Positions 1 to 52,701 of a stretch of DNA of 52,701 nucleotides are shown here, one piece after another (within the stretch, counting starts at the first letter, position 1; every line of letters starts with the position of its first letter). This DNA comes from a virus: the IMG/VR virus record IMGVR_UViG_3300035691_000007, positions 1 through 52,701 of that record. One strand, written 5' to 3'. Below the pieces are notes generated by a model. It saw only the letters and a program-made list of their open reading frames with translations. It was not told the DNA's origin and made no database searches. Made by a program: the position numbers and the translations under genes.

Positions 1-127
1 CGACCTCGACCCCGACCTCGACCCCGACCCCGACCTCGACCACGACCCCGACCACGACCTCGACCACGACCTCGACCTCGACCACGACCTCGACCCCGAC
101 CTCGACCTCGACCTCGACCCCGACCGT
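1..127. repeat. CGACCN hexanucleotide array, start copy of the terminal overlap
   Basis: Tandem array of the 6-bp unit CGACC followed by one variable base (T, C or A; G only in the last unit). These 127 bases are identical to 52575-52701, so they are the overlap of a circular contig rather than a second array. On the circle the array runs from about 52557 through the junction and has 24 units. The variable base is always the sixth; the other five never change. It is the wobble position of Arg when the minus strand is read as GGT CGN, and of Pro when the plus strand is read as CGA CCN. Confidence 0.97.
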
Positions 128-131
128 TCAT
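1..131 (-). CDS. Candidate (Gly-Arg)24 micro-protein, 5' part (continues across the contig junction to 52547)
   Basis: On the circle, an ATG at 131 opens a minus-strand frame reading Met-Asn-(Gly-Arg)24-Gly-Lys, 52 residues, ending at TAA 52547-52549. An AGGGA motif lies five bases before the ATG. The frame fits the minus-strand series: the gene before it ends at 161 and the next starts at 52496. Every base change in the array is silent in this frame (Arg CGA/CGG/CGT). Against coding, the Gly codon is always GGT, and the opposite strand has its own frame (ATG 52530, hydrophobic start, (Arg-Pro)n, stop near 190). If made, the protein would be extremely basic and disordered, fit to bind nucleic acid. 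Function is not known. Confidence 0.4.
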   Translation of the reverse strand, partial: MNGRGRGRGRGRGRGRGRGRGRGRGRGRGRGRGRGRGRGRGRG

Positions 132-160
132 ATCCGTCCCTGAGAATGGCCGCATTCATA

Positions 161-505
161 TTATTTCTGGGAGGTTGGAATGCTTGTGATTTCAACAGCG
201 TCGATGATGGAGCCGCGACCGATGATGACGCGGCTGCCTTTCGGGAACATCTCCACTTCTTTAAACGTGGCTGTCTTTAGCGCCTCCGTGAGCCTCCCGT
301 CATCTGCGATCCACGCGGCATCCTCAAGGACAAGTTCTTGATTGGTCACTGCGACGAGCTTGCCGGTGTGATGATGCGTCACCGTGCGAATGAAATAGTT
401 CGCGCCGATATTGTAAGGATTCTGACTCGGTGTGGCCGCGCATCCGCCGATCAGGGCAGCAATTTCGCGTGCTTCTTTGATGGTTAGATTTTCGATGTTT
501 GTCAT
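161..505 (-). CDS. Hypothetical protein, 114 aa
   Basis: Not recognised. The N-terminal 15 residues look helical and acidic (IENLTIKEAREIAALIGG), followed by a mixed alpha/beta region with a His-rich stretch (TVTHHHTGK). The middle (VAVTNQELVLEDAAWIADDGR) resembles small phage proteins whose beta-strands read as a 'barrier to ... LEDAAWIADTGR' motif, often of unknown role. The ATG follows an A/C-rich leader with no Shine-Dalgarno match. It lies downstream of the 46-aa zinc-ribbon gene on the same strand and is followed by the CGACCN array. Confidence 0.75.
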   Translation of the reverse strand: MTNIENLTIKEAREIAALIGGCAATPSQNPYNIGANYFIRTVTHHHTGKLVAVTNQELVLEDAAWIADDGRLTEALKTATFKEVEMFPKGSRVIIGRGSIIDAVEITSIPTSQK

Positions 506-541
506 GTTGGTGTGTTTGTTGGTGTTGATTACAGTTAAATC

Positions 542-682
542 TTACTCACGGCTCTCTCGCTTGGTTGGGGGTTGGGGTTTCACCGACCATCGCTTGCCGC
601 AGGCCACGCAATGCCATCTCCGGGGTCCGGCTTGCTCAACGCGCCAAGAGGCACAGCACGGACAGGTTATCGACCTCCTCAC
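542..682 (-). CDS. Small zinc-ribbon protein, 46 aa
   Basis: GTG start at 682 overlaps the stop of the preceding gene as GTGA; TAA at 542-544. The product is about 46 residues with CPCC near position 7 and CVAC near position 25, i.e. two CxxC-type knuckles 15 residues apart followed by a basic GKRWSVKP stretch, then a short polar tail. This is the layout of a treble-clef or ribbon zinc-binding micro-protein. The target is unknown; nucleic-acid or protein binding is inference. Paired cysteines plus the coupled start argue that it is real despite its size. Confidence 0.6.
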   Translation of the reverse strand: MRRSITCPCCASWRVEQAGPRRWHCVACGKRWSVKPQPPTKRESRE

Positions 683-939
683 TTCGCGCCCTCCTTCGCC
701 GCTGCGAGGATGGCCTTCTGGGATTCAATCAAGGCCGCTGCTGCAATGCCGACAGGTGAAAACTCGTTACGTTTGCGCACCACAATTTCCGCCGCCTCCT
801 TCATGCCGTTGGCGTGCGATTGCTTGGCAACTTCAAGAATCAACTCACTCACCTTCGCCAATCCGACCGAGTTCAGGTTGGTGTGATTCTGAATCTTGAT
901 GGCGCAGTCTTTTGCTGACTGTTCAATGGATTGGGTCAT
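679..939 (-). CDS. Hypothetical protein, 86 aa, mostly helical
   Basis: Start taken as ATG 939, which overlaps the upstream stop as ATGA; longer in-frame starts would run into the upstream gene. The product begins MTQSIEQSAKDCAIKI and continues with heptad-like Ala/Leu/Ile spacing (LAKVSELILEVAKQSHANGMKEAAEIVVRK), ending AAAKEGAK. It looks like a small all-helical protein. No known domain recognised. Confidence 0.75.
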   Translation of the reverse strand: MTQSIEQSAKDCAIKIQNHTNLNSVGLAKVSELILEVAKQSHANGMKEAAEIVVRKRNEFSPVGIAAAALIESQKAILAAAKEGAK

Positions 940-1601
940 AAATTGTGTTCCTTCTTGAACTCCGCGAAGGCGGAGAGGGTTGCTTTTGCTGCAATAGATG
1001 CCTGAGTTGGCTCCAAAGTTGTTTGGCAACCAAATCCTCCGTCATCACCGTTGTTTACCAGTATTTGCTCAAGCGATGCTCTGTGGCAAACGACAGCCAT
1101 CTTCTCCGCCACCGACAAGAGGGCGGTGACTTGTTGTTTGAGTTTGTCGCGTTCGGCTTGAACTTTTGCGTAATCAAAAATCAATGCGGGCGTAACTTCT
1201 GACATTTTCTTATGTCGCAAAGACTCCAACTCCAACCTCAACTCATCTCTTTCATCCATACACCTTTTAGCAAAATCTGTCATATCTTTGGTTTCCTTCT
1301 TCCAATCTTCGTTGCATGGTTGTCCATCTAATGCAGCGCGGCAGGAATCCAACTCCCGCCGCAACTCGGCGTTTTCCTGTTCTGATTTATGATACAGCAC
1401 AGTTACATCATTGAGTTTATTTTCACACTCCCGACCGTAATCCACGGCAAATTTCAACTTTGAGTTTTCGCGTTCGATGGTGCGGGCGAAGTCAAAAGCA
1501 GACATTACTCGCTTCTCGTCCATTCCTCCCTGTTTCATTAATTCAAGTTCAGCAACGTCAATCCTTGGCGTCGGCGTCTCGTTTGGTTTGTCGGGGTTCA
1601 T
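936..1601 (-). CDS. Coiled-coil protein, 221 aa
   Basis: Starts at ATG 1601 inside an ATGA overlap with the Cys-rich gene upstream. Residues about 30-160 are rich in Glu, Lys, Arg and Leu with heptad spacing, suggesting a long coiled coil. A more globular C-terminus (about 165-221) has two cysteines. No catalytic motif is visible. It may be an assembly or scaffolding-type accessory of the early block; the role is not known. Confidence 0.75.
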   Translation of the reverse strand: MNPDKPNETPTPRIDVAELELMKQGGMDEKRVMSAFDFARTIERENSKLKFAVDYGRECENKLNDVTVLYHKSEQENAELRRELDSCRAALDGQPCNEDWKKETKDMTDFAKRCMDERDELRLELESLRHKKMSEVTPALIFDYAKVQAERDKLKQQVTALLSVAEKMAVVCHRASLEQILVNNGDDGGFGCQTTLEPTQASIAAKATLSAFAEFKKEHNL

Positions 1602-1885
1602 GGATTTACATTTCCGTTCGGCTCAAACGAATCGCACTTGTCCGATTCTGGTGGCCGGTTGAAGTCAGCATAGCTCTGCCGATCATGCGGCTTGGCTGTC
1701 CAGCGAAAGCACTGCTCTTTCGACAGGCAATCCTTGTCTATGCATTTGGTGATGTCGCTGCTCATAGCTCGTAATTGCTGGTTGCGGTTGGCGAAGGCAT
1801 AGCCTCGCGGGGCTGAGTCGCGATAGCCGATGTCATCCGGTGACTCGAAATGCTCATGGCACGTATGGCAGGTGAGTTCGTTCAT
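1598..1885 (-). CDS. Cysteine-rich zinc-binding-type protein, 95 aa
   Basis: ATG 1885 overlaps the nuclease stop as TGATG. The N-terminus has CHTCHEHF, a zinc knuckle. The C-terminal half carries C-x4-C-x5-C followed by RW-x3-PHDRQSY-x-F and a last DKCDSFEP. This Cys...QSY...F...C..F arrangement recurs in small phage proteins of unknown role. Likely a small metal-stabilised protein; co-transcribed with the recombination genes. Confidence 0.75.
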   Translation of the reverse strand: MNELTCHTCHEHFESPDDIGYRDSAPRGYAFANRNQQLRAMSSDITKCIDKDCLSKEQCFRWTAKPHDRQSYADFNRPPESDKCDSFEPNGNVNP

Positions 1886-2856
1886 CACGAAGCCATTTCG
1901 GAGACGAATGGAGGATGTTCCGATGCGGGCGGCGTCCAATCCATCGCCCCTTTCGTCACCATCCATGCCTCCGGTTCGGTCAGCTTCCATCCCGGCATAA
2001 TCATGTCGCCAACGTCATCGTATCCGGGCCAGAAGTCATTCTTGAGGCAATGGCAGTAGAGCTTGAGCGCCCGCTGATACTTGGCGCGGCCAATCTCAAT
2101 GAACTCCTGAGAGAGCAGCCTGCGTCCTGTCTGATAGGGCGGAAAGCTCTCTTGAATCGCGTGCAACCATTCGATGCGTTCCTCGCCGGTTGCCGCAACG
2201 TAGAGGTCAATGTACAGCGCGGCTTGCGTGTCATAGCCACGTTGGAACACCGTGCGCGGCCATGCTGAAGGATTCGCCGTTGCCGCTGTCTTGAAGTCAG
2301 CGAGTGCCTTTCCAAATGTTGGATGGTTCGCCTCAGGTACCAAGTCGACGAGTGCCTTCAACGGCACAACCAGCTTCGTGTCCGCGTCATGGTATTCCGC
2401 CATGACAAATACCTGGGTAGTTGAGTGGGCAATCAGTTCGGCAATCGCCTTGTCCCGATGTAGCGATTCAATGGCGGCATCGGCCCGGCTGCGCTCAACC
2501 GACTTGATGACCGTCCGGTTGCCCTGCGCGCTACGCCACTCATCGCAAAATGTGGCGTTCCAATTCCACGGTTTCGGTTCACCGGTTTTCTTGTCCGGGT
2601 AATGTTCCGGTGCGACCGAGTAAAGCTCTCCAAATCTTTCAGGACTGAGAGCCAGCGTGTCGATGAGCGAACCCCAATCCGTCGCCTTGGAGTCCTCGCC
2701 TTCATAGCCATTGAGCCACCGCGAAGGGCAGTTCAGGAACTCCATCAGCGCACCCCGCGACATGATGAATTCCGGTGAACCGCGCTTGGCTTCCTGCCGA
2801 TGGTAAACCGTAGGGTCAATCTCGGTGCCGATGATTTTTGCGTTGTGGAATTTCAT
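1885..2856 (-). CDS. PD-(D/E)XK exonuclease, RecE/YqaJ-like, 323 aa
   Basis: A phage recombination nuclease. Near the N-terminus is MSRGALMEFLNCPSRWL followed by a GSLIDTLAL helix, the conserved entry helix of RecE-type nucleases that check in the substrate. The catalytic core is visible as KALVDLVPE (first Asp) followed by LADFKTA (Asp-x-Lys) and a Gln in the following helix (TQAALYIDLY). It overlaps the Sak4-like ATPase gene by ATGA, giving the classic nuclease-annealase pair that resects ends and anneals strands during replication and repair. Length fits the family. Confidence 0.85.
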   Translation of the reverse strand: MKFHNAKIIGTEIDPTVYHRQEAKRGSPEFIMSRGALMEFLNCPSRWLNGYEGEDSKATDWGSLIDTLALSPERFGELYSVAPEHYPDKKTGEPKPWNWNATFCDEWRSAQGNRTVIKSVERSRADAAIESLHRDKAIAELIAHSTTQVFVMAEYHDADTKLVVPLKALVDLVPEANHPTFGKALADFKTAATANPSAWPRTVFQRGYDTQAALYIDLYVAATGEERIEWLHAIQESFPPYQTGRRLLSQEFIEIGRAKYQRALKLYCHCLKNDFWPGYDDVGDMIMPGWKLTEPEAWMVTKGAMDWTPPASEHPPFVSEMAS

Positions 2857-3779
2857 GCTGCCGCCTTTGCCCTGATTTTGTCGGTGATCTTGCGGATGCC
2901 GGCCGCGTCAAAATCCTCAAGCGTCTTGGTGTCCTCGATGAATGCCTCATCCCAACAATGCTGCTGCAACGCCTGCTTGTTGCCGTGGTGGATTGGCTTT
3001 GTGAGCGACCAAAGTTCCTTCACGGCGGCATCGCGGTCAGGATCAGTCTTGGTAGCCGACTTGCCGGGCGCATTGCACCATTTAGCCAAAAGCTCTCCGG
3101 TCTGCGTCGAAATCGGCCCCTTGGTCGGGAAACAATCGCGTAGCGTGGGATGCGAACACTTGGTCAGGTTGATAGAGTGGTCTGGGAAAATCTCCGCGTG
3201 CGCTGTCATCTCGAAAATGAAGTCCTCCGCCTGAATCGGCGAAGTGTGGTCGTCCTTGATGATGCAAGTCTTGCCCTGCTCGTTTTTGCCCTGTCTCGTT
3301 TTGAACTTCGCCCGCAGACAGACGACAATCGGCAGCGGGGATTGGAGCAGGCGCAGCATGAACTTGGCGTGTTCCATTTTGGGCTGCTTCCAGTTGTGCA
3401 GCCCGCTCTTTCCGCTGCGCGCCTCGTTCTCGGTCGCCATGTCAAGAACGCCGCCGACGCCTTCCCATTCGTGGCTGGCACTGTCCACGACAAGGATTGC
3501 CGCGCCGGAGTCCTCTGCGGCTTTCAGTGCGCTGATGTAGCGGGCTGGCGAGAACGGCTCGCGCATTTCGATCACGTCATAACCGCCCGGCAGAACGTCG
3601 GCGTAGAGGCTTCCGCGACCGCTCTCTGTGTCGATCATCACAATCTTGCCGGTTGGCCCGACGAAGCCACGCGCCAAGAGCAGCGACGAATACGTTTTGC
3701 CGCACCCTGATTCTGAGTACAGTCCGATCAGCGGCTTTACACCCTGACGGGTGGCGGTCTTGATGGTGAATTCACTCAT
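2853..3779 (-). CDS. Sak4-like RecA-fold ATPase / single-strand annealing protein, 308 aa
   Basis: The Walker A motif is YSESGCGKTYSS at about residues 21-32, followed by VMIDTESGRGSLY and a Walker B strand ILVVDSASHEWEG near residue 100. The order and length match phage Sak4-type RecA-core ATPases, which promote annealing and recombination and usually sit beside a nuclease and an SSB. The nuclease follows by ATGA overlap. The start lies behind an A-rich, SD-less leader (AACAACATG). The C-terminal 60 residues are Lys/Asp-rich and helical. Confidence 0.85.
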   Translation of the reverse strand: MSEFTIKTATRQGVKPLIGLYSESGCGKTYSSLLLARGFVGPTGKIVMIDTESGRGSLYADVLPGGYDVIEMREPFSPARYISALKAAEDSGAAILVVDSASHEWEGVGGVLDMATENEARSGKSGLHNWKQPKMEHAKFMLRLLQSPLPIVVCLRAKFKTRQGKNEQGKTCIIKDDHTSPIQAEDFIFEMTAHAEIFPDHSINLTKCSHPTLRDCFPTKGPISTQTGELLAKWCNAPGKSATKTDPDRDAAVKELWSLTKPIHHGNKQALQQHCWDEAFIEDTKTLEDFDAAGIRKITDKIRAKAAA

Positions 3780-3812
3780 GTTGTTATTTCCGTTCGCGAC
3801 GGCGACGGGCCG

Positions 3813-4019
3813 TCAAATCTGCTTGGCTTCCGACGCAATCTCGGCGCGGAGTTTCTGCTTCAATTCTTCACTGTGAAATTCATTTTCCAACTTTACCCAA
3901 GCCGTCGCCAAAACCTGTTTGGTGTCAAGCAGCGCATCTATTTGACGATTGACCTTGGCGACTTCCTCCCACGCCGCATCGCGCCTCGCCTTCAGGTCGT
4001 TGAGTTCGTCGGTGGTCAT
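3813..4019 (-). CDS. Hypothetical helical protein, 68 aa
   Basis: Start at ATG 4019; longer versions of this frame run antisense-like through neighbours and are rejected. The sequence is almost entirely charged and helical (MTTDELNDLKARRDAAWEEV ... QIDALLDTKQVLATAW), a probable coiled coil. It lies two bases after a tiny membrane-peptide frame and before the Sak4-like gene in reading direction. Role unknown. Confidence 0.7.
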   Translation of the reverse strand: MTTDELNDLKARRDAAWEEVAKVNRQIDALLDTKQVLATAWVKLENEFHSEELKQKLRAEIASEAKQI

Positions 4020-4021
4020 GG

Positions 4022-4108
4022 CTAACGTCGGGTGGTGATGAAAATGACAAACGCGCCGAAACACAGCGCCGACACAAACAGGTCCACAATTTAGGCATTG
4101 TCGCTCAT
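4022..4108 (-). pseudogene. Micro-membrane-peptide frame interrupted by an ochre stop
   Basis: ATG 4108 overlaps the upstream stop as ATGA, the usual coupling in this operon. It encodes MSDNA, then an in-frame TAA (4091-4093), then continues IVDLFVSALCFGAFVIFITTRR to a TAG at 4022-4024. Without the TAA this would be a 28-residue single-span membrane peptide with a positive end. Either the gene is broken, or translation restarts at the GTG at 4087 to give a 21-residue peptide. The hydrophobic span is intact after the stop. Confidence 0.4.
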
Positions 4109-4359
4109 CGCTTCTTCGCCTTTCTCGGCTGGTAGTTGAACGGAACGCGGGTGACTTCAATGAAGAAGTCGTTTGAGCGCCGGGTGATGATGCGGAACTT
4201 GGCATCATGCTTGAGTCGGTAGAATTTGACGCTGGAAAGGATGGAGTTGCGCGAGTCAATCGGGAACGAGTTGCGGTCGCCGATCTTCCATGATGCCCAC
4301 GGATAGCGAGCTTTCCTGCCACCACCGGGCGGCGCGATTTCGTTGTCAATCGGAGTCAT
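4105..4359 (-). CDS. Hypothetical basic protein, 84 aa
   Basis: Rich in Arg and Lys with a PGGG start region (MTPIDNEIAPPGGGRKARYP) and a beta-rich middle (SVKFYRLKHDAKFRIITRRS, then FIEVTRVPF), ending PRKAKKR. It resembles small basic phage proteins of unknown job; the pattern of alternating hydrophobic strands could be an OB-like or ribbon fold, but this is a guess. It starts one base from the stop of the Ala/Asp/Cys repeat gene. Confidence 0.7.
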   Translation of the reverse strand: MTPIDNEIAPPGGGRKARYPWASWKIGDRNSFPIDSRNSILSSVKFYRLKHDAKFRIITRRSNDFFIEVTRVPFNYQPRKAKKR

Positions 4360-4360
4360 T

Positions 4361-5173
4361 TTAGTCGCACAGATTCACCCACTTGGTTCCTTGGCAGCCA
4401 AGTTTGATGAGAATCTTGACGGCGATCTCAGCCATCAGTGAAAGAATGCTGTCGCGTTTTGCGCCGCCGCCGACGCCGTCGGCGGCGGCGCAGGCGGCGG
4501 CGGCGGCGTCGGCGGCGCAGGCGGCGTCGGCGGCGTCGGCGGCGCAGGCGGCGGCGGCGGCGTCGGCGGCGGCGTCGGCGGCGCAGGCGGCGGCGCAGGC
4601 GGCGGCGCAGGCGGCGGCGGCGGCGTCGGCGGCGCAGGCGGCGTCGGCGGCGGCGGCGGCGTCGGCGGCGCAGGCGGCGTCGGCGGCGCAGGCGGCGTCG
4701 GCGGCGTCGGCGAACTTCCACGCCTTTTGTGCTGATTCTCGCGTGCCGGTTTTGGCGCATTCATCGGCGGCAAACTCAAATCCCTCCGCGTGCTTTGGAT
4801 TCAGCTTGGCGGCAGCACGCAGCGCGATTGGCACAATCTGACGGATTGTTTCTTCGGCGAGCAGGCGCGCAAATTCCTGCTGATTAATCTGGTCGCTTCC
4901 AAGCTGGGCAATGGCGAGCCGCCGCAAGCCTTTGGCGCGAGTCGCTAGCGATGACCACTTTCTGTCGTTGAGAGAAATATTGAATCGGCGCACGGCGCTC
5001 CCAACGCAAGGAGGCGTGTCCGAATGTGGAAGCTCGAACGCAAAGCAAACCGCGGCCTCAACGCACATCTCGCCCGGCTTCTGCTTGCCAAGCCCATGCG
5101 ACAGGCCGCAATCGACGGTTTCCAGCACCTTGCGTGCGATTTTCTTGGTGGGTTTGTGTTCCGCTGTTTTCAT
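4361..5173 (-). CDS. Protein with Ala-Ala-(Asp/Cys/Ala) repeat domain, 270 aa
   Basis: Residues 1-150 are an ordinary globular, mainly helical domain (start MKTAEHKPTKKIARKVLETV, with several Cys). Residues about 150-232 are a pure run of AAX triplets, where X is Asp, Cys or Ala. Residues 233-270 return to normal sequence and end in GCQGTKWVNLCD. The repeat would form a long helix with Asp and Cys on a rotating stripe. The gene is led by a promoter-like site at 5185-5211. Similar Ala/Asp-rich repeat tracts occur in phage and metagenome proteins without a known function. Confidence 0.75.
   Translation of the reverse strand: MKTAEHKPTKKIARKVLETVDCGLSHGLGKQKPGEMCVEAAVCFAFELPHSDTPPCVGSAVRRFNISLNDRKWSSLATRAKGLRRLAIAQLGSDQINQQEFARLLAEETIRQIVPIALRAAAKLNPKHAEGFEFAADECAKTGTRESAQKAWKFADAADAACAADAACAADAAAAADAACAADAAAAACAAACAAACAADAAADAAAAACAADAADAACAADAAAAACAAADGVGGGAKRDSILSLMAEIAVKILIKLGCQGTKWVNLCD
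4470..4711. repeat. GC-rich 9-bp repeat tract inside the Ala/Asp/Cys gene
   Basis: About 240 bp built from GGCGGC plus GTC or GCA triplets on the plus strand. On the minus strand this is GCC GCC followed by GAC, TGC or GCC. Changes are almost confined to the X codon of each AAX unit. One plus-strand frame reads as unbroken poly-Arg, but it has no plausible gene context. The tract is prone to length change and to assembly collapse. Confidence 0.9.
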
Positions 5174-5184
5174 TTCGTCTGTTG

Positions 5185-5211
5185 TTTATACGTTGCCAAC
5201 ACTTCTGTCAA
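5185..5211 (-). promoter_or_regulatory. Promoter-like -35/-10 pair upstream of the Ala/Asp/Cys gene
   Basis: On the minus strand TTGACA (5206-5211) is followed after 15 bases by TATAAA (5185-5190), with the ATG of the repeat-protein gene at 5173. Both hexamers are close to the sigma70 consensus; the spacer is short. The site overlaps the stop of the DUF5131 gene, so it would add an internal promoter within the operon. Confidence 0.45.
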
Positions 5212-6001
5212 CATTTCTTCCAACATTATTCGGCGCTGGATATTCCTCGCGCCATTCGCTTCCAATTTCAGCCAGCAATTTGCGGCTCAGATTGCCCTTG
5301 AAGAAAACAGGCACCCCAAGCAACGCATCAAGCACCTTCGCCAGAATGTTCGGCGACGGCTGGTGTGTCCTTGCGCCGTCACTGGCCGCGCCAACAACCG
5401 CCCAGTCCAGATTGTCGCGTTGTTCTCTAATCAATTCCGAACAATCGAAGGAAAGCGGCTCAATGCTTACCCACTTGATGCGCGCAGACGATTCGGCCAG
5501 CCACGCCAACGCCTTTCGTAGCCACGTCCGTTGCGCCTCGACCGTCAATTCCTTGCCGAACATGAATGTCGGAGGTGCGCTTACGCCACACCACAGGTTC
5601 GGTAAATTCAAATCGAATTCCAAAAGCCTTCGTGGATTCTTGGTGAGTGTGAAGAATATGTGCCAAGGGCTTTTCTGGATGGCAACCAGCGTCCGTTTGA
5701 TCCATTCCTCCGGCACATCATGCCCAAACAGGTCGCTCATTGAGTCCATGAAGATCGCGGATGGTTCTTTGAGCTTGTCGATGCAGTCAAGTTCCTTGGG
5801 GTCAAACGAAAGCGAGTCAAAACCGTTCGCATAATGTTTGCCGGGAAACTTCTTGGCGATGGCCTCGGCGTAGCAGATGGCAATTTTGCCGTCAGGCATA
5901 CGCCAGCGGCAAGCATGTTTGCAGCCCTTGACGGGATTGGCGGTAAAACCGGGCCTTCCGTGCGGGTGCGTCCATTCGATTCCTGGGAGTTGTTTGTTCA
6001 T
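5186..6001 (-). CDS. DUF5131 family protein (phage Gp37/Gp68-like), 271 aa
   Basis: Begins at ATG 6001 (ATGA overlap with the gene before). It opens with GIEWTHPHGRPGFTANPVKG and then CKHACRW ... CYAEAIAKK, the cysteine cluster typical of DUF5131, a radical-SAM-like family frequent in phages. It continues with FMDSMSDLFGHDVPEEWI, FFTLTKNPRRL, NLWCGVS and WVSIEPLSF, all family hallmarks. The cysteine spacing suggests an iron-sulfur or metal site; the reaction is not known. Length is normal for the family. Confidence 0.85.
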   Translation of the reverse strand: MNKQLPGIEWTHPHGRPGFTANPVKGCKHACRWRMPDGKIAICYAEAIAKKFPGKHYANGFDSLSFDPKELDCIDKLKEPSAIFMDSMSDLFGHDVPEEWIKRTLVAIQKSPWHIFFTLTKNPRRLLEFDLNLPNLWCGVSAPPTFMFGKELTVEAQRTWLRKALAWLAESSARIKWVSIEPLSFDCSELIREQRDNLDWAVVGAASDGARTHQPSPNILAKVLDALLGVPVFFKGNLSRKLLAEIGSEWREEYPAPNNVGRNVDRSVGNV

Positions 6002-6240
6002 ATTCTTGGAAATGTCGGCTGCTCCTTGGCCCAGTTCATCAGCGCCTTGACTGCTGCCATGCGCACGCTTTCCGGCACGTCCTCGCACGGATGCGCAAGG
6101 CTGCCGAGGAATTGGAATTGATTCGTGGAAATGGCCGGACCGTTGGGGTGCGCGACAAGGAACCAACCCTTGGCCTGACCTCCGCACTGTAGTTCGTCCA
6201 TGATGGGATATTCCGCGCCAAAGACAGTGAGGGTTTTCAT
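5998..6240 (-). CDS. Hypothetical protein, 80 aa
   Basis: ATG 6240 overlaps the stop of the gene before by ATGA. The protein has a short beta-rich first half (MKTLTVFGAEYPIMDELQCG, then GWFLVAHPNGPAIS) and a helical end (VRMAAVKALMNWAKEQ). No domain recognised. It belongs to the tightly overlapped early block ahead of the DUF5131 gene. Confidence 0.7.
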   Translation of the reverse strand: MKTLTVFGAEYPIMDELQCGGQAKGWFLVAHPNGPAISTNQFQFLGSLAHPCEDVPESVRMAAVKALMNWAKEQPTFPRI

Positions 6241-6527
6241 GGCAGAAGCTCCCAAACGCGCACCCATCGCGCATGATTTGAACGCACTTCGCTTTTGCGC
6301 CATTCGCCATTCCATTTGAAACCGATCTTAAAGACGGCCCCAAAAGCGTTCCCGTGGGAGGGTGGTGGCATCCATCGGCGAACGTCATCAATGCTAACTC
6401 GACCCCGGCATTCGCAAATGTCCCTGGCGATCTGTCGTGCGCGTTCGAGCCAGGCCTTGTTGTGATCGCTGACTGCGGCAATTCCTTCGCGCTGGGCGGC
6501 TTCGGCGAGTTCAAGCTGGTGGCTCAT
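6237..6527 (-). CDS. Hypothetical protein, 96 aa, possible winged-helix fold
   Basis: Start chosen at ATG 6527. The first half is helical (LELAEAAQREGIAAVSDHNK, then LERARQIARDICECRG), followed by RVSIDDVRRWMPPPSHGNAFGAVF and a terminal beta hairpin with W and R. The order helix, 'V-S-I-D-D-V-R', helix, wing-like turn resembles small phage winged-helix proteins that read as 'gxvtaddvrr'. DNA binding is an inference. Overlaps both neighbours. Confidence 0.65.
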   Translation of the reverse strand: MSHQLELAEAAQREGIAAVSDHNKAWLERARQIARDICECRGRVSIDDVRRWMPPPSHGNAFGAVFKIGFKWNGEWRKSEVRSNHARWVRVWELLP

Positions 6528-6529
6528 GG

Positions 6530-6874
6530 TCACGCCTTCCCTCCGTTCACGGGCGCGAGGGCGGCGCGGCACTTGTTCCAAATGTCTTGCAGACACTCCA
6601 AATCCTTTCGCTCCAATGTCTCGGTGTTCCAATAGCGGGCCTGGGCGTTGTTGCCAACCTGTTCAATCACCAAGCGCAGCCGTTCGCGCTCCCTGTCATT
6701 CTTGGCTAAAGCCTCCGTCTGTTCCGCGCACAGCTTGGTCAGCGCATCGTTGCTCTCGCGAATCTGTTGGATTGTGTCGGCTTGGATGGCCACTGTGATC
6801 CGTTCGGCGCGCAAGGCTTCCTCAAGCCGGGCGATTTCGTCGTGTTCTTTCATGATTGGAGAATCAGTGTTCAT
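6530..6874 (-). CDS. Coiled-coil protein, 114 aa
   Basis: Start at ATG 6874; the longer upstream reading is antisense to the next gene. The region around residues 10-75 is a clear coiled coil (EIARLEEALRAERITVAIQA and onward). The C-terminal part (ARYWNTETLERKDLECLQDI) has one Cys pair. No catalytic motif. Similar Glu/Arg coiled-coil proteins recur in this operon (see 936-1601). Confidence 0.7.
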   Translation of the reverse strand: MNTDSPIMKEHDEIARLEEALRAERITVAIQADTIQQIRESNDALTKLCAEQTEALAKNDRERERLRLVIEQVGNNAQARYWNTETLERKDLECLQDIWNKCRAALAPVNGGKA

Positions 6875-7124
6875 TTGAAGCCTTGTCGATGATTTGGTGA
6901 TAGTGATCTCCGCGCCACGAATTCGAGCCAAACTCGATGTCGAACAGCGCCAGCTTTTCAAGATCGAAGGCGGCACAGACGACGTTGCCGGTGTCTTTAT
7001 CCGCCTGCTTGTCGAAGCGGACAACCAGCATCTTACGTTTGCCGTCTTTGACGATGGCCACCGTGAATGGCAGCCCACAAATCCCGTTGCGATGGGTGGC
7101 GAGTTTTAGAATTTTCACGCTCAT
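6864..7124 (-). CDS. Hypothetical protein, 86 aa, beta-rich
   Basis: Starts at ATG 7124 within an ATGA overlap. Sequence order is strand-rich: VKILKLATHRNGICGLPFTV, then KMLVVRFDKQ, VVCAAFDLEKLALFDIEFGS, and a WRGDHYHQIID end. It is typical of small phage early proteins with a single alpha/beta domain. No known function. Confidence 0.7.
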   Translation of the reverse strand: MSVKILKLATHRNGICGLPFTVAIVKDGKRKMLVVRFDKQADKDTGNVVCAAFDLEKLALFDIEFGSNSWRGDHYHQIIDKASNEH

Positions 7125-7486
7125 GCTTTCGCCTGCTCCTTTCCGGTTTGGTTGAGGATGACCCTGAACGCTTCATTGCGCATCTCACGGAACGACGCGG
7201 CGGGAAGTTGAACGGCGTATTTCTCGGCCCAGAACTCCAACATGCCAAGGTTGTTGTCGGCCTGAATCAGTTCAAGCATCATGTCGCGCTCGCGCCGCAG
7301 TTGGGCGAATTCGCAATCTATGGCTATCGCCAATCTGGTCTGCGCGATGGCCACATTGGTTGCTGAAAGCTGGATGCCGATTGCCGCCGCCGCCCGCATC
7401 GCTTCGGGCGTGGGTTGGGGTGATGTTTCGTGGATCTCAACGGTGGCAGGCAGGATCGCTTTTCGGTGTCTGAGGTATGTTTTCAT
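7121..7486 (-). CDS. Hypothetical protein, 121 aa, helical
   Basis: Starts with MKTYLRHRKAILPATVEIHE, then a long helical region containing an Arg/Glu-rich stretch (AQLRRERDMMLELIQADNN) and a last helix ending in GKEQAKA. The ATG follows an A-rich, SD-poor leader (TTGACGAATG). No family recognised. A 108-bp gap without a convincing gene separates it from the methyltransferase. Confidence 0.7.
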   Translation of the reverse strand: MKTYLRHRKAILPATVEIHETSPQPTPEAMRAAAAIGIQLSATNVAIAQTRLAIAIDCEFAQLRRERDMMLELIQADNNLGMLEFWAEKYAVQLPAASFREMRNEAFRVILNQTGKEQAKA

Positions 7487-7594
7487 TCGTCAATTTTGTT
7501 TTCTAGATCATGCCCGTTTTTCCGCATTCACCGGCGAACCAGAACGGGCAAACTGGTCCCTAAAACCGGAGACAAAGCCGGTCGCCGGGAAAGT

Positions 7595-8233
7595 TCAGTT
7601 GTCGATTGTGAGCATGACGGTTGCAACATTAGTGCCTTCGTTTTTGAAGGCTCCGGCGTCCAGCTTGATCCACTGCGAGGCAATCGGCTTCAAAGCCTTT
7701 TCGCGGTGGTGGGTGTCGAGACAGATTGCCGCCAGCCTTCCGCCCGGCTTTAGGAACCGTCTCGCGTGTTCAATGTGACGGATGTCGGCCCGCATGTGGA
7801 AAGGCGGATTCATTACCACGGCGTCAAACAGGCCAAGCTCTGCCGGTGTGGTGGCGAGAAAATCCCGCTGGACCAGCTTCACGCCTTCGCGTTGTTGCCG
7901 GTAGAGTTCGGCGGCGATCTGTGGCGCAACCTCCACGGCCACGGTTGCCACCGGAACCGATGGCCGGATGGCGTCGAGGATGCGCCCCAAGCCCGCTGAC
8001 GGCTCAAGGACGGCACCCGTGAGCCTTTCCCGCCCGATCATGGCTACAAGCTGCGCAGCGATGGCTGGCGGTGTCTGGAACAGTTGAAACGCCGTCACCG
8101 CACGCGGAGCCGTGCCGGTTTCATGGCGCTGCGCCAACGCCTGAAAGCGCGGGCGCATTTCGTCCATGCGATAGCCTGCCTCGTCGTTCTCCATCCGCAG
8201 GCCGTGAAGCCGGTTGAAGGTGGGCGCGTTCAT
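7595..8233 (-). CDS. Class I SAM-dependent methyltransferase, N6-adenine/NPPF type, 212 aa
   Basis: ATG 8233 overlaps the DUF3560 stop by ATGA. The SAM-binding motif I is visible as VLEPSAGLGRI near residue 75, followed by an acidic motif II (VAVEV). The catalytic motif is VMNPPFHM near residue 125, the (N/D)PPF signature of DNA or protein N-methylation on an exocyclic nitrogen, then FLKPGGRLAAIC. This order is the gamma-like arrangement seen in RsmC/PrmA-like and phage adenine methyltransferases. A DNA substrate is plausible but not shown. No paired restriction gene is seen. Confidence 0.8.
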   Translation of the reverse strand: MNAPTFNRLHGLRMENDEAGYRMDEMRPRFQALAQRHETGTAPRAVTAFQLFQTPPAIAAQLVAMIGRERLTGAVLEPSAGLGRILDAIRPSVPVATVAVEVAPQIAAELYRQQREGVKLVQRDFLATTPAELGLFDAVVMNPPFHMRADIRHIEHARRFLKPGGRLAAICLDTHHREKALKPIASQWIKLDAGAFKNEGTNVATVMLTIDN

Positions 8234-9828
8234 GCGTTGACGGGTTCGGCGGTTGCAACGGCTTCCCACACCTCCGCCGGAAGCGGCTTTTGCGGTTTGT
8301 CAGTGAGGACGATAACCGAATAACCGCTGATGCGAATCTTGCACAACACCGGCCCCATCGCCTTTCGCAAGGCGTCGCGTTCCGCGCTGTACATGTCCCA
8401 GTGTTGCAACTCGCGTTTTCCATCGCCACACAAGCCGATTGTCTCGGCCTTGGCGTAGCTGCCGGAACTGTTCGCCGAATACGTCTCCTGTTTGATACGA
8501 CAGACGGCGGAAGGTTTAAACTGTGCCGAATGGCAGGCGCGGGCGCTTTCGCTGGTATAGGTGTTGCGTTCTTCGTGCTTGGCCTTGGCACGTTCGTTCC
8601 ATAATGCTTGCAGCCGTTCGGCGTCAGCGTCGGTCGGGTTGATGAGCGGGCATTTCTCAACCTTCGGCTTCGCGCCCTTGATCTTGGCGCGAACGGCTTC
8701 CAATTCGGCGAGGCTTTCCGGTGTCGGTGGCGTGTAGCTGTCAGGCGAAATCCGCTCAAGGTCGAACTTGTAAGCAGCCCATTCCGTTCCGGTGATGTTT
8801 GCCGCCTTGTACGTCCAACCAGACACCTTCGGCCCCAGAATGTCGCAGCTTGTGGCGCGCCCGGTGGCGGATGACTTGGAAACCTTGAGGATCAGCTTGC
8901 CGCCCAGCTTGCCACCGGGAATAACTTCGCATTGTTCAAGCCTGCCGCCTTGCGCGGCAAGCATCTGGTTTTCGTAGGCAAGACGCAGCTTGTGATGATT
9001 GATCCAGTCCGCAAGGCTGGTTTCGTTCCATTCCGGCTTCAGCGGGTCGCGATGCTTCGCCATGTAGAGCGCAGCGGCTTCCGCGCCCGTAATGCGGTCG
9101 GTTGCGTCTTCGCGCAGAAAATCCCACAGTGAACCCTCTTTGCCGGTGCGCGGGTGCGTGTATTTCGTCCAGTTGTAGCCGATACCGGAAAAGGCGAGCG
9201 CGAGCGCGGTTTGCTTCTCGGTGTCGGTCATGGCGGAAATTTTGCGCCACGTCTCAAACCTTTCGGCGAGTTCCGAGTTGGTCTTTTCGTCCCTTCGCAA
9301 TTCGGCCTCAATGGTCTTGATCCGCCCCATGCGGACACCGGGCGCGCTCAGGTGCAACGCGTGGGCAATCACGCCCTTTGTCCGGCGCTGCCAGTATTCC
9401 GCCTTGCTCCAAGCATCGGTCGCCCTTGTGCCGATGCGGTCGTGGCGTGCGGCGCTGCGTTCGGCGCGTGCCTGCGACTGGAAGCCGTGCGCCATTGGCC
9501 CGCTGTCGTAGCGGTCGGCGTGGCCGGTGGCTTCATCGGTGCGTTTGTCGCGATAGTCGCCGAAGCGTTCGGCGCGATCCGCTGCGCGCTCGGCTGGTCC
9601 CTGGTCTTCGTCCTCGATGATGCCGCCAGAGTATTCGAGCGCGGTGTCCCGCCGTTGCGGTGTCCAGACGGCGGCGAAATCCCCCCCGCCCGTCTCGCGC
9701 TGCTTGTGCAACGCCACCCAGCCTTCGGCCTTGAGTTTCAGATACTCATCACGTGGCACGCGGCCAACGTAAAGCCGCAGCTTGTTGTCTTCCGGCGAAT
9801 AGGTCGCCGAACCTTTTGCTTCGTTCAT
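8230..9828 (-). CDS. DUF3560 domain protein, 532 aa
   Basis: Begins with a short SYSPEDNKLRLYVGRV-type strand pair (TYSPEDNKLRLYVGRVPRD) followed by an Arg/Asp-rich helical stretch (AADRAERFGDYRDKRTDEA, then ARHDRIGTRATDAW), the hallmark of DUF3560. The C-terminal 250 residues contain an ADAERLQALWNERAK coiled coil and a last beta domain around a CKIRISGYSVIVLTD strand. DUF3560 proteins are frequent on phages and plasmids next to methyltransferases or DNA-processing genes, as here, but their job is unknown. Leader is A-rich without an SD. Confidence 0.8.
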   Translation of the reverse strand: MNEAKGSATYSPEDNKLRLYVGRVPRDEYLKLKAEGWVALHKQRETGGGDFAAVWTPQRRDTALEYSGGIIEDEDQGPAERAADRAERFGDYRDKRTDEATGHADRYDSGPMAHGFQSQARAERSAARHDRIGTRATDAWSKAEYWQRRTKGVIAHALHLSAPGVRMGRIKTIEAELRRDEKTNSELAERFETWRKISAMTDTEKQTALALAFSGIGYNWTKYTHPRTGKEGSLWDFLREDATDRITGAEAAALYMAKHRDPLKPEWNETSLADWINHHKLRLAYENQMLAAQGGRLEQCEVIPGGKLGGKLILKVSKSSATGRATSCDILGPKVSGWTYKAANITGTEWAAYKFDLERISPDSYTPPTPESLAELEAVRAKIKGAKPKVEKCPLINPTDADAERLQALWNERAKAKHEERNTYTSESARACHSAQFKPSAVCRIKQETYSANSSGSYAKAETIGLCGDGKRELQHWDMYSAERDALRKAMGPVLCKIRISGYSVIVLTDKPQKPLPAEVWEAVATAEPVNA

Positions 9829-9905
9829 TGTCTTTTTATCTTTCAGGTTTCACGCGGAGTTTCCGCATGGGATTGGCTAGCGCCGTTCCCGGCTGCCCTC
9901 AGCCT

Positions 9906-10088
9906 TCATGGTCTGTCTTTTTTGTTTAGGTTTACTGAGTGGAAATTGTCCTGCCCTTGTTCCTTCATCGCCTCAAGATCAACGCACACGAGCACGGCAA
10001 CGGGAGCCTGGGCGATGGCTTGCAGCGAGTTCTCCGCTTCAATGGTCAACTCGCGTCCGCCGCGAAGGGTGAGCAGAAAGGGTTTCAT
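9906..10088 (-). CDS. Hypothetical protein, 60 aa
   Basis: ATG at 10088 overlaps the stop of the gene before by ATGA. It starts with two beta-strands (KPFLLTLRGGRELTIEAENS), then a helix and another strand (VAVLVCVDLEAMKEQGQD). It looks like a small alpha/beta fold of a phage early protein. No family recognised. Confidence 0.6.
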   Translation of the reverse strand: MKPFLLTLRGGRELTIEAENSLQAIAQAPVAVLVCVDLEAMKEQGQDNFHSVNLNKKDRP

Positions 10089-10363
10089 GGTTCGGATACC
10101 TCGATTGCATCGCCCGTGTATTCACGTTCCCAAGCTGGAATTGGCGGCTCAATCTGGACATACTCGAACGGAATGATTTGAACCGCTCCAAAGCAGTCTT
10201 TCGGGAGCAGTTGCTTTGCAATCTCAATGGCTCTTTCCTTTGTCGCGCATTCAATCCGCACGTATTTGGCGGCGTCAATGTCGCAATCGTTTGTCCCTTC
10301 AATTCTGGGCAAGTCAACGCACGTTTCAACGAGCCATCCGTTCTTAAGCTTGGGAGTTTTCAT
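10085..10363 (-). CDS. Hypothetical protein, 92 aa
   Basis: Start taken at ATG 10363. It has KYVRIECATKERAIEIAKQL, then GAVQIIPFEYVQIEPP and PAWEREYTGDAIEVSEP. This strand-helix-strand order with a closing 'WEREY-GD' tail recurs in tiny phage proteins found in early operons. No function known. Led by an A-rich start context. Confidence 0.65.
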   Translation of the reverse strand: MKTPKLKNGWLVETCVDLPRIEGTNDCDIDAAKYVRIECATKERAIEIAKQLLPKDCFGAVQIIPFEYVQIEPPIPAWEREYTGDAIEVSEP

Positions 10364-10367
10364 AGGT

Positions 10368-10652
10368 TCAAATCGTGTTTTGCGCGAGGAAATGGCGTTT
10401 GGCTTGTTTCCACGGCACGCCATTCTTGCGCGCTGCTTTCTTGGCCGCTGACTCCTTCTGGCCGTGCCAGAGCGCGGACATCCTGTAGAGATCAGAGAGC
10501 GCGCAGACGTACTGTGTCCGCTTGCCCTTGAGCCGCAAACCTATCAAGGCTTCACTCTGCGAACCCGCTGGCGAAATGGTGATGATGACGGCGCGATGGC
10601 TGACAATCTTCGCCGTCTCGCGCACGACGGGCTTGTTGAGGGGGGTGGGCAT
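10368..10652 (-). CDS. Hypothetical basic protein, 94 aa
   Basis: Start at ATG 10652. After a Pro-rich start (MPTPLNKPVVRETAKIVSHR), there are beta strands (VIITISPAG, ALIGLRLKGKRTQYVCALSD) and a strongly basic helical end (KESAAKKAARKNGVPWKQAK). The overall form (small strand-rich head, Lys/Arg tail) fits a nucleic-acid-binding phage protein, but the family is not recognised. Confidence 0.65.
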   Translation of the reverse strand: MPTPLNKPVVRETAKIVSHRAVIITISPAGSQSEALIGLRLKGKRTQYVCALSDLYRMSALWHGQKESAAKKAARKNGVPWKQAKRHFLAQNTI

Positions 10653-10656
10653 AGGC

Positions 10657-10878
10657 TTAGGCGTTGACCGAACGGAATTCGTTGGCCATTTGCCAGCCGC
10701 GCACAAACGCATGGGCGTCGGCATTTGACCAGCCGTTAACGACAATCTCGCCGTTGCGATACAGGTTCCATTTAGTCAACGCTCCTGAACTATTGTACGT
10801 CAGCCTGATTTGCCCGTTGCTCTGCTCGTCAATGAGAGCAGATGCCGCAAGGATTTGTTTTCCACAGGTGTTTAACAT
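10657..10878 (-). CDS. Hypothetical protein, 73 aa, first gene of the early minus block
   Basis: Begins at ATG 10878. The body is strand-rich (GQIRLTYNSSGALTKWNLYR, GEIVVNGWSN) with a last helix (AHAFVRGWQMANEF). No family recognised. It is the first gene downstream of the divergent intergenic region at 10879-11055, so it probably sits nearest to the promoter of the early/recombination block. Confidence 0.65.
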   Translation of the reverse strand: MLNTCGKQILAASALIDEQSNGQIRLTYNSSGALTKWNLYRNGEIVVNGWSNADAHAFVRGWQMANEFRSVNA

Positions 10879-10906
10879 GTTTTGTCTTTCGGTTAGGTTT
10901 GTCTGT

Positions 10907-10987
10907 CACTGCCCATACCTTAGCACTGCCCATGCCAACGCTGGTTTGTTGAGGGTTTCCACAAATCCACCACAAGACACTGCCCAA
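10907..10987. promoter_or_regulatory. Divergent regulatory region with three CACTGCCCA repeats
   Basis: CACTGCCCAT occurs at 10907-10916 and 10924-10933 (17 bases apart) and CACTGCCCAA at 10978-10987. They lie between the divergent genes starting at 10878 (minus) and about 11056 (plus). Repeated 10-mers in a divergent promoter region are typical operator arrays for a phage-coded or host regulator. Promoter hexamers near here are only weak, so the exact start sites are not assigned. Confidence 0.5.
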
Positions 10988-11055
10988 CAATTAGACACGG
11001 CTTGCTGAAATTGGGCTTGCGTGCATCTATTCCGATACGGTAAACATTGGTTGCA

Positions 11056-11463
11056 ATGCATGTTTCCAAGAATAGGACACGGAATTCCAAGAATAGGACA
11101 GTTTTCATCTATTCGCTAGCTGATCCCGCTGATCCTTGTCTCGTTCGCTACGTTGGCAAGGCAAAGGACACAAAGAAACGTCTTTACGGCCACATGCGGA
11201 ACACAACTCGCACGCCATTGGGCAACTGGATTCATTCGTTGAACGAGCGCAAGATCAAGCCGATATTGACCGTTCTCGCAACTGTCGGCACTGAATATGC
11301 CGATGCCGAGGAAATGACTTGGATTCGTCGTTGCTACAGTCCGTCTCTGCTCAATCTCGATGGATTGCCCCATCGCGCTGAATGGCTCGTCAGCTACAAC
11401 AACGAACTTCGTTGGCGCGTGAACCGCTGGCTTGTCCAGCGTGGCTTTGCAGTCGTGAATTGA
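11056..11463 (+). CDS. GIY-YIG nuclease-family protein, 135 aa
   Basis: The core starts with TVFIYSLADP (the 'GIY' strand, here FIY), followed by VRYVGKAKDTKKRLYGHM, where YVG is the 'YIG' strand and the Arg of KKRLYGH is the catalytic helix residue. This is the standard opening of a stand-alone GIY-YIG domain. No separate DNA-binding domain is visible; length fits a minimal domain. It is one of only two plus-strand genes inside the minus arm, which suggests a moron-like insertion or mobile nuclease. ATG 11056 is chosen; a TTG nine bases earlier is also in frame. Confidence 0.75.
   Translation: MHVSKNRTRNSKNRTVFIYSLADPADPCLVRYVGKAKDTKKRLYGHMRNTTRTPLGNWIHSLNERKIKPILTVLATVGTEYADAEEMTWIRRCYSPSLLNLDGLPHRAEWLVSYNNELRWRVNRWLVQRGFAVVN
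11064..11100 (+). repeat. Two 16-bp direct repeats 21 bp apart at the 5' end of the GIY-YIG gene
   Basis: TTCCAAGAATAGGACA occurs at 11064-11079 and again at 11085-11100, a spacing of two helical turns. In the assigned frame they encode a doubled SKNRT stretch ahead of the nuclease core. They may instead be operator DNA that happens to be read through. The core GGACA is echoed as TGTCC boxes near 11820, 11830 and 11910. Confidence 0.7.
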
Positions 11464-11535
11464 CGTGTTCGCCTTGTGGTGCTTTCCTTGTCCCTGACAC
11501 GTTGTCCGCTTAACCTTGTCGCAACTGAATCCGCT

Positions 11536-11775
11536 ATGAACTACGGCCTAGCCTATCGTCAAGCCTATGAAATGCAGAAGGTTCTCTATGAAGCCACGCT
11601 AGCTGGTGGAACAGAACCAAAGGACAAAGCGGCTTGCGCACGCGCCTGGGACGTTCTAGCCGACAGAAGGCGGATCATCCGAGGGCAAGGCGCACCAAAG
11701 CCAGTCGTCGCGCTCAACGACAAGCCAAAGGGCAAAGCCAAGCCAGACCCAGCCAAGTTCGTCGAGCCAGCTTGA
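11536..11775 (+). CDS. Hypothetical protein, 79 aa
   Basis: ATG 11536 is preferred over an earlier in-frame start because the upstream part is low-complexity. The N-terminal half is helical (NYGLAYRQAYEMQKVLYEAT, then AACARAWDVLADRRRIIRGQ), followed by a disordered Pro/Lys tail (PKGKAKPDPAKFVEPA). It pairs with the GIY-YIG gene on the plus strand. No function recognised; the helical part may bind the regulatory repeats, but nothing in the sequence shows this. Confidence 0.6.
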   Translation: MNYGLAYRQAYEMQKVLYEATLAGGTEPKDKAACARAWDVLADRRRIIRGQGAPKPVVALNDKPKGKAKPDPAKFVEPA

Positions 11776-12077
11776 GCCAGTCAGGGATATAACCTTAGAC
11801 AATGTCGGTAGTGTCTCGGTGTCCAAGTGTCCAATAGCCTGATTTCATTGGGGTTTCTTCACGTTTTCAAAGTAAACACAACGGGACACTCAAGCTGGCG
11901 TGGAAAGTGTCCAAGTCTGTCACACTTCGGACCTCGATCCAGCTAGGCTGAGGACTCAAAGGAATCTCTTTTCTTTGGCCAGACCGTCCCCACGGTGGCC
12001 ACCGGGAGGGGGACTTTCGACGGCCCGACTCGCTACGTGACTCCCGTTGTTGTGAGCGAGTTCAATTTTGGTAGAAC
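11776..12077. other. Convergent intergenic region with TGTCC boxes and a palindromic hairpin
   Basis: No gene is seen. The first part has repeated GTGTCC boxes (about 11819, 11828 and 11908) and an inverted GGGACACTC at about 11883. At 11986-12014 GTCCCC pairs with GGGGAC around a perfect 12-bp palindrome CGGTGGCCACCG, forming a strong hairpin usable from either strand but without a U-run. It lies between two converging genes, so it may act as a weak two-way terminator or an operator. Confidence 0.5.
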
Positions 12078-12314
12078 TCAGGCTTTCTTCTGGAATGGTC
12101 TGAAGTTGAACAGTGGGCAGGCGTAGCAAGTGCAGGCTGAGATGGCTTCACGGTCAAAACCCTGACACTCACCGCACTGGGCTTTGATGGCTGCGCGAGG
12201 CGAACACTTTCCAGACCAGCAACGGGTCAGAGCGGCCTTCCAGCTATCGGGAGCAGTCTCAATTCGTTTTTGGCGTCGAATTTGGATAAGGGAAGCGGAT
12301 TCGGTGGTTTGCAT
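12078..12314 (-). CDS. Cysteine-rich phage protein, 78 aa
   Basis: The central pattern is SPRAAIKAQCGECQGFDREA, then ACTCYACPLFNFRPFQ. A 'RAAIKA-C-x2-C' followed by 'C-x-C-x2-CPL-x-FRPF' is a widespread small phage zinc-binding type found near replication and packaging genes. No enzymatic motif. It ends close to the convergent intergenic region and is preceded by the 11-bp tandem repeats. Confidence 0.75.
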   Translation of the reverse strand: MQTTESASLIQIRRQKRIETAPDSWKAALTRCWSGKCSPRAAIKAQCGECQGFDREAISACTCYACPLFNFRPFQKKA

Positions 12315-12389
12315 GATGTTTGAGGTTGAACTGATTGATGATGGCTGAACTTTGCTGTTGCGCTCAGTACAGAGGTGAAGGTGAAGGTG

Positions 12390-12428
12390 TTAACCTGTGG
12401 TTGACCTGTGGTTGACCACAGGTTGAGG
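12390..12428. repeat. 11-bp tandem repeats (iteron-like) with an embedded palindrome
   Basis: TTAACCTGTGG, TTGACCTGTGG and TTGACCACAGG lie back to back (12390-12400, 12401-12411, 12412-12422), followed by a partial TTGAGG. The last two create the perfect inverted repeat ACCTGTGG-TTGA-CCACAGGT. Three AGGTGA-type hexamers (about 12372-12389) lie just before. The block adjoins the end of the DUF1376 replication-type gene, a common place for an initiator-binding origin, but a terminator or operator is also possible. Confidence 0.6.
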
Positions 12429-12431
12429 TTT

Positions 12432-12791
12432 TCAGGGTGGAGTGGAGTCCTTTTTGAGACGGGCCTGAACGCCTTTGAGGGCTTTGATACGGGACTTTAG
12501 ACGTTGTTCCCGTGCCCGTTCAAGTTCGTAGTCGATGCGTTTGTGATGGTAGCGGCCACCCTCGAAGACGAAGAAGCGGTGGATGCGGTTGATTTCCCGG
12601 CCACAAATCTCACGGAGTTCGTCGGCGGTGAGGGATTCGCCTTTGACCCAGTAGGCCATGATGGAGCGCAGGTAGGCTCCGTGCTGGGCGTTGTTGAGTC
12701 CGATGGTGTCGCGGAGGTAGTCGCCGGGGTAGAGCGGCATCCAGAGCCGGACTAGGTTCGACGGCGGGGGTGCTGGCTTGGGGTCGGACAT
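12432..12791 (-). CDS. DUF1376 domain protein, 119 aa, replication-associated
   Basis: The domain signature is RLWMPLYPGDYLRDTIGLNN, then QHGAYLRSIMAYWVKGESLT, ICGREINRIHRFFVFEGGRY and HHKRIDYELERAREQR. DUF1376 is a winged-helix-like domain found at the N-terminus of phage replisome organisers. Here the gene stops soon after the domain with a basic Lys/Arg tail, so the usual C-terminal helicase-loading part is missing or lies elsewhere. The nearby iteron-like repeats fit a role in replication initiation. Confidence 0.85.
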   Translation of the reverse strand: MSDPKPAPPPSNLVRLWMPLYPGDYLRDTIGLNNAQHGAYLRSIMAYWVKGESLTADELREICGREINRIHRFFVFEGGRYHHKRIDYELERAREQRLKSRIKALKGVQARLKKDSTPP

Positions 12792-12913
12792 GGCGCAAAG
12801 GAACCCCGGCCACCGTCATCACCAGAAGATGTCATGCCACGGGTGAAGGACAGGCTCGGGGGTGTCGAGTGGTTCCTGTCGGCCAAAGGTGAGGGTTTGC
12901 GCTTGGGTGGCAT
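12752..12913 (-). CDS. Possible small disordered protein, 53 aa
   Basis: ATG 12913 opens a frame MPPKRKPSPLADRNHSTPPS followed by more Ser/Pro/Arg-rich sequence, ending PSQHPRRRT. It overlaps the start of the DUF1376 gene by 40 bases. The composition is disordered and could be out-of-frame translation. It is listed only because the 180-bp gap would otherwise be empty and the minus-strand genes here are tightly packed. Confidence 0.25.
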   Translation of the reverse strand: MPPKRKPSPLADRNHSTPPSLSFTRGMTSSGDDGGRGSFAPCPTPSQHPRRRT

Positions 12914-12971
12914 GACGGGGTGAAATTACACCCGCCTGCTCCTTTCATGCAACGAAAATCCCAACCCTGAT

Positions 12972-13283
12972 TCAAACTGGCCGGTAGATCATGCGGCCAT
13001 CCGGGGTGCGGTCGAAGTTGCCTTCGCGCCTCCGGTTCTTGCGCTCGTTGTGCTCCTTGCGGGCCTTCCGGAACTCGGCGCTGTAGAATCCAGCCTCGGC
13101 ATATTGGGAAATCTTGCGGTCGGTGAGGGTGCCACGGCGAATCATGGCGGCGGGATTCCATGCGCAGCGGATGCGGGCGAGGAATGGCGCGGACGGGTCG
13201 ATGCCGTGCTCGGCCATGTCCAGGTCACAGCGGGCGTTGGCGGCGGCGAGTTCGTGGGGATCAACAAATGGATCGTCGTTCAT
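12972..13283 (-). CDS. Hypothetical basic protein, 103 aa
   Basis: Start placed at ATG 13283 because upstream in-frame sequence runs through the tRNA side. It begins MNDDPFVDPHELAAANARCD, has RIRCAWNPAAMIRRGTLTDR and a basic helical part (RKARKEHNERKNRRREGNFD), ending in DGRMIYRPV. The layout (acidic start, basic helix) suggests a nucleic-acid-associated protein. Family not recognised. Confidence 0.6.
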   Translation of the reverse strand: MNDDPFVDPHELAAANARCDLDMAEHGIDPSAPFLARIRCAWNPAAMIRRGTLTDRKISQYAEAGFYSAEFRKARKEHNERKNRRREGNFDRTPDGRMIYRPV

Positions 13284-13467
13284 AACCCTGGCTTCGGAGT
13301 TCTGTCCAGAATCGAAAGGGGATGGTCCGCTTGTGACGGTTTCGCACCGTGCGCCTGTGGAACAGATTGCTTTGCTGTCCACGGCGGCAATACGCCATGA
13401 CGGACCAAATTGAACGGCAGACAATCGGGTCTGCCAGCCGGAGGCACTCCGCCCATGCCACTGGGCT

Positions 13468-13487
13468 GGCGGGTTGCTGAACCCGCC
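13468..13487 (-). terminator. Hairpin just downstream of tRNA-Pro
   Basis: GGCGGGTT pairs perfectly with AACCCGCC around a 4-base loop, about ten bases after the CCA end of tRNA-Pro on the minus strand. There is no clear U-run, so it is either a weak terminator or a 3' processing or stability element of the tRNA transcript. Confidence 0.4.
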
Positions 13488-13497
13488 ACTCGGGGAT

Positions 13498-13575
13498 TGG
13501 TCGCCGTTACCGGATTTGAACCGATGACCTCATGCTCCCAAAGCACGCGCTCCAGCCAGACTGAGCTAAACGGCG
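13498..13575 (-). tRNA. tRNA-Pro (anticodon UGG), CCA encoded
   Basis: A full cloverleaf can be drawn. Acceptor CGCCGTT/AACGGCG; D-arm GCTC/GAGC; anticodon stem CGTGC/GCATG (one G-U) around the loop TTTGGGA, giving anticodon UGG; T-arm ATCGG/CCGGT around TTCAAAT. The discriminator is A, and CCA is encoded. A C1-G72 pair is the known identity feature of bacterial tRNA-Pro. Length 78. It reads CCA/CCG-type Pro codons by wobble and lies between accessory genes, where phages commonly place a single tRNA. Confidence 0.93.
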
Positions 13576-13678
13576 GAACCATCCCGAAGCGGTTGGAATC
13601 ATTCCGCGTGGCTCGGCAGCATGACACTGCCTTTGCGGAAGGTGTCTGGCCTTTCTGGCTTCGACCCGCATGGGATGG

Positions 13679-13742
13679 AAAAATAAAACGCCCGTCCGAA
13701 AGTGCTTGGCAGCGGCTTCTCTTTTCAGAGACCGGACGGGCG
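13679..13742 (-). terminator. Terminator with an internal hairpin
   Basis: CGCCCGTCCG (minus strand, from 13742) pairs with CGGACGGGCG (ending 13689) and is followed on the minus strand by TTTTATTTTT. The roughly 34-base loop contains its own hairpin TCTCT-GAAA-AGAGA with a GNRA-type loop. This is an intrinsic terminator for the gene at 13815-14195, but the large structured loop also makes it a candidate small RNA. Confidence 0.7.
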
Positions 13743-13814
13743 AAATTGTGTTCGCTGCCAAACGACATGCAGGACGATTCCCCCATCCCCGCCGCCAGCG
13801 CAAGCGGAAAGTGG

Positions 13815-14195
13815 CTAGGTGATGTTTTCGTCAACTTCCAATCCAGCCAAGTGCTCGATGCCAACGATGGCGTAGGCCAGATTGAAGAACAGCATCAGCG
13901 TCTTCTTGTCCTGTCCCTGCTGTGTCTTGTCGAGATGATCGGAGTACGCTTTCGCAGCGCGGCGCAAGGCATAGGCTGCGTCAACGAGTTGTTTTTGTGG
14001 TTTTTTCATGGGGCGATTCTTGCACTTGCGCTTGTCCTTCATCATCCGCTTGAGCGATTCCTTTTCAAACCTGTCGATTTCGCGCAACCGTTTTGAAAGC
14101 CAACGACCGGAAAGCATTTCCTTCTTCTGGTTCAGCTTGTCCTTTCTGTCCTGCTGCCAGACGCCAGCCTGACCGGGATACATTTTGTCACTCAT
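13815..14195 (-). CDS. Hypothetical basic coiled-coil protein, 126 aa
   Basis: ATG 14195 overlaps the upstream stop by ATGA. The N-terminal two thirds are very basic and helical (RKDKLNQKKEMLSGRWLSKR, then KESLKRMMKDKRKCKNRPMK). The C-terminal part (TLMLFFNLAYAIVGIEHLAG) is a short, mildly hydrophobic helix. No domain recognised; DNA or RNA binding is plausible from charge alone. Confidence 0.65.
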   Translation of the reverse strand: MSDKMYPGQAGVWQQDRKDKLNQKKEMLSGRWLSKRLREIDRFEKESLKRMMKDKRKCKNRPMKKPQKQLVDAAYALRRAAKAYSDHLDKTQQGQDKKTLMLFFNLAYAIVGIEHLAGLEVDENIT

Positions 14196-14398
14196 CCCCT
14201 CCCCCTCTCATCGCGTGACGGGGCGGGTGGCATGTTGGTGAACCATTGGTCAGATGGCATCTTTTTCATCTGGCATTCGTTGTCCATGTGCGACCAGCAA
14301 GATGTTTTACAGGTGAAGGACGCACCGCAATAGGAGCACACATGCTTTTTGCAGTTCTTCATCTGCCGCTGCTCTGTGTTCATGTATCGACTGCTCAC
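14192..14398 (-). CDS. Small C2H2-like zinc-finger protein, 68 aa
   Basis: The core CSYCGASFTCKTSCWSHMDN followed by EC has CxxC, then Cys, Cys, His and Cys in the spacing of a C2H2-type or C2HC finger (C-x2-C-x9-C-x3-H). The flanks are basic and polar. Start and stop overlap both neighbours by ATGA. A nucleic-acid or protein-binding micro-protein is likely; the target is unknown. Confidence 0.65.
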   Translation of the reverse strand: MSSRYMNTEQRQMKNCKKHVCSYCGASFTCKTSCWSHMDNECQMKKMPSDQWFTNMPPAPSRDERGRG

Positions 14399-14601
14399 AC
14401 CCCCTCCGTTTCACCGGCAGCGGGTTGCAGTGGAATTGCGTTGGCTGCCTCAACCATTGCCTTGAGAACCACCATCGGAATGTGGTCGGCCCGCATGACG
14501 ATTTCGTTGTTCTGCGACAGGATGAAGTGCATTCCGTATTGGTTTGACGCCACCCAAGGACGCATCGGAGGGAGCCAGTTTTCCATCGTTGTCTCTTTCA
14601 T
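14395..14601 (-). CDS. Hypothetical protein, 68 aa
   Basis: Begins MKETTMENWLPPMRPWVASN, with a strand-rich middle (MHFILSQNNEIVMRADHIPM) and a helical end (VLKAMVEAANAIPLQPAAG). Small alpha/beta protein of the accessory block, coupled to the zinc-finger gene that follows. No family recognised. Confidence 0.6.
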   Translation of the reverse strand: MKETTMENWLPPMRPWVASNQYGMHFILSQNNEIVMRADHIPMVVLKAMVEAANAIPLQPAAGETEGV

Positions 14602-14611
14602 AAATCATCCG

Positions 14612-14815
14612 TCACTCTGCCGTCCGGTGTGGCGCAAGGGGGTCATGCGAAGTCAACCCCAACTGATCCGCCACGATGGCGACCTGGGCCTCGGTCGGAT
14701 TGTTGTCGCAGCAGCCAAGTATGGCCAACCGTTCATCCCTCAGATACCTCGCCTCCACCCTGTCCTCGGCGAACGGGAGCGAGTCGATGGCTTTGGTTAG
14801 CTGTGGGAGAGTCAT
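14612..14815 (-). CDS. Hypothetical protein, 67 aa
   Basis: ATG 14815 is two bases after the stop of the micro-gene before it. The product starts TLPQLTKAIDSLPFAEDRVE and is mainly helical, containing a CC pair (LGCCDNNPT). It could be a small helical adaptor; nothing in the sequence points to a specific job. Confidence 0.55.
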   Translation of the reverse strand: MTLPQLTKAIDSLPFAEDRVEARYLRDERLAILGCCDNNPTEAQVAIVADQLGLTSHDPLAPHRTAE

Positions 14816-14817
14816 GT

Positions 14818-14988
14818 TCAGTAGAGGATTTCTTTGCGGCCTGCGACCAGTTTGGTCTTGCGCGATTTCGCTTCAAACTTGTCCAGCATTTTGATGTAGT
14901 GCTCGCAGCAGTAACCGTTGACCACGGAAAGGTTCTTGCACTTTCTTACGATGCACCGTGAGCGCAATGGCTTTCGGATGAACTTCAT
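14818..14988 (-). CDS. Small zinc-binding-type protein, 56 aa
   Basis: ATG 14988 to TGA 14818-14820 encodes MKFIRKPLRSRCIVRKCKNL, then SVVNGYCCEHY and a Lys/Arg-rich end (KFEAKSRKTKLVAGRKEILY). The pattern C-x4-C, then 'G-x-C-C-x2-H-Y' matches the small phage zinc motif often written as C..C...A.GLC..HY. It fills an otherwise empty gap and has strong strand agreement with its neighbours. Confidence 0.6.
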   Translation of the reverse strand: MKFIRKPLRSRCIVRKCKNLSVVNGYCCEHYIKMLDKFEAKSRKTKLVAGRKEILY

Positions 14989-14997
14989 AATCTCAAT

Positions 14998-15219
14998 TCA
15001 CACCGGCAGCGGCGGTTTCTCGACCAGCATCGCCCAGAACTTGAGCGGTCGTTTGCTGATGCTTTTGGTGAACAGGCAGAACCCATGACGGTTGGCGACG
15101 GACTGGATGAGGTAACGGTTGCCATGCGTCAGCACCCATTTGGCCTTGGGCCATCCTAGCACTTCGGCCTTCATCGAGCCGTAGGGTCGCTTCCGTGGCT
15201 GTCCGTCGTTGCGGGTCAT
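14998..15219 (-). CDS. Hypothetical basic protein, 73 aa
   Basis: Start chosen as ATG 15219, which makes an ATGA overlap with the gene before; a longer start at 15243 is possible. It contains RPYGSMKAEVLGWPKAKWVL, then YLIQSVANRHGFCLF and a hydrophobic-basic end (RPLKFWAMLVEKPPLPV). No domain recognised. Confidence 0.55.
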   Translation of the reverse strand: MTRNDGQPRKRPYGSMKAEVLGWPKAKWVLTHGNRYLIQSVANRHGFCLFTKSISKRPLKFWAMLVEKPPLPV

Positions 15220-15401
15220 GGCCTGTGGATTCCAGTAATCCACAGCACCTCGATTTTGAACAGCAGCAGGAACAGCCTGAAGCTATAGAGATATTTTGAC
15301 TGTGGCGAATAGCTGACGCGGCCCGTGGCGAAACCAAGCAGGGCTATGGCCTCGCCGTTTCGCCATCCGAGCCAGTTGATGTGAAATGCGTGAATTTTCA
15401 T
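15216..15401 (-). CDS. Hypothetical protein, 61 aa
   Basis: ATG 15401 overlaps the micro-gene before by ATGA. It reads MKIHAFHINWLGWRNGEAIA, LLGFATGRVSYS, then a hydrophobic, aromatic stretch YSFRLFLLLFKIEVLWITGI. The last 20 residues are hydrophobic enough for membrane association, though not a typical span because of the Lys and Glu. Function unknown. Confidence 0.55.
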   Translation of the reverse strand: MKIHAFHINWLGWRNGEAIALLGFATGRVSYSPQSKYLYSFRLFLLLFKIEVLWITGIHRP

Positions 15402-15565
15402 CCCTTCGTCCTCATGGGCGGTTCGGTGGGTGGTTTGCGGCGCAGATGGAAGGTGCATCCATCCGGTGAACGTTTGGCAAAAGCAGCAAGAACCGCAAAC
15501 TCCGCGCTGCTTCTGGTTGTCGCGTTCTTGACCACCAGCATGAACCGATGTTGTTTCTGTTTCAT
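15398..15565 (-). CDS. Hypothetical micro-protein, 55 aa
   Basis: ATG 15565 and stop 15398-15400 make ATGA overlaps on both sides. The sequence MKQKQHRFMLVVKNATTRSS, then AEFAVLAAFAKRSPDGCTFH and a basic Pro-rich end (RRKPPTEPPMRTKG) suggests a small strand-helix-strand fold. It is shorter than usual gene-calling cut-offs, but the double coupling argues that it is real. Confidence 0.55.
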   Translation of the reverse strand: MKQKQHRFMLVVKNATTRSSAEFAVLAAFAKRSPDGCTFHLRRKPPTEPPMRTKG

Positions 15566-15954
15566 AAAGTCCTTTTCAGCAGTTCCTTCAGCACTTGGGC
15601 ATCCTTCTGGGCACGGGCGGGGATGGAGCCGCGAAGTTCACCGATGGCTCGTTCTCTCGGTGTGACATTCAAAGCCTGCAACCTTTTTGCCTCAGCCAAA
15701 TCTTCACAGAAGCGTGGCAGATCATCAATGACGGCGCGGATGGTGAGCTTGCGCTTGATCGAGTACTTGAGGTTCTGGCGGATGATGAGCTTCACCACCA
15801 GCTTCAGGTCATCGAGGGTGAAGCCATTTCGATTTAGGTCATAGTAGCTGCGCTCGAACAGGTGGTAACGAAGCACATTCGGGTCATTGCCGGTCAGTTC
15901 ACACCATTGAAGGTGGTACTGCTTCAGATGTTCGGCGTGTTCAATGGTGGTCAT
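15562..15954 (-). CDS. Hypothetical helical protein, 130 aa
   Basis: ATG 15954 overlaps the PP-loop gene by ATGA. Mostly helical: TIEHAEHLKQYHLQWCELTG, then LDDLKLVVKLIIRQNLKYSI and AEAKRLQALNVTPRERAIGE. The N-terminal half has the look of a small replication or DNA-binding adaptor ('L-x-W-x-E-L-T-G'), but no family could be named. Confidence 0.6.
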   Translation of the reverse strand: MTTIEHAEHLKQYHLQWCELTGNDPNVLRYHLFERSYYDLNRNGFTLDDLKLVVKLIIRQNLKYSIKRKLTIRAVIDDLPRFCEDLAEAKRLQALNVTPRERAIGELRGSIPARAQKDAQVLKELLKRTL

Positions 15955-16733
15955 AAAAAGCACACTCCGCTTGAGCAGTGGGTTCGTTCGTCAAACAACT
16001 CTGTCTGACCGCTGACGGGGACGGATTTCGCGAAGTCGATGGTGTCGATTGGGCGGCATGATGGATGAAGCCAGATGGTCGGGTCTTTCATCTGGATTTC
16101 ACGCTCAAGTTCAGCGGCAAGCCTCAGTTCCTCCGGTGTGATGTCGGCCCACTCGTCATCGCTCTGGTTTGGGCAGTTGTAGCACATTGAGCGCGGAGGA
16201 TCGGGCCAGCCCAGAGAGCGGACAAAATCAATGGACTGCTGGCGGCGCATCGGCCTGTCGTTGATGAGCGGGAAACGAATCCGTCCAGCCTGCCAGTCCT
16301 TGCCGCCCATCATCCTCATGGCGCGCCTTGCCTCATCGGTTGAGAACCCGATCCAGCGGCGCTGTTCCTTGGTCGGGATTCCGAGGCTTCTGAGGAAGCG
16401 TTCACATGGTCTGACCTTCCACTCATTCGAGCAAAACCCTTCCAGCTTGCCGATGCCGCCATTGGAGGTTGTGAAGGCTGGCATGAGCATGTTTTCACCG
16501 TTGGTTGACCAGATGCCACAGGTGGCCCATTCCTGACCGATGCGATGTACTTCAATTCCAACCGCCAGAAGTGCGGGACGTACAACTTCATCAAGGTATT
16601 TCCAAGTGGTGGCCTTCTCGCGCCCAGTGTCGGCGATGACCACGAAATCAGGCTTTGGAAGCAAACCTTGAACAATCATGCCAGAAATGCAGGTACTCTG
16701 GGTGCCCCCTCCGCTTGTGAAGATTTCAGTCAT
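15951..16733 (-). CDS. PP-loop ATP pyrophosphatase, PAPS-reductase-like, 260 aa
   Basis: The N-terminal loop TSGGGTQSTCI is the SGG-x-x-S PP-loop that binds ATP pyrophosphate, followed by FVVIADTGREKATTWKYLDE, as in phosphoadenosine-phosphosulfate reductase-type enzymes. Later CYNCPNQSDDEW and a C-terminal HCSSGVCFL give two cysteine pairs that could carry sulfur or a metal. Phage members of this superfamily are thought to act in nucleotide or tRNA thiolation or DNA modification, but the substrate here is not known. Start at ATG 16733 lies right after the structured non-coding region. Confidence 0.75.
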   Translation of the reverse strand: MTEIFTSGGGTQSTCISGMIVQGLLPKPDFVVIADTGREKATTWKYLDEVVRPALLAVGIEVHRIGQEWATCGIWSTNGENMLMPAFTTSNGGIGKLEGFCSNEWKVRPCERFLRSLGIPTKEQRRWIGFSTDEARRAMRMMGGKDWQAGRIRFPLINDRPMRRQQSIDFVRSLGWPDPPRSMCYNCPNQSDDEWADITPEELRLAAELEREIQMKDPTIWLHPSCRPIDTIDFAKSVPVSGQTELFDERTHCSSGVCFL

Positions 16734-16787
16734 GTTGCTGTTTCAGTTCCGGTTGGAGATTGTGATCTTGAGTTTGAGCGGGAGCGA

Positions 16788-17181
16788 GACAGCTACCCTT
16801 CTGCAAGGATAGCTGTCCGCATGGTTGAAGCCCGTGATCTTTGAGAATCGGGTATGCGTTTGGACAGTGCGCAGTCGGGACAGCCTGATACCATCAGAAA
16901 CCCGGAGCATTCCTGCTCGGCACTGGACAGTGGCGGCCAAGTCTTGGCACCGCCCTTTCAACCCCGCCGGTAGTCCACGGGGCGCTGTTTGTACAAGGGA
17001 CCGCCTTGGAGCGTTACCAAGGGTGTCCGGTCGCCATGTCCTGCATGGCCTTGTCTCGGAGGCATCCGACGAAGGAGAAAGCCCGCTCGATGTCGTTCCT
17101 CGGAAGTTGTGCGCTCCAAAAGGAAAGTGCGAAGCCGGGGCCTTCGGTTGTTTCGCAGAGCAAATGTCTGATGGAGCGCAC
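16788..17181 (-). ncRNA. Candidate large structured RNA (non-coding region A)
   Basis: The roughly 500 bp between 16734 and 17233 hold no convincing gene but many strong helices: 16788-16795/16810-16817 (8 bp, continued inward), GAGCA-TTCC-TGCTC (16905-16918), TGGAC/GTCCA (16924-28/16973-77) enclosing a 9-bp hairpin (16932-16954), GACCG+CCTTGG/CCAAGG+CGGTC (16999-17032), GCCATG-TCCTG-CATGGC (17033-17049), TCGGA/TCCGA (17056-17069) and a perfect 10-bp long-range helix 17109-17118/17172-17181. A C-A mismatch (16796/16809) becomes G-U on the minus strand and a TTCC loop becomes GGAA (GNRA), so transcription from the minus strand is likely. Size and density resemble the phage-borne GOLLD/ROOL class; identity is not shown. 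Confidence 0.6.
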
Positions 17182-17233
17182 GTCATACTGTTTTCACATC
17201 GCCTTCACGGTTGCAACTAAAATCGGTGGGTGG

Positions 17234-17623
17234 TCAATCGGGAACCGAGAATTTGAACTTCGGAAGCCGCTCAGCCACTTTTTGGCAGATGCCCTCAAGG
17301 CTCATGCCAGCGCCACGGTTTTCGACTGCATGGCGAATTTCCGGTTCCTTCACAAATCCAAGCTGCCACCCACGGAGCACGGCGAGCATCCTTGGCAGAT
17401 CGCAATCGCAGACATCCTTGTAGAGCATCCAGATTTTTGAGCCATAAATACCAAGCGAATCAAGCGACAGGATTGCTCCAAGACCGCCCATTGCGCTGTC
17501 GGGGTCGATTTGGCTGCCATCGGCAAGTATCTTCAGGATGACGGTCAAGGCGCCGGGATTTACTTCTGACATTTTGAACATCACGTCTTGTGTTGAATCG
17601 GCAAGTTGCAGTTTTGTTTTCAT
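17234..17623 (-). CDS. Hypothetical protein, 129 aa
   Basis: ATG 17623 follows an A/C-rich leader. It starts with MKTKLQLADSTQDVMFKMSE, then helical stretches (GALTVILKILADGSQIDPDS, LPRMLAVLRGWQLGFVKEPE) and a last region GAGMSLEGICQKVAERLPKF. No motif is recognised. It lies directly upstream (5') of the structured RNA region on the same strand. Confidence 0.65.
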   Translation of the reverse strand: MKTKLQLADSTQDVMFKMSEVNPGALTVILKILADGSQIDPDSAMGGLGAILSLDSLGIYGSKIWMLYKDVCDCDLPRMLAVLRGWQLGFVKEPEIRHAVENRGAGMSLEGICQKVAERLPKFKFSVPD

Positions 17624-17632
17624 TTGGTTTGG

Positions 17633-17791
17633 TTATTCGGCTTGCTCAATCCTGACCACCGCTCCACCCATCGCGTTTGCCTTGGCTCTGGCCTTTCTCG
17701 CGGCTTCAACGATGTCAACGCCTTCAACTTCGACGGAGCGAGTCCATTCGTCAGGGCCATTACCGCCTTGGATGAGCGCGTGGCAGGTCAT
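17633..17791 (-). CDS. Hypothetical protein, 52 aa
   Basis: Starts at ATG 17791, which overlaps the stop of the 31-aa membrane peptide as ATGA. The sequence MTCHALIQGGNGPDEWTRSV, then EVEGVDIVEAARKARAKANA and a last strand GGAVVRIEQAE forms a short strand-helix-strand unit. The longer in-frame reading upstream (to 18052) is the antisense/alternative frame of the HNH gene and is rejected. Confidence 0.55.
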   Translation of the reverse strand: MTCHALIQGGNGPDEWTRSVEVEGVDIVEAARKARAKANAMGGAVVRIEQAE

Positions 17792-17883
17792 GGCTTTGCA
17801 AGAAACATGCCGATGATTGTCATGGTAATCCACAGAGTGAAGATTGCCAGAATGGCTGGCCAGAATCTTACATTTGGACTCAT
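17788..17883 (-). CDS. Single-span membrane micro-peptide, 31 aa
   Basis: ATG 17883 overlaps the HNH stop (ATGA) and its own TGA (17788-17790) overlaps the next ATG. The peptide is MSPNVRFWPAILAIFTLWIT followed by MTIIGMFLAKP: a short polar start, a hydrophobic helix of about 20 residues and a Lys near the end. It is too short for most gene finders; coupling on both sides supports it. A membrane or host-takeover role is inference. Confidence 0.5.
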   Translation of the reverse strand: MSPNVRFWPAILAIFTLWITMTIIGMFLAKP

Positions 17884-18614
17884 GCCGCCCTACGTTCCAT
17901 CTTGTAGGCTCTTCGCCTTGGAAATTCCGGGATGGATGACTTGAATTTGTGAATTCTTTCGATCCACTCCGAAAATTCTTCAAGCGAATAAGTGCGCTTC
18001 GCCATGTTGCAGAAAGCACAACACGGGACTGCGTTTTCAGTGGTATAACCATCGGAATTCTTTACTCGATCAAGTCCGTTGTAGGCGAATGCGCCATTGA
18101 GTCCGATCCTAAACATTTCTGTCTTCGGTGGTGCTCCGCAATATGCACAGTCAGACGACGCGAGGTGGCGGAATTCTTCTCTCGACAGACTCCACTCACA
18201 CCCTCTGTTTTTGGCCATTCTTTGATACTGTCCAAACAAGACATTGAACGCTGATTCTCCGTGTGGCTTTTTGTGACCATTGACATATTTCCTGAAATCA
18301 CAACCACATGATTTTGAATAACCCGTTTTCAAGTCTCCACCGCGAACAGTTTTTACGGTTCCACAGTCGCATTTGCAAAGCCATATCCTTCCTGCAAATT
18401 TTTGAGACTTGACCATTCGTATAACAATGAGTTTTCCAAATCGCCGTCCAGTTAAATCAATTCCGGCGTGTGAACCATTTTTGTATGGTTCCTGTTTGAT
18501 TTGAGATTCAGTTGGGCTGCTCAAGGATTGAGGTTCATTTTCCCATTCGCGGGCGAGACGTTGCTGTTCGGCGTGAATCAAGTTCACTGGACTGCATGGA
18601 TGGTCGGGAATCAT
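17880..18614 (-). CDS. HNH homing-type endonuclease, 244 aa
   Basis: ATG 18614 overlaps the gene before by ATGA. Residues about 45-105 have DLTGRRFGKLIVI, then WLCKCDCGTVKTVRGGDLKT and SKSCGC, a zinc-ribbon-like DNA-binding module found in phage HNH homing enzymes. The nuclease core follows: CAYCGAPP (about 155), then YNGLDRVKNSDGYT (the D-R pair of the active strand) and AVPCCAFCNMAKRTYSLEEF. This is a complete, free-standing homing-type HNH gene; no intron ends are visible around it. Confidence 0.8.
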   Translation of the reverse strand: MIPDHPCSPVNLIHAEQQRLAREWENEPQSLSSPTESQIKQEPYKNGSHAGIDLTGRRFGKLIVIRMVKSQKFAGRIWLCKCDCGTVKTVRGGDLKTGYSKSCGCDFRKYVNGHKKPHGESAFNVLFGQYQRMAKNRGCEWSLSREEFRHLASSDCAYCGAPPKTEMFRIGLNGAFAYNGLDRVKNSDGYTTENAVPCCAFCNMAKRTYSLEEFSEWIERIHKFKSSIPEFPRRRAYKMERRAA

Positions 18615-18931
18615 GGCTTCATTCCTTTCGGTTTTGGGCCAACCTTGATTTCCTTGAACGAGTTCTCGTTGCTCATCATCCAAGTGACGCTTTTCTTTCC
18701 AGCCTCAACCCATGCCGGATTGATTTTCGTCTGCCCTTTCTCCAGCCGGTAGCTCAGGCTGTTGTTGCGGCGTTTGCTGCCGTTACGCCGACGCGAGTAT
18801 TCCCGCTTCAGGATGAAATGCTTGATGCACTCGTTGGCGCTGACCAGCGGTTCTGAGCAGTAGGCGCAACATCCTTTGCGCACATTCTCAATCTGCTTCA
18901 ATCGCTGGCGGCTGAGTGGCTTGCGTTTCAT
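18611..18931 (-). CDS. Cysteine-containing small protein, 106 aa
   Basis: Start at ATG 18931; upstream in-frame sequence is the antisense of the gene before. It begins MKRKPLSRQRLKQIENVRKG, followed by CCAYCSEPLVSANECIKHFI, a C-x2-C / C-x3-H arrangement like the first half of an HNH or zinc-finger unit, and then a basic stretch (RRNGSKRRNNSLSYRLEKGQ). No HNH catalytic triad is visible. It is coupled to the real HNH gene that follows. Confidence 0.6.
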   Translation of the reverse strand: MKRKPLSRQRLKQIENVRKGCCAYCSEPLVSANECIKHFILKREYSRRRNGSKRRNNSLSYRLEKGQTKINPAWVEAGKKSVTWMMSNENSFKEIKVGPKPKGMKP

Positions 18932-19140
18932 GGCTTGATTCCAAAGGGGATGCCACAGATGCGACGGACGGTGCCGAGCCTCACAAGCGCCATCTTTTTG
19001 AATTCCTCCGCGCTCTCCCAGCAATACCTGTGTTTGATGTAGTTGCCGCGAATCGACTTGATGACGAGCGGTCTTGGATCGAATCCGTATTGGCACAGCC
19101 ACACGTCGTCTTTCCTGAAAACAATCTGTTCAGTCGTCAT
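18928..19140 (-). CDS. Hypothetical protein, 70 aa
   Basis: First gene after a good promoter-like pair (19151-19179). Sequence: MTTEQIVFRKDDVWLCQYGF, then PLVIKSIRGNYIKHRYCWES and ALVRLGTVRRICGIPFGIKP. Strand-rich with three cysteines; it looks like a small beta-barrel-type protein. Function unknown. Confidence 0.6.
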   Translation of the reverse strand: MTTEQIVFRKDDVWLCQYGFDPRPLVIKSIRGNYIKHRYCWESAEEFKKMALVRLGTVRRICGIPFGIKP

Positions 19141-19150
19141 TGCGAACGCG

Positions 19151-19179
19151 ACCGTAGCAACGACAATTCGCTATGTCAA
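19151..19179 (-). promoter_or_regulatory. Sigma70-like promoter, minus strand
   Basis: TTGACA (19174-19179 read on the minus strand) followed by exactly 17 bases and TACGGT (19151-19156), about ten bases before the ATG at 19140. The AT-rich stretch upstream (19180-19200) looks like an UP element. This would start the accessory block 19.1-13.8 kb separately from the structural genes. Confidence 0.5.
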
Positions 19180-19212
19180 CGATAATTCGGAAATTATTTT
19201 GACTCCCTGAAA

Positions 19213-19575
19213 CTACGGCGAAATCTTCCGAATCCGGATGAAAACCGAATTGCCGATCATGCCGGTGGAGGCGTTCCATTCGGTCGCGCTGAATTGTTCG
19301 GATAACCTCCACCAATCGTTGAAATTTGTAGTCGCCTCGAATATGAAAAAACCGTTGGTGGGATGGCAGGAGGCGATGATCGTCGGCGGAATCGAATTGA
19401 AGTTGGTCGTGACGGTCAGTGGAGGGACTTCATCGTTCACCGAAGGCAGTGCCAGCGGTGCCTCGAATAGAAAACGTGGCGCAGCTACAGTTTTTGGAGC
19501 CGTGCGATAGGTGCGGTTGAACTTGGGAGCCGAACAACCGCAGAGCAGGATGAGCAGGACGAGGGCGAATCTCAC
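19213..19575 (-). CDS. Lipoprotein with Verrucomicrobiota-type C-terminal module, 120 aa
   Basis: A clear lipoprotein signal: MRFALVLLILLCGCSAP, with LCGC as the lipobox. The C-terminal half reads TNGFFIFEATTNFNDWWRLS, then SATEWNASTGMIGNSVFIRI, which matches the 'F-x-STNL-x-x-W' and 'F-x-x-x-D' pattern widespread in Verrucomicrobiota surface and secreted proteins. It may sit in the host outer membrane after infection, for example in superinfection exclusion, but this is inference. Overlaps the gene before by ATGA. Confidence 0.7.
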   Translation of the reverse strand: MRFALVLLILLCGCSAPKFNRTYRTAPKTVAAPRFLFEAPLALPSVNDEVPPLTVTTNFNSIPPTIIASCHPTNGFFIFEATTNFNDWWRLSEQFSATEWNASTGMIGNSVFIRIRKISP

Positions 19576-19907
19576 TGTGCCACCAAACGGACAATTGGAT
19601 CAGTCGCCCACACGCCAAGGTCGATGTACTGGATTGGGCCGTGGATAAGGCCGCTGTCCTTCCACGAATCATCCGGTTGCTGTACCTGCCGGACGAAGGG
19701 CTGGTTTGGAAGCCACTCGTAAACGCGGGACTGTCTTTTTGTCGGCACGGTTCCGCCGTTCACGAAGTCACGCTTTGGAGCATGGTAAAAATCAACGTAG
19801 AACTCCGGCTGCATCCCCTTGGGAACAAGCTTCGTTTCCCAGCCATCAGGAGGAATGGTGGGGTCTTCAAATTCCTCCGTCACGAGTTCTATGAATTGAA
19901 CGATCAT
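19572..19907 (-). CDS. Hypothetical protein, 111 aa
   Basis: Starts at ATG 19907. The sequence IVQFIELVTEEFEDPTIPPD, then GWETKLVPKGMQPEFYVDFY and SRVYEWLPNQPFVRQV, ending YIDLGVWATDPIVRLVAQ, is strand-rich and Pro-rich. It may be a small virion-associated or host-interaction protein next to the internal virion gene; no family recognised. Confidence 0.55.
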   Translation of the reverse strand: MIVQFIELVTEEFEDPTIPPDGWETKLVPKGMQPEFYVDFYHAPKRDFVNGGTVPTKRQSRVYEWLPNQPFVRQVQQPDDSWKDSGLIHGPIQYIDLGVWATDPIVRLVAQ

Positions 19908-19936
19908 GGTGTGCTCTGGTTTGTTGTTTAACGGTT

Positions 19937-19978
19937 CGCTTGCCAAACCATCCGCCATCCGTGCGCGCATGGCAAGCG
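19937..19978. terminator. Long-loop inverted repeat after the large virion gene
   Basis: CGCTTGCCA (19937-19945) pairs perfectly with TGGCAAGCG (19970-19978) around a 24-base loop, just after the stop of the 1347-residue gene at 19990 on the minus strand. There is no U-run. It may slow transcription or protect the 3' end of the structural mRNA. Confidence 0.35.
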
Positions 19979-19989
19979 TGGAGGGGTGG

Positions 19990-22900
19990 CTACTTTTTCT
20001 TCTTGTGCGCTGGATTGTAAATCAATTCAAACGCTGGCGGATTTTCGGCATCCTTCTTGGCCTTTTCCTCGCGCTTTCTGATTTCTTCCGGCGTTGGCTG
20101 GCGACGGGCGGTTACACCCATGCTCTGCATCAGCCCAAACCACCATTGCCGGTCGCCGGGCAGCATCGAATCAAGCTGTGACGGAACAACCTGACGGAGC
20201 ATGTCGGCAATCTGGTCGGTCGTGCTGCGGTGAAGTCCGGTGCGAATGTCGCGTTGGGTGACAGTTTCAATGGCTGTACGCGTTGTGAGCGGATTGATGC
20301 GCGTTGAGATGAACGAACGCCAGTCGGTGAGCAGATGGTTCGCATCACCAATCACGGAACGGATTCCGTAATTCTTGTCGCCAATCCTGACCGCAAACGC
20401 CATGTGCGGCTCCTTCCAATGCGGATCACCATCGGCCAACTGGTTCAATACGCGGGCGGTGACGTATAGACCAGCACCCATGACAAACAACGCCATGCGT
20501 TCCTCCGCGCCGTACTTGGTGAACGCCTTGGCGACAAAGCGCGCACGGGCCTCAAGGAAGTCAGGGGCCAGCAGCGAGACTTGCATTGCCCGCTGCAACC
20601 TTGGGTCGCGTCCTTCCTTGCCAAGCCACAGACGGTTGAGTTCTCCGTAGGCGTTGTTCACCGCGTCACCGGCACGGGCGGCAATCTGGTCGGGTGAAAG
20701 TTTCCCGGCATACCGCTTGAGGTCGCGCTGATACACCGCCTCGAAAGTTTTCAGCTTGAGGCGCGGGATGAAGCTCTCGAACAGGTATTCGGAATACATC
20801 CGAGAATACGGGACAAGTTTCTGGACGATCAATCCCGGCCCGATCCCTTCGCTGAAAGCCATCTTGTCGTGGAAATCAGCCGCCAGCTTCAAGCCGCCTT
20901 TCTCAACGGCGAACTTTGTGGCAGGATGTGTCCAGTCGATTTCCGGTTTCAGGCTGAACGGGTTTACCAGATGCCACACCGCATGGCTGCCGACATGGAT
21001 TTGATGGAATGGTGACAGCACGCCCAGCTTGGCACCCTTCACCTCCGCTCCCGCACGAATCAGGAATCGCATGGCGTTGCCCGGTGTCAGGCGTTCGCGT
21101 TCCATGATGTTCTTCACCCGCTGCAAGGCGTCGGGATGGATGACCAGATCGCCCTCGACCAGAATCGGTGTTCCGTCAGGTGCGCTGTCCACCCATTTCC
21201 ACTTCTTGAGCGCGGGATTGTCCACGGGCTTGTAATCGGCAATCCCTTCCGGCTTGGCCTTCGGACTGATGAGTGACGCGGTGTTCTCGCGTTCAACCAC
21301 TGACTCGCCTTCACGCGCCTGTGCCTGTGCTTCTTCCTTCGTTTCAAAGACACGCCGGGTGCGTCCAGTCTCATCGCTCTTGACGGCGAATTCCGTCTTG
21401 GAAATCTGCTTGCCGATGCCGGTCGGTGCGGCGGTCGGTCGGCCATCCGCCTCCTTCGTGTCGGTCAGCTTCTTGATGAAGGCGCGGGATGCAATCGCAC
21501 GGTCAAGGTTGAAGTTGTAGCGCGGCAGAACGAGTGACGGGTCAAACACCGGCTCCTTGCCAAGCTTGATGCCGGTGATGAAATCTTCCAGTTTCCGGTT
21601 CCGTGCGTTCTCGAAGTACGAGACGACGCGCCCGTTGCTCATCGCGTTCTTCAGTTCCGCTGGCATCCGTTCAGGTTGCTTCCAGACGTGCGTGTAGTAA
21701 TCCTCAAGGAAACCTTTCAGCACTCCCGCTTCCTGCGCGTCCTGCAACCGCTGGTCGAAATAGGTTTTGATTTGTTCCGCCGTGGTGCGCTCGGCATCCG
21801 TCAGCTTGGCGGCAGCCTCAAACGAACGGCGCACGCGCAACGGAGTGTTTTCCGGTAGCTCCGCAATCGCCGCCTTCACCCTCTCCACGTCCATTCCAGC
21901 GTCAATCAGGATGGCAATGCCGTTGCGCCGGATTTTGTTCGGGTGCGTTGTTTCGAGCGCCTTCCCAAAATCCCGGCTCATGGCCGATGATTTCTGAATC
22001 TGGAAGTCCAAGGCGGCGACGAGCTTCTTGATCGGTGTGGCCTCCGGCAGCGTCAGCAGGTTCGACTTGATGCTTTCCTTGGCGGCGGTGGCCTTTCCCC
22101 ATGCCCGCGTCATCGTGTCTTTACCCGCCTGCCAAACCTCGGCAATCCGGCTGGTTTCCTGTGCGCGTTTCAGCGGGTCGGTTTCCTTGACCGTTCGCAG
22201 CGCATCGGCGAGTTGGGCGGCGGGGTCGTAAGTTCCCGATTCACCGGCAGCGGCGGCACCGGGACCGCCTTTGCCGATTCTGCTTGGAAGTTTGGAGGCG
22301 CGCTGTTCTAGGAGCGCGAGAACTTCCTTGAGCCGTCCACGTTGTTCCTTTGCGAAAGCTTTGCGTGTCACAGGATCACCGTCAACAACTGCAAGCTGAT
22401 TGCGAATCTTGGCCGCTGCCTGACGTGCATCGCCATACATGGCCTGTGCAGCATCCGCTGATTTTGTCGGGTCAACATTTTCAACAACCTTCTGGATGGC
22501 GAACAGGTCGTTTTGAACCAGCGTTTCGCGGCCATGCTGTGTCGTGGATTTGGTCGATTCAACTGTTGCCGATTCACCGGCAAGATTGAACGGAGTTTCC
22601 TTTGACGAAAACAGTTCACCGCTTCCTTTTTCCGGTGGTAGAAAATCCGTGGATTCGGTTCCGGTCAACGGTTGGTCAATCGCCGCACGTTCGGCAGCGT
22701 TCGCCCTGTCTTCTTCCGACATGGATTCATCGGCGATTTTCTTCACCTTCTCGCGCAACGCCTCAAGAAGTTCTCCGCGCTTGCTGACGTGGGATTCGCT
22801 GCCCAATTCATCCATGACCTTGCGGCGCAGTTTCGCCAGCATCTTGTTGCGCTGAACGACTGCGCCCATGCCGGAACCTTGGCCTGTCTTTGCGTTCAAG

Positions 22901-24033
22901 GACGTGTCGTGGAGCAAATTCCAGTCGAATCCAGGCCATTCCTGCATCTGGCCGTAAGTGATTGCCGCATCGTCAAAGGCGGAATTGGATTCTGCCTTGG
23001 TCAACGCCTTCGCTTCCACCGCTTCGGCGGGTTGAGGGGGGGATTCTACCGATTCGGTAGTTTTCGGTATCGCTTCGGTAGTTGGCGTCAGTGCCGCCGC
23101 ACTGCCGGGTGCATTTTTGGTTTCTTGTGTTGCGGCAGCGACTTGAGATTGGGCGTCTCCATCGCCCACTTTTGGCAATTCCACTTTGGGTTGTGAAGGC
23201 TGTAGCACTTGCGCATCTGCGCCTTTGACTGGAATGGCATTGGGTTCCTCTGCTTTCAGTGTTTGCGCCGTGAGTGGCGCGTTGTTCTGCTCCGCTTCGG
23301 TTGCAACGGCGGTGGTCGGATGGAAAATCTTGAGGCGCGGTTTGCCAAGCACGGCCCCGGTCGCTGCGCTTTCCAGCACACCCGCCACGGTCGGAGTCTG
23401 TCCCTCAAGCAACGGGGAAACTGCTCCGGTGGCACCCATGAGTCCCGCCTGTGCCGCTGTCGCGGTGATGGCTCCCTTTTCCGCCTCGGTGATGGCTTTG
23501 CCCGCAACGGCCTTGCCCGCCGCCAGCACGCCACGGAACGCCTGTCCCGGTGCGAACTCAAACACGGGCAACGCGGCGGCGAATCCGCCCGCTGCCGCTG
23601 CAACCGGGTGTTCTGACTGTCCTGCGGCACGCATTTCCCTGATGGCTTCCGCTGTCTGTGGCGCGAACGCCTCCAAAGCCTGCTCCTGTGCGCCTGCGGT
23701 CAGCTTGCCACCAGCTACGGCACCAATCAGGCCACCGGCCAGCGCACCGACAGGGCCAAGTGCGGCACCCATTTCGGCACCAACCACAAATCCGCCCGCT
23801 GCCCCGGCGCTTGGAAGGATGCCCATTGCCGCCTCGCGCCCGAAGGTTCCCGCTGCGCTGGTTTTCTTCTCGGATTCGGGTAGATCGGCAAACGGATTGC
23901 CCTTGAGAGTCACGTCACCCACCTTTGGCAATGACGCAAACGGATTGTCCGTCAGTGTGGGCGTTGCCTGCGGCAAATCCATGAATGGATTTGCCGTTTC
24001 AGTCGGTGGGGCAATGGATTCAACATCGGGCAT
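19990..24033 (-). CDS. Large internal virion / polyvalent-type protein, 1347 aa
   Basis: ATG 24033 overlaps the gene before as TGATG. The first 50 residues repeat an NPF-x-x-LP motif three times. Residues about 50-120 are Gly/Ala-rich (FVVGAEMGAALGPVGALAGG), a glycine-zipper-like membrane segment. Then come long helical and Glu/Lys-rich regions, a further part around residues 950-1150 (RVKNIMERERLTPGNAMRFL, LQRAMQVSLLAPDFLEARAR), and a C-terminal Lys tail. The features fit phage ejection or polyvalent proteins (the C-terminal part resembles LPD38) that enter the cell with DNA. Position beside tail genes agrees. Confidence 0.7.
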   Translation of the reverse strand: MPDVESIAPPTETANPFMDLPQATPTLTDNPFASLPKVGDVTLKGNPFADLPESEKKTSAAGTFGREAAMGILPSAGAAGGFVVGAEMGAALGPVGALAGGLIGAVAGGKLTAGAQEQALEAFAPQTAEAIREMRAAGQSEHPVAAAAGGFAAALPVFEFAPGQAFRGVLAAGKAVAGKAITEAEKGAITATAAQAGLMGATGAVSPLLEGQTPTVAGVLESAATGAVLGKPRLKIFHPTTAVATEAEQNNAPLTAQTLKAEEPNAIPVKGADAQVLQPSQPKVELPKVGDGDAQSQVAAATQETKNAPGSAAALTPTTEAIPKTTESVESPPQPAEAVEAKALTKAESNSAFDDAAITYGQMQEWPGFDWNLLHDTSLNAKTGQGSGMGAVVQRNKMLAKLRRKVMDELGSESHVSKRGELLEALREKVKKIADESMSEEDRANAAERAAIDQPLTGTESTDFLPPEKGSGELFSSKETPFNLAGESATVESTKSTTQHGRETLVQNDLFAIQKVVENVDPTKSADAAQAMYGDARQAAAKIRNQLAVVDGDPVTRKAFAKEQRGRLKEVLALLEQRASKLPSRIGKGGPGAAAAGESGTYDPAAQLADALRTVKETDPLKRAQETSRIAEVWQAGKDTMTRAWGKATAAKESIKSNLLTLPEATPIKKLVAALDFQIQKSSAMSRDFGKALETTHPNKIRRNGIAILIDAGMDVERVKAAIAELPENTPLRVRRSFEAAAKLTDAERTTAEQIKTYFDQRLQDAQEAGVLKGFLEDYYTHVWKQPERMPAELKNAMSNGRVVSYFENARNRKLEDFITGIKLGKEPVFDPSLVLPRYNFNLDRAIASRAFIKKLTDTKEADGRPTAAPTGIGKQISKTEFAVKSDETGRTRRVFETKEEAQAQAREGESVVERENTASLISPKAKPEGIADYKPVDNPALKKWKWVDSAPDGTPILVEGDLVIHPDALQRVKNIMERERLTPGNAMRFLIRAGAEVKGAKLGVLSPFHQIHVGSHAVWHLVNPFSLKPEIDWTHPATKFAVEKGGLKLAADFHDKMAFSEGIGPGLIVQKLVPYSRMYSEYLFESFIPRLKLKTFEAVYQRDLKRYAGKLSPDQIAARAGDAVNNAYGELNRLWLGKEGRDPRLQRAMQVSLLAPDFLEARARFVAKAFTKYGAEERMALFVMGAGLYVTARVLNQLADGDPHWKEPHMAFAVRIGDKNYGIRSVIGDANHLLTDWRSFISTRINPLTTRTAIETVTQRDIRTGLHRSTTDQIADMLRQVVPSQLDSMLPGDRQWWFGLMQSMGVTARRQPTPEEIRKREEKAKKDAENPPAFELIYNPAHKKKK

Positions 24034-25652
24034 CAGCGTTGGCTGCTGGGCGCTCCTGAATTCAGAGATTTTAGATATTGTCCAAGGGAAGAATCCCAAA
24101 AATCATTTAAAATTTGCGTATCAGGCGGTTTGGTGAACGGAACCTGTCTTGCGTCATTTGTGCTTCCGTTTTTATTTTCAGGAGCAAATTTTTCTTTCAA
24201 TTTCCGGTCAATTTCCTCCGCCGCATCGGATGCGCGCTCAAACAGGGATTTGCCTAAATTTGTTTCACTTGGATGTAGCCGGTTGAACATTGTGCTTAAA
24301 AACTCGATCTTCTGCTGGTCGGAATAGGCCGGGCTGTCGAGAAATTGCTGCGTTTTGGCGTCAATGTCCATCGTGCCTTTCGGCTCTGAAGGCGCGGTTG
24401 AAGGAGATTGGGCGGGAGCATTGCCACCTGACAGCGGTTGCAGCTTGATTCCCATTGCCTCAAGCTGTGCGCGCACCGCATTGGGGTCTTTGCCCGCCTT
24501 GATCGCATCGTTCGCCTGCTGGATTCTGAGGTCAATGTCAGCCTGCGTTTTGACCTGTTGGACTTGCGGGGCGGCAGCGGGAGTTTCGGTCGCATCGCCG
24601 GTCGGATTTCTGGCCTGAGAAATCATTGTTCCCAGGCTCATCTGCGAGTCCTCCAATTCAGCCCACGTCTTGTGCTGTTCCGCACTCCATCGCTTCGGCT
24701 CGACATCGGAGAACTCGTCCACCTTTTTTTGCAGGCGCTTGATTTTGTTGCGCATGTCCTGACGCACTTCCTTGTCAAGTTGTGCATCGGCAGCCGTCGT
24801 GCCGGGAATCCTCTCCAGCCGCCCCGTGGTCGGGCCGGTCTGAATCCAGTCTCCCAAAGGTTTTCCTGTGGTCGGGCTGGTGATGGAAATGACTTTCGGC
24901 TCGGCGAACATCTGAGCACCAACCGGAGCGGAAATCCGGTCGATCATCTTGCGGTTGTCAGCGGCCACGCTTCGGAACTGTTCCGCCGCCGCCGTGTCGC
25001 CTGACTCATCCGCCGCCAGCGCCTTCGTCGTGGCGTCCTGTTCCGCCTGCTGATAGGCGGAGAGCATGTTCTTGGTCTGCTGACCCTTGGTGATCGCTTC
25101 CTGCTGTTTGGTTGCGTCCAACCGTTCCGACTGCAACTGCAACTCGGCAAACGCCTGATTGTTGGGTAGCCCCTTACCATCCCAATACTCCATGACCGAG
25201 GCGCGGCCTTCCGGGTCGAGCTTGGTCAGCCGCGTGGTGAAATCTTTTTTGTCGTTGAGGAAACTCTGGTTCAGTTGGTTCTTGGTCAGCACGGATTCCC
25301 ATGCGGACGAGATTGCCGGAGTCTTGAACTGGAACTTGTCCTGCAACGCATTGGCTTCCTCCGGTGTCTTGGTCTGCGCGAGCGTGGACACCGCCTCCTG
25401 AAAGGTCGCCTGATCGTCAAGCTGCGCCTGCTTCAACTGCGCTCCAAGCATCGCTCCCTGAATCCGCACGTCGGATTCCTTCTGGCGCAAGCCAAGCTCC
25501 TGCATCTTGAGCAGATTGTCCTGCTGTTGCTGCTTCTGCTGCATCCCCAGCTTCATGCCTTCCAGCACAAGCGGGATGCTGCTCTGCGTGCCGCCCGGAT
25601 TGCGCAGCCACCAGAGGTCGCTTGTGTCAGATGAAAGCCAGTCACCAGCCAT
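24033..25652 (-). CDS. Internal virion protein, coiled-coil rich, 539 aa
   Basis: Starts with MAGDWLSSDTSDLWWLRNPG, then a Gln-rich helical stretch (KLGMQQKQQQQDNLLKMQEL) and long coiled coils with Gln/Glu/Ala throughout. The end is TQILNDFWDSSLGQYLKSLN. This long helical protein with TGATG coupling to the 1347-residue ejection-type protein and to the smaller gene before it resembles the trio of internal virion (ejectosome) proteins of podoviruses. Specific family not recognised. Confidence 0.65.
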   Translation of the reverse strand: MAGDWLSSDTSDLWWLRNPGGTQSSIPLVLEGMKLGMQQKQQQQDNLLKMQELGLRQKESDVRIQGAMLGAQLKQAQLDDQATFQEAVSTLAQTKTPEEANALQDKFQFKTPAISSAWESVLTKNQLNQSFLNDKKDFTTRLTKLDPEGRASVMEYWDGKGLPNNQAFAELQLQSERLDATKQQEAITKGQQTKNMLSAYQQAEQDATTKALAADESGDTAAAEQFRSVAADNRKMIDRISAPVGAQMFAEPKVISITSPTTGKPLGDWIQTGPTTGRLERIPGTTAADAQLDKEVRQDMRNKIKRLQKKVDEFSDVEPKRWSAEQHKTWAELEDSQMSLGTMISQARNPTGDATETPAAAPQVQQVKTQADIDLRIQQANDAIKAGKDPNAVRAQLEAMGIKLQPLSGGNAPAQSPSTAPSEPKGTMDIDAKTQQFLDSPAYSDQQKIEFLSTMFNRLHPSETNLGKSLFERASDAAEEIDRKLKEKFAPENKNGSTNDARQVPFTKPPDTQILNDFWDSSLGQYLKSLNSGAPSSQR

Positions 25653-25655
25653 AGG

Positions 25656-26444
25656 TCATCCTTCGCCGTACATCGCCGCGTATTTGGTCATGGCATCAAC
25701 GGAGGGGCTTCCGCCTCCACCACCGCCCATCATTCCGCCAATTCCGCCGCCGCCACCCATGCCACCCATCATCATCGAGCCTGCGGAATCCAGAATAGAA
25801 CCGAATGATTCCAGAGCGCCCGTGAGCGCCTGATCCATCGGTGACGGCATCGAGGCAATCTTGTTCGCGAGCAGTTCGCGGCTGTAGCGCGCCTGTTCGT
25901 TGAACTGCGACACGGCAATGCCTTGTGCCGCGTTGACGAACAGATTGTTGAAGTCAACCGTGGTCGCCTTGGCCAGTGCGTCGGCCTGTGCAATCCAGCG
26001 TGAGGCAGTGTCCAAAGCCTTGTTGCTCAAATCAAGCGATGTGCGTCCAAGGTTTTCCGCCGTGATGTTGCTGGCGAAATTTCCACTCACTCCGCCCTGT
26101 GCCGCCGTTTCCGCCGAGTACTGCTTGATCTGGCGCTGGACATCCAACGGAATCTCACCTCGAAGCTGGCTGCTGATCGTGGACATGCCGCTCTTGAGCA
26201 AGTCCTGATAGCCGGGCACCAGCCGTTCCAACTGCTTCATCAGTTCCTCGGACGAAAGCTGGTTCACCTGCGAGGCAAATTGCGCGACCTGTGGTACGGA
26301 CGAGATGTTCGCCGTATTGACATCCGAAAGCGTCTTGGTCAGGTCGATGTGCGCGGCTTCGGGCACAACTGGCTTCGATCCAGTAAGTCCAGCCAACGCG
26401 GCGATCACAGTACCGGTGCTCTCACCGAAACCCTTGCTTGCCAC
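25656..26444 (-). CDS. Internal virion / structural protein, 262 aa
   Basis: Helical N-terminal two thirds (SEELMKQLERLVPGYQDLLK, IPLDVQRQIKQYSAETAAQG, LGRTSLDLSNKALDTASRWI), then a glycine-methionine run (SMMMGGMGGGGGIGGMMGGG) and a short end. This form, helical core with a flexible Gly tail, is frequent in podoviral internal core proteins found just ahead of the large ejection proteins. Function inferred from context only. Confidence 0.65.
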   Translation of the reverse strand: MASKGFGESTGTVIAALAGLTGSKPVVPEAAHIDLTKTLSDVNTANISSVPQVAQFASQVNQLSSEELMKQLERLVPGYQDLLKSGMSTISSQLRGEIPLDVQRQIKQYSAETAAQGGVSGNFASNITAENLGRTSLDLSNKALDTASRWIAQADALAKATTVDFNNLFVNAAQGIAVSQFNEQARYSRELLANKIASMPSPMDQALTGALESFGSILDSAGSMMMGGMGGGGGIGGMMGGGGGGSPSVDAMTKYAAMYGEG

Positions 26445-26445
26445 T

Positions 26446-27243
26446 TTAGTATCCTCCCTTCATCGCATCGGGAAGCAATGTGCTTTTGCTTGCGCGCCAT
26501 TCTTCCGGTGTGCGGTTGTTTTTCGAGATGTTACACGGACGGCAGGACACACAGAGATTGTCCACGCAATGCAATCCGCCTTTTGTCAGCGGAATGATGT
26601 GGTCAATGTGTGTGTCTTTTCCGGCGATCATGGTCTTGCAATAGTGACAGCGTATCCTTACCTCGTTCTTTACGAATTGGTAGAACTGTTTGACGCTCTC
26701 AAAATCCACTGTGCGTTCTTTTTCCAAAGCACGCCGCTTTGCATTATGTGCAAGCATGTAAGGCAAGACGAGATGATGTTTTTCTCGATACCGTTTCAAT
26801 CTTCGCACGCGCTCCTGATCTTTGTAGCGTTCGTGATATTCTCGATCTTTTTGACGCTTCTGTTCTGGATTCAGTTTTCTCAGTTCGCGTCGTCTTGCGT
26901 TGATGGCATCTCGGTTTTTCTCAAGCCGTTGTCTTGCCTTCAACGCTAGCAGTTCCCGGCGCGTGGAATTGTAGGCGCGATCTTTGGCGCGAATTTTCTC
27001 CCCGTTTAGCTTTCTGCGATCGCGTCTTGCGGCGAGATGGCGTTCGCGGTTTTCCTCCATCCACTTCACTGCATAAGCGTTCATCTTCTCGCTGTGACGG
27101 TAATAGTATTCCCGCCCAAGCTCTCTCACTCTCTCGCGATTTTCATTCTTCCATTTCTTTCCAAGCTCACGGACGCGTTCTCTGTTCCGCTTCTGATAAG
27201 CGGCGTGATACGCCTTGCGAACTTCTGGATCGGAATGTGGCAT
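26446..27243 (-). CDS. HNH endonuclease with basic repeat arm, 265 aa
   Basis: Start placed at ATG 27243; earlier in-frame sequence belongs to the structural gene on the same strand. The first 150 residues are Arg/Lys-rich repeats of about 20-25 residues (KKWKNENRERVRELGREYYY, MEENRERHLAARRDRRKLNG), typical of DNA-gripping arms of homing enzymes. The HNH core follows: RCHYCKTMI, DTHIDHIIPLTKGGLH, then NLCVSCRPCNISKNN. It sits as an insertion between two structural genes, typical for a free-standing homing gene. Confidence 0.85.
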   Translation of the reverse strand: MPHSDPEVRKAYHAAYQKRNRERVRELGKKWKNENRERVRELGREYYYRHSEKMNAYAVKWMEENRERHLAARRDRRKLNGEKIRAKDRAYNSTRRELLALKARQRLEKNRDAINARRRELRKLNPEQKRQKDREYHERYKDQERVRRLKRYREKHHLVLPYMLAHNAKRRALEKERTVDFESVKQFYQFVKNEVRIRCHYCKTMIAGKDTHIDHIIPLTKGGLHCVDNLCVSCRPCNISKNNRTPEEWRASKSTLLPDAMKGGY

Positions 27244-27245
27244 CG

Positions 27246-28247
27246 CTACTGGATCATTGGAATCGCCGCGCCAAACGTCGATGCGCCGATCATGTTGATG
27301 GGCTGGACGGCACCCGCGCCTTCGTAGTGTTCGACCTGTTTCTTGAGACACGCGATGGCCAGACCCCAATATGGAATCGCCTCTGAGAGCAAGTCCTTTT
27401 GCTCCTTGCTTACAGCTTGGGCAGCCAAACGGATTGCCTCCCGATGTGAAATCACCAGAAAGTCGTTGTCGTTTTCGACCGGGATGAAACGCAGCTTGGC
27501 GAGGATAGTCACAGCGACGGTATCGCAATCGGACGTTGAACCGCAGCATCGGATGCGACTGAGGTTGGGAATCAGAGAACTGCGGTACACCGGCACTTCC
27601 TCGCTTGGTTCGTAGTAAGCCAGCGGACGGTAGGTGAGTGCCACCGTGTCATATTCGTAGAGCCGGACAACGCCGTTGGTCTTGGGCTTGATGACCTTCA
27701 CCAAACCATCGGGCATGACTTCGGAACCCGTAAGTGCATACTGTCCCGCTGCGAGGAAATTGATCTTCTCGCCGTCAATGCCGTTCACCCGCACCCACTG
27801 GCCGTTGCTGTCATAGTATTGGATGATGATGGACGGATTATCGAGCGCTGTCTCAGTCGCATCGCAATAGACGGCGATTTTCTTGCCCGTGCCACGCACG
27901 TTGTCAAACGAACAGACTTCGCCTTGGTCAACCAACTGGTTTCCGGCGCAGGAGTTCTCGCCAAGGATGCCGGGGCCGCTGCCGAGGAATTCATAGAAGC
28001 TGTTCCGCACGGTGCCCGGTCGCTTGCAAATGGCAAAGGCTTCGATGGTTTCGATTGAACGCGGCCACGTTAGGCATCCACTCGGGGTGCATACACGGTA
28101 GCGAACGAGGGTGCCCTTGCTCTTGAGTTCATAGAGCAATCTTTCACATGCTTTATTTACGTAATCAGCAATGCGCGAGTCATCGGCGCAGAAGTTGAGC
28201 ACTTTGCCCACGTCGGCCTTCACGTCTATGAATCGTAGTGGCAGCAT
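27246..28247 (-). CDS. Virion structural (tail/adaptor) protein, 333 aa
   Basis: Begins LPLRFIDVKADVGKVLNFCA, has DYVNKACERLLYELKSKGT, then SGCLTWPRSIETIEAFAICK and RPGTVRNSFYEFLGSG. Many cysteines (about ten) suggest a stabilised virion part. Later PWGLAIACLKKQVEHYEGAG-like helices lie near the end (EAIPYWGLAIACLKKQVEHY). Its place in the tail cluster fits a head-to-tail adaptor or tail tubular protein of a short-tailed phage, but the exact part cannot be told from the sequence. Confidence 0.6.
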   Translation of the reverse strand: MLPLRFIDVKADVGKVLNFCADDSRIADYVNKACERLLYELKSKGTLVRYRVCTPSGCLTWPRSIETIEAFAICKRPGTVRNSFYEFLGSGPGILGENSCAGNQLVDQGEVCSFDNVRGTGKKIAVYCDATETALDNPSIIIQYYDSNGQWVRVNGIDGEKINFLAAGQYALTGSEVMPDGLVKVIKPKTNGVVRLYEYDTVALTYRPLAYYEPSEEVPVYRSSLIPNLSRIRCCGSTSDCDTVAVTILAKLRFIPVENDNDFLVISHREAIRLAAQAVSKEQKDLLSEAIPYWGLAIACLKKQVEHYEGAGAVQPINMIGASTFGAAIPMIQ

Positions 28248-28250
28248 GGT

Positions 28251-28946
28251 TCAGGCGCGATAGAACATACGTGCGGTTCGGCGGATGAGGAAGATGCCGT
28301 AGGCCGGATGAATGATGCTGAATGGAGTTCCAGAACCCGCCGAAGCGGTCTGGATGGTCTTGGTAGGCGGCGTGTCCTTCTCGGTCCATCCGGCTCCCGC
28401 TCCCGATGAACCGTTGCCCGGAACACGAAGATTGTCCACCACCACGTCATGCTGGTGCGCGGGCATTTCCGAAACCGTCAGAATATGCTTTTCCTCGCCC
28501 GTTTGTTGACCGACCACGATGGTCGCGCCGCTTGGTAGCACGCCGGGGCCAATGGGTGAGCGTGCCTGTGCTTGTGTTACTTCCTCCCAGAATGGCCCGC
28601 TGATGGCCGTCACCGCTGCCGCTTCGCCACCGTCAAACGTCGCGATGCTGGCCTGTGTGCCCTCGTACATTATGACCGAACCGGGCGGTTGCGCATGACG
28701 CGAAACCCAGTTGCCGTTGAGATAGACGTACCAACGGTCAGGAGAACCGTCGCTGTTCAGTTTGAACCAAGGGCGGTCGCGCCGGTCGGGAGCGGGCGTG
28801 TCCGAACCGTAGTTGATCGGAGCCACGTCATCCGGAAAATCGACGGAGAGTCCCGATACGATTTCATTCCAACTCGGCGAATTCCAGCCCGACCAACAGA
28901 AATTTGCCGGTACCGTCGCCGTCTGGACTGGAAGGTTCAGGGCCAT
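28251..28946 (-). CDS. Tail collar-type fibre protein, 231 aa
   Basis: The end carries HILTVSEMPAHQHDVVVDNL and then PFSIIHPAYGIFLIRRTARM. This is the phage tail-collar pattern: a 'H-x-L-T-x-x-E-M-P-x-H-x-H' strand, a variable loop, and a last 'P-x-y-x-x-x-x-x-I-k' strand. The N-terminal part (WNEIVSGLSVDFPDDVAPIN, WFKLNSDGSPDRWYVYLNGN) looks like a virion-anchoring domain. It lies next to the delta-60 receptor-binding candidate. Confidence 0.8.
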   Translation of the reverse strand: MALNLPVQTATVPANFCWSGWNSPSWNEIVSGLSVDFPDDVAPINYGSDTPAPDRRDRPWFKLNSDGSPDRWYVYLNGNWVSRHAQPPGSVIMYEGTQASIATFDGGEAAAVTAISGPFWEEVTQAQARSPIGPGVLPSGATIVVGQQTGEEKHILTVSEMPAHQHDVVVDNLRVPGNGSSGAGAGWTEKDTPPTKTIQTASAGSGTPFSIIHPAYGIFLIRRTARMFYRA

Positions 28947-28990
28947 TGGTCACTATCCATCGTTGGTTTGCTCATAAAATGCAACACGAT

Positions 28991-31900
28991 TCAAGGGTAT
29001 GGCACGTCTGGATACGTCTTTCCCGCTCCACCATTCCAAAGATAGGCGGCTTCGGCATCGGTGAGGACGCCCTCGTAAAGCGCAAGCTCATCAATGGTGA
29101 ACGTGCGTCCCGGCAGAGAGGTCGGATACATCCTGAAAACCTGTGGTGCGCTGAAATGATAGATTCCAAGTGTCCTTGTGCTGGTCAGGATGGTTCCGTT
29201 GTTGACCTGAACCTTCAGAAACAGATTTGTCGGGTCAACCCACATGCGGATAAAGTTCCATGCGCCAATGGTGAGCGTTGGGACAAGCGTTTCACCGTTG
29301 AACGTGCCGTCATTGAATGTCACACCCGCCGAACCGATGAGATCGTTGAAAACGGTCGATGAGAAATCAGAACCGCCCGACGATACCTTTATGAATTCAA
29401 GACGCGGATTGAAAATTCCGGTGGTCGTCGGCTTTTCCCAATAGCAAAGCGTGAATCCCTTGGTGTGATCCAAGCTGAAATCCGTGCTGTCGAGCGACAT
29501 CAGGCCAACGGAAATGCCTGTGGCGGAATTGTCGATCTTGGCTGCGTTGCCAACGATTCCAGCGACGCTGATTGCCCCCGGTCCACGGTTGAACGTCCAA
29601 TCACGTCCCGAAAATCCAGACAGCCCGGCATTGGCTGGCGTGAACCTTGTCAGGCCGTATTGAGAAGCGGTGGAAATGCTGGTTGAACCGACAATTGCCT
29701 TTCCTCCGGCATCAAGGACAACGGACGTGCTGGCAAATGAACCGCCACTGGACAGCAATGTTCCGAGAGAATCCAAACGTGAAGGCGAGGACGTTGTGAC
29801 CACCAAAACTTGCCCGCCAGATTCGACCGCAACGCCTGTTACACTGGCGCTGATGTTGCCAACAAAGGTCGCATCCAGTGTGCCGTCCGCATTGAGGCGG
29901 GCGACGCGGTTGTGGGTGACTCCGTTTACGGTGGTGAAATCCCCGCCGATAATGATCTTGCCATTTGATTGAAGCGCAATCGCGTTGACGTTTCCGTTCG
30001 CTCCTGTGCCGGGCGTGAACAGCGTGTCAATCGTGCCGTCTGTCTTGATGCGGGCGATGCGGTTGATGTTAGTCGTGTTGTAGGCGTTGGCTCCGTTGAA
30101 GGCACCACCGATAAGTATGTAGCCATCGCCGGGCTGGATCGCCATTGCGAAGATCGAACCGTTCGCGCCTGTTCCCGGCTTGAACGTGGTGTCGTAGAGT
30201 CCATCCAGTGTATCCACGTTGAGCGTGGCATCCGAACCGCCGCCGTTGAGCGTGAGAACGTCACTGACGGCATAGCCTGTTCCCGGTGTGTTCATCACCA
30301 CGGAAGCTACACCGCCACCGCCGTCATCGGTGATGTCAAAGGTAGCACCGACGCCAGAACCACCCGTGACGCCGACATTCGTAGTGGTCGTATATCCGGT
30401 GCCCGGTGCCGTGACGCTGGCCGTTCGCACTCCGGTCTGGCTGGTTGCGTTCAACCTCACAATCCGGTTCACGGAGACGCCCGCGATGGAAGTGAACAAT
30501 CCACCGGCAATAACCTTCTGGTCAGCTTGAACCGCGATGGCGCGAACGGTGTTGTTCGGCGCGGGCACCCATGTTGCGTCCTGAGTGCCGACCGTATCGA
30601 GCCGCACCAATCGGTTACTCGTTGCACCGCCAGCCAAGACTTTGCCATCCGCTTGCAATGCCAGCGCATTGACCGTTCCCGGCGCGATGCTTGGTGTGAA
30701 TGTGGAATCCAGTCCGGTGTTGCCCGTGTTGTTGATTCGGGCGATGCGCGTGATCGAGGTTTCGTTGACCTTTGTGAACGCGCCCCCAATGACTATCTTT
30801 CCGTCAACCTGAATCGCCAGCGCATTGACGGCACCATTGGCACCACCGGGACCGGCATAGAGATGGTTTGTTCCTTTCGAGTCCAGCCAAGGTCCGACGC
30901 CGCTTTCTTCAAATTTGTAATAGGAAACAAGGAGTGTTGCTGCGGGCGTGAACACCGGCTCCGGTGCGGGCGGCGGAATGACGCCAAGCGAGGCAACGAC
31001 TTCCTGCAATCCGGGCCTTCCATGTTGGACGGCGAATGTCTTGCTTGGCGTGAACACGATGTCAAACGGTCGGTCGAATCCCGTCACCAGCGTCATGCTG
31101 TCATCACGCGGGTCGATGATCGTCACCGTGTTGTCGTTCCAGTTGGCGACGTAAATGTAGTACGTGTAGGGATTCTGGCGGATGTTGTAGGCGTCGGCGC
31201 TCGGTCTTCCGGTATCCAGTTGAACCGCACTCGTCTCGCCGTTGATCGCCTTCATCACGTAACGTGTGGCCGTGGCGTAGTACGCGTGCTTGTTCCAATC
31301 TGACCATGCCACCCCGTAGGCAACCTGAGTCGTTGTCCGGCTCATCGGCGCGTAGGTGTGCGTCAGGTCAGATGAATAGCGTTGGAAGTTCTCACCGGGA
31401 GACGGCGAATAGTACTCATTGAACACCGCAACCGCCGTCAGGTGCAACGGGTCAAAGGCAACGTCCCCAAGGTAGGAATTGCCGGAGACGGAAATATTCT
31501 GCTGCGTTGTCAAGTCAACCGGACTGATGCGCCACAGATGGACGCTCAAGGTTGCTGTCTTGCCGATCATGTAGATCGAACCGTTGAACGAGTAGAGCCT
31601 TAGCAGTTCGGTGGCACCGTAGTACGACAGAGCCTTGGTCTTGGTGACGGCGAAGGTGTCAGGGTGAACCTCAAACAGATTCAGCCCGTAATCCGGGTAG
31701 TGGGAATCGTCCACGTACTGAATCCGTTTCGCCACGTAGAGCCGGTCGGAATCAGGCGAGTAGGTGATGTAAGCGTCACCCCAGCTTGTGAAGAACACGC
31801 TGGCGTCAGTGATGACTTCTCCGGTCGTGGCGTCGAGCTTGATGATGTGGCCGGGGAAATCCGTGCCGTAGATCGCGTTCCGGTTCGGTACATAAACCGC

Positions 31901-32035
31901 GCTGTTCAGAGAAACCGGAAAGGTTGGGCACGGTGGGCATGGCTCCGGTGGCGGGCACGGTACGTCAGGTATCGGCGGCATCGGCGGCATGATGGTATCA
32001 TCACAGCACGTCGTTTCTCTGGGCTTACAGGCCAT
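28991..32035 (-). CDS. Tail protein with YVTN-like propeller, delta-60 repeats and LamG-like domain, 1014 aa
   Basis: Domain order: Cys/Pro-rich start (about 1-40); YVTN/NHL-like beta-propeller (about 45-345, e.g. TVTIIDPRDDSMTLVTGF); about seven delta-60 (DUF5122) repeats (about 395-760), each like VNALALQADGKVLAGGATS; then a LamG/concanavalin-like domain (about 800-1014, FTLCYWEKPTTTG and IDELALYEGVLTDAEAAYLW). Delta-60 plus LamG is typical of Verrucomicrobiota and relatives. In a tail cluster this is a strong candidate for a receptor- or glycan-binding protein; no hydrolase site is seen. Confidence 0.8.
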   Translation of the reverse strand: MACKPRETTCCDDTIMPPMPPIPDVPCPPPEPCPPCPTFPVSLNSAVYVPNRNAIYGTDFPGHIIKLDATTGEVITDASVFFTSWGDAYITYSPDSDRLYVAKRIQYVDDSHYPDYGLNLFEVHPDTFAVTKTKALSYYGATELLRLYSFNGSIYMIGKTATLSVHLWRISPVDLTTQQNISVSGNSYLGDVAFDPLHLTAVAVFNEYYSPSPGENFQRYSSDLTHTYAPMSRTTTQVAYGVAWSDWNKHAYYATATRYVMKAINGETSAVQLDTGRPSADAYNIRQNPYTYYIYVANWNDNTVTIIDPRDDSMTLVTGFDRPFDIVFTPSKTFAVQHGRPGLQEVVASLGVIPPPAPEPVFTPAATLLVSYYKFEESGVGPWLDSKGTNHLYAGPGGANGAVNALAIQVDGKIVIGGAFTKVNETSITRIARINNTGNTGLDSTFTPSIAPGTVNALALQADGKVLAGGATSNRLVRLDTVGTQDATWVPAPNNTVRAIAVQADQKVIAGGLFTSIAGVSVNRIVRLNATSQTGVRTASVTAPGTGYTTTTNVGVTGGSGVGATFDITDDGGGGVASVVMNTPGTGYAVSDVLTLNGGGSDATLNVDTLDGLYDTTFKPGTGANGSIFAMAIQPGDGYILIGGAFNGANAYNTTNINRIARIKTDGTIDTLFTPGTGANGNVNAIALQSNGKIIIGGDFTTVNGVTHNRVARLNADGTLDATFVGNISASVTGVAVESGGQVLVVTTSSPSRLDSLGTLLSSGGSFASTSVVLDAGGKAIVGSTSISTASQYGLTRFTPANAGLSGFSGRDWTFNRGPGAISVAGIVGNAAKIDNSATGISVGLMSLDSTDFSLDHTKGFTLCYWEKPTTTGIFNPRLEFIKVSSGGSDFSSTVFNDLIGSAGVTFNDGTFNGETLVPTLTIGAWNFIRMWVDPTNLFLKVQVNNGTILTSTRTLGIYHFSAPQVFRMYPTSLPGRTFTIDELALYEGVLTDAEAAYLWNGGAGKTYPDVPYP

Positions 32036-33997
32036 CTATTCATCCTCCCCGCATGGCGCGAACACGTCTTCCTCAACCAGTTCGCATTTGGACATGATTT
32101 TCCGCACGCCACACTGTCCGAACCAGATCAACCGTAATTGATGTTGGAAGCCAAGTCGTCCCGGCCTCCGGTTCTGAGGTTCGCAAACATCGTCAGATGG
32201 CGTCCCAAACCCCATGCGCGTCCGGTAGCCGGGACGGTAGTTCTTGATGGTCTTGCAACCGTCCACATCCTGTTCGCAATCCTCGACCGTGGAACAGATT
32301 TCGCGCTGACCCCAAGTGAACCAGCATGGGGCGGCATTGCCACCCATTTCATCCGGTCGCCATTGCAGCGTGAACGTCACCGTGCCGCGAACCTGCGTGG
32401 GCCAGAGTTCGGTGGCGGAAATCTTCTTCAAATCAAACTCGTTGGACTGCGGCTGATATTTGAAGCTGGCGTACTCGACATGGCATTCAATCGGAGTTCC
32501 GTCATCGTCATCCTCGGCAGCGTCAATCTCATGGAGCTTGTTTTTGTCGTTCTCATCGAGCGTGAACATGAAGCCACGCGAGCGCCGGTCGAAGTCGCCT
32601 TTCACCAGCAACGTCGGGCGAACGCCGCGCCACAAGCCATCGTAGGCGGGTGCCGCCTTGTTGCCAAGGTTGGAAATCGGGTCAAGATCAAACACGCACA
32701 GACCGTCATGGGCGATGCCGTTGCTGGTGAGCTTGGGATTGGCCGTGAAAATGACGCGGTTCTGAAACAGGATGGCACTCGAATACTGCAAAAGGCTTTC
32801 CTCGTCATCGTCAAGGATTCTCGAAAGCTCGGACGAGATTGGCACATTGCCCCATTGTGCATCTTCGCGCCGGGCAAGGATGAGAGAACGCCAGCCATCA
32901 GGAGCGCGATAGTGAAGATCACTGTTCACCTGAATGGTCGAATACTGAGATTCTGAACCGCTATGGGCGAGCGTTACCGTTTCAATCGGATAGGTGAGGT
33001 CAGCCCACTTGGCGCGGTTGAACGGGACGTTGATCGAATAGGCTCCCGTGCGAGTGAACACTAGCACCGGCCCCTGACCGAGTGACGTGTCGATGTTCAC
33101 CGCCTTGACCAACGCCGTCACTTCCTCGTCAATCTGGAAGCGTGCTGGCACAATCAGGCCAAGCAGTTCCTCGGTGAAGTTGATGACATCGGTGGCCCCG
33201 CCGGCAATGTCTCCAGCGGCAATCTGGTTGCCAGTGGTGTTTACCCACAAGCGCCGCCCCGCATAGGTCATCTGTTTGCCGGTCGGAACTTCCGGTTTGG
33301 AACCCGTCGTGATGGAACGATGCACGCCGCCACCGTCAAACAGAATGGCCGCGTCACGACCATTCTGGATCACCAACCATTGCCGAGCCTGCTCGAAGTA
33401 GGTGCGCGGAATGGTCGGGTCGTTCACGTCCAGATACGTCACGGTCGCAGGCTGGGCAACGAGCGCGGCGGGCGTGTCGTTGACGTTCTTGGCCGTGAGG
33501 ACGTTTCCGGTCTTGGCAGTGATGATGTAGGTTTTGCCCGCAATCATCGCCGGATAGCCGATGCTGACGTACTGCGCGCTGTCCACCGTCACTGCCACCG
33601 TTGAACCTACAACGGGCACGGTGAAATTGAGTGTGGTCTGGGTGTTGCCAATCGGCGTGATTTCGGTGGTGCGAAAACCGGCGAGTGGTTCAATCTTGAA
33701 AATGCGACCACCGACCGAAACGACTTGGAAGTTCGGCACGTTCTTGGCGCGATAGGTGAATCCGCCCTGAAACAGATGGTTTTCGTACCATGCCTGCTTC
33801 TCCGCATCTTCAAAGACGAGAGTGCGCTCTGGAAAGCCGGGGCGGGTATGGGGAAATCCACCGCGCATGATGACGTTCACGGCAAAGGCCACCTGATTGT
33901 CACGGATGAGCGACGGCGCAATGCCCGAATCCATCCCGCCAAGCGTTGAACTGACGACTTGCTTTACAATCCTTTGCTTTGGCCCGTCATGCGTCAT
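32036..33997 (-). CDS. Tail nozzle/stopper-type virion protein, 653 aa
   Basis: ATG 33997 overlaps the fibre gene by ATGA. Near the start is STLGGMDSGIAPSLIRDNQV, then AVNVIMRGGFPHTRPGFPER, the typical opening of large strand-rich tail tube/nozzle or 'stopper' proteins of podoviruses ('n-x-r-g-G-x-x-x-x-RPG'). The body is beta-rich. The end (RIRLIWFGQCGVRK-like stretch, then EEDVFAPCGEDE) is acidic. Its size and place between fibre genes suit a tail tubular protein B-like part; called by pattern and context. Confidence 0.65.
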   Translation of the reverse strand: MTHDGPKQRIVKQVVSSTLGGMDSGIAPSLIRDNQVAFAVNVIMRGGFPHTRPGFPERTLVFEDAEKQAWYENHLFQGGFTYRAKNVPNFQVVSVGGRIFKIEPLAGFRTTEITPIGNTQTTLNFTVPVVGSTVAVTVDSAQYVSIGYPAMIAGKTYIITAKTGNVLTAKNVNDTPAALVAQPATVTYLDVNDPTIPRTYFEQARQWLVIQNGRDAAILFDGGGVHRSITTGSKPEVPTGKQMTYAGRRLWVNTTGNQIAAGDIAGGATDVINFTEELLGLIVPARFQIDEEVTALVKAVNIDTSLGQGPVLVFTRTGAYSINVPFNRAKWADLTYPIETVTLAHSGSESQYSTIQVNSDLHYRAPDGWRSLILARREDAQWGNVPISSELSRILDDDEESLLQYSSAILFQNRVIFTANPKLTSNGIAHDGLCVFDLDPISNLGNKAAPAYDGLWRGVRPTLLVKGDFDRRSRGFMFTLDENDKNKLHEIDAAEDDDDGTPIECHVEYASFKYQPQSNEFDLKKISATELWPTQVRGTVTFTLQWRPDEMGGNAAPCWFTWGQREICSTVEDCEQDVDGCKTIKNYRPGYRTRMGFGTPSDDVCEPQNRRPGRLGFQHQLRLIWFGQCGVRKIMSKCELVEEDVFAPCGEDE

Positions 33998-35169
33998 CCG
34001 ACATCCTCGCCCCAAATCCAAACATTCGCGGTCGCTGCGCTGCCTTGCGGGGTGCTGAGAGCAAGATAGACGGTTGCCGCCGTGAACACGTCCGTTCCAA
34101 CCACAGCCTCCAATGTGAGACTCAGATATTTGGATGAAGCGGTGAGCGCGGAGTAAACCTGTCCCGCCGCGACGATGGTTGTTCCTGACATTCCTGCGCC
34201 AGTGTAAAATCCCCCTGCGGCTGTCGTAAGGCTGATGGAGGCATTGTCCACAACGATGCGCCGGATGATGTAGCGTGAACTGCCGACAATGGTGATGGCT
34301 TGGTCGGAGCCTGAGTTGAAGTTGGCTCCAACGAGAGAACCAAGCAGTCCGTAACGAGGAAGCACCGCCAGCACCCCGCGCTGTGCCGCCACGGTCGCCG
34401 CATTTACCAGCGTGCGGGCAACGGCGGTGAACACGGCCAATCCCGCTGTGCCTGCTCCGGTGAAGTAAGGCAGACGGTCAGCGGCACTGACCAATCCGGC
34501 AAGCGCCGCAAGTTCAGCGTCGTATTGCTGGACATCACTGCCAATCGCCACACCAAGGTTCGTTCGCGCTCCGGCTGCCGTGGAAGCTCCGGTGCCACCA
34601 TCAGCAACGGCGAGGTCGGTAATTCCCGTAATGCTTCCGCCAGTGATTGTGACGGCGCTTGCTGCCTGTGTTGCCATCGTGCCGAGTCCAAGATTGGTGC
34701 GGGCAGTGGCAACGGTCGTGAGGTCGGAAAGGTTGTTGGCTGCGAGCAATGCGCCTGCGGAAGCCGCGCCTGCCGGTCCCTGAAAACCACCGGGGGAAAG
34801 TTTGCTGCCGGAAGCGAACACCGTTCCGGGAGCGGCATTGCCCGCGTAGGCGGCACTGCCAGCGTCCTCAAGGTTTTTTAGTGTCACCGTGACGGCATCA
34901 ATGATGGCTGTGGCTTGCAGGTAGGAACCAAGAAGACAGAGAACCTGATTGAGAGTGATGTAACCGCTATTGACCACCGTGGCGTTCGCAGTAGCCAACT
35001 CAGCGGGCATGGTGAAGTTTGCCGAGAGAGTGGTGTAGGCGTTCTGGCCGTTGGTTCCGTTGGTTCCACCTGCGCCAGCGTCACCTTTTGGACCGGGCAC
35101 AGAAACTATTGTGGAATCTTCACAGGACGGAAGGCAGCAATTTGAAGCCGATGGCAAAGTCTCAGGCAC
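33994..35169 (-). CDS. Tail fibre with collagen-like start, 391 aa
   Basis: The frame opens with GTG at 35169; other GTG starts are possible. Residues 24-45 (VPGPKGDAGAGGTNGTNGQN) are a collagen-like Gly-x-y run. The middle holds fibre repeats such as NLSDLTTVATARTNLGLGTM and LAVADGGTGASTAAGARTNL, the standard tail-fibre 'GGTGASTAAGARTNL' motif. The C-terminal end (VYLALSTPQGSAATANVWIW) is likely a trimer tip. It is the first gene of the minus structural arm and its 5' end overlaps that of the terminase gene on the other strand. Confidence 0.75.
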   Translation of the reverse strand: MPETLPSASNCCLPSCEDSTIVSVPGPKGDAGAGGTNGTNGQNAYTTLSANFTMPAELATANATVVNSGYITLNQVLCLLGSYLQATAIIDAVTVTLKNLEDAGSAAYAGNAAPGTVFASGSKLSPGGFQGPAGAASAGALLAANNLSDLTTVATARTNLGLGTMATQAASAVTITGGSITGITDLAVADGGTGASTAAGARTNLGVAIGSDVQQYDAELAALAGLVSAADRLPYFTGAGTAGLAVFTAVARTLVNAATVAAQRGVLAVLPRYGLLGSLVGANFNSGSDQAITIVGSSRYIIRRIVVDNASISLTTAAGGFYTGAGMSGTTIVAAGQVYSALTASSKYLSLTLEAVVGTDVFTAATVYLALSTPQGSAATANVWIWGEDVG

Positions 35170-35375
35170 AGCAACTTGTTATCCACTGGCGGCGGAGAAT
35201 CAAGTTGAATCGTGCCGTCAACGTGGCACTGTGCCGTCTGTGGCTGCCAAAAAAGCACAGCAGTTGGAGCGGTACGGTTACAAGTTTGACGCCGCTTCCA
35301 ATACTGTCGCTGACATGCTTGAGCTTGAGCTGCTCTGCTATAGGACAAACCGCAAACCGGAAAAGGGTGGACTAG
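35151..35375 (+). other. Short overlapping frame ahead of the terminase
   Basis: ATG 35151 opens a plus-strand frame beginning MAKSQAQQLVIHWRRRIKLN and continuing to about residue 33 before it reaches a run of six A (35249-35254). The part up to that point looks protein-like (basic helix); the part after it, to the stop at 35375, is Ser/Leu-rich and less natural. A -1 shift at the A-run would join the first part to the terminase frame. It may be a decoy frame, a small gene or the true N-terminus of TerL. Confidence 0.35.
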
Positions 35376-37042
35376 GAAGGGCTGGACATTTCCGCAACAT
35401 CGTCAATCTCATTTGGGGGCCGGACAACAAGCAGAAGAATTTCATCTGGCATCCGTGGGCGGAAAAGATGAACGAGGAAGTTCATTTCGAGGAAACACTC
35501 GCGGATGGTTCTATCCGACAACGCAGATACTTAGGGGTATCTGGGGCGGCGAGCAGTGGCAAAACTGACTTTTTCGGCGTGTATGGTTTGGTGAACTGGA
35601 TATGCGATCCAGTCAACACGCTCATCCTTTGCACGTCCACCGACCTGAAGGCTTCGCGCCTGCGCATCTGGGGCGCGATCAAATCCTATTTCGATTCCAA
35701 GCCCAAGGAATTCTGGCCGGGACGGTTGGTGGATTCCTCCGGTCAGATTGTCACCACCAATGAGAGTGGCGACCGCCTCAATGACCGCAGCGGGCTTGTC
35801 CTGATTGCCGGTGAGAAGAAGAAGGAGCGTGATGCCATTGGAAAAATAATCGGCGCAAAGAATCATCACGTCATCTTCATTTGCGATGAGTTGCCGGAAC
35901 TCAGCGAGGCTTTGCTTGAGGCTGCATATTCCAACCTTGTCGCCAATCCGCGCTTTGAAATGGTCGGGCTTGGAAACTTCAAGAGCCGCTATGATGCGTT
36001 CGGACAGTTCATCGCACCGAAGGCAGGATGGGATTCGCTCACATTGGAGTCGGATGATTGGGAAACGGAAAAGGGATGCTGCATCAGGTTTGACGGGATG
36101 CGCAGTCCGAATGTGCTTTCCGGAAAGGATGAGTGGCCGATCTACGGCAGCAAGCAACTCGCCGCGCACCGCAAGGATTTGGGAGAACACACGGCGGGAT
36201 TCTGGCGCATGTGCCGCAGTTTCGAGGCACCCATCGGACTTGATGACGCGATCTATTCGGAGAGCGACCTCGTTGCGGGCGATGCCTATTCCGCACCGCA
36301 ATGGCTGACGCGCCCTCTCAAATTCTCGACGCTTGACCCGTCGTTCACCAATGGCGGCGACAGGTGCATCCAATGGTTCGGTTCCTACGGGCGCACCATC
36401 GACGGGATTGATGTTCTGGCCTTTGACCATTGCATCAAACTCACCGAGGACGTGCGGATCAAGGACGTGAACCGGGACTACCAGATTGCACGCCAGTTCC
36501 GTGACAACTGCCTCAAGGAAGGAATTCCGCCGAATCGTTGTGGCATGGACTCGACGGCGGCGGGCGGTGTCCTTCATTCGATCATCAGCGAGGAATGGTC
36601 GCCGGAAGTGTTACGAGTGGATTTCTCCGGAATGCCAAGTGACATGATCGTGGTTCCGAACTCCGGCAAGACAGCCAAGCAGTCCTATGACCGGAAGGTG
36701 ACTGAGTTGTGGTACGTCGGGAAGGAGTTCCTGAAATACAAACAACTCAAGGGCATCACGCCGGAACTTGCACGCGAGATGAAGGCGCGCAAGTACGTTA
36801 CAGTGAAGACGGGTGACGGACTCAAGATGAAGGTGGAGACGAAAACAGAGATGAAGGCGCGGTTGTTGTTTTCTCCTGATGAGGCGGACGCGGCTTTTGT
36901 GATGCTCCACCTTGTCCGTATGCGTCATGGGTTTCTGCCCGGTGGTGACAACCGGGGCATGGGCGGGATGCGTCAGAACTTCCTTGAAGTGGCGCGGCAA
37001 GTGGATAGTGTCAACCAAGTTCACTATGCCGATGCGGATTAG
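35231..37042 (+). CDS. Terminase large subunit (TerL), about 603 aa
   Basis: Walker A is YLGVSGAASSGKTDFFGVYG, and the Walker B strand ends in HVIFICDELPEL (Asp-Glu). The nuclease part shows FSTLDPSFTNGGDRCIQWFG (first metal Asp), CGMDSTAAGGVLHS and a late DEADAAFVMLHLVRM. These are the ATPase and RNase-H-like headful/cos nuclease parts of a packaging motor. GTG 35231 (or 35240) is given as the start; the in-frame region further upstream is antisense to the fibre gene, and a -1 shift from ATG 35151 is an alternative. No small terminase was recognised. Confidence 0.85.
   Translation: MPSVAAKKAQQLERYGYKFDAASNTVADMLELELLCYRTNRKPEKGGLGRAGHFRNIVNLIWGPDNKQKNFIWHPWAEKMNEEVHFEETLADGSIRQRRYLGVSGAASSGKTDFFGVYGLVNWICDPVNTLILCTSTDLKASRLRIWGAIKSYFDSKPKEFWPGRLVDSSGQIVTTNESGDRLNDRSGLVLIAGEKKKERDAIGKIIGAKNHHVIFICDELPELSEALLEAAYSNLVANPRFEMVGLGNFKSRYDAFGQFIAPKAGWDSLTLESDDWETEKGCCIRFDGMRSPNVLSGKDEWPIYGSKQLAAHRKDLGEHTAGFWRMCRSFEAPIGLDDAIYSESDLVAGDAYSAPQWLTRPLKFSTLDPSFTNGGDRCIQWFGSYGRTIDGIDVLAFDHCIKLTEDVRIKDVNRDYQIARQFRDNCLKEGIPPNRCGMDSTAAGGVLHSIISEEWSPEVLRVDFSGMPSDMIVVPNSGKTAKQSYDRKVTELWYVGKEFLKYKQLKGITPELAREMKARKYVTVKTGDGLKMKVETKTEMKARLLFSPDEADAAFVMLHLVRMRHGFLPGGDNRGMGGMRQNFLEVARQVDSVNQVHYADAD
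35249..35255 (+). promoter_or_regulatory. A AAA AAG slippery heptamer
   Basis: In the frame that begins at ATG 35151 the codons are CCA AAA AAG, so the heptamer A AAA AAG stands in the exact phase needed for -1 slippage, as in E. coli dnaX. After slippage, reading goes on as GCA CAG CAG in the terminase frame. A nearby CTGTGGCTGC and GCACAGCAG can pair around it. It could equally be a miscount of a homopolymer. Confidence 0.35.
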
Positions 37043-37460
37043 CGACCGGGCGAAAGTTCCCAATGGCTGGTACAATTATACCCAGCAACCGGCAGGCAGC
37101 CTCACCAAGCCTGTCCTGCTCACCGCGCACACCGTTGGCCTGCTTGTTCTGCGCGTGCGCGAACTCCGGCTGGCGAACAGGATCGAGCTTGGTGCCAATC
37201 TTGCCCATGAAGTCGAACAGGACTTCTGCGAACGCCGGAAGGAACTTTGCGAAGATGGCGATGGACATCCCCTCGTTCACAACTCGATTCTTGACGCTGT
37301 GCTTGCCGCCGTTGCCATTCCAGCGGCCAACGGACTCGCGGTATTGTCTAAGGCGCTTGGTGTCCAGTGTGCCAAATGCCAGTTGCGCCATGAAATCATC
37401 AAACGGGTCAAGGAGCTTGGTTTTGTCGAAACCGTCCGAAGGATAAAGGCGACGATTTAA
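37026..37460 (+). CDS. Hypothetical protein, 144 aa
   Basis: ATG 37026 lies 14 bases inside the terminase end; a second ATG is at 37032. The sequence has a helical middle (ELGANLAHEVEQDFCERRKE, then ILDAVLAAVAIPAANGLAVL) and a C-terminal unit CAKCQLRHEIIKRVKELGF with a CxxC. Its stop overlaps the portal start as TAATG. It may be a packaging accessory or small virion part; not recognised. Confidence 0.6.
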   Translation: MPMRISDRAKVPNGWYNYTQQPAGSLTKPVLLTAHTVGLLVLRVRELRLANRIELGANLAHEVEQDFCERRKELCEDGDGHPLVHNSILDAVLAAVAIPAANGLAVLSKALGVQCAKCQLRHEIIKRVKELGFVETVRRIKATI

Positions 37461-39802
37461 TGGCTGCATCCTCAACCTACGTCCCCCTTGCCACCATCGG
37501 TGAGGACGGCAAGCCGCCTGCCTCGCGCCTGACTGATGCCCGCGCCGTCAACAACATCGTATGGCGGATGCTGGCCGGGAACGAGAAGCGCAGCAAAACG
37601 GATGCTTTGGTTTACGGTTTGGTTAGTGGAAATCCGCCGTACTCACGCTCTGAACTGGTCAAGAATGCGCAGTCGTGGCGCTGCAACACCAACTGGCGCA
37701 TCGCCGAATCATTCCTCAATATCGCGCTCTCGATGTATTGGGATGCGGTGTCTGAAGCGGGAACCTATTGCAGCATCCGCACGGGTGCGGGCAATGATGA
37801 GCAGCAGAGCGAATGGAGCCAGATCATCACCGAGGAATTCGACCGTCTCAACAAGAACGACACGTCGCTCAACTACATGCACCGGCTGTCGCACTTTGAC
37901 ATGGTGCTGTTCCGGTGCGGGCCGGTGATGTTCGAGGACGCATGGAACTTCCGCGCCCGCCCCATCAAGCAATCCAAGCTGCTCCTGCCCGACAGCACAC
38001 AGTCCAACGTGGACAACTGGAAGCTCGCCGTGGTGCTGGTCGATTATTCCGCCGATGAACTTTACAGCTTCATCCGCAATCCCAAGGCGGCTTCGGCCAT
38101 CGGCTACTTCCCGCAAAACGTGCGTGATCTCCTGATGAAATCCGCACCCAACGACATCTGGCCGCAGAACCACCGTTACAACTGGGAATGGTACGAGCAG
38201 CGCATCCGCAACAACGACCTCTATTTCTCCAACATCTGCGAGAAGATTCCGGTCGCCCACGTTTACTTCCGCGAGTTTCCAAAGGAGGACGAGCCGGTGG
38301 GGAAGATTTCGCACTGCATGGTTTCCCAGAACGAGGAAACGGACAAGTTCCTGTTCCGGCGCGTGGGCCGTTTTGAGAAGTGGCAGAACGTCATCCATCC
38401 GTTCTACTACGACACGGGCGATGGCACCCATCATTCGGTGAAGGGTCTTGGCATCAAGGCGTACGGCGCTTTGGAAACCTACAACCGGATGGAATGCCAT
38501 GCGGTCGATTGCGGCATCTGGTCAAGTGCCACCCACTTTCAGGCGACGGACTCGGCGGCGTTGCAGGATTTGGCGGTCATCAACATGGGGCCGTGGATCA
38601 TGCACAAACCGGGCGCGAACTACCTTCAAACCAACATGGGTTCGCAGTTGAACGGACTCATGGCGGTAAAGCAGGATTTGTTGACCACAGTGACTTCTAA
38701 CCTCGCGCAATACCGTCAGGATGTGTCGCGCAAGTCGCGCCCAAGCTCGGAGGCACCCACGGCGAGGCAGATTTCCTACGAAGCGGAGAATGAATCCGTC
38801 ATCGGACGTTCGGGCATGTCGTGGTATTTCGAGCAGGCTGATGAGTTCTACAAGGAACGGTTCCGTCGTGCCTCGAATCCAAATCTGGTCAATGCGAATC
38901 CAGGCGGCAAGGAAGCGTTGGAGTTTCAGGCACGTTGCATCCATCGCGGCGTGGCTCCGGTGGCTTTGCGCAAGATCGAATCCGTCCTTGCCACGCGCAC
39001 GGTCGGTTACGGTTCCGCCGATGCGCGGATGCAGTCCATGATGCGGATGATGGCAAGGCTGCCGATGTATTCCGAAACGGGACGCCAGCGCATCTTGCAG
39101 GACTTGACCCGAATGGACGCGGGCGAGGCTGGCGTGAAACGCTACATGCCTGACCTCAAGACCAGCAGTTATGAGATGGATCAGGAAGGCGAGGCGGCGC
39201 AGTGGGTCGGCACGATGAAAACCGGCGTGCCGTTTGTTCCATCGCCATCGCAGAATCCGAACATCTACGGGCGCGTCTTCCTTATGGCGGCGGCGCAGAG
39301 CACGCAGAGCTTGCAACAGGGCGCGAAGATGGAGGACGTGTTCAACTTCCTTGAACAGATCGGCCCGGCCATCAAGACGCAGCTTGACCGGATGCAGGGC
39401 GACCATTCCCGCGAGCAGGAGTTGAAGGCGATGGACGCGCAATGGCGTCAGTTGACAGCCATCCATGACAACCTCGCCGCACAACTCAAGAAGCGCATGG
39501 CGGAACGCATCCAACAGCAGAAGCAGTTGGCGCAGCAGTCCGCACAGGTGGACGGAGAACTGGCGCTTAAGGCGAAGGAGACTCAAGGCAAACTCACCAT
39601 TTCGCAGCAGAAGGCCATCAACAACCAGAAGCTCCGCGAGTGGATGCAGATGCAGAAAATGCAGATGGAACGTCAGGCGCATGGTCAGGATTTGGCCCTC
39701 GCCGACGCGCAGACCGCCAGCGAGATCACCCGCAAGAATGCGACGGCTGCCGCCACCGTGTCAGCCTCAAGAACCAAACCGAAGAATGGAGCACCAAAAT
39801 GA
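37460..39802 (+). CDS. Portal protein, podovirus type, 780 aa
   Basis: Placed between terminase and scaffold. The first part has SRLTDARAVNNIVWRMLAGN, then NTNWRIAESFLNIALSMYWD and IITEEFDRLNKNDTSLNYMH, the helical crown of large portals. The middle (FYYDTGDGTHHSVKGLGIKA, AYGALETYNRMECHAVDCGI) and the clip region resemble podoviral portals. The last 150 residues are a Gln/Lys/Met-rich coiled coil (RMAERIQQQKQLAQQSAQVD), i.e. the barrel helix of the longer portals. Size fits. Confidence 0.75.
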   Translation: MAASSTYVPLATIGEDGKPPASRLTDARAVNNIVWRMLAGNEKRSKTDALVYGLVSGNPPYSRSELVKNAQSWRCNTNWRIAESFLNIALSMYWDAVSEAGTYCSIRTGAGNDEQQSEWSQIITEEFDRLNKNDTSLNYMHRLSHFDMVLFRCGPVMFEDAWNFRARPIKQSKLLLPDSTQSNVDNWKLAVVLVDYSADELYSFIRNPKAASAIGYFPQNVRDLLMKSAPNDIWPQNHRYNWEWYEQRIRNNDLYFSNICEKIPVAHVYFREFPKEDEPVGKISHCMVSQNEETDKFLFRRVGRFEKWQNVIHPFYYDTGDGTHHSVKGLGIKAYGALETYNRMECHAVDCGIWSSATHFQATDSAALQDLAVINMGPWIMHKPGANYLQTNMGSQLNGLMAVKQDLLTTVTSNLAQYRQDVSRKSRPSSEAPTARQISYEAENESVIGRSGMSWYFEQADEFYKERFRRASNPNLVNANPGGKEALEFQARCIHRGVAPVALRKIESVLATRTVGYGSADARMQSMMRMMARLPMYSETGRQRILQDLTRMDAGEAGVKRYMPDLKTSSYEMDQEGEAAQWVGTMKTGVPFVPSPSQNPNIYGRVFLMAAAQSTQSLQQGAKMEDVFNFLEQIGPAIKTQLDRMQGDHSREQELKAMDAQWRQLTAIHDNLAAQLKKRMAERIQQQKQLAQQSAQVDGELALKAKETQGKLTISQQKAINNQKLREWMQMQKMQMERQAHGQDLALADAQTASEITRKNATAAATVSASRTKPKNGAPK

Positions 39803-39975
39803 GCACACACTGGATTCAAAAGGCCATCGGCAAACCGGGTTCGCTGCACAAGGCGCTGGGAGTTCCGATGCGCGAACGCATCCCCATGAAGATGCTGACC
39901 GTCGCCGCCCACATGAAGGGAAAGACCGGCAAACGGGCGCGGCTGGCCATGACGTTGCGTGGATTTAAGCACTGA
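39799..39975 (+). CDS. Small virion-associated protein, 58 aa
   Basis: ATG 39799 overlaps the portal stop as ATGA. The sequence STHWIQKAIGKPGSLHKALG, then VPMRERIPMKMLTVAAHMKG matches the 'KPGaLH-x-x-LGvp-x-x-x-IP-x-x-x-l' pattern of very short phage proteins next to portal genes. It is basic and mostly helical. Role unknown but the family is widespread in short-tailed phages. Confidence 0.7.
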   Translation: MSTHWIQKAIGKPGSLHKALGVPMRERIPMKMLTVAAHMKGKTGKRARLAMTLRGFKH

Positions 39976-40208
39976 TGAAGGCGACGCCGGAACAAATCCA
40001 GACCGCGCTCATCAATCTGGTCAAGGACTGCCTCTACAAGCTCGTCCGCATGGGCAAGACCAACGCGGAGATTCAGGCGTATCTCAAGAAGAAGCGGATG
40101 CCGTTCATGGCACCGGAGAAGATCAACATCATGCGCGAGCACTTCAAGGAGTGCGAAGCGAAGGCACCGGAGAAGATGGCGGAATTTCGCAGGCGGCTTT
40201 CTTGTTGA
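39975..40208 (+). CDS. Hypothetical helical protein, 77 aa
   Basis: Starts at ATG 39975, TGATG overlap. Three helices: PEQIQTALINLVKDCLYKLV, then NAEIQAYLKKKRMPFMAPEK and NIMREHFKECEAKAPEKMAE. The 'K-x-N-A-E-I-x-A-Y-L' stretch looks like a small helix-turn-helix. The gene ends a few bases before a promoter/operator-like site. No firm function. Confidence 0.6.
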   Translation: MKATPEQIQTALINLVKDCLYKLVRMGKTNAEIQAYLKKKRMPFMAPEKINIMREHFKECEAKAPEKMAEFRRRLSC

Positions 40209-40232
40209 CCTTTAGGTAAAAATACCTATAGG
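40205..40232 (+). promoter_or_regulatory. Promoter- and operator-like site before the glycosyltransferase block
   Basis: TTGACC (40205-40210) is followed after 16 bases by TATAGG (40227-40232). The spacer holds the inverted repeat TAGGTA-AAAA-TACCTA and the -10 overlaps the palindrome ACCTATAGGT. This suggests a regulated internal promoter. An SD-like TAGGTG precedes the TTG start at 40241, so part of the signal may be for translation. Confidence 0.35.
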
Positions 40233-40240
40233 TGTGTCTG

Positions 40241-40357
40241 TTGACACTTCCGCATCTCAACTGCAAACGCTGTTCCCACCGCTGGGTTCCTCGCCGTCCG
40301 CGCAAGCCCAAGGTCTGTCCCGTCTGCAAATCTCCCAAGTGGCAGAAGCGCAAATGA
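40241..40357 (+). CDS. Zinc-ribbon micro-protein, 38 aa
   Basis: Reads MTLPHLNCKRCSHRWVPRRP, then RKPKVCPVCKSPKWQKRK. The paired CKRC ... W-x-P-R and CPVCKSP-x-W form the well-known small zinc-ribbon written as 'C-x2-CgH-x-W-x-pR-x(n)-kp-x-x-CP-x-CkS-x-x-W'. It starts at TTG 40241 (SD-like TAGGTG six bases before; GTG 40232 is an alternative), and its TGA overlaps the next ATG as ATGA. This frame is more natural than the alternative N-terminus of the next gene, which overlaps it. DNA or RNA contact is likely. Confidence 0.75.
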   Translation: MTLPHLNCKRCSHRWVPRRPRKPKVCPVCKSPKWQKRK

Positions 40358-41160
40358 TCGCCTCCTTCCGTAAGCAACTGCGTCCCGAACGGATGGTGAC
40401 CCCTCCCAAGCCGGTGAAGCTCTTGGTATGCCTGCCTTTCTATAGTGGAGATGAACCATTGCTCATCAAGAACCTCGAATGGTACAGGGAACTCGACGGG
40501 CACCTTGATTTCGACTGCCTGCTTTGCACCGACACGGCGACGGATTATTCATGTGCGCTCGACATGGCGAGGACGGTATTCAATTCGGCGGTCGTGTTCC
40601 AATATGAGCGGCAGCCGCGCAACGACTGGCCGTTTCCGCAGAACAACATGTTCACCAATGTCGCGTGGCACATGTACCACAACCACGCCGGACCTTGGCT
40701 GCTCTGCGAGACGGATGCGACCCCATTGGTTCAAGGGTGGCTGTCGAAGCTCTGGAATGATTTCAGGAGATCAGGCAAACCGTTTGGCGGTCATTGGAGC
40801 GAACAACGACAGACCTTCAACGGCACGGCGTTCTATCCGTCCAACGTCTCGCAATACGCCCCCAAGATGATGACGGCGGCGCTGTCACGCGATTTGAAAG
40901 GCGGTCAACCGCCGTGGGATGTGTATGGCTCCAAGGAAGTGAAGCCGCATCTCCATGTGATGAACGACCTGATGCAGCATGTGTGGCAGGACGACGCCAC
41001 CGGCAAGGCGCACACGTTCCCGACCCAGAAAAGCATGAAGGCGGCGGTGCGTTCCGGCGTGGTGCTGTTCCACCGTTGCAAGGACGGCACGCTGCTCGAC
41101 CGTGCGCGGGACAGGTTTCGTACGAAGGACATGAGCAAAGACCTAATCAAGATTCCGTGA
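40354..41160 (+). CDS. Glycosyltransferase-like protein, 268 aa
   Basis: Start at ATG 40354 because the region before it is used by the zinc-ribbon gene. The fold starts with VKLLVCLPFYSGDEPLLIKN, then DFDCLLCTDTATDYS, and WLLCETDATPLVQGWLSKLW. The last has an Asp-x-x-x-like ETDATP acidic motif at the place of the GT-A DxD. Later GHWSEQRQTFNGTAFYPSNV and FHRCKDGTLLDRARDRF. It resembles GT-A-type sugar transferases coded in phage structural blocks. Donor and acceptor are not known. It overlaps the next gene as GTGA. Confidence 0.6.
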   Translation: MIASFRKQLRPERMVTPPKPVKLLVCLPFYSGDEPLLIKNLEWYRELDGHLDFDCLLCTDTATDYSCALDMARTVFNSAVVFQYERQPRNDWPFPQNNMFTNVAWHMYHNHAGPWLLCETDATPLVQGWLSKLWNDFRRSGKPFGGHWSEQRQTFNGTAFYPSNVSQYAPKMMTAALSRDLKGGQPPWDVYGSKEVKPHLHVMNDLMQHVWQDDATGKAHTFPTQKSMKAAVRSGVVLFHRCKDGTLLDRARDRFRTKDMSKDLIKIP

Positions 41161-42626
41161 ACGACCTTTCCATTGCCATCACCAGCTTCAAGCGACCGGC
41201 TTTTCTCAAGCGGTCAATCCAGTCGTGCATTGCGGCTGGCATCACGCGCATCTCCGTGTTCGCGATGGAGTCAGATTGGGACATCTATAACATCGTTGAC
41301 CAGTTCAATCACAACTCGGAATTGGAACTATCGTTTGAGTCCATGCCGTTTGATCTTGGCTGCAACGAACTCTGGTTGCAGGCGGTGTATCGGGTGGCGA
41401 CAAAGAATGTGATCGTGCTTCACGACGATGACGTGCTCCTGCCGGAATTCGGAGTGGTCTATCGGGAAACAATCGCGCCGGAACTTTCAAAGAAGGCTGG
41501 CTTCGCCTCTTGGCGTGGCCATGTCCTGAATGAGAAAGGAGAGGTCAGGCCGGTGGAGTATTTCGATGGCGCGACCGGAATCTATCCCAGCACAAAACTC
41601 GCGGCGATTGTAGCTCGACCGGGAAGGTTTTCGCTCTCTCCCGTGGTGTCGGTCTTTGACCGGACAGTTTTGATTGCCGCGCTCAAGGAGGCGGAACAAT
41701 GCCTCACTGCGCCGGAATCCTACCTGCATTCCGGCATGTTGCTTGGCACGGAAATTCTGGCATACTTGCGCCATTGCGGTGCGTTTAGGCACTGGCTTTA
41801 TGTTGACCGCGTGCTTTCTCATTACGGCTCTCACGGCGGTAGCGGAACCGTCCAAGCCGAACAGTCAAGGAACACGCTGCCGCTCACTCGCGGCTATGAC
41901 ATTGCGCGAAAACATTTCCTAGACCACCAGAACAACTATCCTCCCTCAAATGGCAGACTCCTGTTTGTTTACAATGACTACCGGCCAAACAGCGGCGATG
42001 AGCTTCGCCGCATGGCGCGGGCGATGGAAACGTGGCGGTTCCATTTCGATCAGGGCACAATGCTCGAATTCAACAGCCCCAACCGCGTGTTCGACCGCAC
42101 TTCAGCCGACCTTGATGATCCGCGTCCGGTTCCCTACATCCGCGACATGATCGAACGCGGCATGAAGTTCGCCCAACCGGAAGATGGCGTGGTGATTGCC
42201 AACCGGGACATCTGCCTGACCACACAGGCAGCGGACAGGATCAAGGCGTCACTTGCGGCGCACGGTGTCTGTCTGGCTACGCGAAGGTCATTGGTGCCGC
42301 AGCATGGCCGTCAGTATCGGAGCGTTCTTAATGCGAAGCCTGACGGTGGGATTGATCTGGTAGCGTTTACGCCGGAATGGTGGCAGCAGAACGGCGACAA
42401 GCTGCCCGACTTCTGCCTTGGTCGTTCTTGCTGGGATGAAGTGCTGTCGGTGATTGCCGGAAGTGGCGCGTGGTTGGATGACGTGATCTATCACGAACCA
42501 CATGAAAGTTTCTGGCGGCAGAACTATCACACCAACCCGGCGCAGCTTCACAACCGCAGACTGGCAGGCGAGTTTTACCGTGCCCACGGCATGAACGAGG
42601 AAGCGAGGAAGACCGATGGCGAGTGA
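41157..42626 (+). CDS. GT2-type glycosyltransferase, 489 aa
   Basis: GTG 41157 overlaps the stop before as GTGA. The N-terminal half is a GT-A fold: LSIAITSFKRPAFLKRSIQS, then NVIVLHDDDVLLPEFGVVYR, where DDD is the metal/nucleotide-sugar site. The C-terminal half (RLLFVYNDYRPNSGDELRRM, then CLATRRSLVPQHGRQYRSVL, FCLGRSCWDEVLSVIAGSGA) is a second domain, possibly a further transferase-like fold. The set of three such genes between portal and scaffold suggests sugar addition to a virion protein or a cell-surface target. Confidence 0.75.
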   Translation: MNDLSIAITSFKRPAFLKRSIQSCIAAGITRISVFAMESDWDIYNIVDQFNHNSELELSFESMPFDLGCNELWLQAVYRVATKNVIVLHDDDVLLPEFGVVYRETIAPELSKKAGFASWRGHVLNEKGEVRPVEYFDGATGIYPSTKLAAIVARPGRFSLSPVVSVFDRTVLIAALKEAEQCLTAPESYLHSGMLLGTEILAYLRHCGAFRHWLYVDRVLSHYGSHGGSGTVQAEQSRNTLPLTRGYDIARKHFLDHQNNYPPSNGRLLFVYNDYRPNSGDELRRMARAMETWRFHFDQGTMLEFNSPNRVFDRTSADLDDPRPVPYIRDMIERGMKFAQPEDGVVIANRDICLTTQAADRIKASLAAHGVCLATRRSLVPQHGRQYRSVLNAKPDGGIDLVAFTPEWWQQNGDKLPDFCLGRSCWDEVLSVIAGSGAWLDDVIYHEPHESFWRQNYHTNPAQLHNRRLAGEFYRAHGMNEEARKTDGE

Positions 42627-43947
42627 GCTCATACTGGTGGCGACGACGATTCGGAATGAATTTCAGATGCTTCCGTGGTTCGTTAACCACTACAACGCAT
42701 TTGCGTCAAAGATCATCGTTTACGATGACCACAGCGATGATGGAAGCCGTGAATATCTGTCCAAGTTTCCGATTGTCGAAGTACGCAATTGTCCGTTCTG
42801 GGGCATGGATGAACCTGGTAAGGTGAAGCTCGCCCGCGAGTTCCATCGTGGCATGGAGAAGCAATTCGATTGGGTGATGTTCACTGACTGCGACGAATTC
42901 ATTTACGCCAAGGAACTCAATTCCGTTCTCTACATGGCGCGTACTCGTGGGTATCAGGCGGTTCGCAGCGTCGGTTACAATATGCACGGCAACGGGCTTC
43001 CAATGTTCGATGGCGAACAGCTTTGGCAGAAGTTCACCCGTGGATGGCCAAGTCGCACCTATTCCAAGACGGTTGTGTTCCGACCAGGAACAGACGTTGA
43101 TTGGGAAGTGGGCCTGCACCATTTCCGAAATCCATCAGTGCTTCAGACGCCAGATACGCCACTCAAGCTCCTTCACTATCGCTGGCTTGGATTCGACTAC
43201 GCGGCAGAACGGAACCGGCGCAATTTCGAGCGTTCGGCAGACAAGAAACTGGCTTGGATTGCCGCGCCGGAGCACACTGGAAAGTATTCGCCACATTGGG
43301 CGGCACAGTTGATGGGTGGGCCGTCGTGCGAAGTCATAAATCCGCCCGACATTCTTGATGGTGGAGTTGGATGGAACCAGCACGCTTTTTGCGGCGATCA
43401 GTGGGTTGAACGTCGGGTCCGCGAGTACGTGGATTTCTACCATCCGATGCTCATCATCGAGACGGGTACACAGAATGGGTTCACCACGGCATCGCTGGCA
43501 AACATGGTCAATGAAGTGTGGTCGATTGAGATTGATCCAGTGGCCCACGCCAGAGCCAAAGAGAACCTTGTCAGCAAAAAGAACGTGCGGCTTCACTGCG
43601 GCGAGTCATCGGAAGTGCTTGGCAGATTGCTGAAGCATTTTCCGCGCACTGAACCGCTGGTTTTCTTTCTCGATGCCCACGGATTCGGACAGGGCTGCGC
43701 CTTGAAGAATGAACTCAGGGTCATTCAAAAGCATCGTCGCGATGCCGTGAACGTCATTGTCATCCATGACTGTCAGGTGCCAGACAGGCCAGGACTTGGA
43801 TTCGACACTTACGATGGTGAGCCGATCAATATTGCCTCTGTCTGGTCATTGTTGGAGCAGATTTATCCAAGCGGATATTCCGTCCGATACAACGACATTG
43901 CCGAGCACGGCATGAGGGGTTGTGCTTTCATCACACCAAGACAATGA
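42616..43947 (+). CDS. Glycosyltransferase-methyltransferase fusion, 443 aa
   Basis: Residues 1-235: GT-A/GT92-like domain with LILVATTIRNEFQMLPWFVN, KIIVYDDHSDDGSREYLSKF and VMFTDCDEFIYAKELNSVLY (DxD-type). Residues about 265-443: class I SAM-fold domain with PMLIIETGTQNGFTTASLAN (motif I like), EVWSIEIDPVAHARAKENLV (acidic motif II), PLVFFLDAHGFGQGCALKNE. This single chain could transfer a sugar and methylate it or its neighbour. It is coupled to the GT2 gene by an 11-base overlap. Confidence 0.75.
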   Translation: MASELILVATTIRNEFQMLPWFVNHYNAFASKIIVYDDHSDDGSREYLSKFPIVEVRNCPFWGMDEPGKVKLAREFHRGMEKQFDWVMFTDCDEFIYAKELNSVLYMARTRGYQAVRSVGYNMHGNGLPMFDGEQLWQKFTRGWPSRTYSKTVVFRPGTDVDWEVGLHHFRNPSVLQTPDTPLKLLHYRWLGFDYAAERNRRNFERSADKKLAWIAAPEHTGKYSPHWAAQLMGGPSCEVINPPDILDGGVGWNQHAFCGDQWVERRVREYVDFYHPMLIIETGTQNGFTTASLANMVNEVWSIEIDPVAHARAKENLVSKKNVRLHCGESSEVLGRLLKHFPRTEPLVFFLDAHGFGQGCALKNELRVIQKHRRDAVNVIVIHDCQVPDRPGLGFDTYDGEPINIASVWSLLEQIYPSGYSVRYNDIAEHGMRGCAFITPRQ

Positions 43948-44237
43948 ATTTACAGACGTGGCAATCCAGTAAGAAACGGGTGGCATCAGCCAATGACAAG
44001 CTGGAAAAGGATACTGTTATCAAGGAGATGCTTCAGGTCTGCGAGGAAGAACATCCACGATTTCACTGCTGTCCGAAATGGAGCGCGCAAGGCATGACCG
44101 TTAGCGCCGATGACCGCACTTACATGCTTGGCGTGATTCATGGGGCGGATTACATTCTTGGAGTCCTCAAAAAAACCGGACAGATGCCACCGGAACAACC
44201 GAAAGAAACGCCTGTAACCTTCCAACCACCGGACTAA
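43944..44237 (+). CDS. Hypothetical protein, 97 aa
   Basis: ATG 43944 overlaps the fusion gene stop as ATGA. Contains helices (SSKKRVASANDKLEKDTVIK, then MLQVCEEEHPRFHCCPKWSA) with a CC pair, then MTVSADDRTYMLGVIHGADY and a Pro-rich end. The position directly before the scaffold suggests a head-assembly accessory. No family recognised. Confidence 0.55.
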   Translation: MNLQTWQSSKKRVASANDKLEKDTVIKEMLQVCEEEHPRFHCCPKWSAQGMTVSADDRTYMLGVIHGADYILGVLKKTGQMPPEQPKETPVTFQPPD

Positions 44238-44240
44238 AAT

Positions 44241-45428
44241 ATGGCCACCGAACTAGCCGAACAGACCGCCAACGAAAACGTCAGCATTCCGCCGACCGTG
44301 GACATCAAGGCGCGGGGCGACCGGATGCGCTCCTTCATGGCGACCGGCGAAAAGACTGCCGAGAAGCCACCCGAAAAACCTGCGGAAAAGGCGGCAGAGA
44401 AAGCGCCGGAAAAGCCGGTTGAAAAGGCACCAGAGAAACCCGCCGCCGATGCACCGCTTGTCCCTGAACTCAAGGCTGCGCCAAAGGTGGAAATCAAACC
44501 GGATGCGAAGGTTGACGACAAAAAGGCGAAGAAGATTCCCCATGAAGAATTCGAGAAGCTGTCCACCAAGGCCAAGGCTGAATCCGACCGTGCCACCGCC
44601 GCCGAACAGCGGGCCGCAGAGCTTGAGGAAAAGCTGAACAAGGCCGTTGCCACCATTCCCGCTTACGTGGAGGAAAAGCTCAAGAAGCTGCCCGAGTACG
44701 AGAAGCTGATCCAGACGTTCTACGTGGAACATGACCCGAAGTTCAAAGCGGCGTTCGATGAGAAGATCGAGGGCTACAAGGTTGATGCGGTGGAAACAGT
44801 CGGAATTGAAGCTGCCGACAAGCTAAAGGAGGTTCTCGCCGCTCCATCGGGCAAATGGCGCGATGCCCAGATCGAGGAAATCGCCAACGAGCTTCCGGCG
44901 TTCAAGCAGATTGGTTTGCAGAACACGTACTCCGCGCTTCGCAAGCTGGAAAAGGAACGCGCCATTGAGAAGGCCAAGGCACCGGAGAACTTCGAGCGCC
45001 TGACCGCGCTCAAGAAGGACGAACTCAAGGCCAGCATGGAGGCTGAATCACGGGAGATGGAATCCGCGCTCACTTCATCCATCCAGAAGGCGGCACAACA
45101 CTTCCATGAATTCCGGCGCGTGGACGGTGAGGATGACCACAACAAGGTTGTCGCCGAGAACGAATCGCTCGTCCGCAAGTGGGCAGCGGCGAACAAGCCA
45201 ACCGAACGCGCCAATGTGCTGACGTGGGCAGTCAAGGGCTATCGTTCCGCCGAGACGGATGCCATCAAGGATGCGCTCATTTCCAAGCTGCAAACGCAGT
45301 TGAAGGAATTGCAGGGCGCGAATCCCGATCTTGGCGGCGGCGAAGGCAAATCCGCTGATAAGGGCAAACCGTCCGGATTCATGGCCAAGTTCAAGCAGGC
45401 GCAGGAACACGGCATTCCCAAGGAATAG
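44241..45428 (+). CDS. Scaffolding protein, 395 aa
   Basis: The N-terminus has a Glu/Lys/Pro/Ala repeat (EKTAEKPPEKPAEKAAEKAP), then a highly charged helical body (RATAAEQRAAELEEKLNKAV, EKLKKLPEYEKLIQTFYVEH) and a short C-terminal capsid-binding-type end (GFMAKFKQAQEHGIPKE). It lies right before the major capsid gene. Charge, disorder, coiled coils and place together are the pattern of phage scaffold proteins, which do not keep sequence motifs. Confidence 0.75.
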   Translation: MATELAEQTANENVSIPPTVDIKARGDRMRSFMATGEKTAEKPPEKPAEKAAEKAPEKPVEKAPEKPAADAPLVPELKAAPKVEIKPDAKVDDKKAKKIPHEEFEKLSTKAKAESDRATAAEQRAAELEEKLNKAVATIPAYVEEKLKKLPEYEKLIQTFYVEHDPKFKAAFDEKIEGYKVDAVETVGIEAADKLKEVLAAPSGKWRDAQIEEIANELPAFKQIGLQNTYSALRKLEKERAIEKAKAPENFERLTALKKDELKASMEAESREMESALTSSIQKAAQHFHEFRRVDGEDDHNKVVAENESLVRKWAAANKPTERANVLTWAVKGYRSAETDAIKDALISKLQTQLKELQGANPDLGGGEGKSADKGKPSGFMAKFKQAQEHGIPKE

Positions 45429-45665
45429 TTGACAGCCTGACAGTTTAAGCCTAGTAGGTAGTCCAACAGCCAACTCCGAATTGGCTGGCGTCGGGCGGAA
45501 ACGCATTCCGCAAACATCCCGTCAGGGATGATCGTGGCAAGGGCCGCGAGGCGATACCCGGTCTTGCCGGGAAAGTAGGAAGTCGCACTCCGAAACCAAC
45601 AGTCAGTCCATGCACGCGCATGTGCGTTTGCCTCTGGTCTGTGAACTTTGTTTCCGATTACGATC
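45429..45665 (+). promoter_or_regulatory. Capsid-gene promoter and hairpin-rich leader
   Basis: TTGACA (45429-45434) follows the scaffold stop, with a weak TAGTAG 17 bases later. The next roughly 200 bases hold five perfect hairpins in a row: CAGCCAA/TTGGCTG (45467-45487), GCGGAA/TTCCGC (45495-45511), CATCCC/GGGATG (45515-45530), CCCGG/CCGGG (45557-45571) and CATGC/GCATG (45609-45622). No gene is seen. This is a long structured 5' leader for the most highly made virion protein; it may stabilise the mRNA, control translation or be an RNA element in its own right. Confidence 0.6.
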
Positions 45666-46910
45666 ATGTCATGTACCAGCGTTTTTGACGCCTTCCGATA
45701 CGCGACGGAAGACCTCGACCAAGATGTTGCGCGTACCGCCTCCTACCGCTCGATCTGGCTCAACCTGATCCCGCGTGGAACCTACCCCAAGAACGTCGGC
45801 ACGAACCGTTCCGTGTTTGCCATCGGCAACGTGGAACCCACGTCCGGCACGGGCGCATGGACGCCCATCGACCTCTCCAACCAGCTTGGAGCCACGGGCG
45901 ATGCGATGGACACGCCCAATGAAATCTGCACGAACAACTGGACGGACGTGGAGTACGGCTTCAACGAGGCCACCTATGGCCCGGAAATCAGCCAGCTTCG
46001 AGGGCCGGTCATCTGCAAGAAAGACCTCCTGTTCTCGCATGACCCTGACACGTTCCTCGCCGGTTACATCGAGGAAATCGCCAAACGCGCCAAGCGCGAG
46101 TGGGAACGCAACCTTCAGTTCCATCACGTTGCCCTGTCCCGCAAGGCTTCTGCCATCGCGGATTTCGAGGGCAGCTTTCACGACCAGACGGCGCTCACCG
46201 GATTGGACTGTCCGACCGGCGAACTGACACAGGAGATGTTGGAAATCGTGGCGCAGTATCTCAACGAGGATGGTGCGACTACGCCCGATTCCAACGGTTT
46301 CATCACATGGGAGGACGCTGGCCCGATCTTCTCGCTCTACATCGGCATGAGCCAGTCTCAGCGCATCCTCCGGCAGAACGCGGAGTTGCGTCAGGATTAC
46401 CGCTGGGCAGACCCGCAGAATCTCATCGCCCGCATTGGTGCCAAGCGCGTCATCGGCAACTTCCGGCACATCATCAACCAACGTCCGCAGCGTTACACCT
46501 GTTCGGGTGGCACGTTCACCGAGGTTCAGCCCTATGTGAACGGCTCCGGCGCGACCGCCCCGACCAAGGGCACGGTTCAGGTCATCAATCCGGCGTGGCG
46601 TGCCGCTCCGTACGAGGCTGCCGACGTGCTCAGTCCGCTCCTGTTCACCAGTGAGGTTGTGCCGCCGACCAATGCAGCCGGTGGCGTCGCGTTCAACCCG
46701 ACGAATTACATGGGCGAGTGGGAATTCGTAACCGGCGCGTTCAAGTGGGATTCCGCCTGTGAAGATCCGCTGGAAGACCGTGGCCGTCACTACGCCGAGT
46801 TCATTGCGGCGGCGAAGCCCAACCTCGCGGCGCGGTTCAAGTACGGCTACAAAATCTTCTACAAGCGTTGCATCGGCAACGATGTCGAGATCACGACCTG
46901 TTCGAGCTAG
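45666..46910 (+). CDS. Major capsid protein, 414 aa
   Basis: ATG 45666 has no good SD. Parts: DAFRYATEDLDQDVARTASY, YGPEISQLRGPVICKKDLLF, GYIEEIAKRAKREWERNLQF (long spine-like helix), MLEIVAQYLNEDGATTPDSN and then FVTGAFKWDSACEDPLEDRG and RFKYGYKIFYKRCIGNDVEI. The order of N-arm, long helix, P-domain-like strands is that of HK97-fold capsids, and the gene follows the scaffold and is followed by a strong terminator, as expected for the most abundant virion protein. Call is by context plus fold pattern. Confidence 0.75.
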   Translation: MSCTSVFDAFRYATEDLDQDVARTASYRSIWLNLIPRGTYPKNVGTNRSVFAIGNVEPTSGTGAWTPIDLSNQLGATGDAMDTPNEICTNNWTDVEYGFNEATYGPEISQLRGPVICKKDLLFSHDPDTFLAGYIEEIAKRAKREWERNLQFHHVALSRKASAIADFEGSFHDQTALTGLDCPTGELTQEMLEIVAQYLNEDGATTPDSNGFITWEDAGPIFSLYIGMSQSQRILRQNAELRQDYRWADPQNLIARIGAKRVIGNFRHIINQRPQRYTCSGGTFTEVQPYVNGSGATAPTKGTVQVINPAWRAAPYEAADVLSPLLFTSEVVPPTNAAGGVAFNPTNYMGEWEFVTGAFKWDSACEDPLEDRGRHYAEFIAAAKPNLAARFKYGYKIFYKRCIGNDVEITTCSS

Positions 46911-46921
46911 TGGTTTGTTTC

Positions 46922-46954
46922 AGGGCTGGCCGCCAACCACGGTCAGCCCTTTTT
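46922..46954 (+). terminator. Strong intrinsic terminator after the capsid gene
   Basis: AGGGCTG pairs with CAGCCCT, extended by three more pairs (one G-U) to a 10-bp stem with a 9-base loop, followed directly by TTTTT. It lies 11 bases after the capsid stop. Together with the leader at 45429-45665 it makes the capsid gene a transcription unit of its own. Confidence 0.85.
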
Positions 46955-46959
46955 AAGCC

Positions 46960-47229
46960 ATGAAGAAAATTGAGTTCACGCCACCGAAGGCGTTTACCAT
47001 TCCTGAAGGCACGGATGCGGGTGACACCTTCAGCGAAATGGCGACGTTCCGTGTCAAGTCAAACGGCGACCTGTGCCTTGTGGCTATCGGCGAAGATCAG
47101 ATGCCGGGCTATGACGAGAAGCCGATGAAGCATGGTGACGGCATGAAGGAAATGACCAGCAAACGAGTTGGCCGTTACAACGCGGCCATGAATGGTGATG
47201 CTGATGCAAGTGACGTATCCAACTACTAG
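46960..47229 (+). CDS. Hypothetical protein, 89 aa
   Basis: Starts MKKIEFTPPKAFTIPEGTDA, then FSEMATFRVKSNGDLCLVAI and EKPMKHGDGMKEMTSKRVGR. Short strand-rich protein next to the capsid gene, like the small decoration or cement-type proteins found there in some phages, but no family match is known to me. Confidence 0.6.
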   Translation: MKKIEFTPPKAFTIPEGTDAGDTFSEMATFRVKSNGDLCLVAIGEDQMPGYDEKPMKHGDGMKEMTSKRVGRYNAAMNGDADASDVSNY

Positions 47230-47398
47230 AGTCGGCTGGTATGATTCGCGTTGGACCATCCGGCAGAAGTGGCTGCAACAGAAACGCTCGCCATCAGCGG
47301 CGTATGCCGGACTGACCGCCAGCAATTCCACAACTGAAGCGTCCTTCACGGATACGCGGAAGACGACGCTGGACAAAATCCTTCAAAAACTGCAATGA
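47204..47398 (+). CDS. Hypothetical protein, 64 aa
   Basis: The start is uncertain (ATG 47192, 47198 or 47204, all inside the end of the gene before); 47204 has GGTG six bases before it. Sequence: MQVTYPTTRVGWYDSRWTIR, then AYAGLTASNSTTEASFTDTR and a short helix KTTLDKILQKLQ. It overlaps the following fibre gene as ATGA. Possible virion accessory. Confidence 0.5.
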   Translation: MQVTYPTTRVGWYDSRWTIRQKWLQQKRSPSAAYAGLTASNSTTEASFTDTRKTTLDKILQKLQ

Positions 47399-48324
47399 GC
47401 GCCATTGTCACCTATCCGGTCACCGATCCGCAGGTTGCGGATACGGAATTTCTTACTGAACAGAAATTGCTTCAGGAAACAATTTCCGGTGGAGGCGGCG
47501 GTGGAGGCGGTGGTGATGTGGTTGCTTCAGGGATATTGGCAAACAATGCAATCACGCTTGGTGGTGGCGGTCACACGGTCAAGACCACAGCGACAGGCAC
47601 CGGCATTGTCACGGCCCTTGGTGTCAACATAGGCAGCGCCGGAGCACCCGTCATCAACGGCGGGGCATTGGGAACCCCATCCAGCGGCGTCGCAACCAAT
47701 CTCACTGGTACCGCTGCCGGACTCACGGCTGGCACCGTGATGACGAACGCGAACCTCACCGGCCCGGTGACGAGCGCGGGCAATGCCACGGCCATTGCGG
47801 ATGCCGCGCTCTCGATTGCGAAAACGTCTGGTTTGCAGACAGCCTTGGATGCTAAGGCGCCACTGGCTTCGCCGACGCTTACCGGCACACCTCTGGCACC
47901 GACAGCTGCTTTCACAACCAACACGACCCAGATTGCATCTACCGCCTTCGTTCAGGCTGCCTTGGCAAAACAGGCCGAGGCAATCATGGTGGCAGTTTCA
48001 GATGAAACCACCGCACTGACCACAGGCACGGCCAAGGTTACATTCAGGATGCCGTTCGCAATGACGTTGACAGCGGTTCGTTCAAACATCAACACGGTTA
48101 GTTCCTCCGGCATTGTCACCGTGGACATCAACGAGGCTGGTTCGACGATCCTTTCCACGAAACTTACGATTGACGTTGGTGAACTGACCTCCGTCACCGC
48201 CGTCGTACCGCCTGTTATTTCCGATGTGAATCTTGCGGACGACGCCGAAATGACGGTGGACATTGATGTGGCTGGAACCGGGGCCAAAGGGTTGAAAATC
48301 GCCTTGATTGGAACTCGCGCATGA
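47395..48324 (+). CDS. Tail-fibre-like virion protein, 309 aa
   Basis: A Gly run (about residues 32-41) links a short anchor to fibre repeats: GGALGTPSSGVATNLTGTAA, then ANLTGPVTSAGNATAIADAA and PLASPTLTGTPLAPTAAFTT followed by NTTQIASTAFVQAAL. The 'SPTLTGTP-x-APTA-x-x-x-TNTTQIA-T-x-FV' stretch is a standard phage tail-fibre repeat. The end is strand-rich (VTVDINEAGSTILSTKLTID). It belongs to the head arm on the plus strand, apart from the tail genes on the minus strand. Confidence 0.75.
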   Translation: MSAIVTYPVTDPQVADTEFLTEQKLLQETISGGGGGGGGGDVVASGILANNAITLGGGGHTVKTTATGTGIVTALGVNIGSAGAPVINGGALGTPSSGVATNLTGTAAGLTAGTVMTNANLTGPVTSAGNATAIADAALSIAKTSGLQTALDAKAPLASPTLTGTPLAPTAAFTTNTTQIASTAFVQAALAKQAEAIMVAVSDETTALTTGTAKVTFRMPFAMTLTAVRSNINTVSSSGIVTVDINEAGSTILSTKLTIDVGELTSVTAVVPPVISDVNLADDAEMTVDIDVAGTGAKGLKIALIGTRA

Positions 48325-48325
48325 T

Positions 48326-48994
48326 ATGGGAATGCTTGTTAATTCGTTCGTCTTTGGCGGCTCGCCCCCCGCCGCGCCAGCCGCGCCGACCAACGCCCGC
48401 CCACAGTCATGGATGGGCAATAACAGCGTCCTGTTCGATACTCCGGCGCTGCCAGCCGGAACCACGGATACCGATTTTACGCTTCAATTTCGGGAAGATT
48501 CCGGTTCTTGGAATGACGTGCCATCAATCCCGCCTTCTACCAGTGATAATAACACTGGGGAGGTTGCTCCGCCTCCGTTTGGCCCTCTGGCGGATGATCT
48601 TGTTACGATGTCACAAACCCCATCTTTGCTTGAGCTTCGCCTGAAAGGTTGCAGCAACGCATTCGGAACCGGGCCGGTGAGTCCGTCTGTGTTCTGTCTT
48701 CTTCCGCCAGCCGCGCCATTCAACATCAATAACCATTTGCTTGCTCAGACGGTGGATTTTGACACTCCGGCGATGGCGTCTGGGGCGATTGATGTACAAT
48801 TTGAATTGTTCTACAATGCTGACGGAGCCGGTTGGACGGACAGCGGACTACAATACAATCCTTCCTCCGCCACGCAAAACTTCGACTACAGCGGACTTGG
48901 TGTAACACTCAGTCTATCTCTCCGTTTCGCCCCGGTGACAAATGGATTTGTTAATAGCCCTGACGGTTGGGATGCCAATGTGCCGCTGATCTGA
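48326..48994 (+). CDS. Hypothetical virion protein, 222 aa
   Basis: ATG 48326 is one base after the fibre stop. Two similar halves seem to exist: GNNSVLFDTPALPAGTTDTD / FTLQFREDSGSW and LAQTVDFDTPAMASGAIDVQ / FELFYNADGAGW, each followed by Pro/Ser-rich links, i.e. a doubled beta-sandwich of about 90 residues. This would suit an exposed fibre or decoration part. No family known. Confidence 0.6.
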   Translation: MGMLVNSFVFGGSPPAAPAAPTNARPQSWMGNNSVLFDTPALPAGTTDTDFTLQFREDSGSWNDVPSIPPSTSDNNTGEVAPPPFGPLADDLVTMSQTPSLLELRLKGCSNAFGTGPVSPSVFCLLPPAAPFNINNHLLAQTVDFDTPAMASGAIDVQFELFYNADGAGWTDSGLQYNPSSATQNFDYSGLGVTLSLSLRFAPVTNGFVNSPDGWDANVPLI

Positions 48995-49536
48995 TGAAGG
49001 TGGCCATCCAACCCTCCATGCGCGCCCGTGACTGGCAGTCGATTGCCAACGGGCGCGTTGTGCTGACCGACAACAAGGGTGGCGGCTTCGGTTTCTGGTG
49101 GCCTTCATCACCTCAGGACATCAAATATCTGTTCACTCCTTGGACTAGGATGATTACGGAGAACTCACTCAAGGCTGAGTTCTCCGTCACGGCGGAAGCT
49201 GGCGTGTCCTTCATTTCGACCGACGGTGATGGGAGCGGTCACGCGCATCTTATCATCATGCGTCAAGACTGGCAGCAGGGCGGTGCAGATGACCGTTGGT
49301 GGAGCAATCCGGCCACGGTGGAACTGGCCAATGGAACCTTCACGCTTCAAGCCTCGTTGCAGGCTTCGGACTGGACGAATGTTTACGGGCAGAGCGACCC
49401 GAAACAATTTGACGTGGCCATGTCGTCACCGGCTTATGTTGGCCTGACCTTTGGTGGTGTTAGCGAGTTCGGTCATGGCGTTGGTGTGCATGGTGGAAAC
49501 GCCAAGTTCAATCTGTCCTCGTTTCAATTTGCGTGA
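48994..49536 (+). CDS. Hypothetical beta-rich protein, 180 aa
   Basis: TGATG overlap with the gene before. Trp-rich strands (GFWWPSSPQDIKYLFTPWTR, LIIMRQDWQQGGADDRWWSN) and alternating beta pattern (FTLQASLQASDWTNVYGQSD, AYVGLTFGGVSEFGHGVGVH). It looks like a jelly-roll type, possibly carbohydrate-binding domain from the aromatic content. Late structural context. Name by pattern only. Confidence 0.6.
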   Translation: MKVAIQPSMRARDWQSIANGRVVLTDNKGGGFGFWWPSSPQDIKYLFTPWTRMITENSLKAEFSVTAEAGVSFISTDGDGSGHAHLIIMRQDWQQGGADDRWWSNPATVELANGTFTLQASLQASDWTNVYGQSDPKQFDVAMSSPAYVGLTFGGVSEFGHGVGVHGGNAKFNLSSFQFA

Positions 49537-49539
49537 CGA

Positions 49540-49863
49540 ATGTGGATACTATTTGTGGCAATCCTGCTGGTTGGTGCGGCGCTCATCATCCGCTGGCTTC
49601 ACAAGCGGTTAAAGTGGGCGGAGGAAACCTGCGGCATCCTGCTCCGGCTGATTGTCGAGCAGATCGAAGTAAGTTCCGAGATAAGCGAAATCGGAAAGGG
49701 CTGTGCCAAGGACTGCGGACTGCCCCGCTGTCCCGGTGAAATCGGATTGTCAAAGCTGCGGGAAGAAGCTACAAAGCGGCTAAAAATGCTGCCGCTTCGG
49801 GTTTATGGAAGACAACAAACTGCCGACACAACTGCCGGAAATCCAGAAGGCGATAACCCGTGA
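49540..49863 (+). CDS. Membrane protein, 107 aa
   Basis: Starts MWILFVAILLVGAALIIRWL, one N-terminal span of about 18 residues followed by a basic KRLKW stop, then a helical soluble domain with GKGCAKDCGLPRCPGEIGLS (Cys-rich) and a coiled end. A single N-terminal anchor plus soluble part suits a holin-like, spanin-like or host-membrane protein. It overlaps the next small membrane gene by 59 bases. Confidence 0.6.
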   Translation: MWILFVAILLVGAALIIRWLHKRLKWAEETCGILLRLIVEQIEVSSEISEIGKGCAKDCGLPRCPGEIGLSKLREEATKRLKMLPLRVYGRQQTADTTAGNPEGDNP

Positions 49864-50065
49864 CACGCTGGTATCGGTCAGCGTGGTCGTGCTCATCGTT
49901 TCCGGTGCGCTCTGGATCAACAACGGCCTTTCAGCCATCCGCAGCGACATCAAGGCGTTGCAGGACAGGATGGTGGACAGCCTTCTGGTGAAAGACATGA
50001 AGATTTGGAGCCAGCAGTTGCAGATCGACAATCCAACCCTTAAGGTTCCCCAAGTAAAACCATGA
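49805..50065 (+). CDS. Small membrane protein, 86 aa, spanin-like candidate
   Basis: Residues about 22-41 (LVSVSVVVLIVSGALWINNG) form one membrane span preceded by an acidic/polar N-terminus, followed by a short helical periplasmic-type part (LSAIRSDIKALQDRMVDSLL). Next to a lipoprotein gene with a 4-base overlap, this is the arrangement of inner-membrane and outer-membrane spanin subunits. No sequence family was recognised, so it stays a candidate. Confidence 0.5.
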   Translation: MEDNKLPTQLPEIQKAITRDTLVSVSVVVLIVSGALWINNGLSAIRSDIKALQDRMVDSLLVKDMKIWSQQLQIDNPTLKVPQVKP

Positions 50066-50670
50066 AAACAAACTTTGCCATCCTCGTTTCGCTCCTGTTC
50101 ATCCTCGGCTGCAAAAGCGGGCCACCGACAGCCATCGAGCGCAGCTTGTTCAACGTCCAGACCAACTACACGCCAAGCATCATCCTTGTCACCAATACGG
50201 TGACCGTGACCAACGAGGCCAAGATTCCGGTTCAGGTGCCAGTCACCAATTTCGTCACCAATCTGGTCGCGCAATACATCTACACCCCGAACACCAATGC
50301 GGCCACGGTGGCGGAAACGGGCGGCGCGATTGGTTCGCTGTTTGGTGTCGGGGGCATCGCCAGCACCGCGTTGGCCGGTCTGTTCGGATTGTGGGCACAG
50401 ATGCGTTCCTCCAAAGCCAACAAGACTTCCGCTGTGCTTGCCCAGATCATCGAGACGGGAGGCGAAATCCTAAAGACCACTCCGCAGGGTGCGCAGCTTG
50501 CCGATAGGTGGAAGACATGGATGATTTCGCATCAGGCCGAACAGGGGGTCATCAGCCAAGTGACGGGTCTTGTGGCGAACGTGGTGGACAATCAGGATGC
50601 CCGCGATGTGGCTGCGAAACTGACAACCTTGATGGGGAGCGTTCAGAATCCGAAGCCTCCGACTGGATAG
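50062..50670 (+). CDS. Lipoprotein, 202 aa, outer-membrane spanin-like candidate
   Basis: Signal with lipobox MKTNFAILVSLLFILGCKSG (LGC). The first third of the mature part is Asn/Thr/Val-rich (TPSIILVTNTVTVTNEAKIP). A hydrophobic Gly/Ala stretch near residues 90-115 (IGSLFGVGGIASTALAGLFG) is typical of small phage lipoproteins of this position, and the last third is helical. It is the last gene of the late arm and its stop lies at the edge of a large inverted repeat. Confidence 0.65.
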   Translation: MKTNFAILVSLLFILGCKSGPPTAIERSLFNVQTNYTPSIILVTNTVTVTNEAKIPVQVPVTNFVTNLVAQYIYTPNTNAATVAETGGAIGSLFGVGGIASTALAGLFGLWAQMRSSKANKTSAVLAQIIETGGEILKTTPQGAQLADRWKTWMISHQAEQGVISQVTGLVANVVDNQDARDVAAKLTTLMGSVQNPKPPTG

Positions 50671-51262
50671 GAAACTCAGAACAGTGGCAGTTGAGCAGGT
50701 ACCAAGTACGGGTACAGGTACCGAAATGAAGCTATTGAGTTTGTCTTAAGGCTTTTCTCTGAGTTTCCCACGGGACATTTCCTTGCGAGAACATCACAAG
50801 TTTGAAGTAGTCTTTGAAGCCGTGCTTTTCTCTTGAGAACCCACGTCTACGTTTTTCTTGCATCGTGTAAGGCGCGTGGGAACAGATTCACGGCCCGTCT
50901 GCAAGTTCCATTCTGCTCGCTCGATGGGGGTTTCACCCATCTTCAGTGCCGACCGGAAATGTCATAAAGGATCGGCAACGTACAGCTTCAAAGAACGACT
51001 GTTTGTCCGTGGGAGAACGCAGAAAACCCACCCCAGATTGCTCCGGGGTGGGCCTACGATGCCACGCCTTGACAGGTAACTGCGCAAAGTGCGCAGAGGC
51101 TTTCGCCTTTGAACGGTGTGGAATCTAACTTTTCGATTCGGTTGTCGCTCATAAACCTGTCAAGGTTCTGATGCGCACAAACTGAACCAGATCGCGGTTC
51201 CCGTCAACCCTTTTCGTCACCCGTCTAGCCGTAAGGCTTGGCGGTCAGGCGGTGTGGGATTC
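50670..51262 (-). ncRNA. Candidate large structured RNA (non-coding region B)
   Basis: Between two converging genes lie about 590 bp with no convincing gene and three nested domains. Domain 1: an 11-bp perfect stem 50670-50680/50758-50768. Domain 2: about 9 bp, 50765-50775 with 51003-51012, closing several hairpins (GCCGA/TCGGC 50948-52/50972-76; GATGGG/CCCATC; GGAAC/GTTCC 50879-83/50905-09). Domain 3: an 11-bp perfect stem 51067-51077/51155-51165 holding CTGCGC/GCGCAG and AGGC/GCCT hairpins. A C-A mismatch (50953/50971) becomes U-G on the minus strand, and a GAAA loop appears there (51097-51108). A GUAA loop at 51227-51238 would instead suit the plus strand, so the strand is not certain. Confidence 0.55.
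51019..51052 (-). terminator. Intrinsic terminator of the minus-strand arm
   Basis: On the minus strand CCCACCCC (51052-51045) pairs with GGGGTGGG (51034-51027) around a 10-base loop and is followed at once by TTTTCT. It would end transcripts coming from the last genes of the minus arm (51263-51487 and before), leaving about 240 bases of structured 3' RNA. Confidence 0.7.
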
Positions 51263-51487
51263 TTAGACTAGCAGCAAATTGTAAAGCCACTTGCGAAGAC
51301 TGCGCTTTGGTGGCGGAGGCGGAATTGAACGCCACCCACTAAACTGTTCATCGCATTGAATGAAGTGTTGACGAACGGTTGAGCAATAAAATCCCGTCCT
51401 TGCACACTTTCCGAATTCACCACTGCCACGCTGATGCGCACAGTTGTCACAAGATTTGATCGTAGAATTCAGATATTCAACCTTCAT
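51263..51487 (-). CDS. Cysteine-rich phage protein, 74 aa
   Basis: The core is CDNCAHQRGSGEFGKCARTG, then FYCSTVRQHFIQCDEQFSGW. The spacing C-x2-C ... C ... C ... C-x-E-x-F-x-G-W is a common small phage zinc-binding type seen at the end of early operons. The C-terminal tail (PPPPPKRSLRKWLYNLLLV) has a Pro run and a short amphipathic end. Role unknown. It is the last gene before the structured RNA and terminator. Confidence 0.75.
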   Translation of the reverse strand: MKVEYLNSTIKSCDNCAHQRGSGEFGKCARTGFYCSTVRQHFIQCDEQFSGWRSIPPPPPKRSLRKWLYNLLLV

Positions 51488-51509
51488 AGAATCTCAATCA
51501 CGGTTCGTT

Positions 51510-51806
51510 CTATAGTCCAATCAGCATCGGATTGGCTCCGATCTTGGTCGCTTCCTCAACTGACCGGACAATCGCCACCGGCCCTTTCCACGTCTGGTGA
51601 AACGACTGCTGAAACGCGGTGAGCTTCTGTTGCGACGGAGCTTTGGCACCATCCTTAATCTCTACAAGGATGTTCATGCCATTTCTGGCGATGAGCAAAT
51701 CAGGGCAACCGGAGCCGACCCGCGATAGGTCGAGCACGCTCCATCCAAGCTCACGGAAGCGTTTCGCCACGGCGGAATGATTGGAGTCAACCTTACGCGC
51801 TCTCAT
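51510..51806 (-). CDS. VRR-NUC domain nuclease, 98 aa
   Basis: Sequence HSAVAKRFRELGWSVLDLSR, then GSGCPDLLIARNGMNILVEI and K at the EIK centre, followed by PSQQKLTAFQQSFHQTWKGP. This is the PD-(D/E)XK-fold VRR-NUC: 'G-x-PDL' gives the Asp, 'LVEIK' the Glu-x-Lys, and 'K-x-x-x-x-x-Q' the last helix. Stand-alone VRR-NUC proteins are Holliday-junction or flap nucleases in phage replication and packaging. Start is ATG 51806. Confidence 0.85.
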   Translation of the reverse strand: MRARKVDSNHSAVAKRFRELGWSVLDLSRVGSGCPDLLIARNGMNILVEIKDGAKAPSQQKLTAFQQSFHQTWKGPVAIVRSVEEATKIGANPMLIGL

Positions 51807-51833
51807 ATTCCCTCAGCCATTGTTCGGTGACTC

Positions 51834-52214
51834 TCATTTGCCGTAGAGTTGGCGCGCAAATTGGCAGATCGCAAGTTCGAGCGTGTCCTCAATGGAAAGG
51901 ATGCAGTTGCTCATGGTTCCGGCCTCAATTCTAAATCGTCCCTCTTTTGTTCGCTTGCGATCAATCTGGATTTCTGTTGGAAGCCTGTCGCTACTGAGGC
52001 ACGCCTTTAAGACTTCAAAGGCGGCGGATGGGTCGGTGGTGTAGCGCGGCGGAAAGCTGGCTTGGCTCAAATCATCGTTAAGACCATACGGACTGTAAAG
52101 AAATCCTCCTATCGTCCGATTGTCGGTGGCATCACATTTAACATCCGTCCGCACCCAACCAAACAAGTGCGTTGCAATCCAAGCATCCAACTCTCTCAAT
52201 TTCTCAGTGCTCAT
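51834..52214 (-). CDS. Phage ABA-sandwich domain protein, 126 aa
   Basis: Reads EKLRELDAWIATHLFGWVRT at the start, then PPRYTTDPSAAFEVLKACLS and a C-terminal LELAICQFARQLYGK. 'E-L-D-x-W-x-A-x-x-x-F-G-W' plus 'P-x-Y-s-t-D-x-x-A-A-x-x-V' is the phage ABA sandwich family, small proteins of unknown role in early blocks. Length fits. Confidence 0.8.
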   Translation of the reverse strand: MSTEKLRELDAWIATHLFGWVRTDVKCDATDNRTIGGFLYSPYGLNDDLSQASFPPRYTTDPSAAFEVLKACLSSDRLPTEIQIDRKRTKEGRFRIEAGTMSNCILSIEDTLELAICQFARQLYGK

Positions 52215-52235
52215 GTGTGCGGGGTGGTGGGTGGG

Positions 52236-52496
52236 TTAGTCTGTGTCTCGCGTGTATCGACCAGCCCATTTCATGCCGGACTCTGTGATGTTCCATTGGC
52301 TGTCGTTGGTGATTTTCCCACGGCGGGCGCGTCCGATGCAATCGACGTGTCCTCTGCGGCGCAGGTAGGACAACGCGATGGCCACTCGCCACGGCGGAGC
52401 TTCAAGTCGGTCAGCAATGTCTAGATGGGACAGCGGCGCGCCCTCAGATTTAAGAACAGCAAACACGTCAAACGTGCTGAGTATTGCGCGTTTCAT
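52236..52496 (-). CDS. Winged-helix DNA-binding protein, 86 aa
   Basis: ATG 52496 has GGAG five bases before it, one of the few clear SD sites in the genome (a GTG lies two codons earlier). Helix-turn-helix: AILSTFDVFAVLKSEGAPLS, then HLDIADRLEAPPWRVAIALS and YLRRRGHVDCIGRARRG as recognition helix and wing. The end is TESGMKWAGRYTRDTD. It is the only clear regulator-type protein, lying at the head of the last minus-strand genes, beside the CGACCN array. Confidence 0.75.
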   Translation of the reverse strand: MKRAILSTFDVFAVLKSEGAPLSHLDIADRLEAPPWRVAIALSYLRRRGHVDCIGRARRGKITNDSQWNITESGMKWAGRYTRDTD

Positions 52497-52546
52497 AAGC
52501 ACTCCGATTGTTTTTGTAGATTAGGCACAATGCTAGTTGTATTCGT

Positions 52547-52701
52547 TTATTTACCCCGACCCCGACCTCGACCACGACCTCGACCCCGACCTCGACCCCG
52601 ACCCCGACCTCGACCACGACCCCGACCACGACCTCGACCACGACCTCGACCTCGACCACGACCTCGACCCCGACCTCGACCTCGACCTCGACCCCGACCG
52701 T
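52547..52701 (-). repeat. CGACCN array, end copy; holds the 3' part of the (Gly-Arg)24 frame
   Basis: Twenty-four CGACCN units from 52557 to 52700; the sixth base is T eleven times, C seven, A five and G once (last unit). The minus strand reads GGT CGN all through, ending at Gly-Lys and TAA 52547-52549. The plus strand reads CGA CCN from an ATG at 52530. Bases 52575-52701 are the same as 1-127. The strict constancy of five positions is unusual for a decayed repeat and speaks for recent expansion or for selection. Confidence 0.9.

Follow-up and report, generated by a model that had tools for sequence, protein, structure and literature searches.

A structured, apparently non-coding gap in a minus-strand phage gene block: a possible leader of an operon mRNA

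The gap and its neighbouring genes

The DNA analysed here (referred to as the window) is a 52.7-kb viral contig from an uncultured bacterial virus. Between 12 and 20 kb it holds a block of genes that are small, mostly unconserved, and all on the minus strand. A 500-bp gap had been proposed in this block from a reading of the sequence alone, and it is real, being bounded exactly by a stop codon (TGA) at 17234 and an ATG at 16733 (Table 1). In the direction of the block, the gene before the gap encodes a conserved phage protein with 19 relatives in viral contigs (identity up to 59%), and the gene after it encodes a PAPS-reductase-like protein (PAPS-like below) whose viral-contig relatives reach 61% identity. 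The sequence-only reading had also drawn attention to a tRNA gene 3 kb away; the gene is present, but it stands alone and does not form a tRNA island. Searches for tandem arrays, tRNA and tmRNA inside the gap found none.

Table 1. Coordinates of the features discussed, in the window unless a lake-phage contig is named.
Feature	Position	Strand	Remarks
tRNA-Pro (tgg) gene	13498-13575	-	single
Downstream gene: PAPS-reductase-like protein, 260 aa	15951-16733	-	PHROG 424, E 1.5e-24
Gap; looks non-coding, candidate structured RNA or mRNA leader	16734-17233	-	no period-3, negative codon scores, fold z -2.72
Probably spurious open frame of 147 codons crossing the gap	16743-17186	-
14-bp hairpin (13-14 bp), 4-nt loop; strongest element of the gap	16787-16818	-	-22.3 kcal/mol on minus, -16.2 on plus
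Bulged 9-bp hairpin	16931-16960	-	-11.5 kcal/mol on minus
11-bp stem, 5-nt bulge, 7-nt loop	16999-17032	-	-13.6 kcal/mol on minus
55-codon GTG frame	17014-17181	-	weak coding-like composition, without homologue
Domain closed by perfect 10-bp helix (17109-17118 with 17172-17181)	17109-17181	-
Upstream gene: conserved phage protein, 129 aa	17234-17623	-	family without known function; viral-contig relatives
HNH endonuclease gene	17880-18683		<1 kb upstream of gap
Terminase large subunit	35051-37042		at least 253 clade members among viral contigs
Most structured non-coding part of the window	50671-51500	-	z -4.9; 500-nt tile z -5.7
Intrinsic-terminator-like hairpin	~51021-51046	-	CCCACCCCGGAGCAATCTGGGGTGGG-TTTT
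Lake-phage RNA, L125	490-1251
Lake-phage RNA, L128	490-1227
Lake-phage RNA, L138	1555-2245
Lake-phage RNA, L218	490-1228
Lake-phage RNA, L126 and L215

Coding potential

Several measures point to a lack of coding signal in the gap. Period-3 power is 0.66, compared with a median of 4.6 for window tiles, and the codon log-likelihood is below zero in every frame. The frames of the gap gave no match to known gene families, and a comparison with Pfam gave nothing at E <= 1. The earlier statement that there is no credible gene is upheld to this extent, but it had missed a minus-strand open frame of 147 codons that covers 444 of the 500 bases, beginning 47 bp past one gene and stopping 9 bp short of the next.

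An open frame as long as this occurs in 0.9% of dinucleotide shuffles. Its per-codon score is -0.158, within the range of a reference set of 51 spurious frames within long genes (-0.142 +/- 0.10), and the GC fraction of its second codon positions is 0.61, compared with 0.51 or less in all listed operon-strand neighbours. The mean AlphaFold pLDDT of its product is 37, and searches of PDB, Pfam and phages gave no homologue. From its composition and the structural model, the frame looks spurious; this falls short of proof because a recognised HNH gene nearby has similarly weak codon statistics, so that the codon-score test has limited power. Taken on sequence, the gap probably carries no protein gene.

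Helices and folding

The helices named in the sequence-only reading exist in the gap, among them the perfect 10-bp helix and the 11-bp stem with its 5-nt bulge. The first hairpin, at 16787-16818, has the sequence GGACAGCTATCCTT-GCAG-AAGGGTAGCTGTCT and lies ~53 nt upstream of the PAPS-like gene. As had been noticed, a C-A mismatch within it turns into a G-U pair on the minus strand, and it is only as minus-strand RNA, via this G-U pair, that the hairpin is fully paired. Among 36-nt hairpins in the window it ranks with the strongest.

As a 500-nt unit, the minus strand folds to -179.8 kcal/mol compared with -162.9 +/- 6.2 kcal/mol in shuffles, and none of 100 shuffles was as good; the z value of the plus strand is -1.12. 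Mean positional entropy is 0.71 for the minus strand, 1.24 for the plus strand, and 1.10 for window tiles, and the minimum-energy fold pairs the two ends of the gap. Perfect hairpins of at least 5 pairs number eight, compared with 2.45 in shuffles, and this count is reached by only 2 of 104 tiles, the tile of the gap included. Across the window, perfect inverted repeats of at least 10 bp are themselves frequent (23 observed, ~6 expected by chance). The fold z of the gap ranks about 13th among 208 window tiles, with about a dozen matching or beating it, several of them within genes; among the 160-nt tiles of the gap, z approaches -3 only near the hairpin at 16787-16818. The folding excess over chance is modest, and the case for structure is suggestive but not strong, because other window tiles fold equally well and the 160-nt tiles of the gap peak only at its main hairpin.

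Searches for relatives and known RNA classes

Comparison of the gap by blastn with 50,697 phage records and with 72,556 plasmids gave nothing significant in either collection. No homologue was present in 45 records of terminase relatives, beside relatives of either flanking gene, or in any fetched locus, and an exact-pattern scan with the main hairpin returned two chance matches, both within coding sequence. Among relatives of the upstream gene, the downstream gene, and the terminase, none showed this gene order or a gap resembling this one. Both flanking genes occur in other phages but were never seen together, or with a gap of this kind, among the loci examined; neither retains its neighbour in relatives. 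The closest PAPS-like genes in other phages are without a comparable upstream region: some lie 37 bp after a terL-like gene and some overlap the previous gene. The closest relatives of the terminase large subunit are 47-51% identical, with none nearer than ~51%, and the phage lineage is therefore isolated in the collections searched. Scanning cellular genomes for the terminase gave no hit.

It had been suggested that the gap could encode a member of a class of large phage RNAs such as GOLLD or ROOL. A scan with Rfam 15 (GOLLD, ROOL, OLE, and all other families) gave no match to the gap at the gathering score, and up to E = 10 the sole match was an irrelevant snoRNA just outside it. As no covariance model matches, membership in GOLLD, ROOL, or OLE is rejected, and none of the remaining Rfam 15 families is supported. 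GOLLD and ROOL are often situated near tRNA islands, many GOLLD RNAs are longer than 800 nt, and ROOL is present in many kinds of phages and prophages (PMC12286853). With GOLLD the gap shares a phage-encoded, non-coding sequence of hundreds of nucleotides and the presence of a tRNA in the genome. It differs in the lack of a covariance-model match even at E = 10, in its smaller size, and in having one tRNA-Pro 3 kb away where GOLLD is often, although not universally, near a tRNA island. ROOL is similar in size class and phage location; again the covariance model gives no match, and ROOL is widespread whereas the sequence of the gap was found in no phage searched. The OLE model likewise does not match.

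An untranslated operon leader as the best explanation

Our best explanation, which we put forward tentatively, is that the gap corresponds to a structured, untranslated segment of the minus-strand operon mRNA and acts as a leader of the PAPS-like gene. The observed basis of this reading is the gap itself, its lack of coding signal, its hairpins, and its strand preference. All genes of the 12-20 kb block, the two flanking ones included, are on the minus strand, folding clearly beats shuffles on that strand only, and the main hairpin gains ~6 kcal/mol there through its G-U pair. A new structured RNA from the minus strand would agree with this strand bias and with the absence of coding signal. 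The gap showed no promoter-like site, and the search for terminator-like sites gave a single weak 5-bp match, which is the background rate; a separate transcription unit is therefore not indicated. Since transcription is expected from upstream and the gap has no promoter or convincing terminator, the simplest reading is that it forms an untranslated part of the operon message.

According to this model, the gap would be transcribed from upstream within a polycistronic message, and its transcript would fold into several hairpins, the last of which, the 14-bp hairpin, would stand ~50 nt before the PAPS-like gene. This hairpin could protect or define the 5' end of the PAPS-like message, through processing, stability, or partial attenuation, and the A/C-rich stretch that follows it may stay free for the ribosome. 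Structured 5' leaders and processing hairpins are of a general kind in phage operon mRNA, and the gap shares with them a stable intercistronic hairpin on the coding strand, shortly before a start codon. Its length of 500 nt, however, is unusually long, and we know of no case of such a leader or processing hairpin with a PAPS-reductase-like gene. The closest PAPS-like genes in other phages, which have no comparable upstream region, argue against the leader, as does a modest folding excess that is common to about a dozen window tiles.

Alternative explanations

A close rival, doubtful in itself and nearly as likely as the leader, is that gene exchange left the gap behind as a spacer or scar without function, a remnant of the gain or loss of moron genes such as the HNH endonuclease or the PAPS-like gene, with structure that arose by chance. 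The setting is consistent with such exchange, in that the genes of the block are small and for the most part unconserved, an HNH endonuclease gene is close by, and the flanking genes do not keep their neighbours in relatives; furthermore, a fold z of -2.7 is unexceptional among window tiles. Phages, however, seldom retain 500 bp of unused DNA, and the eight short perfect hairpins, which place the gap in the top 2 of 104 tiles, and the asymmetry of folding between the strands also count against a spacer.

We consider it unlikely that the gap encodes a large, free-standing structured RNA of 400-500 nt belonging to a new class of the same sort as GOLLD, ROOL, and OLE. The size of the gap, its many hairpins, and the end-to-end closing pairing of the minimum-energy fold are in keeping with such an RNA, and the lack of an Rfam match would be compatible with a new class. 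The large phage RNAs known so far are each found in many different phages, whereas the gap has no relative in any search; it also has no promoter and no terminator-like site above background, and its fold z falls well short of that of 50671-51500 in the same genome. A more specific version of this proposal, which we think improbable, would have a new class of large phage RNA of ~400-480 nt confined to a sparsely sampled lineage within the terminase clade, with its ends paired and its 3' domain formed by the 14-bp hairpin.

We hold an orphan protein gene in the operon direction, whether the frame of 147 codons or that of 55 codons, to be similarly unlikely: the length of the longer frame, its placement between the two genes, and the poor codon statistics of the recognised HNH gene would allow it, but the spurious-like score per codon, the GC at codon position 2, the absence of homologues, and the low pLDDT all weigh against it. 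Least probable of all is a predicted DNA element (an operator, replication origin, or recombination site with inverted repeats as protein-binding sites in double-stranded DNA), for although there is a perfect inverted repeat, and a 19-nt direct repeat (16751-16769, 16823-16841) flanks the main hairpin, an imperfect two-copy direct repeat is at about chance level in 500 bp (an estimated ~0.4 expected), there are no iterons and no clear GC-skew turning point at the gap, and full pairing of that hairpin requires minus-strand RNA, with its G-U pair.

If the gap is a working RNA, it would add to the small set of large phage RNAs with unknown functions. At present it is a single sequence without relatives, and it serves mainly as a candidate to return to once a closer phage has been sequenced. 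A case with better support, a covarying lake-phage RNA situated between terS and terL, also emerged from its follow-up.

Other structured regions

In lake-phage contigs, a non-coding RNA of ~600-700 nt lies between terS-like and terL-like genes, names that are our own reading of sequences and positions and not a database result. It precedes a PAPS-reductase-like gene in L125, L126, L128, and L138, and gave no match in Rfam or in known phage records. In this RNA 98.8% of cells are paired, and an alignment of L125, L128, L138, and L218 has 10 two-sided compensatory pairs compared with 3.3 in shuffles, a count that leans towards structure because the structure was derived from the same four sequences; sliding the partner columns leaves one compensatory pair at most. 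Judged from these sequences, it is likely to be a new structured RNA class, and it is a far better case for one than the gap. The possibility that the gap is a diverged copy of the RNA in L125, L126, L128, and L138 was rejected, since nhmmer and blastn find no sequence similarity and the lake-phage RNA belongs to the terS-terL gap. A motif, TAGTCTAAGAWWCCCAC, is shared by the lake-phage RNA and positions 51254-51270 of the window; this was judged to be chance because a scan of the collection found the motif in unrelated contigs without wider similarity.

Within the window, the region at 50671-51500 is a better RNA candidate than the gap. It spans ~830 bp without a period-3 signal, folds more strongly than any other part of the window, and contains a multibranched domain with an 11-bp closing helix, followed by the terminator-like hairpin. 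A sub-threshold Rfam match to BjrC68 (E 0.0013) was obtained there, and no DNA relatives were found in phages or plasmids. Repeats are present elsewhere in the contig. A GC-rich 9/27-bp tandem repeat at 4461-4712, within a 270-aa ORF, holds the strongest short hairpins of the window. An array of the hexamer CGACCT occurs in the same orientation at both contig ends (1-125 and 52553-52699), and this may reflect a circular or circularly permuted genome whose assembly broke at a microsatellite.

Follow-up and report, generated by a model that had tools for sequence, protein, structure and literature searches.

The window analysed is an entire virus record (G000) of 52,701 bases. Since the 127 bases at each of its ends are identical, it was taken to close into a circle of 52,574 bases, and we take the record to be a circularly assembled 52.6-kb phage with two transcription arms. 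The plus strand encodes a TerL-like protein (35051-37042), so named in this analysis and carrying the Walker A-type motif GAASSGKT, and a putative portal (37460-39802), assigned by its position and by counterparts in the relatives G004 and G005. Also encoded are tail-fibre-like proteins, a protein resembling exonuclease VIII and an ATPase that is conserved and presumably Sak4/RecA-like. The phage is distant from those known: the TerL-like protein had no match among 50,697 phage records; its alignment against viral contigs gave nine loci that were 24-27% identical, and against genome contigs it gave none. Using the ATPase as bait, eight loci of approximately 60% identity were found in viral contigs and 80 loci were kept from genome contigs, with the top match (62%) on an uncultured Lentisphaerae MAG contig giving a weak hint as to the host group.

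Several other features were observed outside the region of interest. A tRNA-Pro (TGG) gene lies inside the minus arm (13498-13575, minus strand), and a long, GC-rich tandem repeat of 9/27-nt periodicity is found at 4461-4712 within a minus-strand ORF (4361-5173). A plus-strand ORF situated among minus-strand genes (11047-11463) gave a weak GIY-YIG match, at E 0.0039 and below the Pfam cut-off, and is a possible homing endonuclease. A hexamer array occupies both ends (52547-52701 and 1-155, minus strand), and the joined ends read as a 60-aa ORF, MRPFSGTDMN(GR)nGK. Variation among these hexamers is confined to the third base of the codon for Arg (CGA, CGG, CGT), whereas Gly in the repeat is encoded by GGT throughout, a pattern suggestive of translation into a Gly-Arg repeat peptide.

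The region under study, 50671-51262, lies between a plus-strand lipoprotein-like gene (50062-50670), the last of the plus arm, and a minus-strand ORF of 74 aa (51263-51487) whose stop codon occupies 51263-51265. The lipoprotein-like gene had a codon score of 69.4 and belonged to no PHROG or Pfam family. The 74-aa ORF had a neutral codon score of approximately zero and no relatives, including none when it was used as bait in viral contigs; it was counted as a likely gene because of the cysteine pattern of its translation (CDNC...KCARTGFYC...C), and it probably ends the minus arm. An endonuclease-like gene and two more genes lie upstream on the same strand. The codon-usage gene caller left 50671-51509 as a gap, and no convincing ORF was found inside 50671-51262. 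As the plus-strand lipoprotein-like gene faces the minus-strand arm of the 74-aa ORF, the region is a tail-to-tail junction of the two arms. Two other ideas were dropped: a gene remnant, since nine of 10 ORF pieces had no PHROG match and the tenth matched at E 0.29, and a defence-linked RNA, for which the 10 neighbouring proteins yielded one weak JetC match (E 0.006).

Stems and strand preference across the junction

It had originally been predicted that 50670-51262 is a single structured RNA of three domains, closed by two perfect 11-bp stems and a third stem of roughly 9 bp. Both 11-bp stems are present (50670-50680/50758-50768 and 51067-51077/51155-51165), and the first starts with the final G of the TAG codon (50668-50670) that terminates the lipoprotein ORF. 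When 1000 dinucleotide shuffles of 50670-51262 were used as a control, the observed count of stems spanning 120 nt or less was matched in a fraction of 0.000 for stems of 9 bp, and of 0.001 for stems of 10 bp and likewise of 11 bp. Elsewhere the window has 11-bp stems at 23971, at 49156 and, near 4.5 kb, within the GC-rich tandem repeat. The two stems of the junction both span 99 nt, to which no meaning was attached, and their arms and inner folds differ. The third stem exists too, but instead of approximately 9 bp at 50765-50775/51003-51012 it comprises 8 bp at 50766-50773/51007-51014. Also seen were a C-A mismatch on the plus strand that becomes U-G on the minus strand (51035/51044), a GAAA loop on the minus strand (51104-51101) and a GUAA loop on the plus strand (51231-51234), all as anticipated.

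The preferred strand of each domain was judged by G-U pairs and folding energy. The left domain, D1 (50670-50768), consists of its 11-bp stem with inner hairpins and favours the plus strand, with an energy of -33.7 on plus versus -27.6 on minus and three G-U pairs on plus; its z-scores were -3.44 (plus) and -3.60 (minus). The hairpin with the GUAA loop at the right (51205-51262) also favours plus (-25.5 versus -14.4 on minus), and the wider stretch 51166-51280 had a z of -0.65 on that strand. For the middle domain (50766-51014) the strand is undecided, the energies being -83.9 on plus and -85.3 on minus and the z-scores of 50764-51014 being -2.50 and -3.11, respectively. The remaining domain, D3, and the terminator hairpin next to it favour the minus strand. 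A single RNA would be expected to have one favoured strand, so this disagreement between domains argues against it.

The 3' strand of D1 and the 5' strand of the middle stem have 50766-50768 in common, and therefore the three stems cannot all be fully closed at once. In long transcripts of both strands (plus, from 50670 to 51066, 51165 or 51262; minus, from 51165, 51262 or 51487 to 50670) the predicted probability of the D1 stem was 0.00-0.07, and that of the middle stem 0.82-0.89. When D1 and the middle domain were folded alone (50670-51014), both stems were common, with probabilities of 0.73-0.83, because the overlap costs few pairs. Thus, while the stems, loops and terminator hairpin that had been described are real features of the sequence, the size of the third stem and the simultaneous closure of all three are not, and the overlapping stems, the loss of the D1 stem in long transcripts and the differing strand preferences leave the three-domain RNA unsupported. 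D1 may instead stand by itself as a structure, favoured on plus, within the 3' UTR of the lipoprotein-like gene. Taken as a whole, the 621-nt stretch folded only moderately better than shuffled sequence (z of -2.99 on plus and -3.06 on minus, 20 shuffles each), and this excess was concentrated in D3 and the terminator on the minus strand (z of -7.21, 200 shuffles).

The D3 domain and the adjoining hairpin

D3 (51067-51165, minus strand) is predicted to fold as a four-way-junction RNA domain of 99 nt. It is closed by P1 (51165-51155/51077-51067, 11 bp) and contains P2 (51151-51146/51115-51110 and 51139-51135/51125-51121, 6+5 bp), P3 (51108-51105/51100-51097, 4 bp, with the GAAA loop) and P4 (51096-51090/51086-51080, 7 bp). 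Its z-score was -7.65 on minus versus -4.60 on plus, with none of 200 shuffles equally stable on minus; the frequency of the MFE structure was 0.31 versus 0.05, and the energy -42.8 versus -39.7. Across four energy parameter sets and two dangle settings, 32-33 of the 33 pairs were retained. A scan in 150-nt windows, 365 per strand with the extra windows placed in this region included, gave -6.67 and -5.57 for the D3/terminator windows on minus. Outside the region two windows reached -6.5 or lower, namely 4501-4650 on plus, in the tandem repeat, and 24751-24900 on minus, which is coding (-7.71). Among 368 windows of 120 nt from both strands of other gaps in this phage and four relatives, two were at or below -7 (G014 2451 minus and G013 36075 plus). 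The D3 fold is outstanding, yet not unique.

The minus-strand terminator that had been proposed within the region was located at 51021-51053, spaced 14 nt from D3 in a minus-strand unit of approximately 150 nt. This candidate intrinsic terminator has an 11-bp stem (51052-51042/51037-51027) with a GCAA loop, and UUUU (51026-51023) opens its short U tract, UUUUCU. A terminator scorer written for this analysis recognised a stable GC-rich hairpin with a U-rich tract directly behind it and gave -25.1 kcal/mol for the 32-nt piece. Of the 26 candidates that it listed for the window, this one (51026 minus) ranked top on the minus strand and second overall. The z of 51018-51066 was -4.93, and the energy of the hairpin was -29.2 on minus versus -18.5 on plus. 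The hairpin at 51026 was absent from the output of a built-in terminator scan, perhaps because that scan used G-U pairs to lengthen the stem at the expense of the U tract, and the host may terminate differently. No terminator was found on the plus strand of the region, and no sigma-70-like promoter between the 74-aa ORF and D3.

The top hairpin of our own scan was at 12389-12428 on the plus strand (-25.9), where a strong palindromic repeat of GTTGACCTGTG units is followed by TTTT; it lies at the end of 11776-12431, another gap between converging genes. The presence of two such regions in one phage had been considered unusual; if the other region is this gap, which is our guess, the argument loses force, because the gap also lies between converging ORFs.

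A leader of 97 nt (51166-51262, minus strand) separates the last minus-strand stop codon from D3. When the leader was folded without the upstream ORF (51016-51262), the MFE was -103.1 without P1 versus -102.2 with P1 enforced, as an alternative fold that pairs 51225-51216 with 51071-51080, and so takes up most of the P1 3' strand, was 0.9 kcal/mol better. The predicted probability of P1 was 0.13 in this setting versus 0.98 when the entire 74-aa ORF was included (from 51487). The alternative fold could be a switch, although it is no less likely to be an artefact of the energy model.

Convergent ends were also inspected in the four distant relatives having both listed terminator candidates and gene maps (G004, G005, G013 and G014), two others being counted only. 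In three of the four, a terminator-like hairpin was seen where the portal arm ends convergently, or close to that point. In G013 a hairpin-plus-T candidate (36136, plus) lies right behind the portal-arm end at 36074, and in G014 (12202, plus) and G004 (43781, plus) a nearly identical hairpin lies near the converging portal-arm end; no matching hairpin was identified at a convergent end in G005. Since the junctions were matched post hoc and without a control, and 24 to 60 candidates were listed per genome, many of them within genes, these matches indicate only that such hairpins occur at convergent ends in the group. Strong folding was observed in two other gaps of these relatives: a very stable long hairpin in a 749-nt gap of G014 (L140 2451-2570, z of -9.0 on minus), and several strong windows (z of -5.8 to -4.7 on minus) in a 994-nt gap of G005 (34393-35386, or L021 14393-15386). 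The latter gap contains tRNA-like T-arm motifs by eye, and ARAGORN found no tRNA on the L021 locus.

Searches for homologues and known RNA families

A search of the whole window against Rfam returned only tRNA at the gathering score. For 50600-51550, searched up to E 5, no ornate family was returned and the only matches were BjrC68 and GlsR14, both below their cut-offs; a riboswitch or ribozyme of known class was dropped from consideration following this search. The match to BjrC68 (RF02353) runs over the terminator as well as the 3' portion of D3 (51018-51102, minus), but its 23.7 bits fall below the gathering score of 39 and come mainly from the terminator hairpin, and the matched segment includes no 5' strand for the stem that closes D3.

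BLASTN analysis of the region against phage records gave no match. In two of 11 records there were matches at E of 10 or less, all of 14-17 nt, and in three of seven further records matches of 14-19 nt at E of 1 or less. Five of 387 genomes from the phylum of the Lentisphaerae MAG gave matches of 28-36 nt (E 0.0009-0.006 per genome), which is about what chance would be expected to produce across 387 genomes. The lipoprotein-like protein matched two of these 387 genomes (E 0.00075 and 0.00097, 24-27% identity). As bait in viral contigs, neither it nor a neighbouring 1369-aa protein found a relative, and the endonuclease-like protein found three loci (38-46%).

A model of D3, R1, found no match in the 387 genomes, in a run without a positive control. 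Two exact patterns occurred in 1 and 59 viral contigs; similarity in these never extended past a stretch of 28 nt at the seed, nor did R1 give a match in them. In the loci of relatives, R1 gave a single match, at 55821-55891 on the plus strand of G005 (L022 15821-15891; 23.3 bits, E 0.0054). This match was rejected, as it lies inside an apparent coding ORF, most of P2 is absent, several pairs are non-standard, and no terminator was seen behind it. Its position is downstream of ATPase/exonuclease genes on the same strand, as is that of D3 here. The searched records, genomes and loci yielded no credible homologue of the region with which covariation could be assessed.

Interpretation of the junction

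The region is probably a tail-to-tail spacer in which the minus-arm transcript has its 3' end, composed of leader, D3 and intrinsic terminator on the minus strand. From the positions and predicted folds we infer that RNA of the minus arm would continue through the 97-nt leader and D3 into the terminator, with RNA polymerase released near 51021, so that minus-arm transcription would be halted ahead of the plus-arm genes. The hairpin and D3 would block 3'-to-5' decay, and the 3' end of the minus-arm RNA may consequently accumulate as a stable fragment. Two readings had been put forward originally, a long minus-arm 3' RNA and an independent ornate RNA; for D3 and the terminator the former fits best, given their strand, their location behind the last minus-strand ORF, the intrinsic terminator and the lack of a detectable sigma-70-like promoter, and the latter is not supported. 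Terminators are expected in tail-to-tail regions in one published account (PMC1852404). The candidate described here is similar to such terminators in having a GC-rich hairpin and a U-rich tract where genes converge, downstream of the gene that ends an arm, but differs in that an unusually well-defined 99-nt four-way junction precedes it and in that it is predicted on one strand only.

A defined fold ending in an intrinsic terminator is the anatomy of many bacterial small RNAs. The very well-defined fold of D3, its GAAA loop together with the GCAA loop of the hairpin, and the terminator at the end would suit a discrete small RNA of approximately 150-250 nt, expressed from its own promoter or cut from the 3' UTR, that would act in trans on RNA or protein of the host or the phage; however, an upstream promoter-like site was not found, nor was a homologue in the 387 genomes, in Rfam or, besides the rejected G005 match, in the relatives' loci, and we consider such an RNA unlikely. 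Small RNAs derived from 3' UTRs are treated as a recognised class in one source (PMC9438474). The D3-terminator unit, sitting behind the putative gene 51263-51487, would be like them in that a structured RNA forms the likely 3' end of an mRNA and uses the terminator of the gene, but it has no known RNA chaperone or target, and the searches gave no homologue. It is more doubtful still that D3 and the terminator are the first seen member of a new class of phage RNA, in which a four-way-junction 3'-end RNA would be released from the minus-arm transcript, be switched on and off by the leader through the nearly isoenergetic alternative pairing of the P1 3' strand, and either act in trans or tune convergent transcription. 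We place equally little weight on the explanation that unrelated terminator-type structures and chance folding account for the region, D3 being a fortuitous fold in drifting spacer DNA. The weakly structured or unremarkable middle domain and leader, the similar z of the coding window at 24751-24900 and the lack of conservation in any relative are in keeping with chance, but the rarity of two perfect 11-bp stems in shuffled sequence and the stability of D3, unmatched in 200 shuffles, speak against it.

ROOL and GOLLD are described as RNAs encoded by phages and prophages, often near tRNA islands, that form RNA cages (PMC12286853). Like them, the junction is long, structured and non-coding and belongs to a phage, and the folding of the whole region, which beats shuffles on both strands at z of about -3, would agree with one ornate non-coding RNA of approximately 600 nt covering 50670-51262. 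The region, however, has no Rfam match at the family thresholds and no match to an ornate family up to E 5, no consistent single strand and no adjoining tRNA gene, the tRNA-Pro being at 13498-13575. Two of its closing stems overlap, the strand preferences of its domains conflict, and a minus-strand terminator lies in the middle of it, making a single ornate RNA highly improbable.

A convergent spacer with several hairpins should thus be taken for one large RNA only after tests of strand and of stem coexistence. If the tail-to-tail spacer with a minus-arm 3' end is the true reading, the locus would represent ordinary phage gene expression, in which a strong terminator and a 3' structure separate two converging arms. 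In our judgement, structured RNAs in phages of little-studied hosts have hardly been sampled, and for this reason the four-way junction is the sole feature of the region that we regard as worth an experiment.
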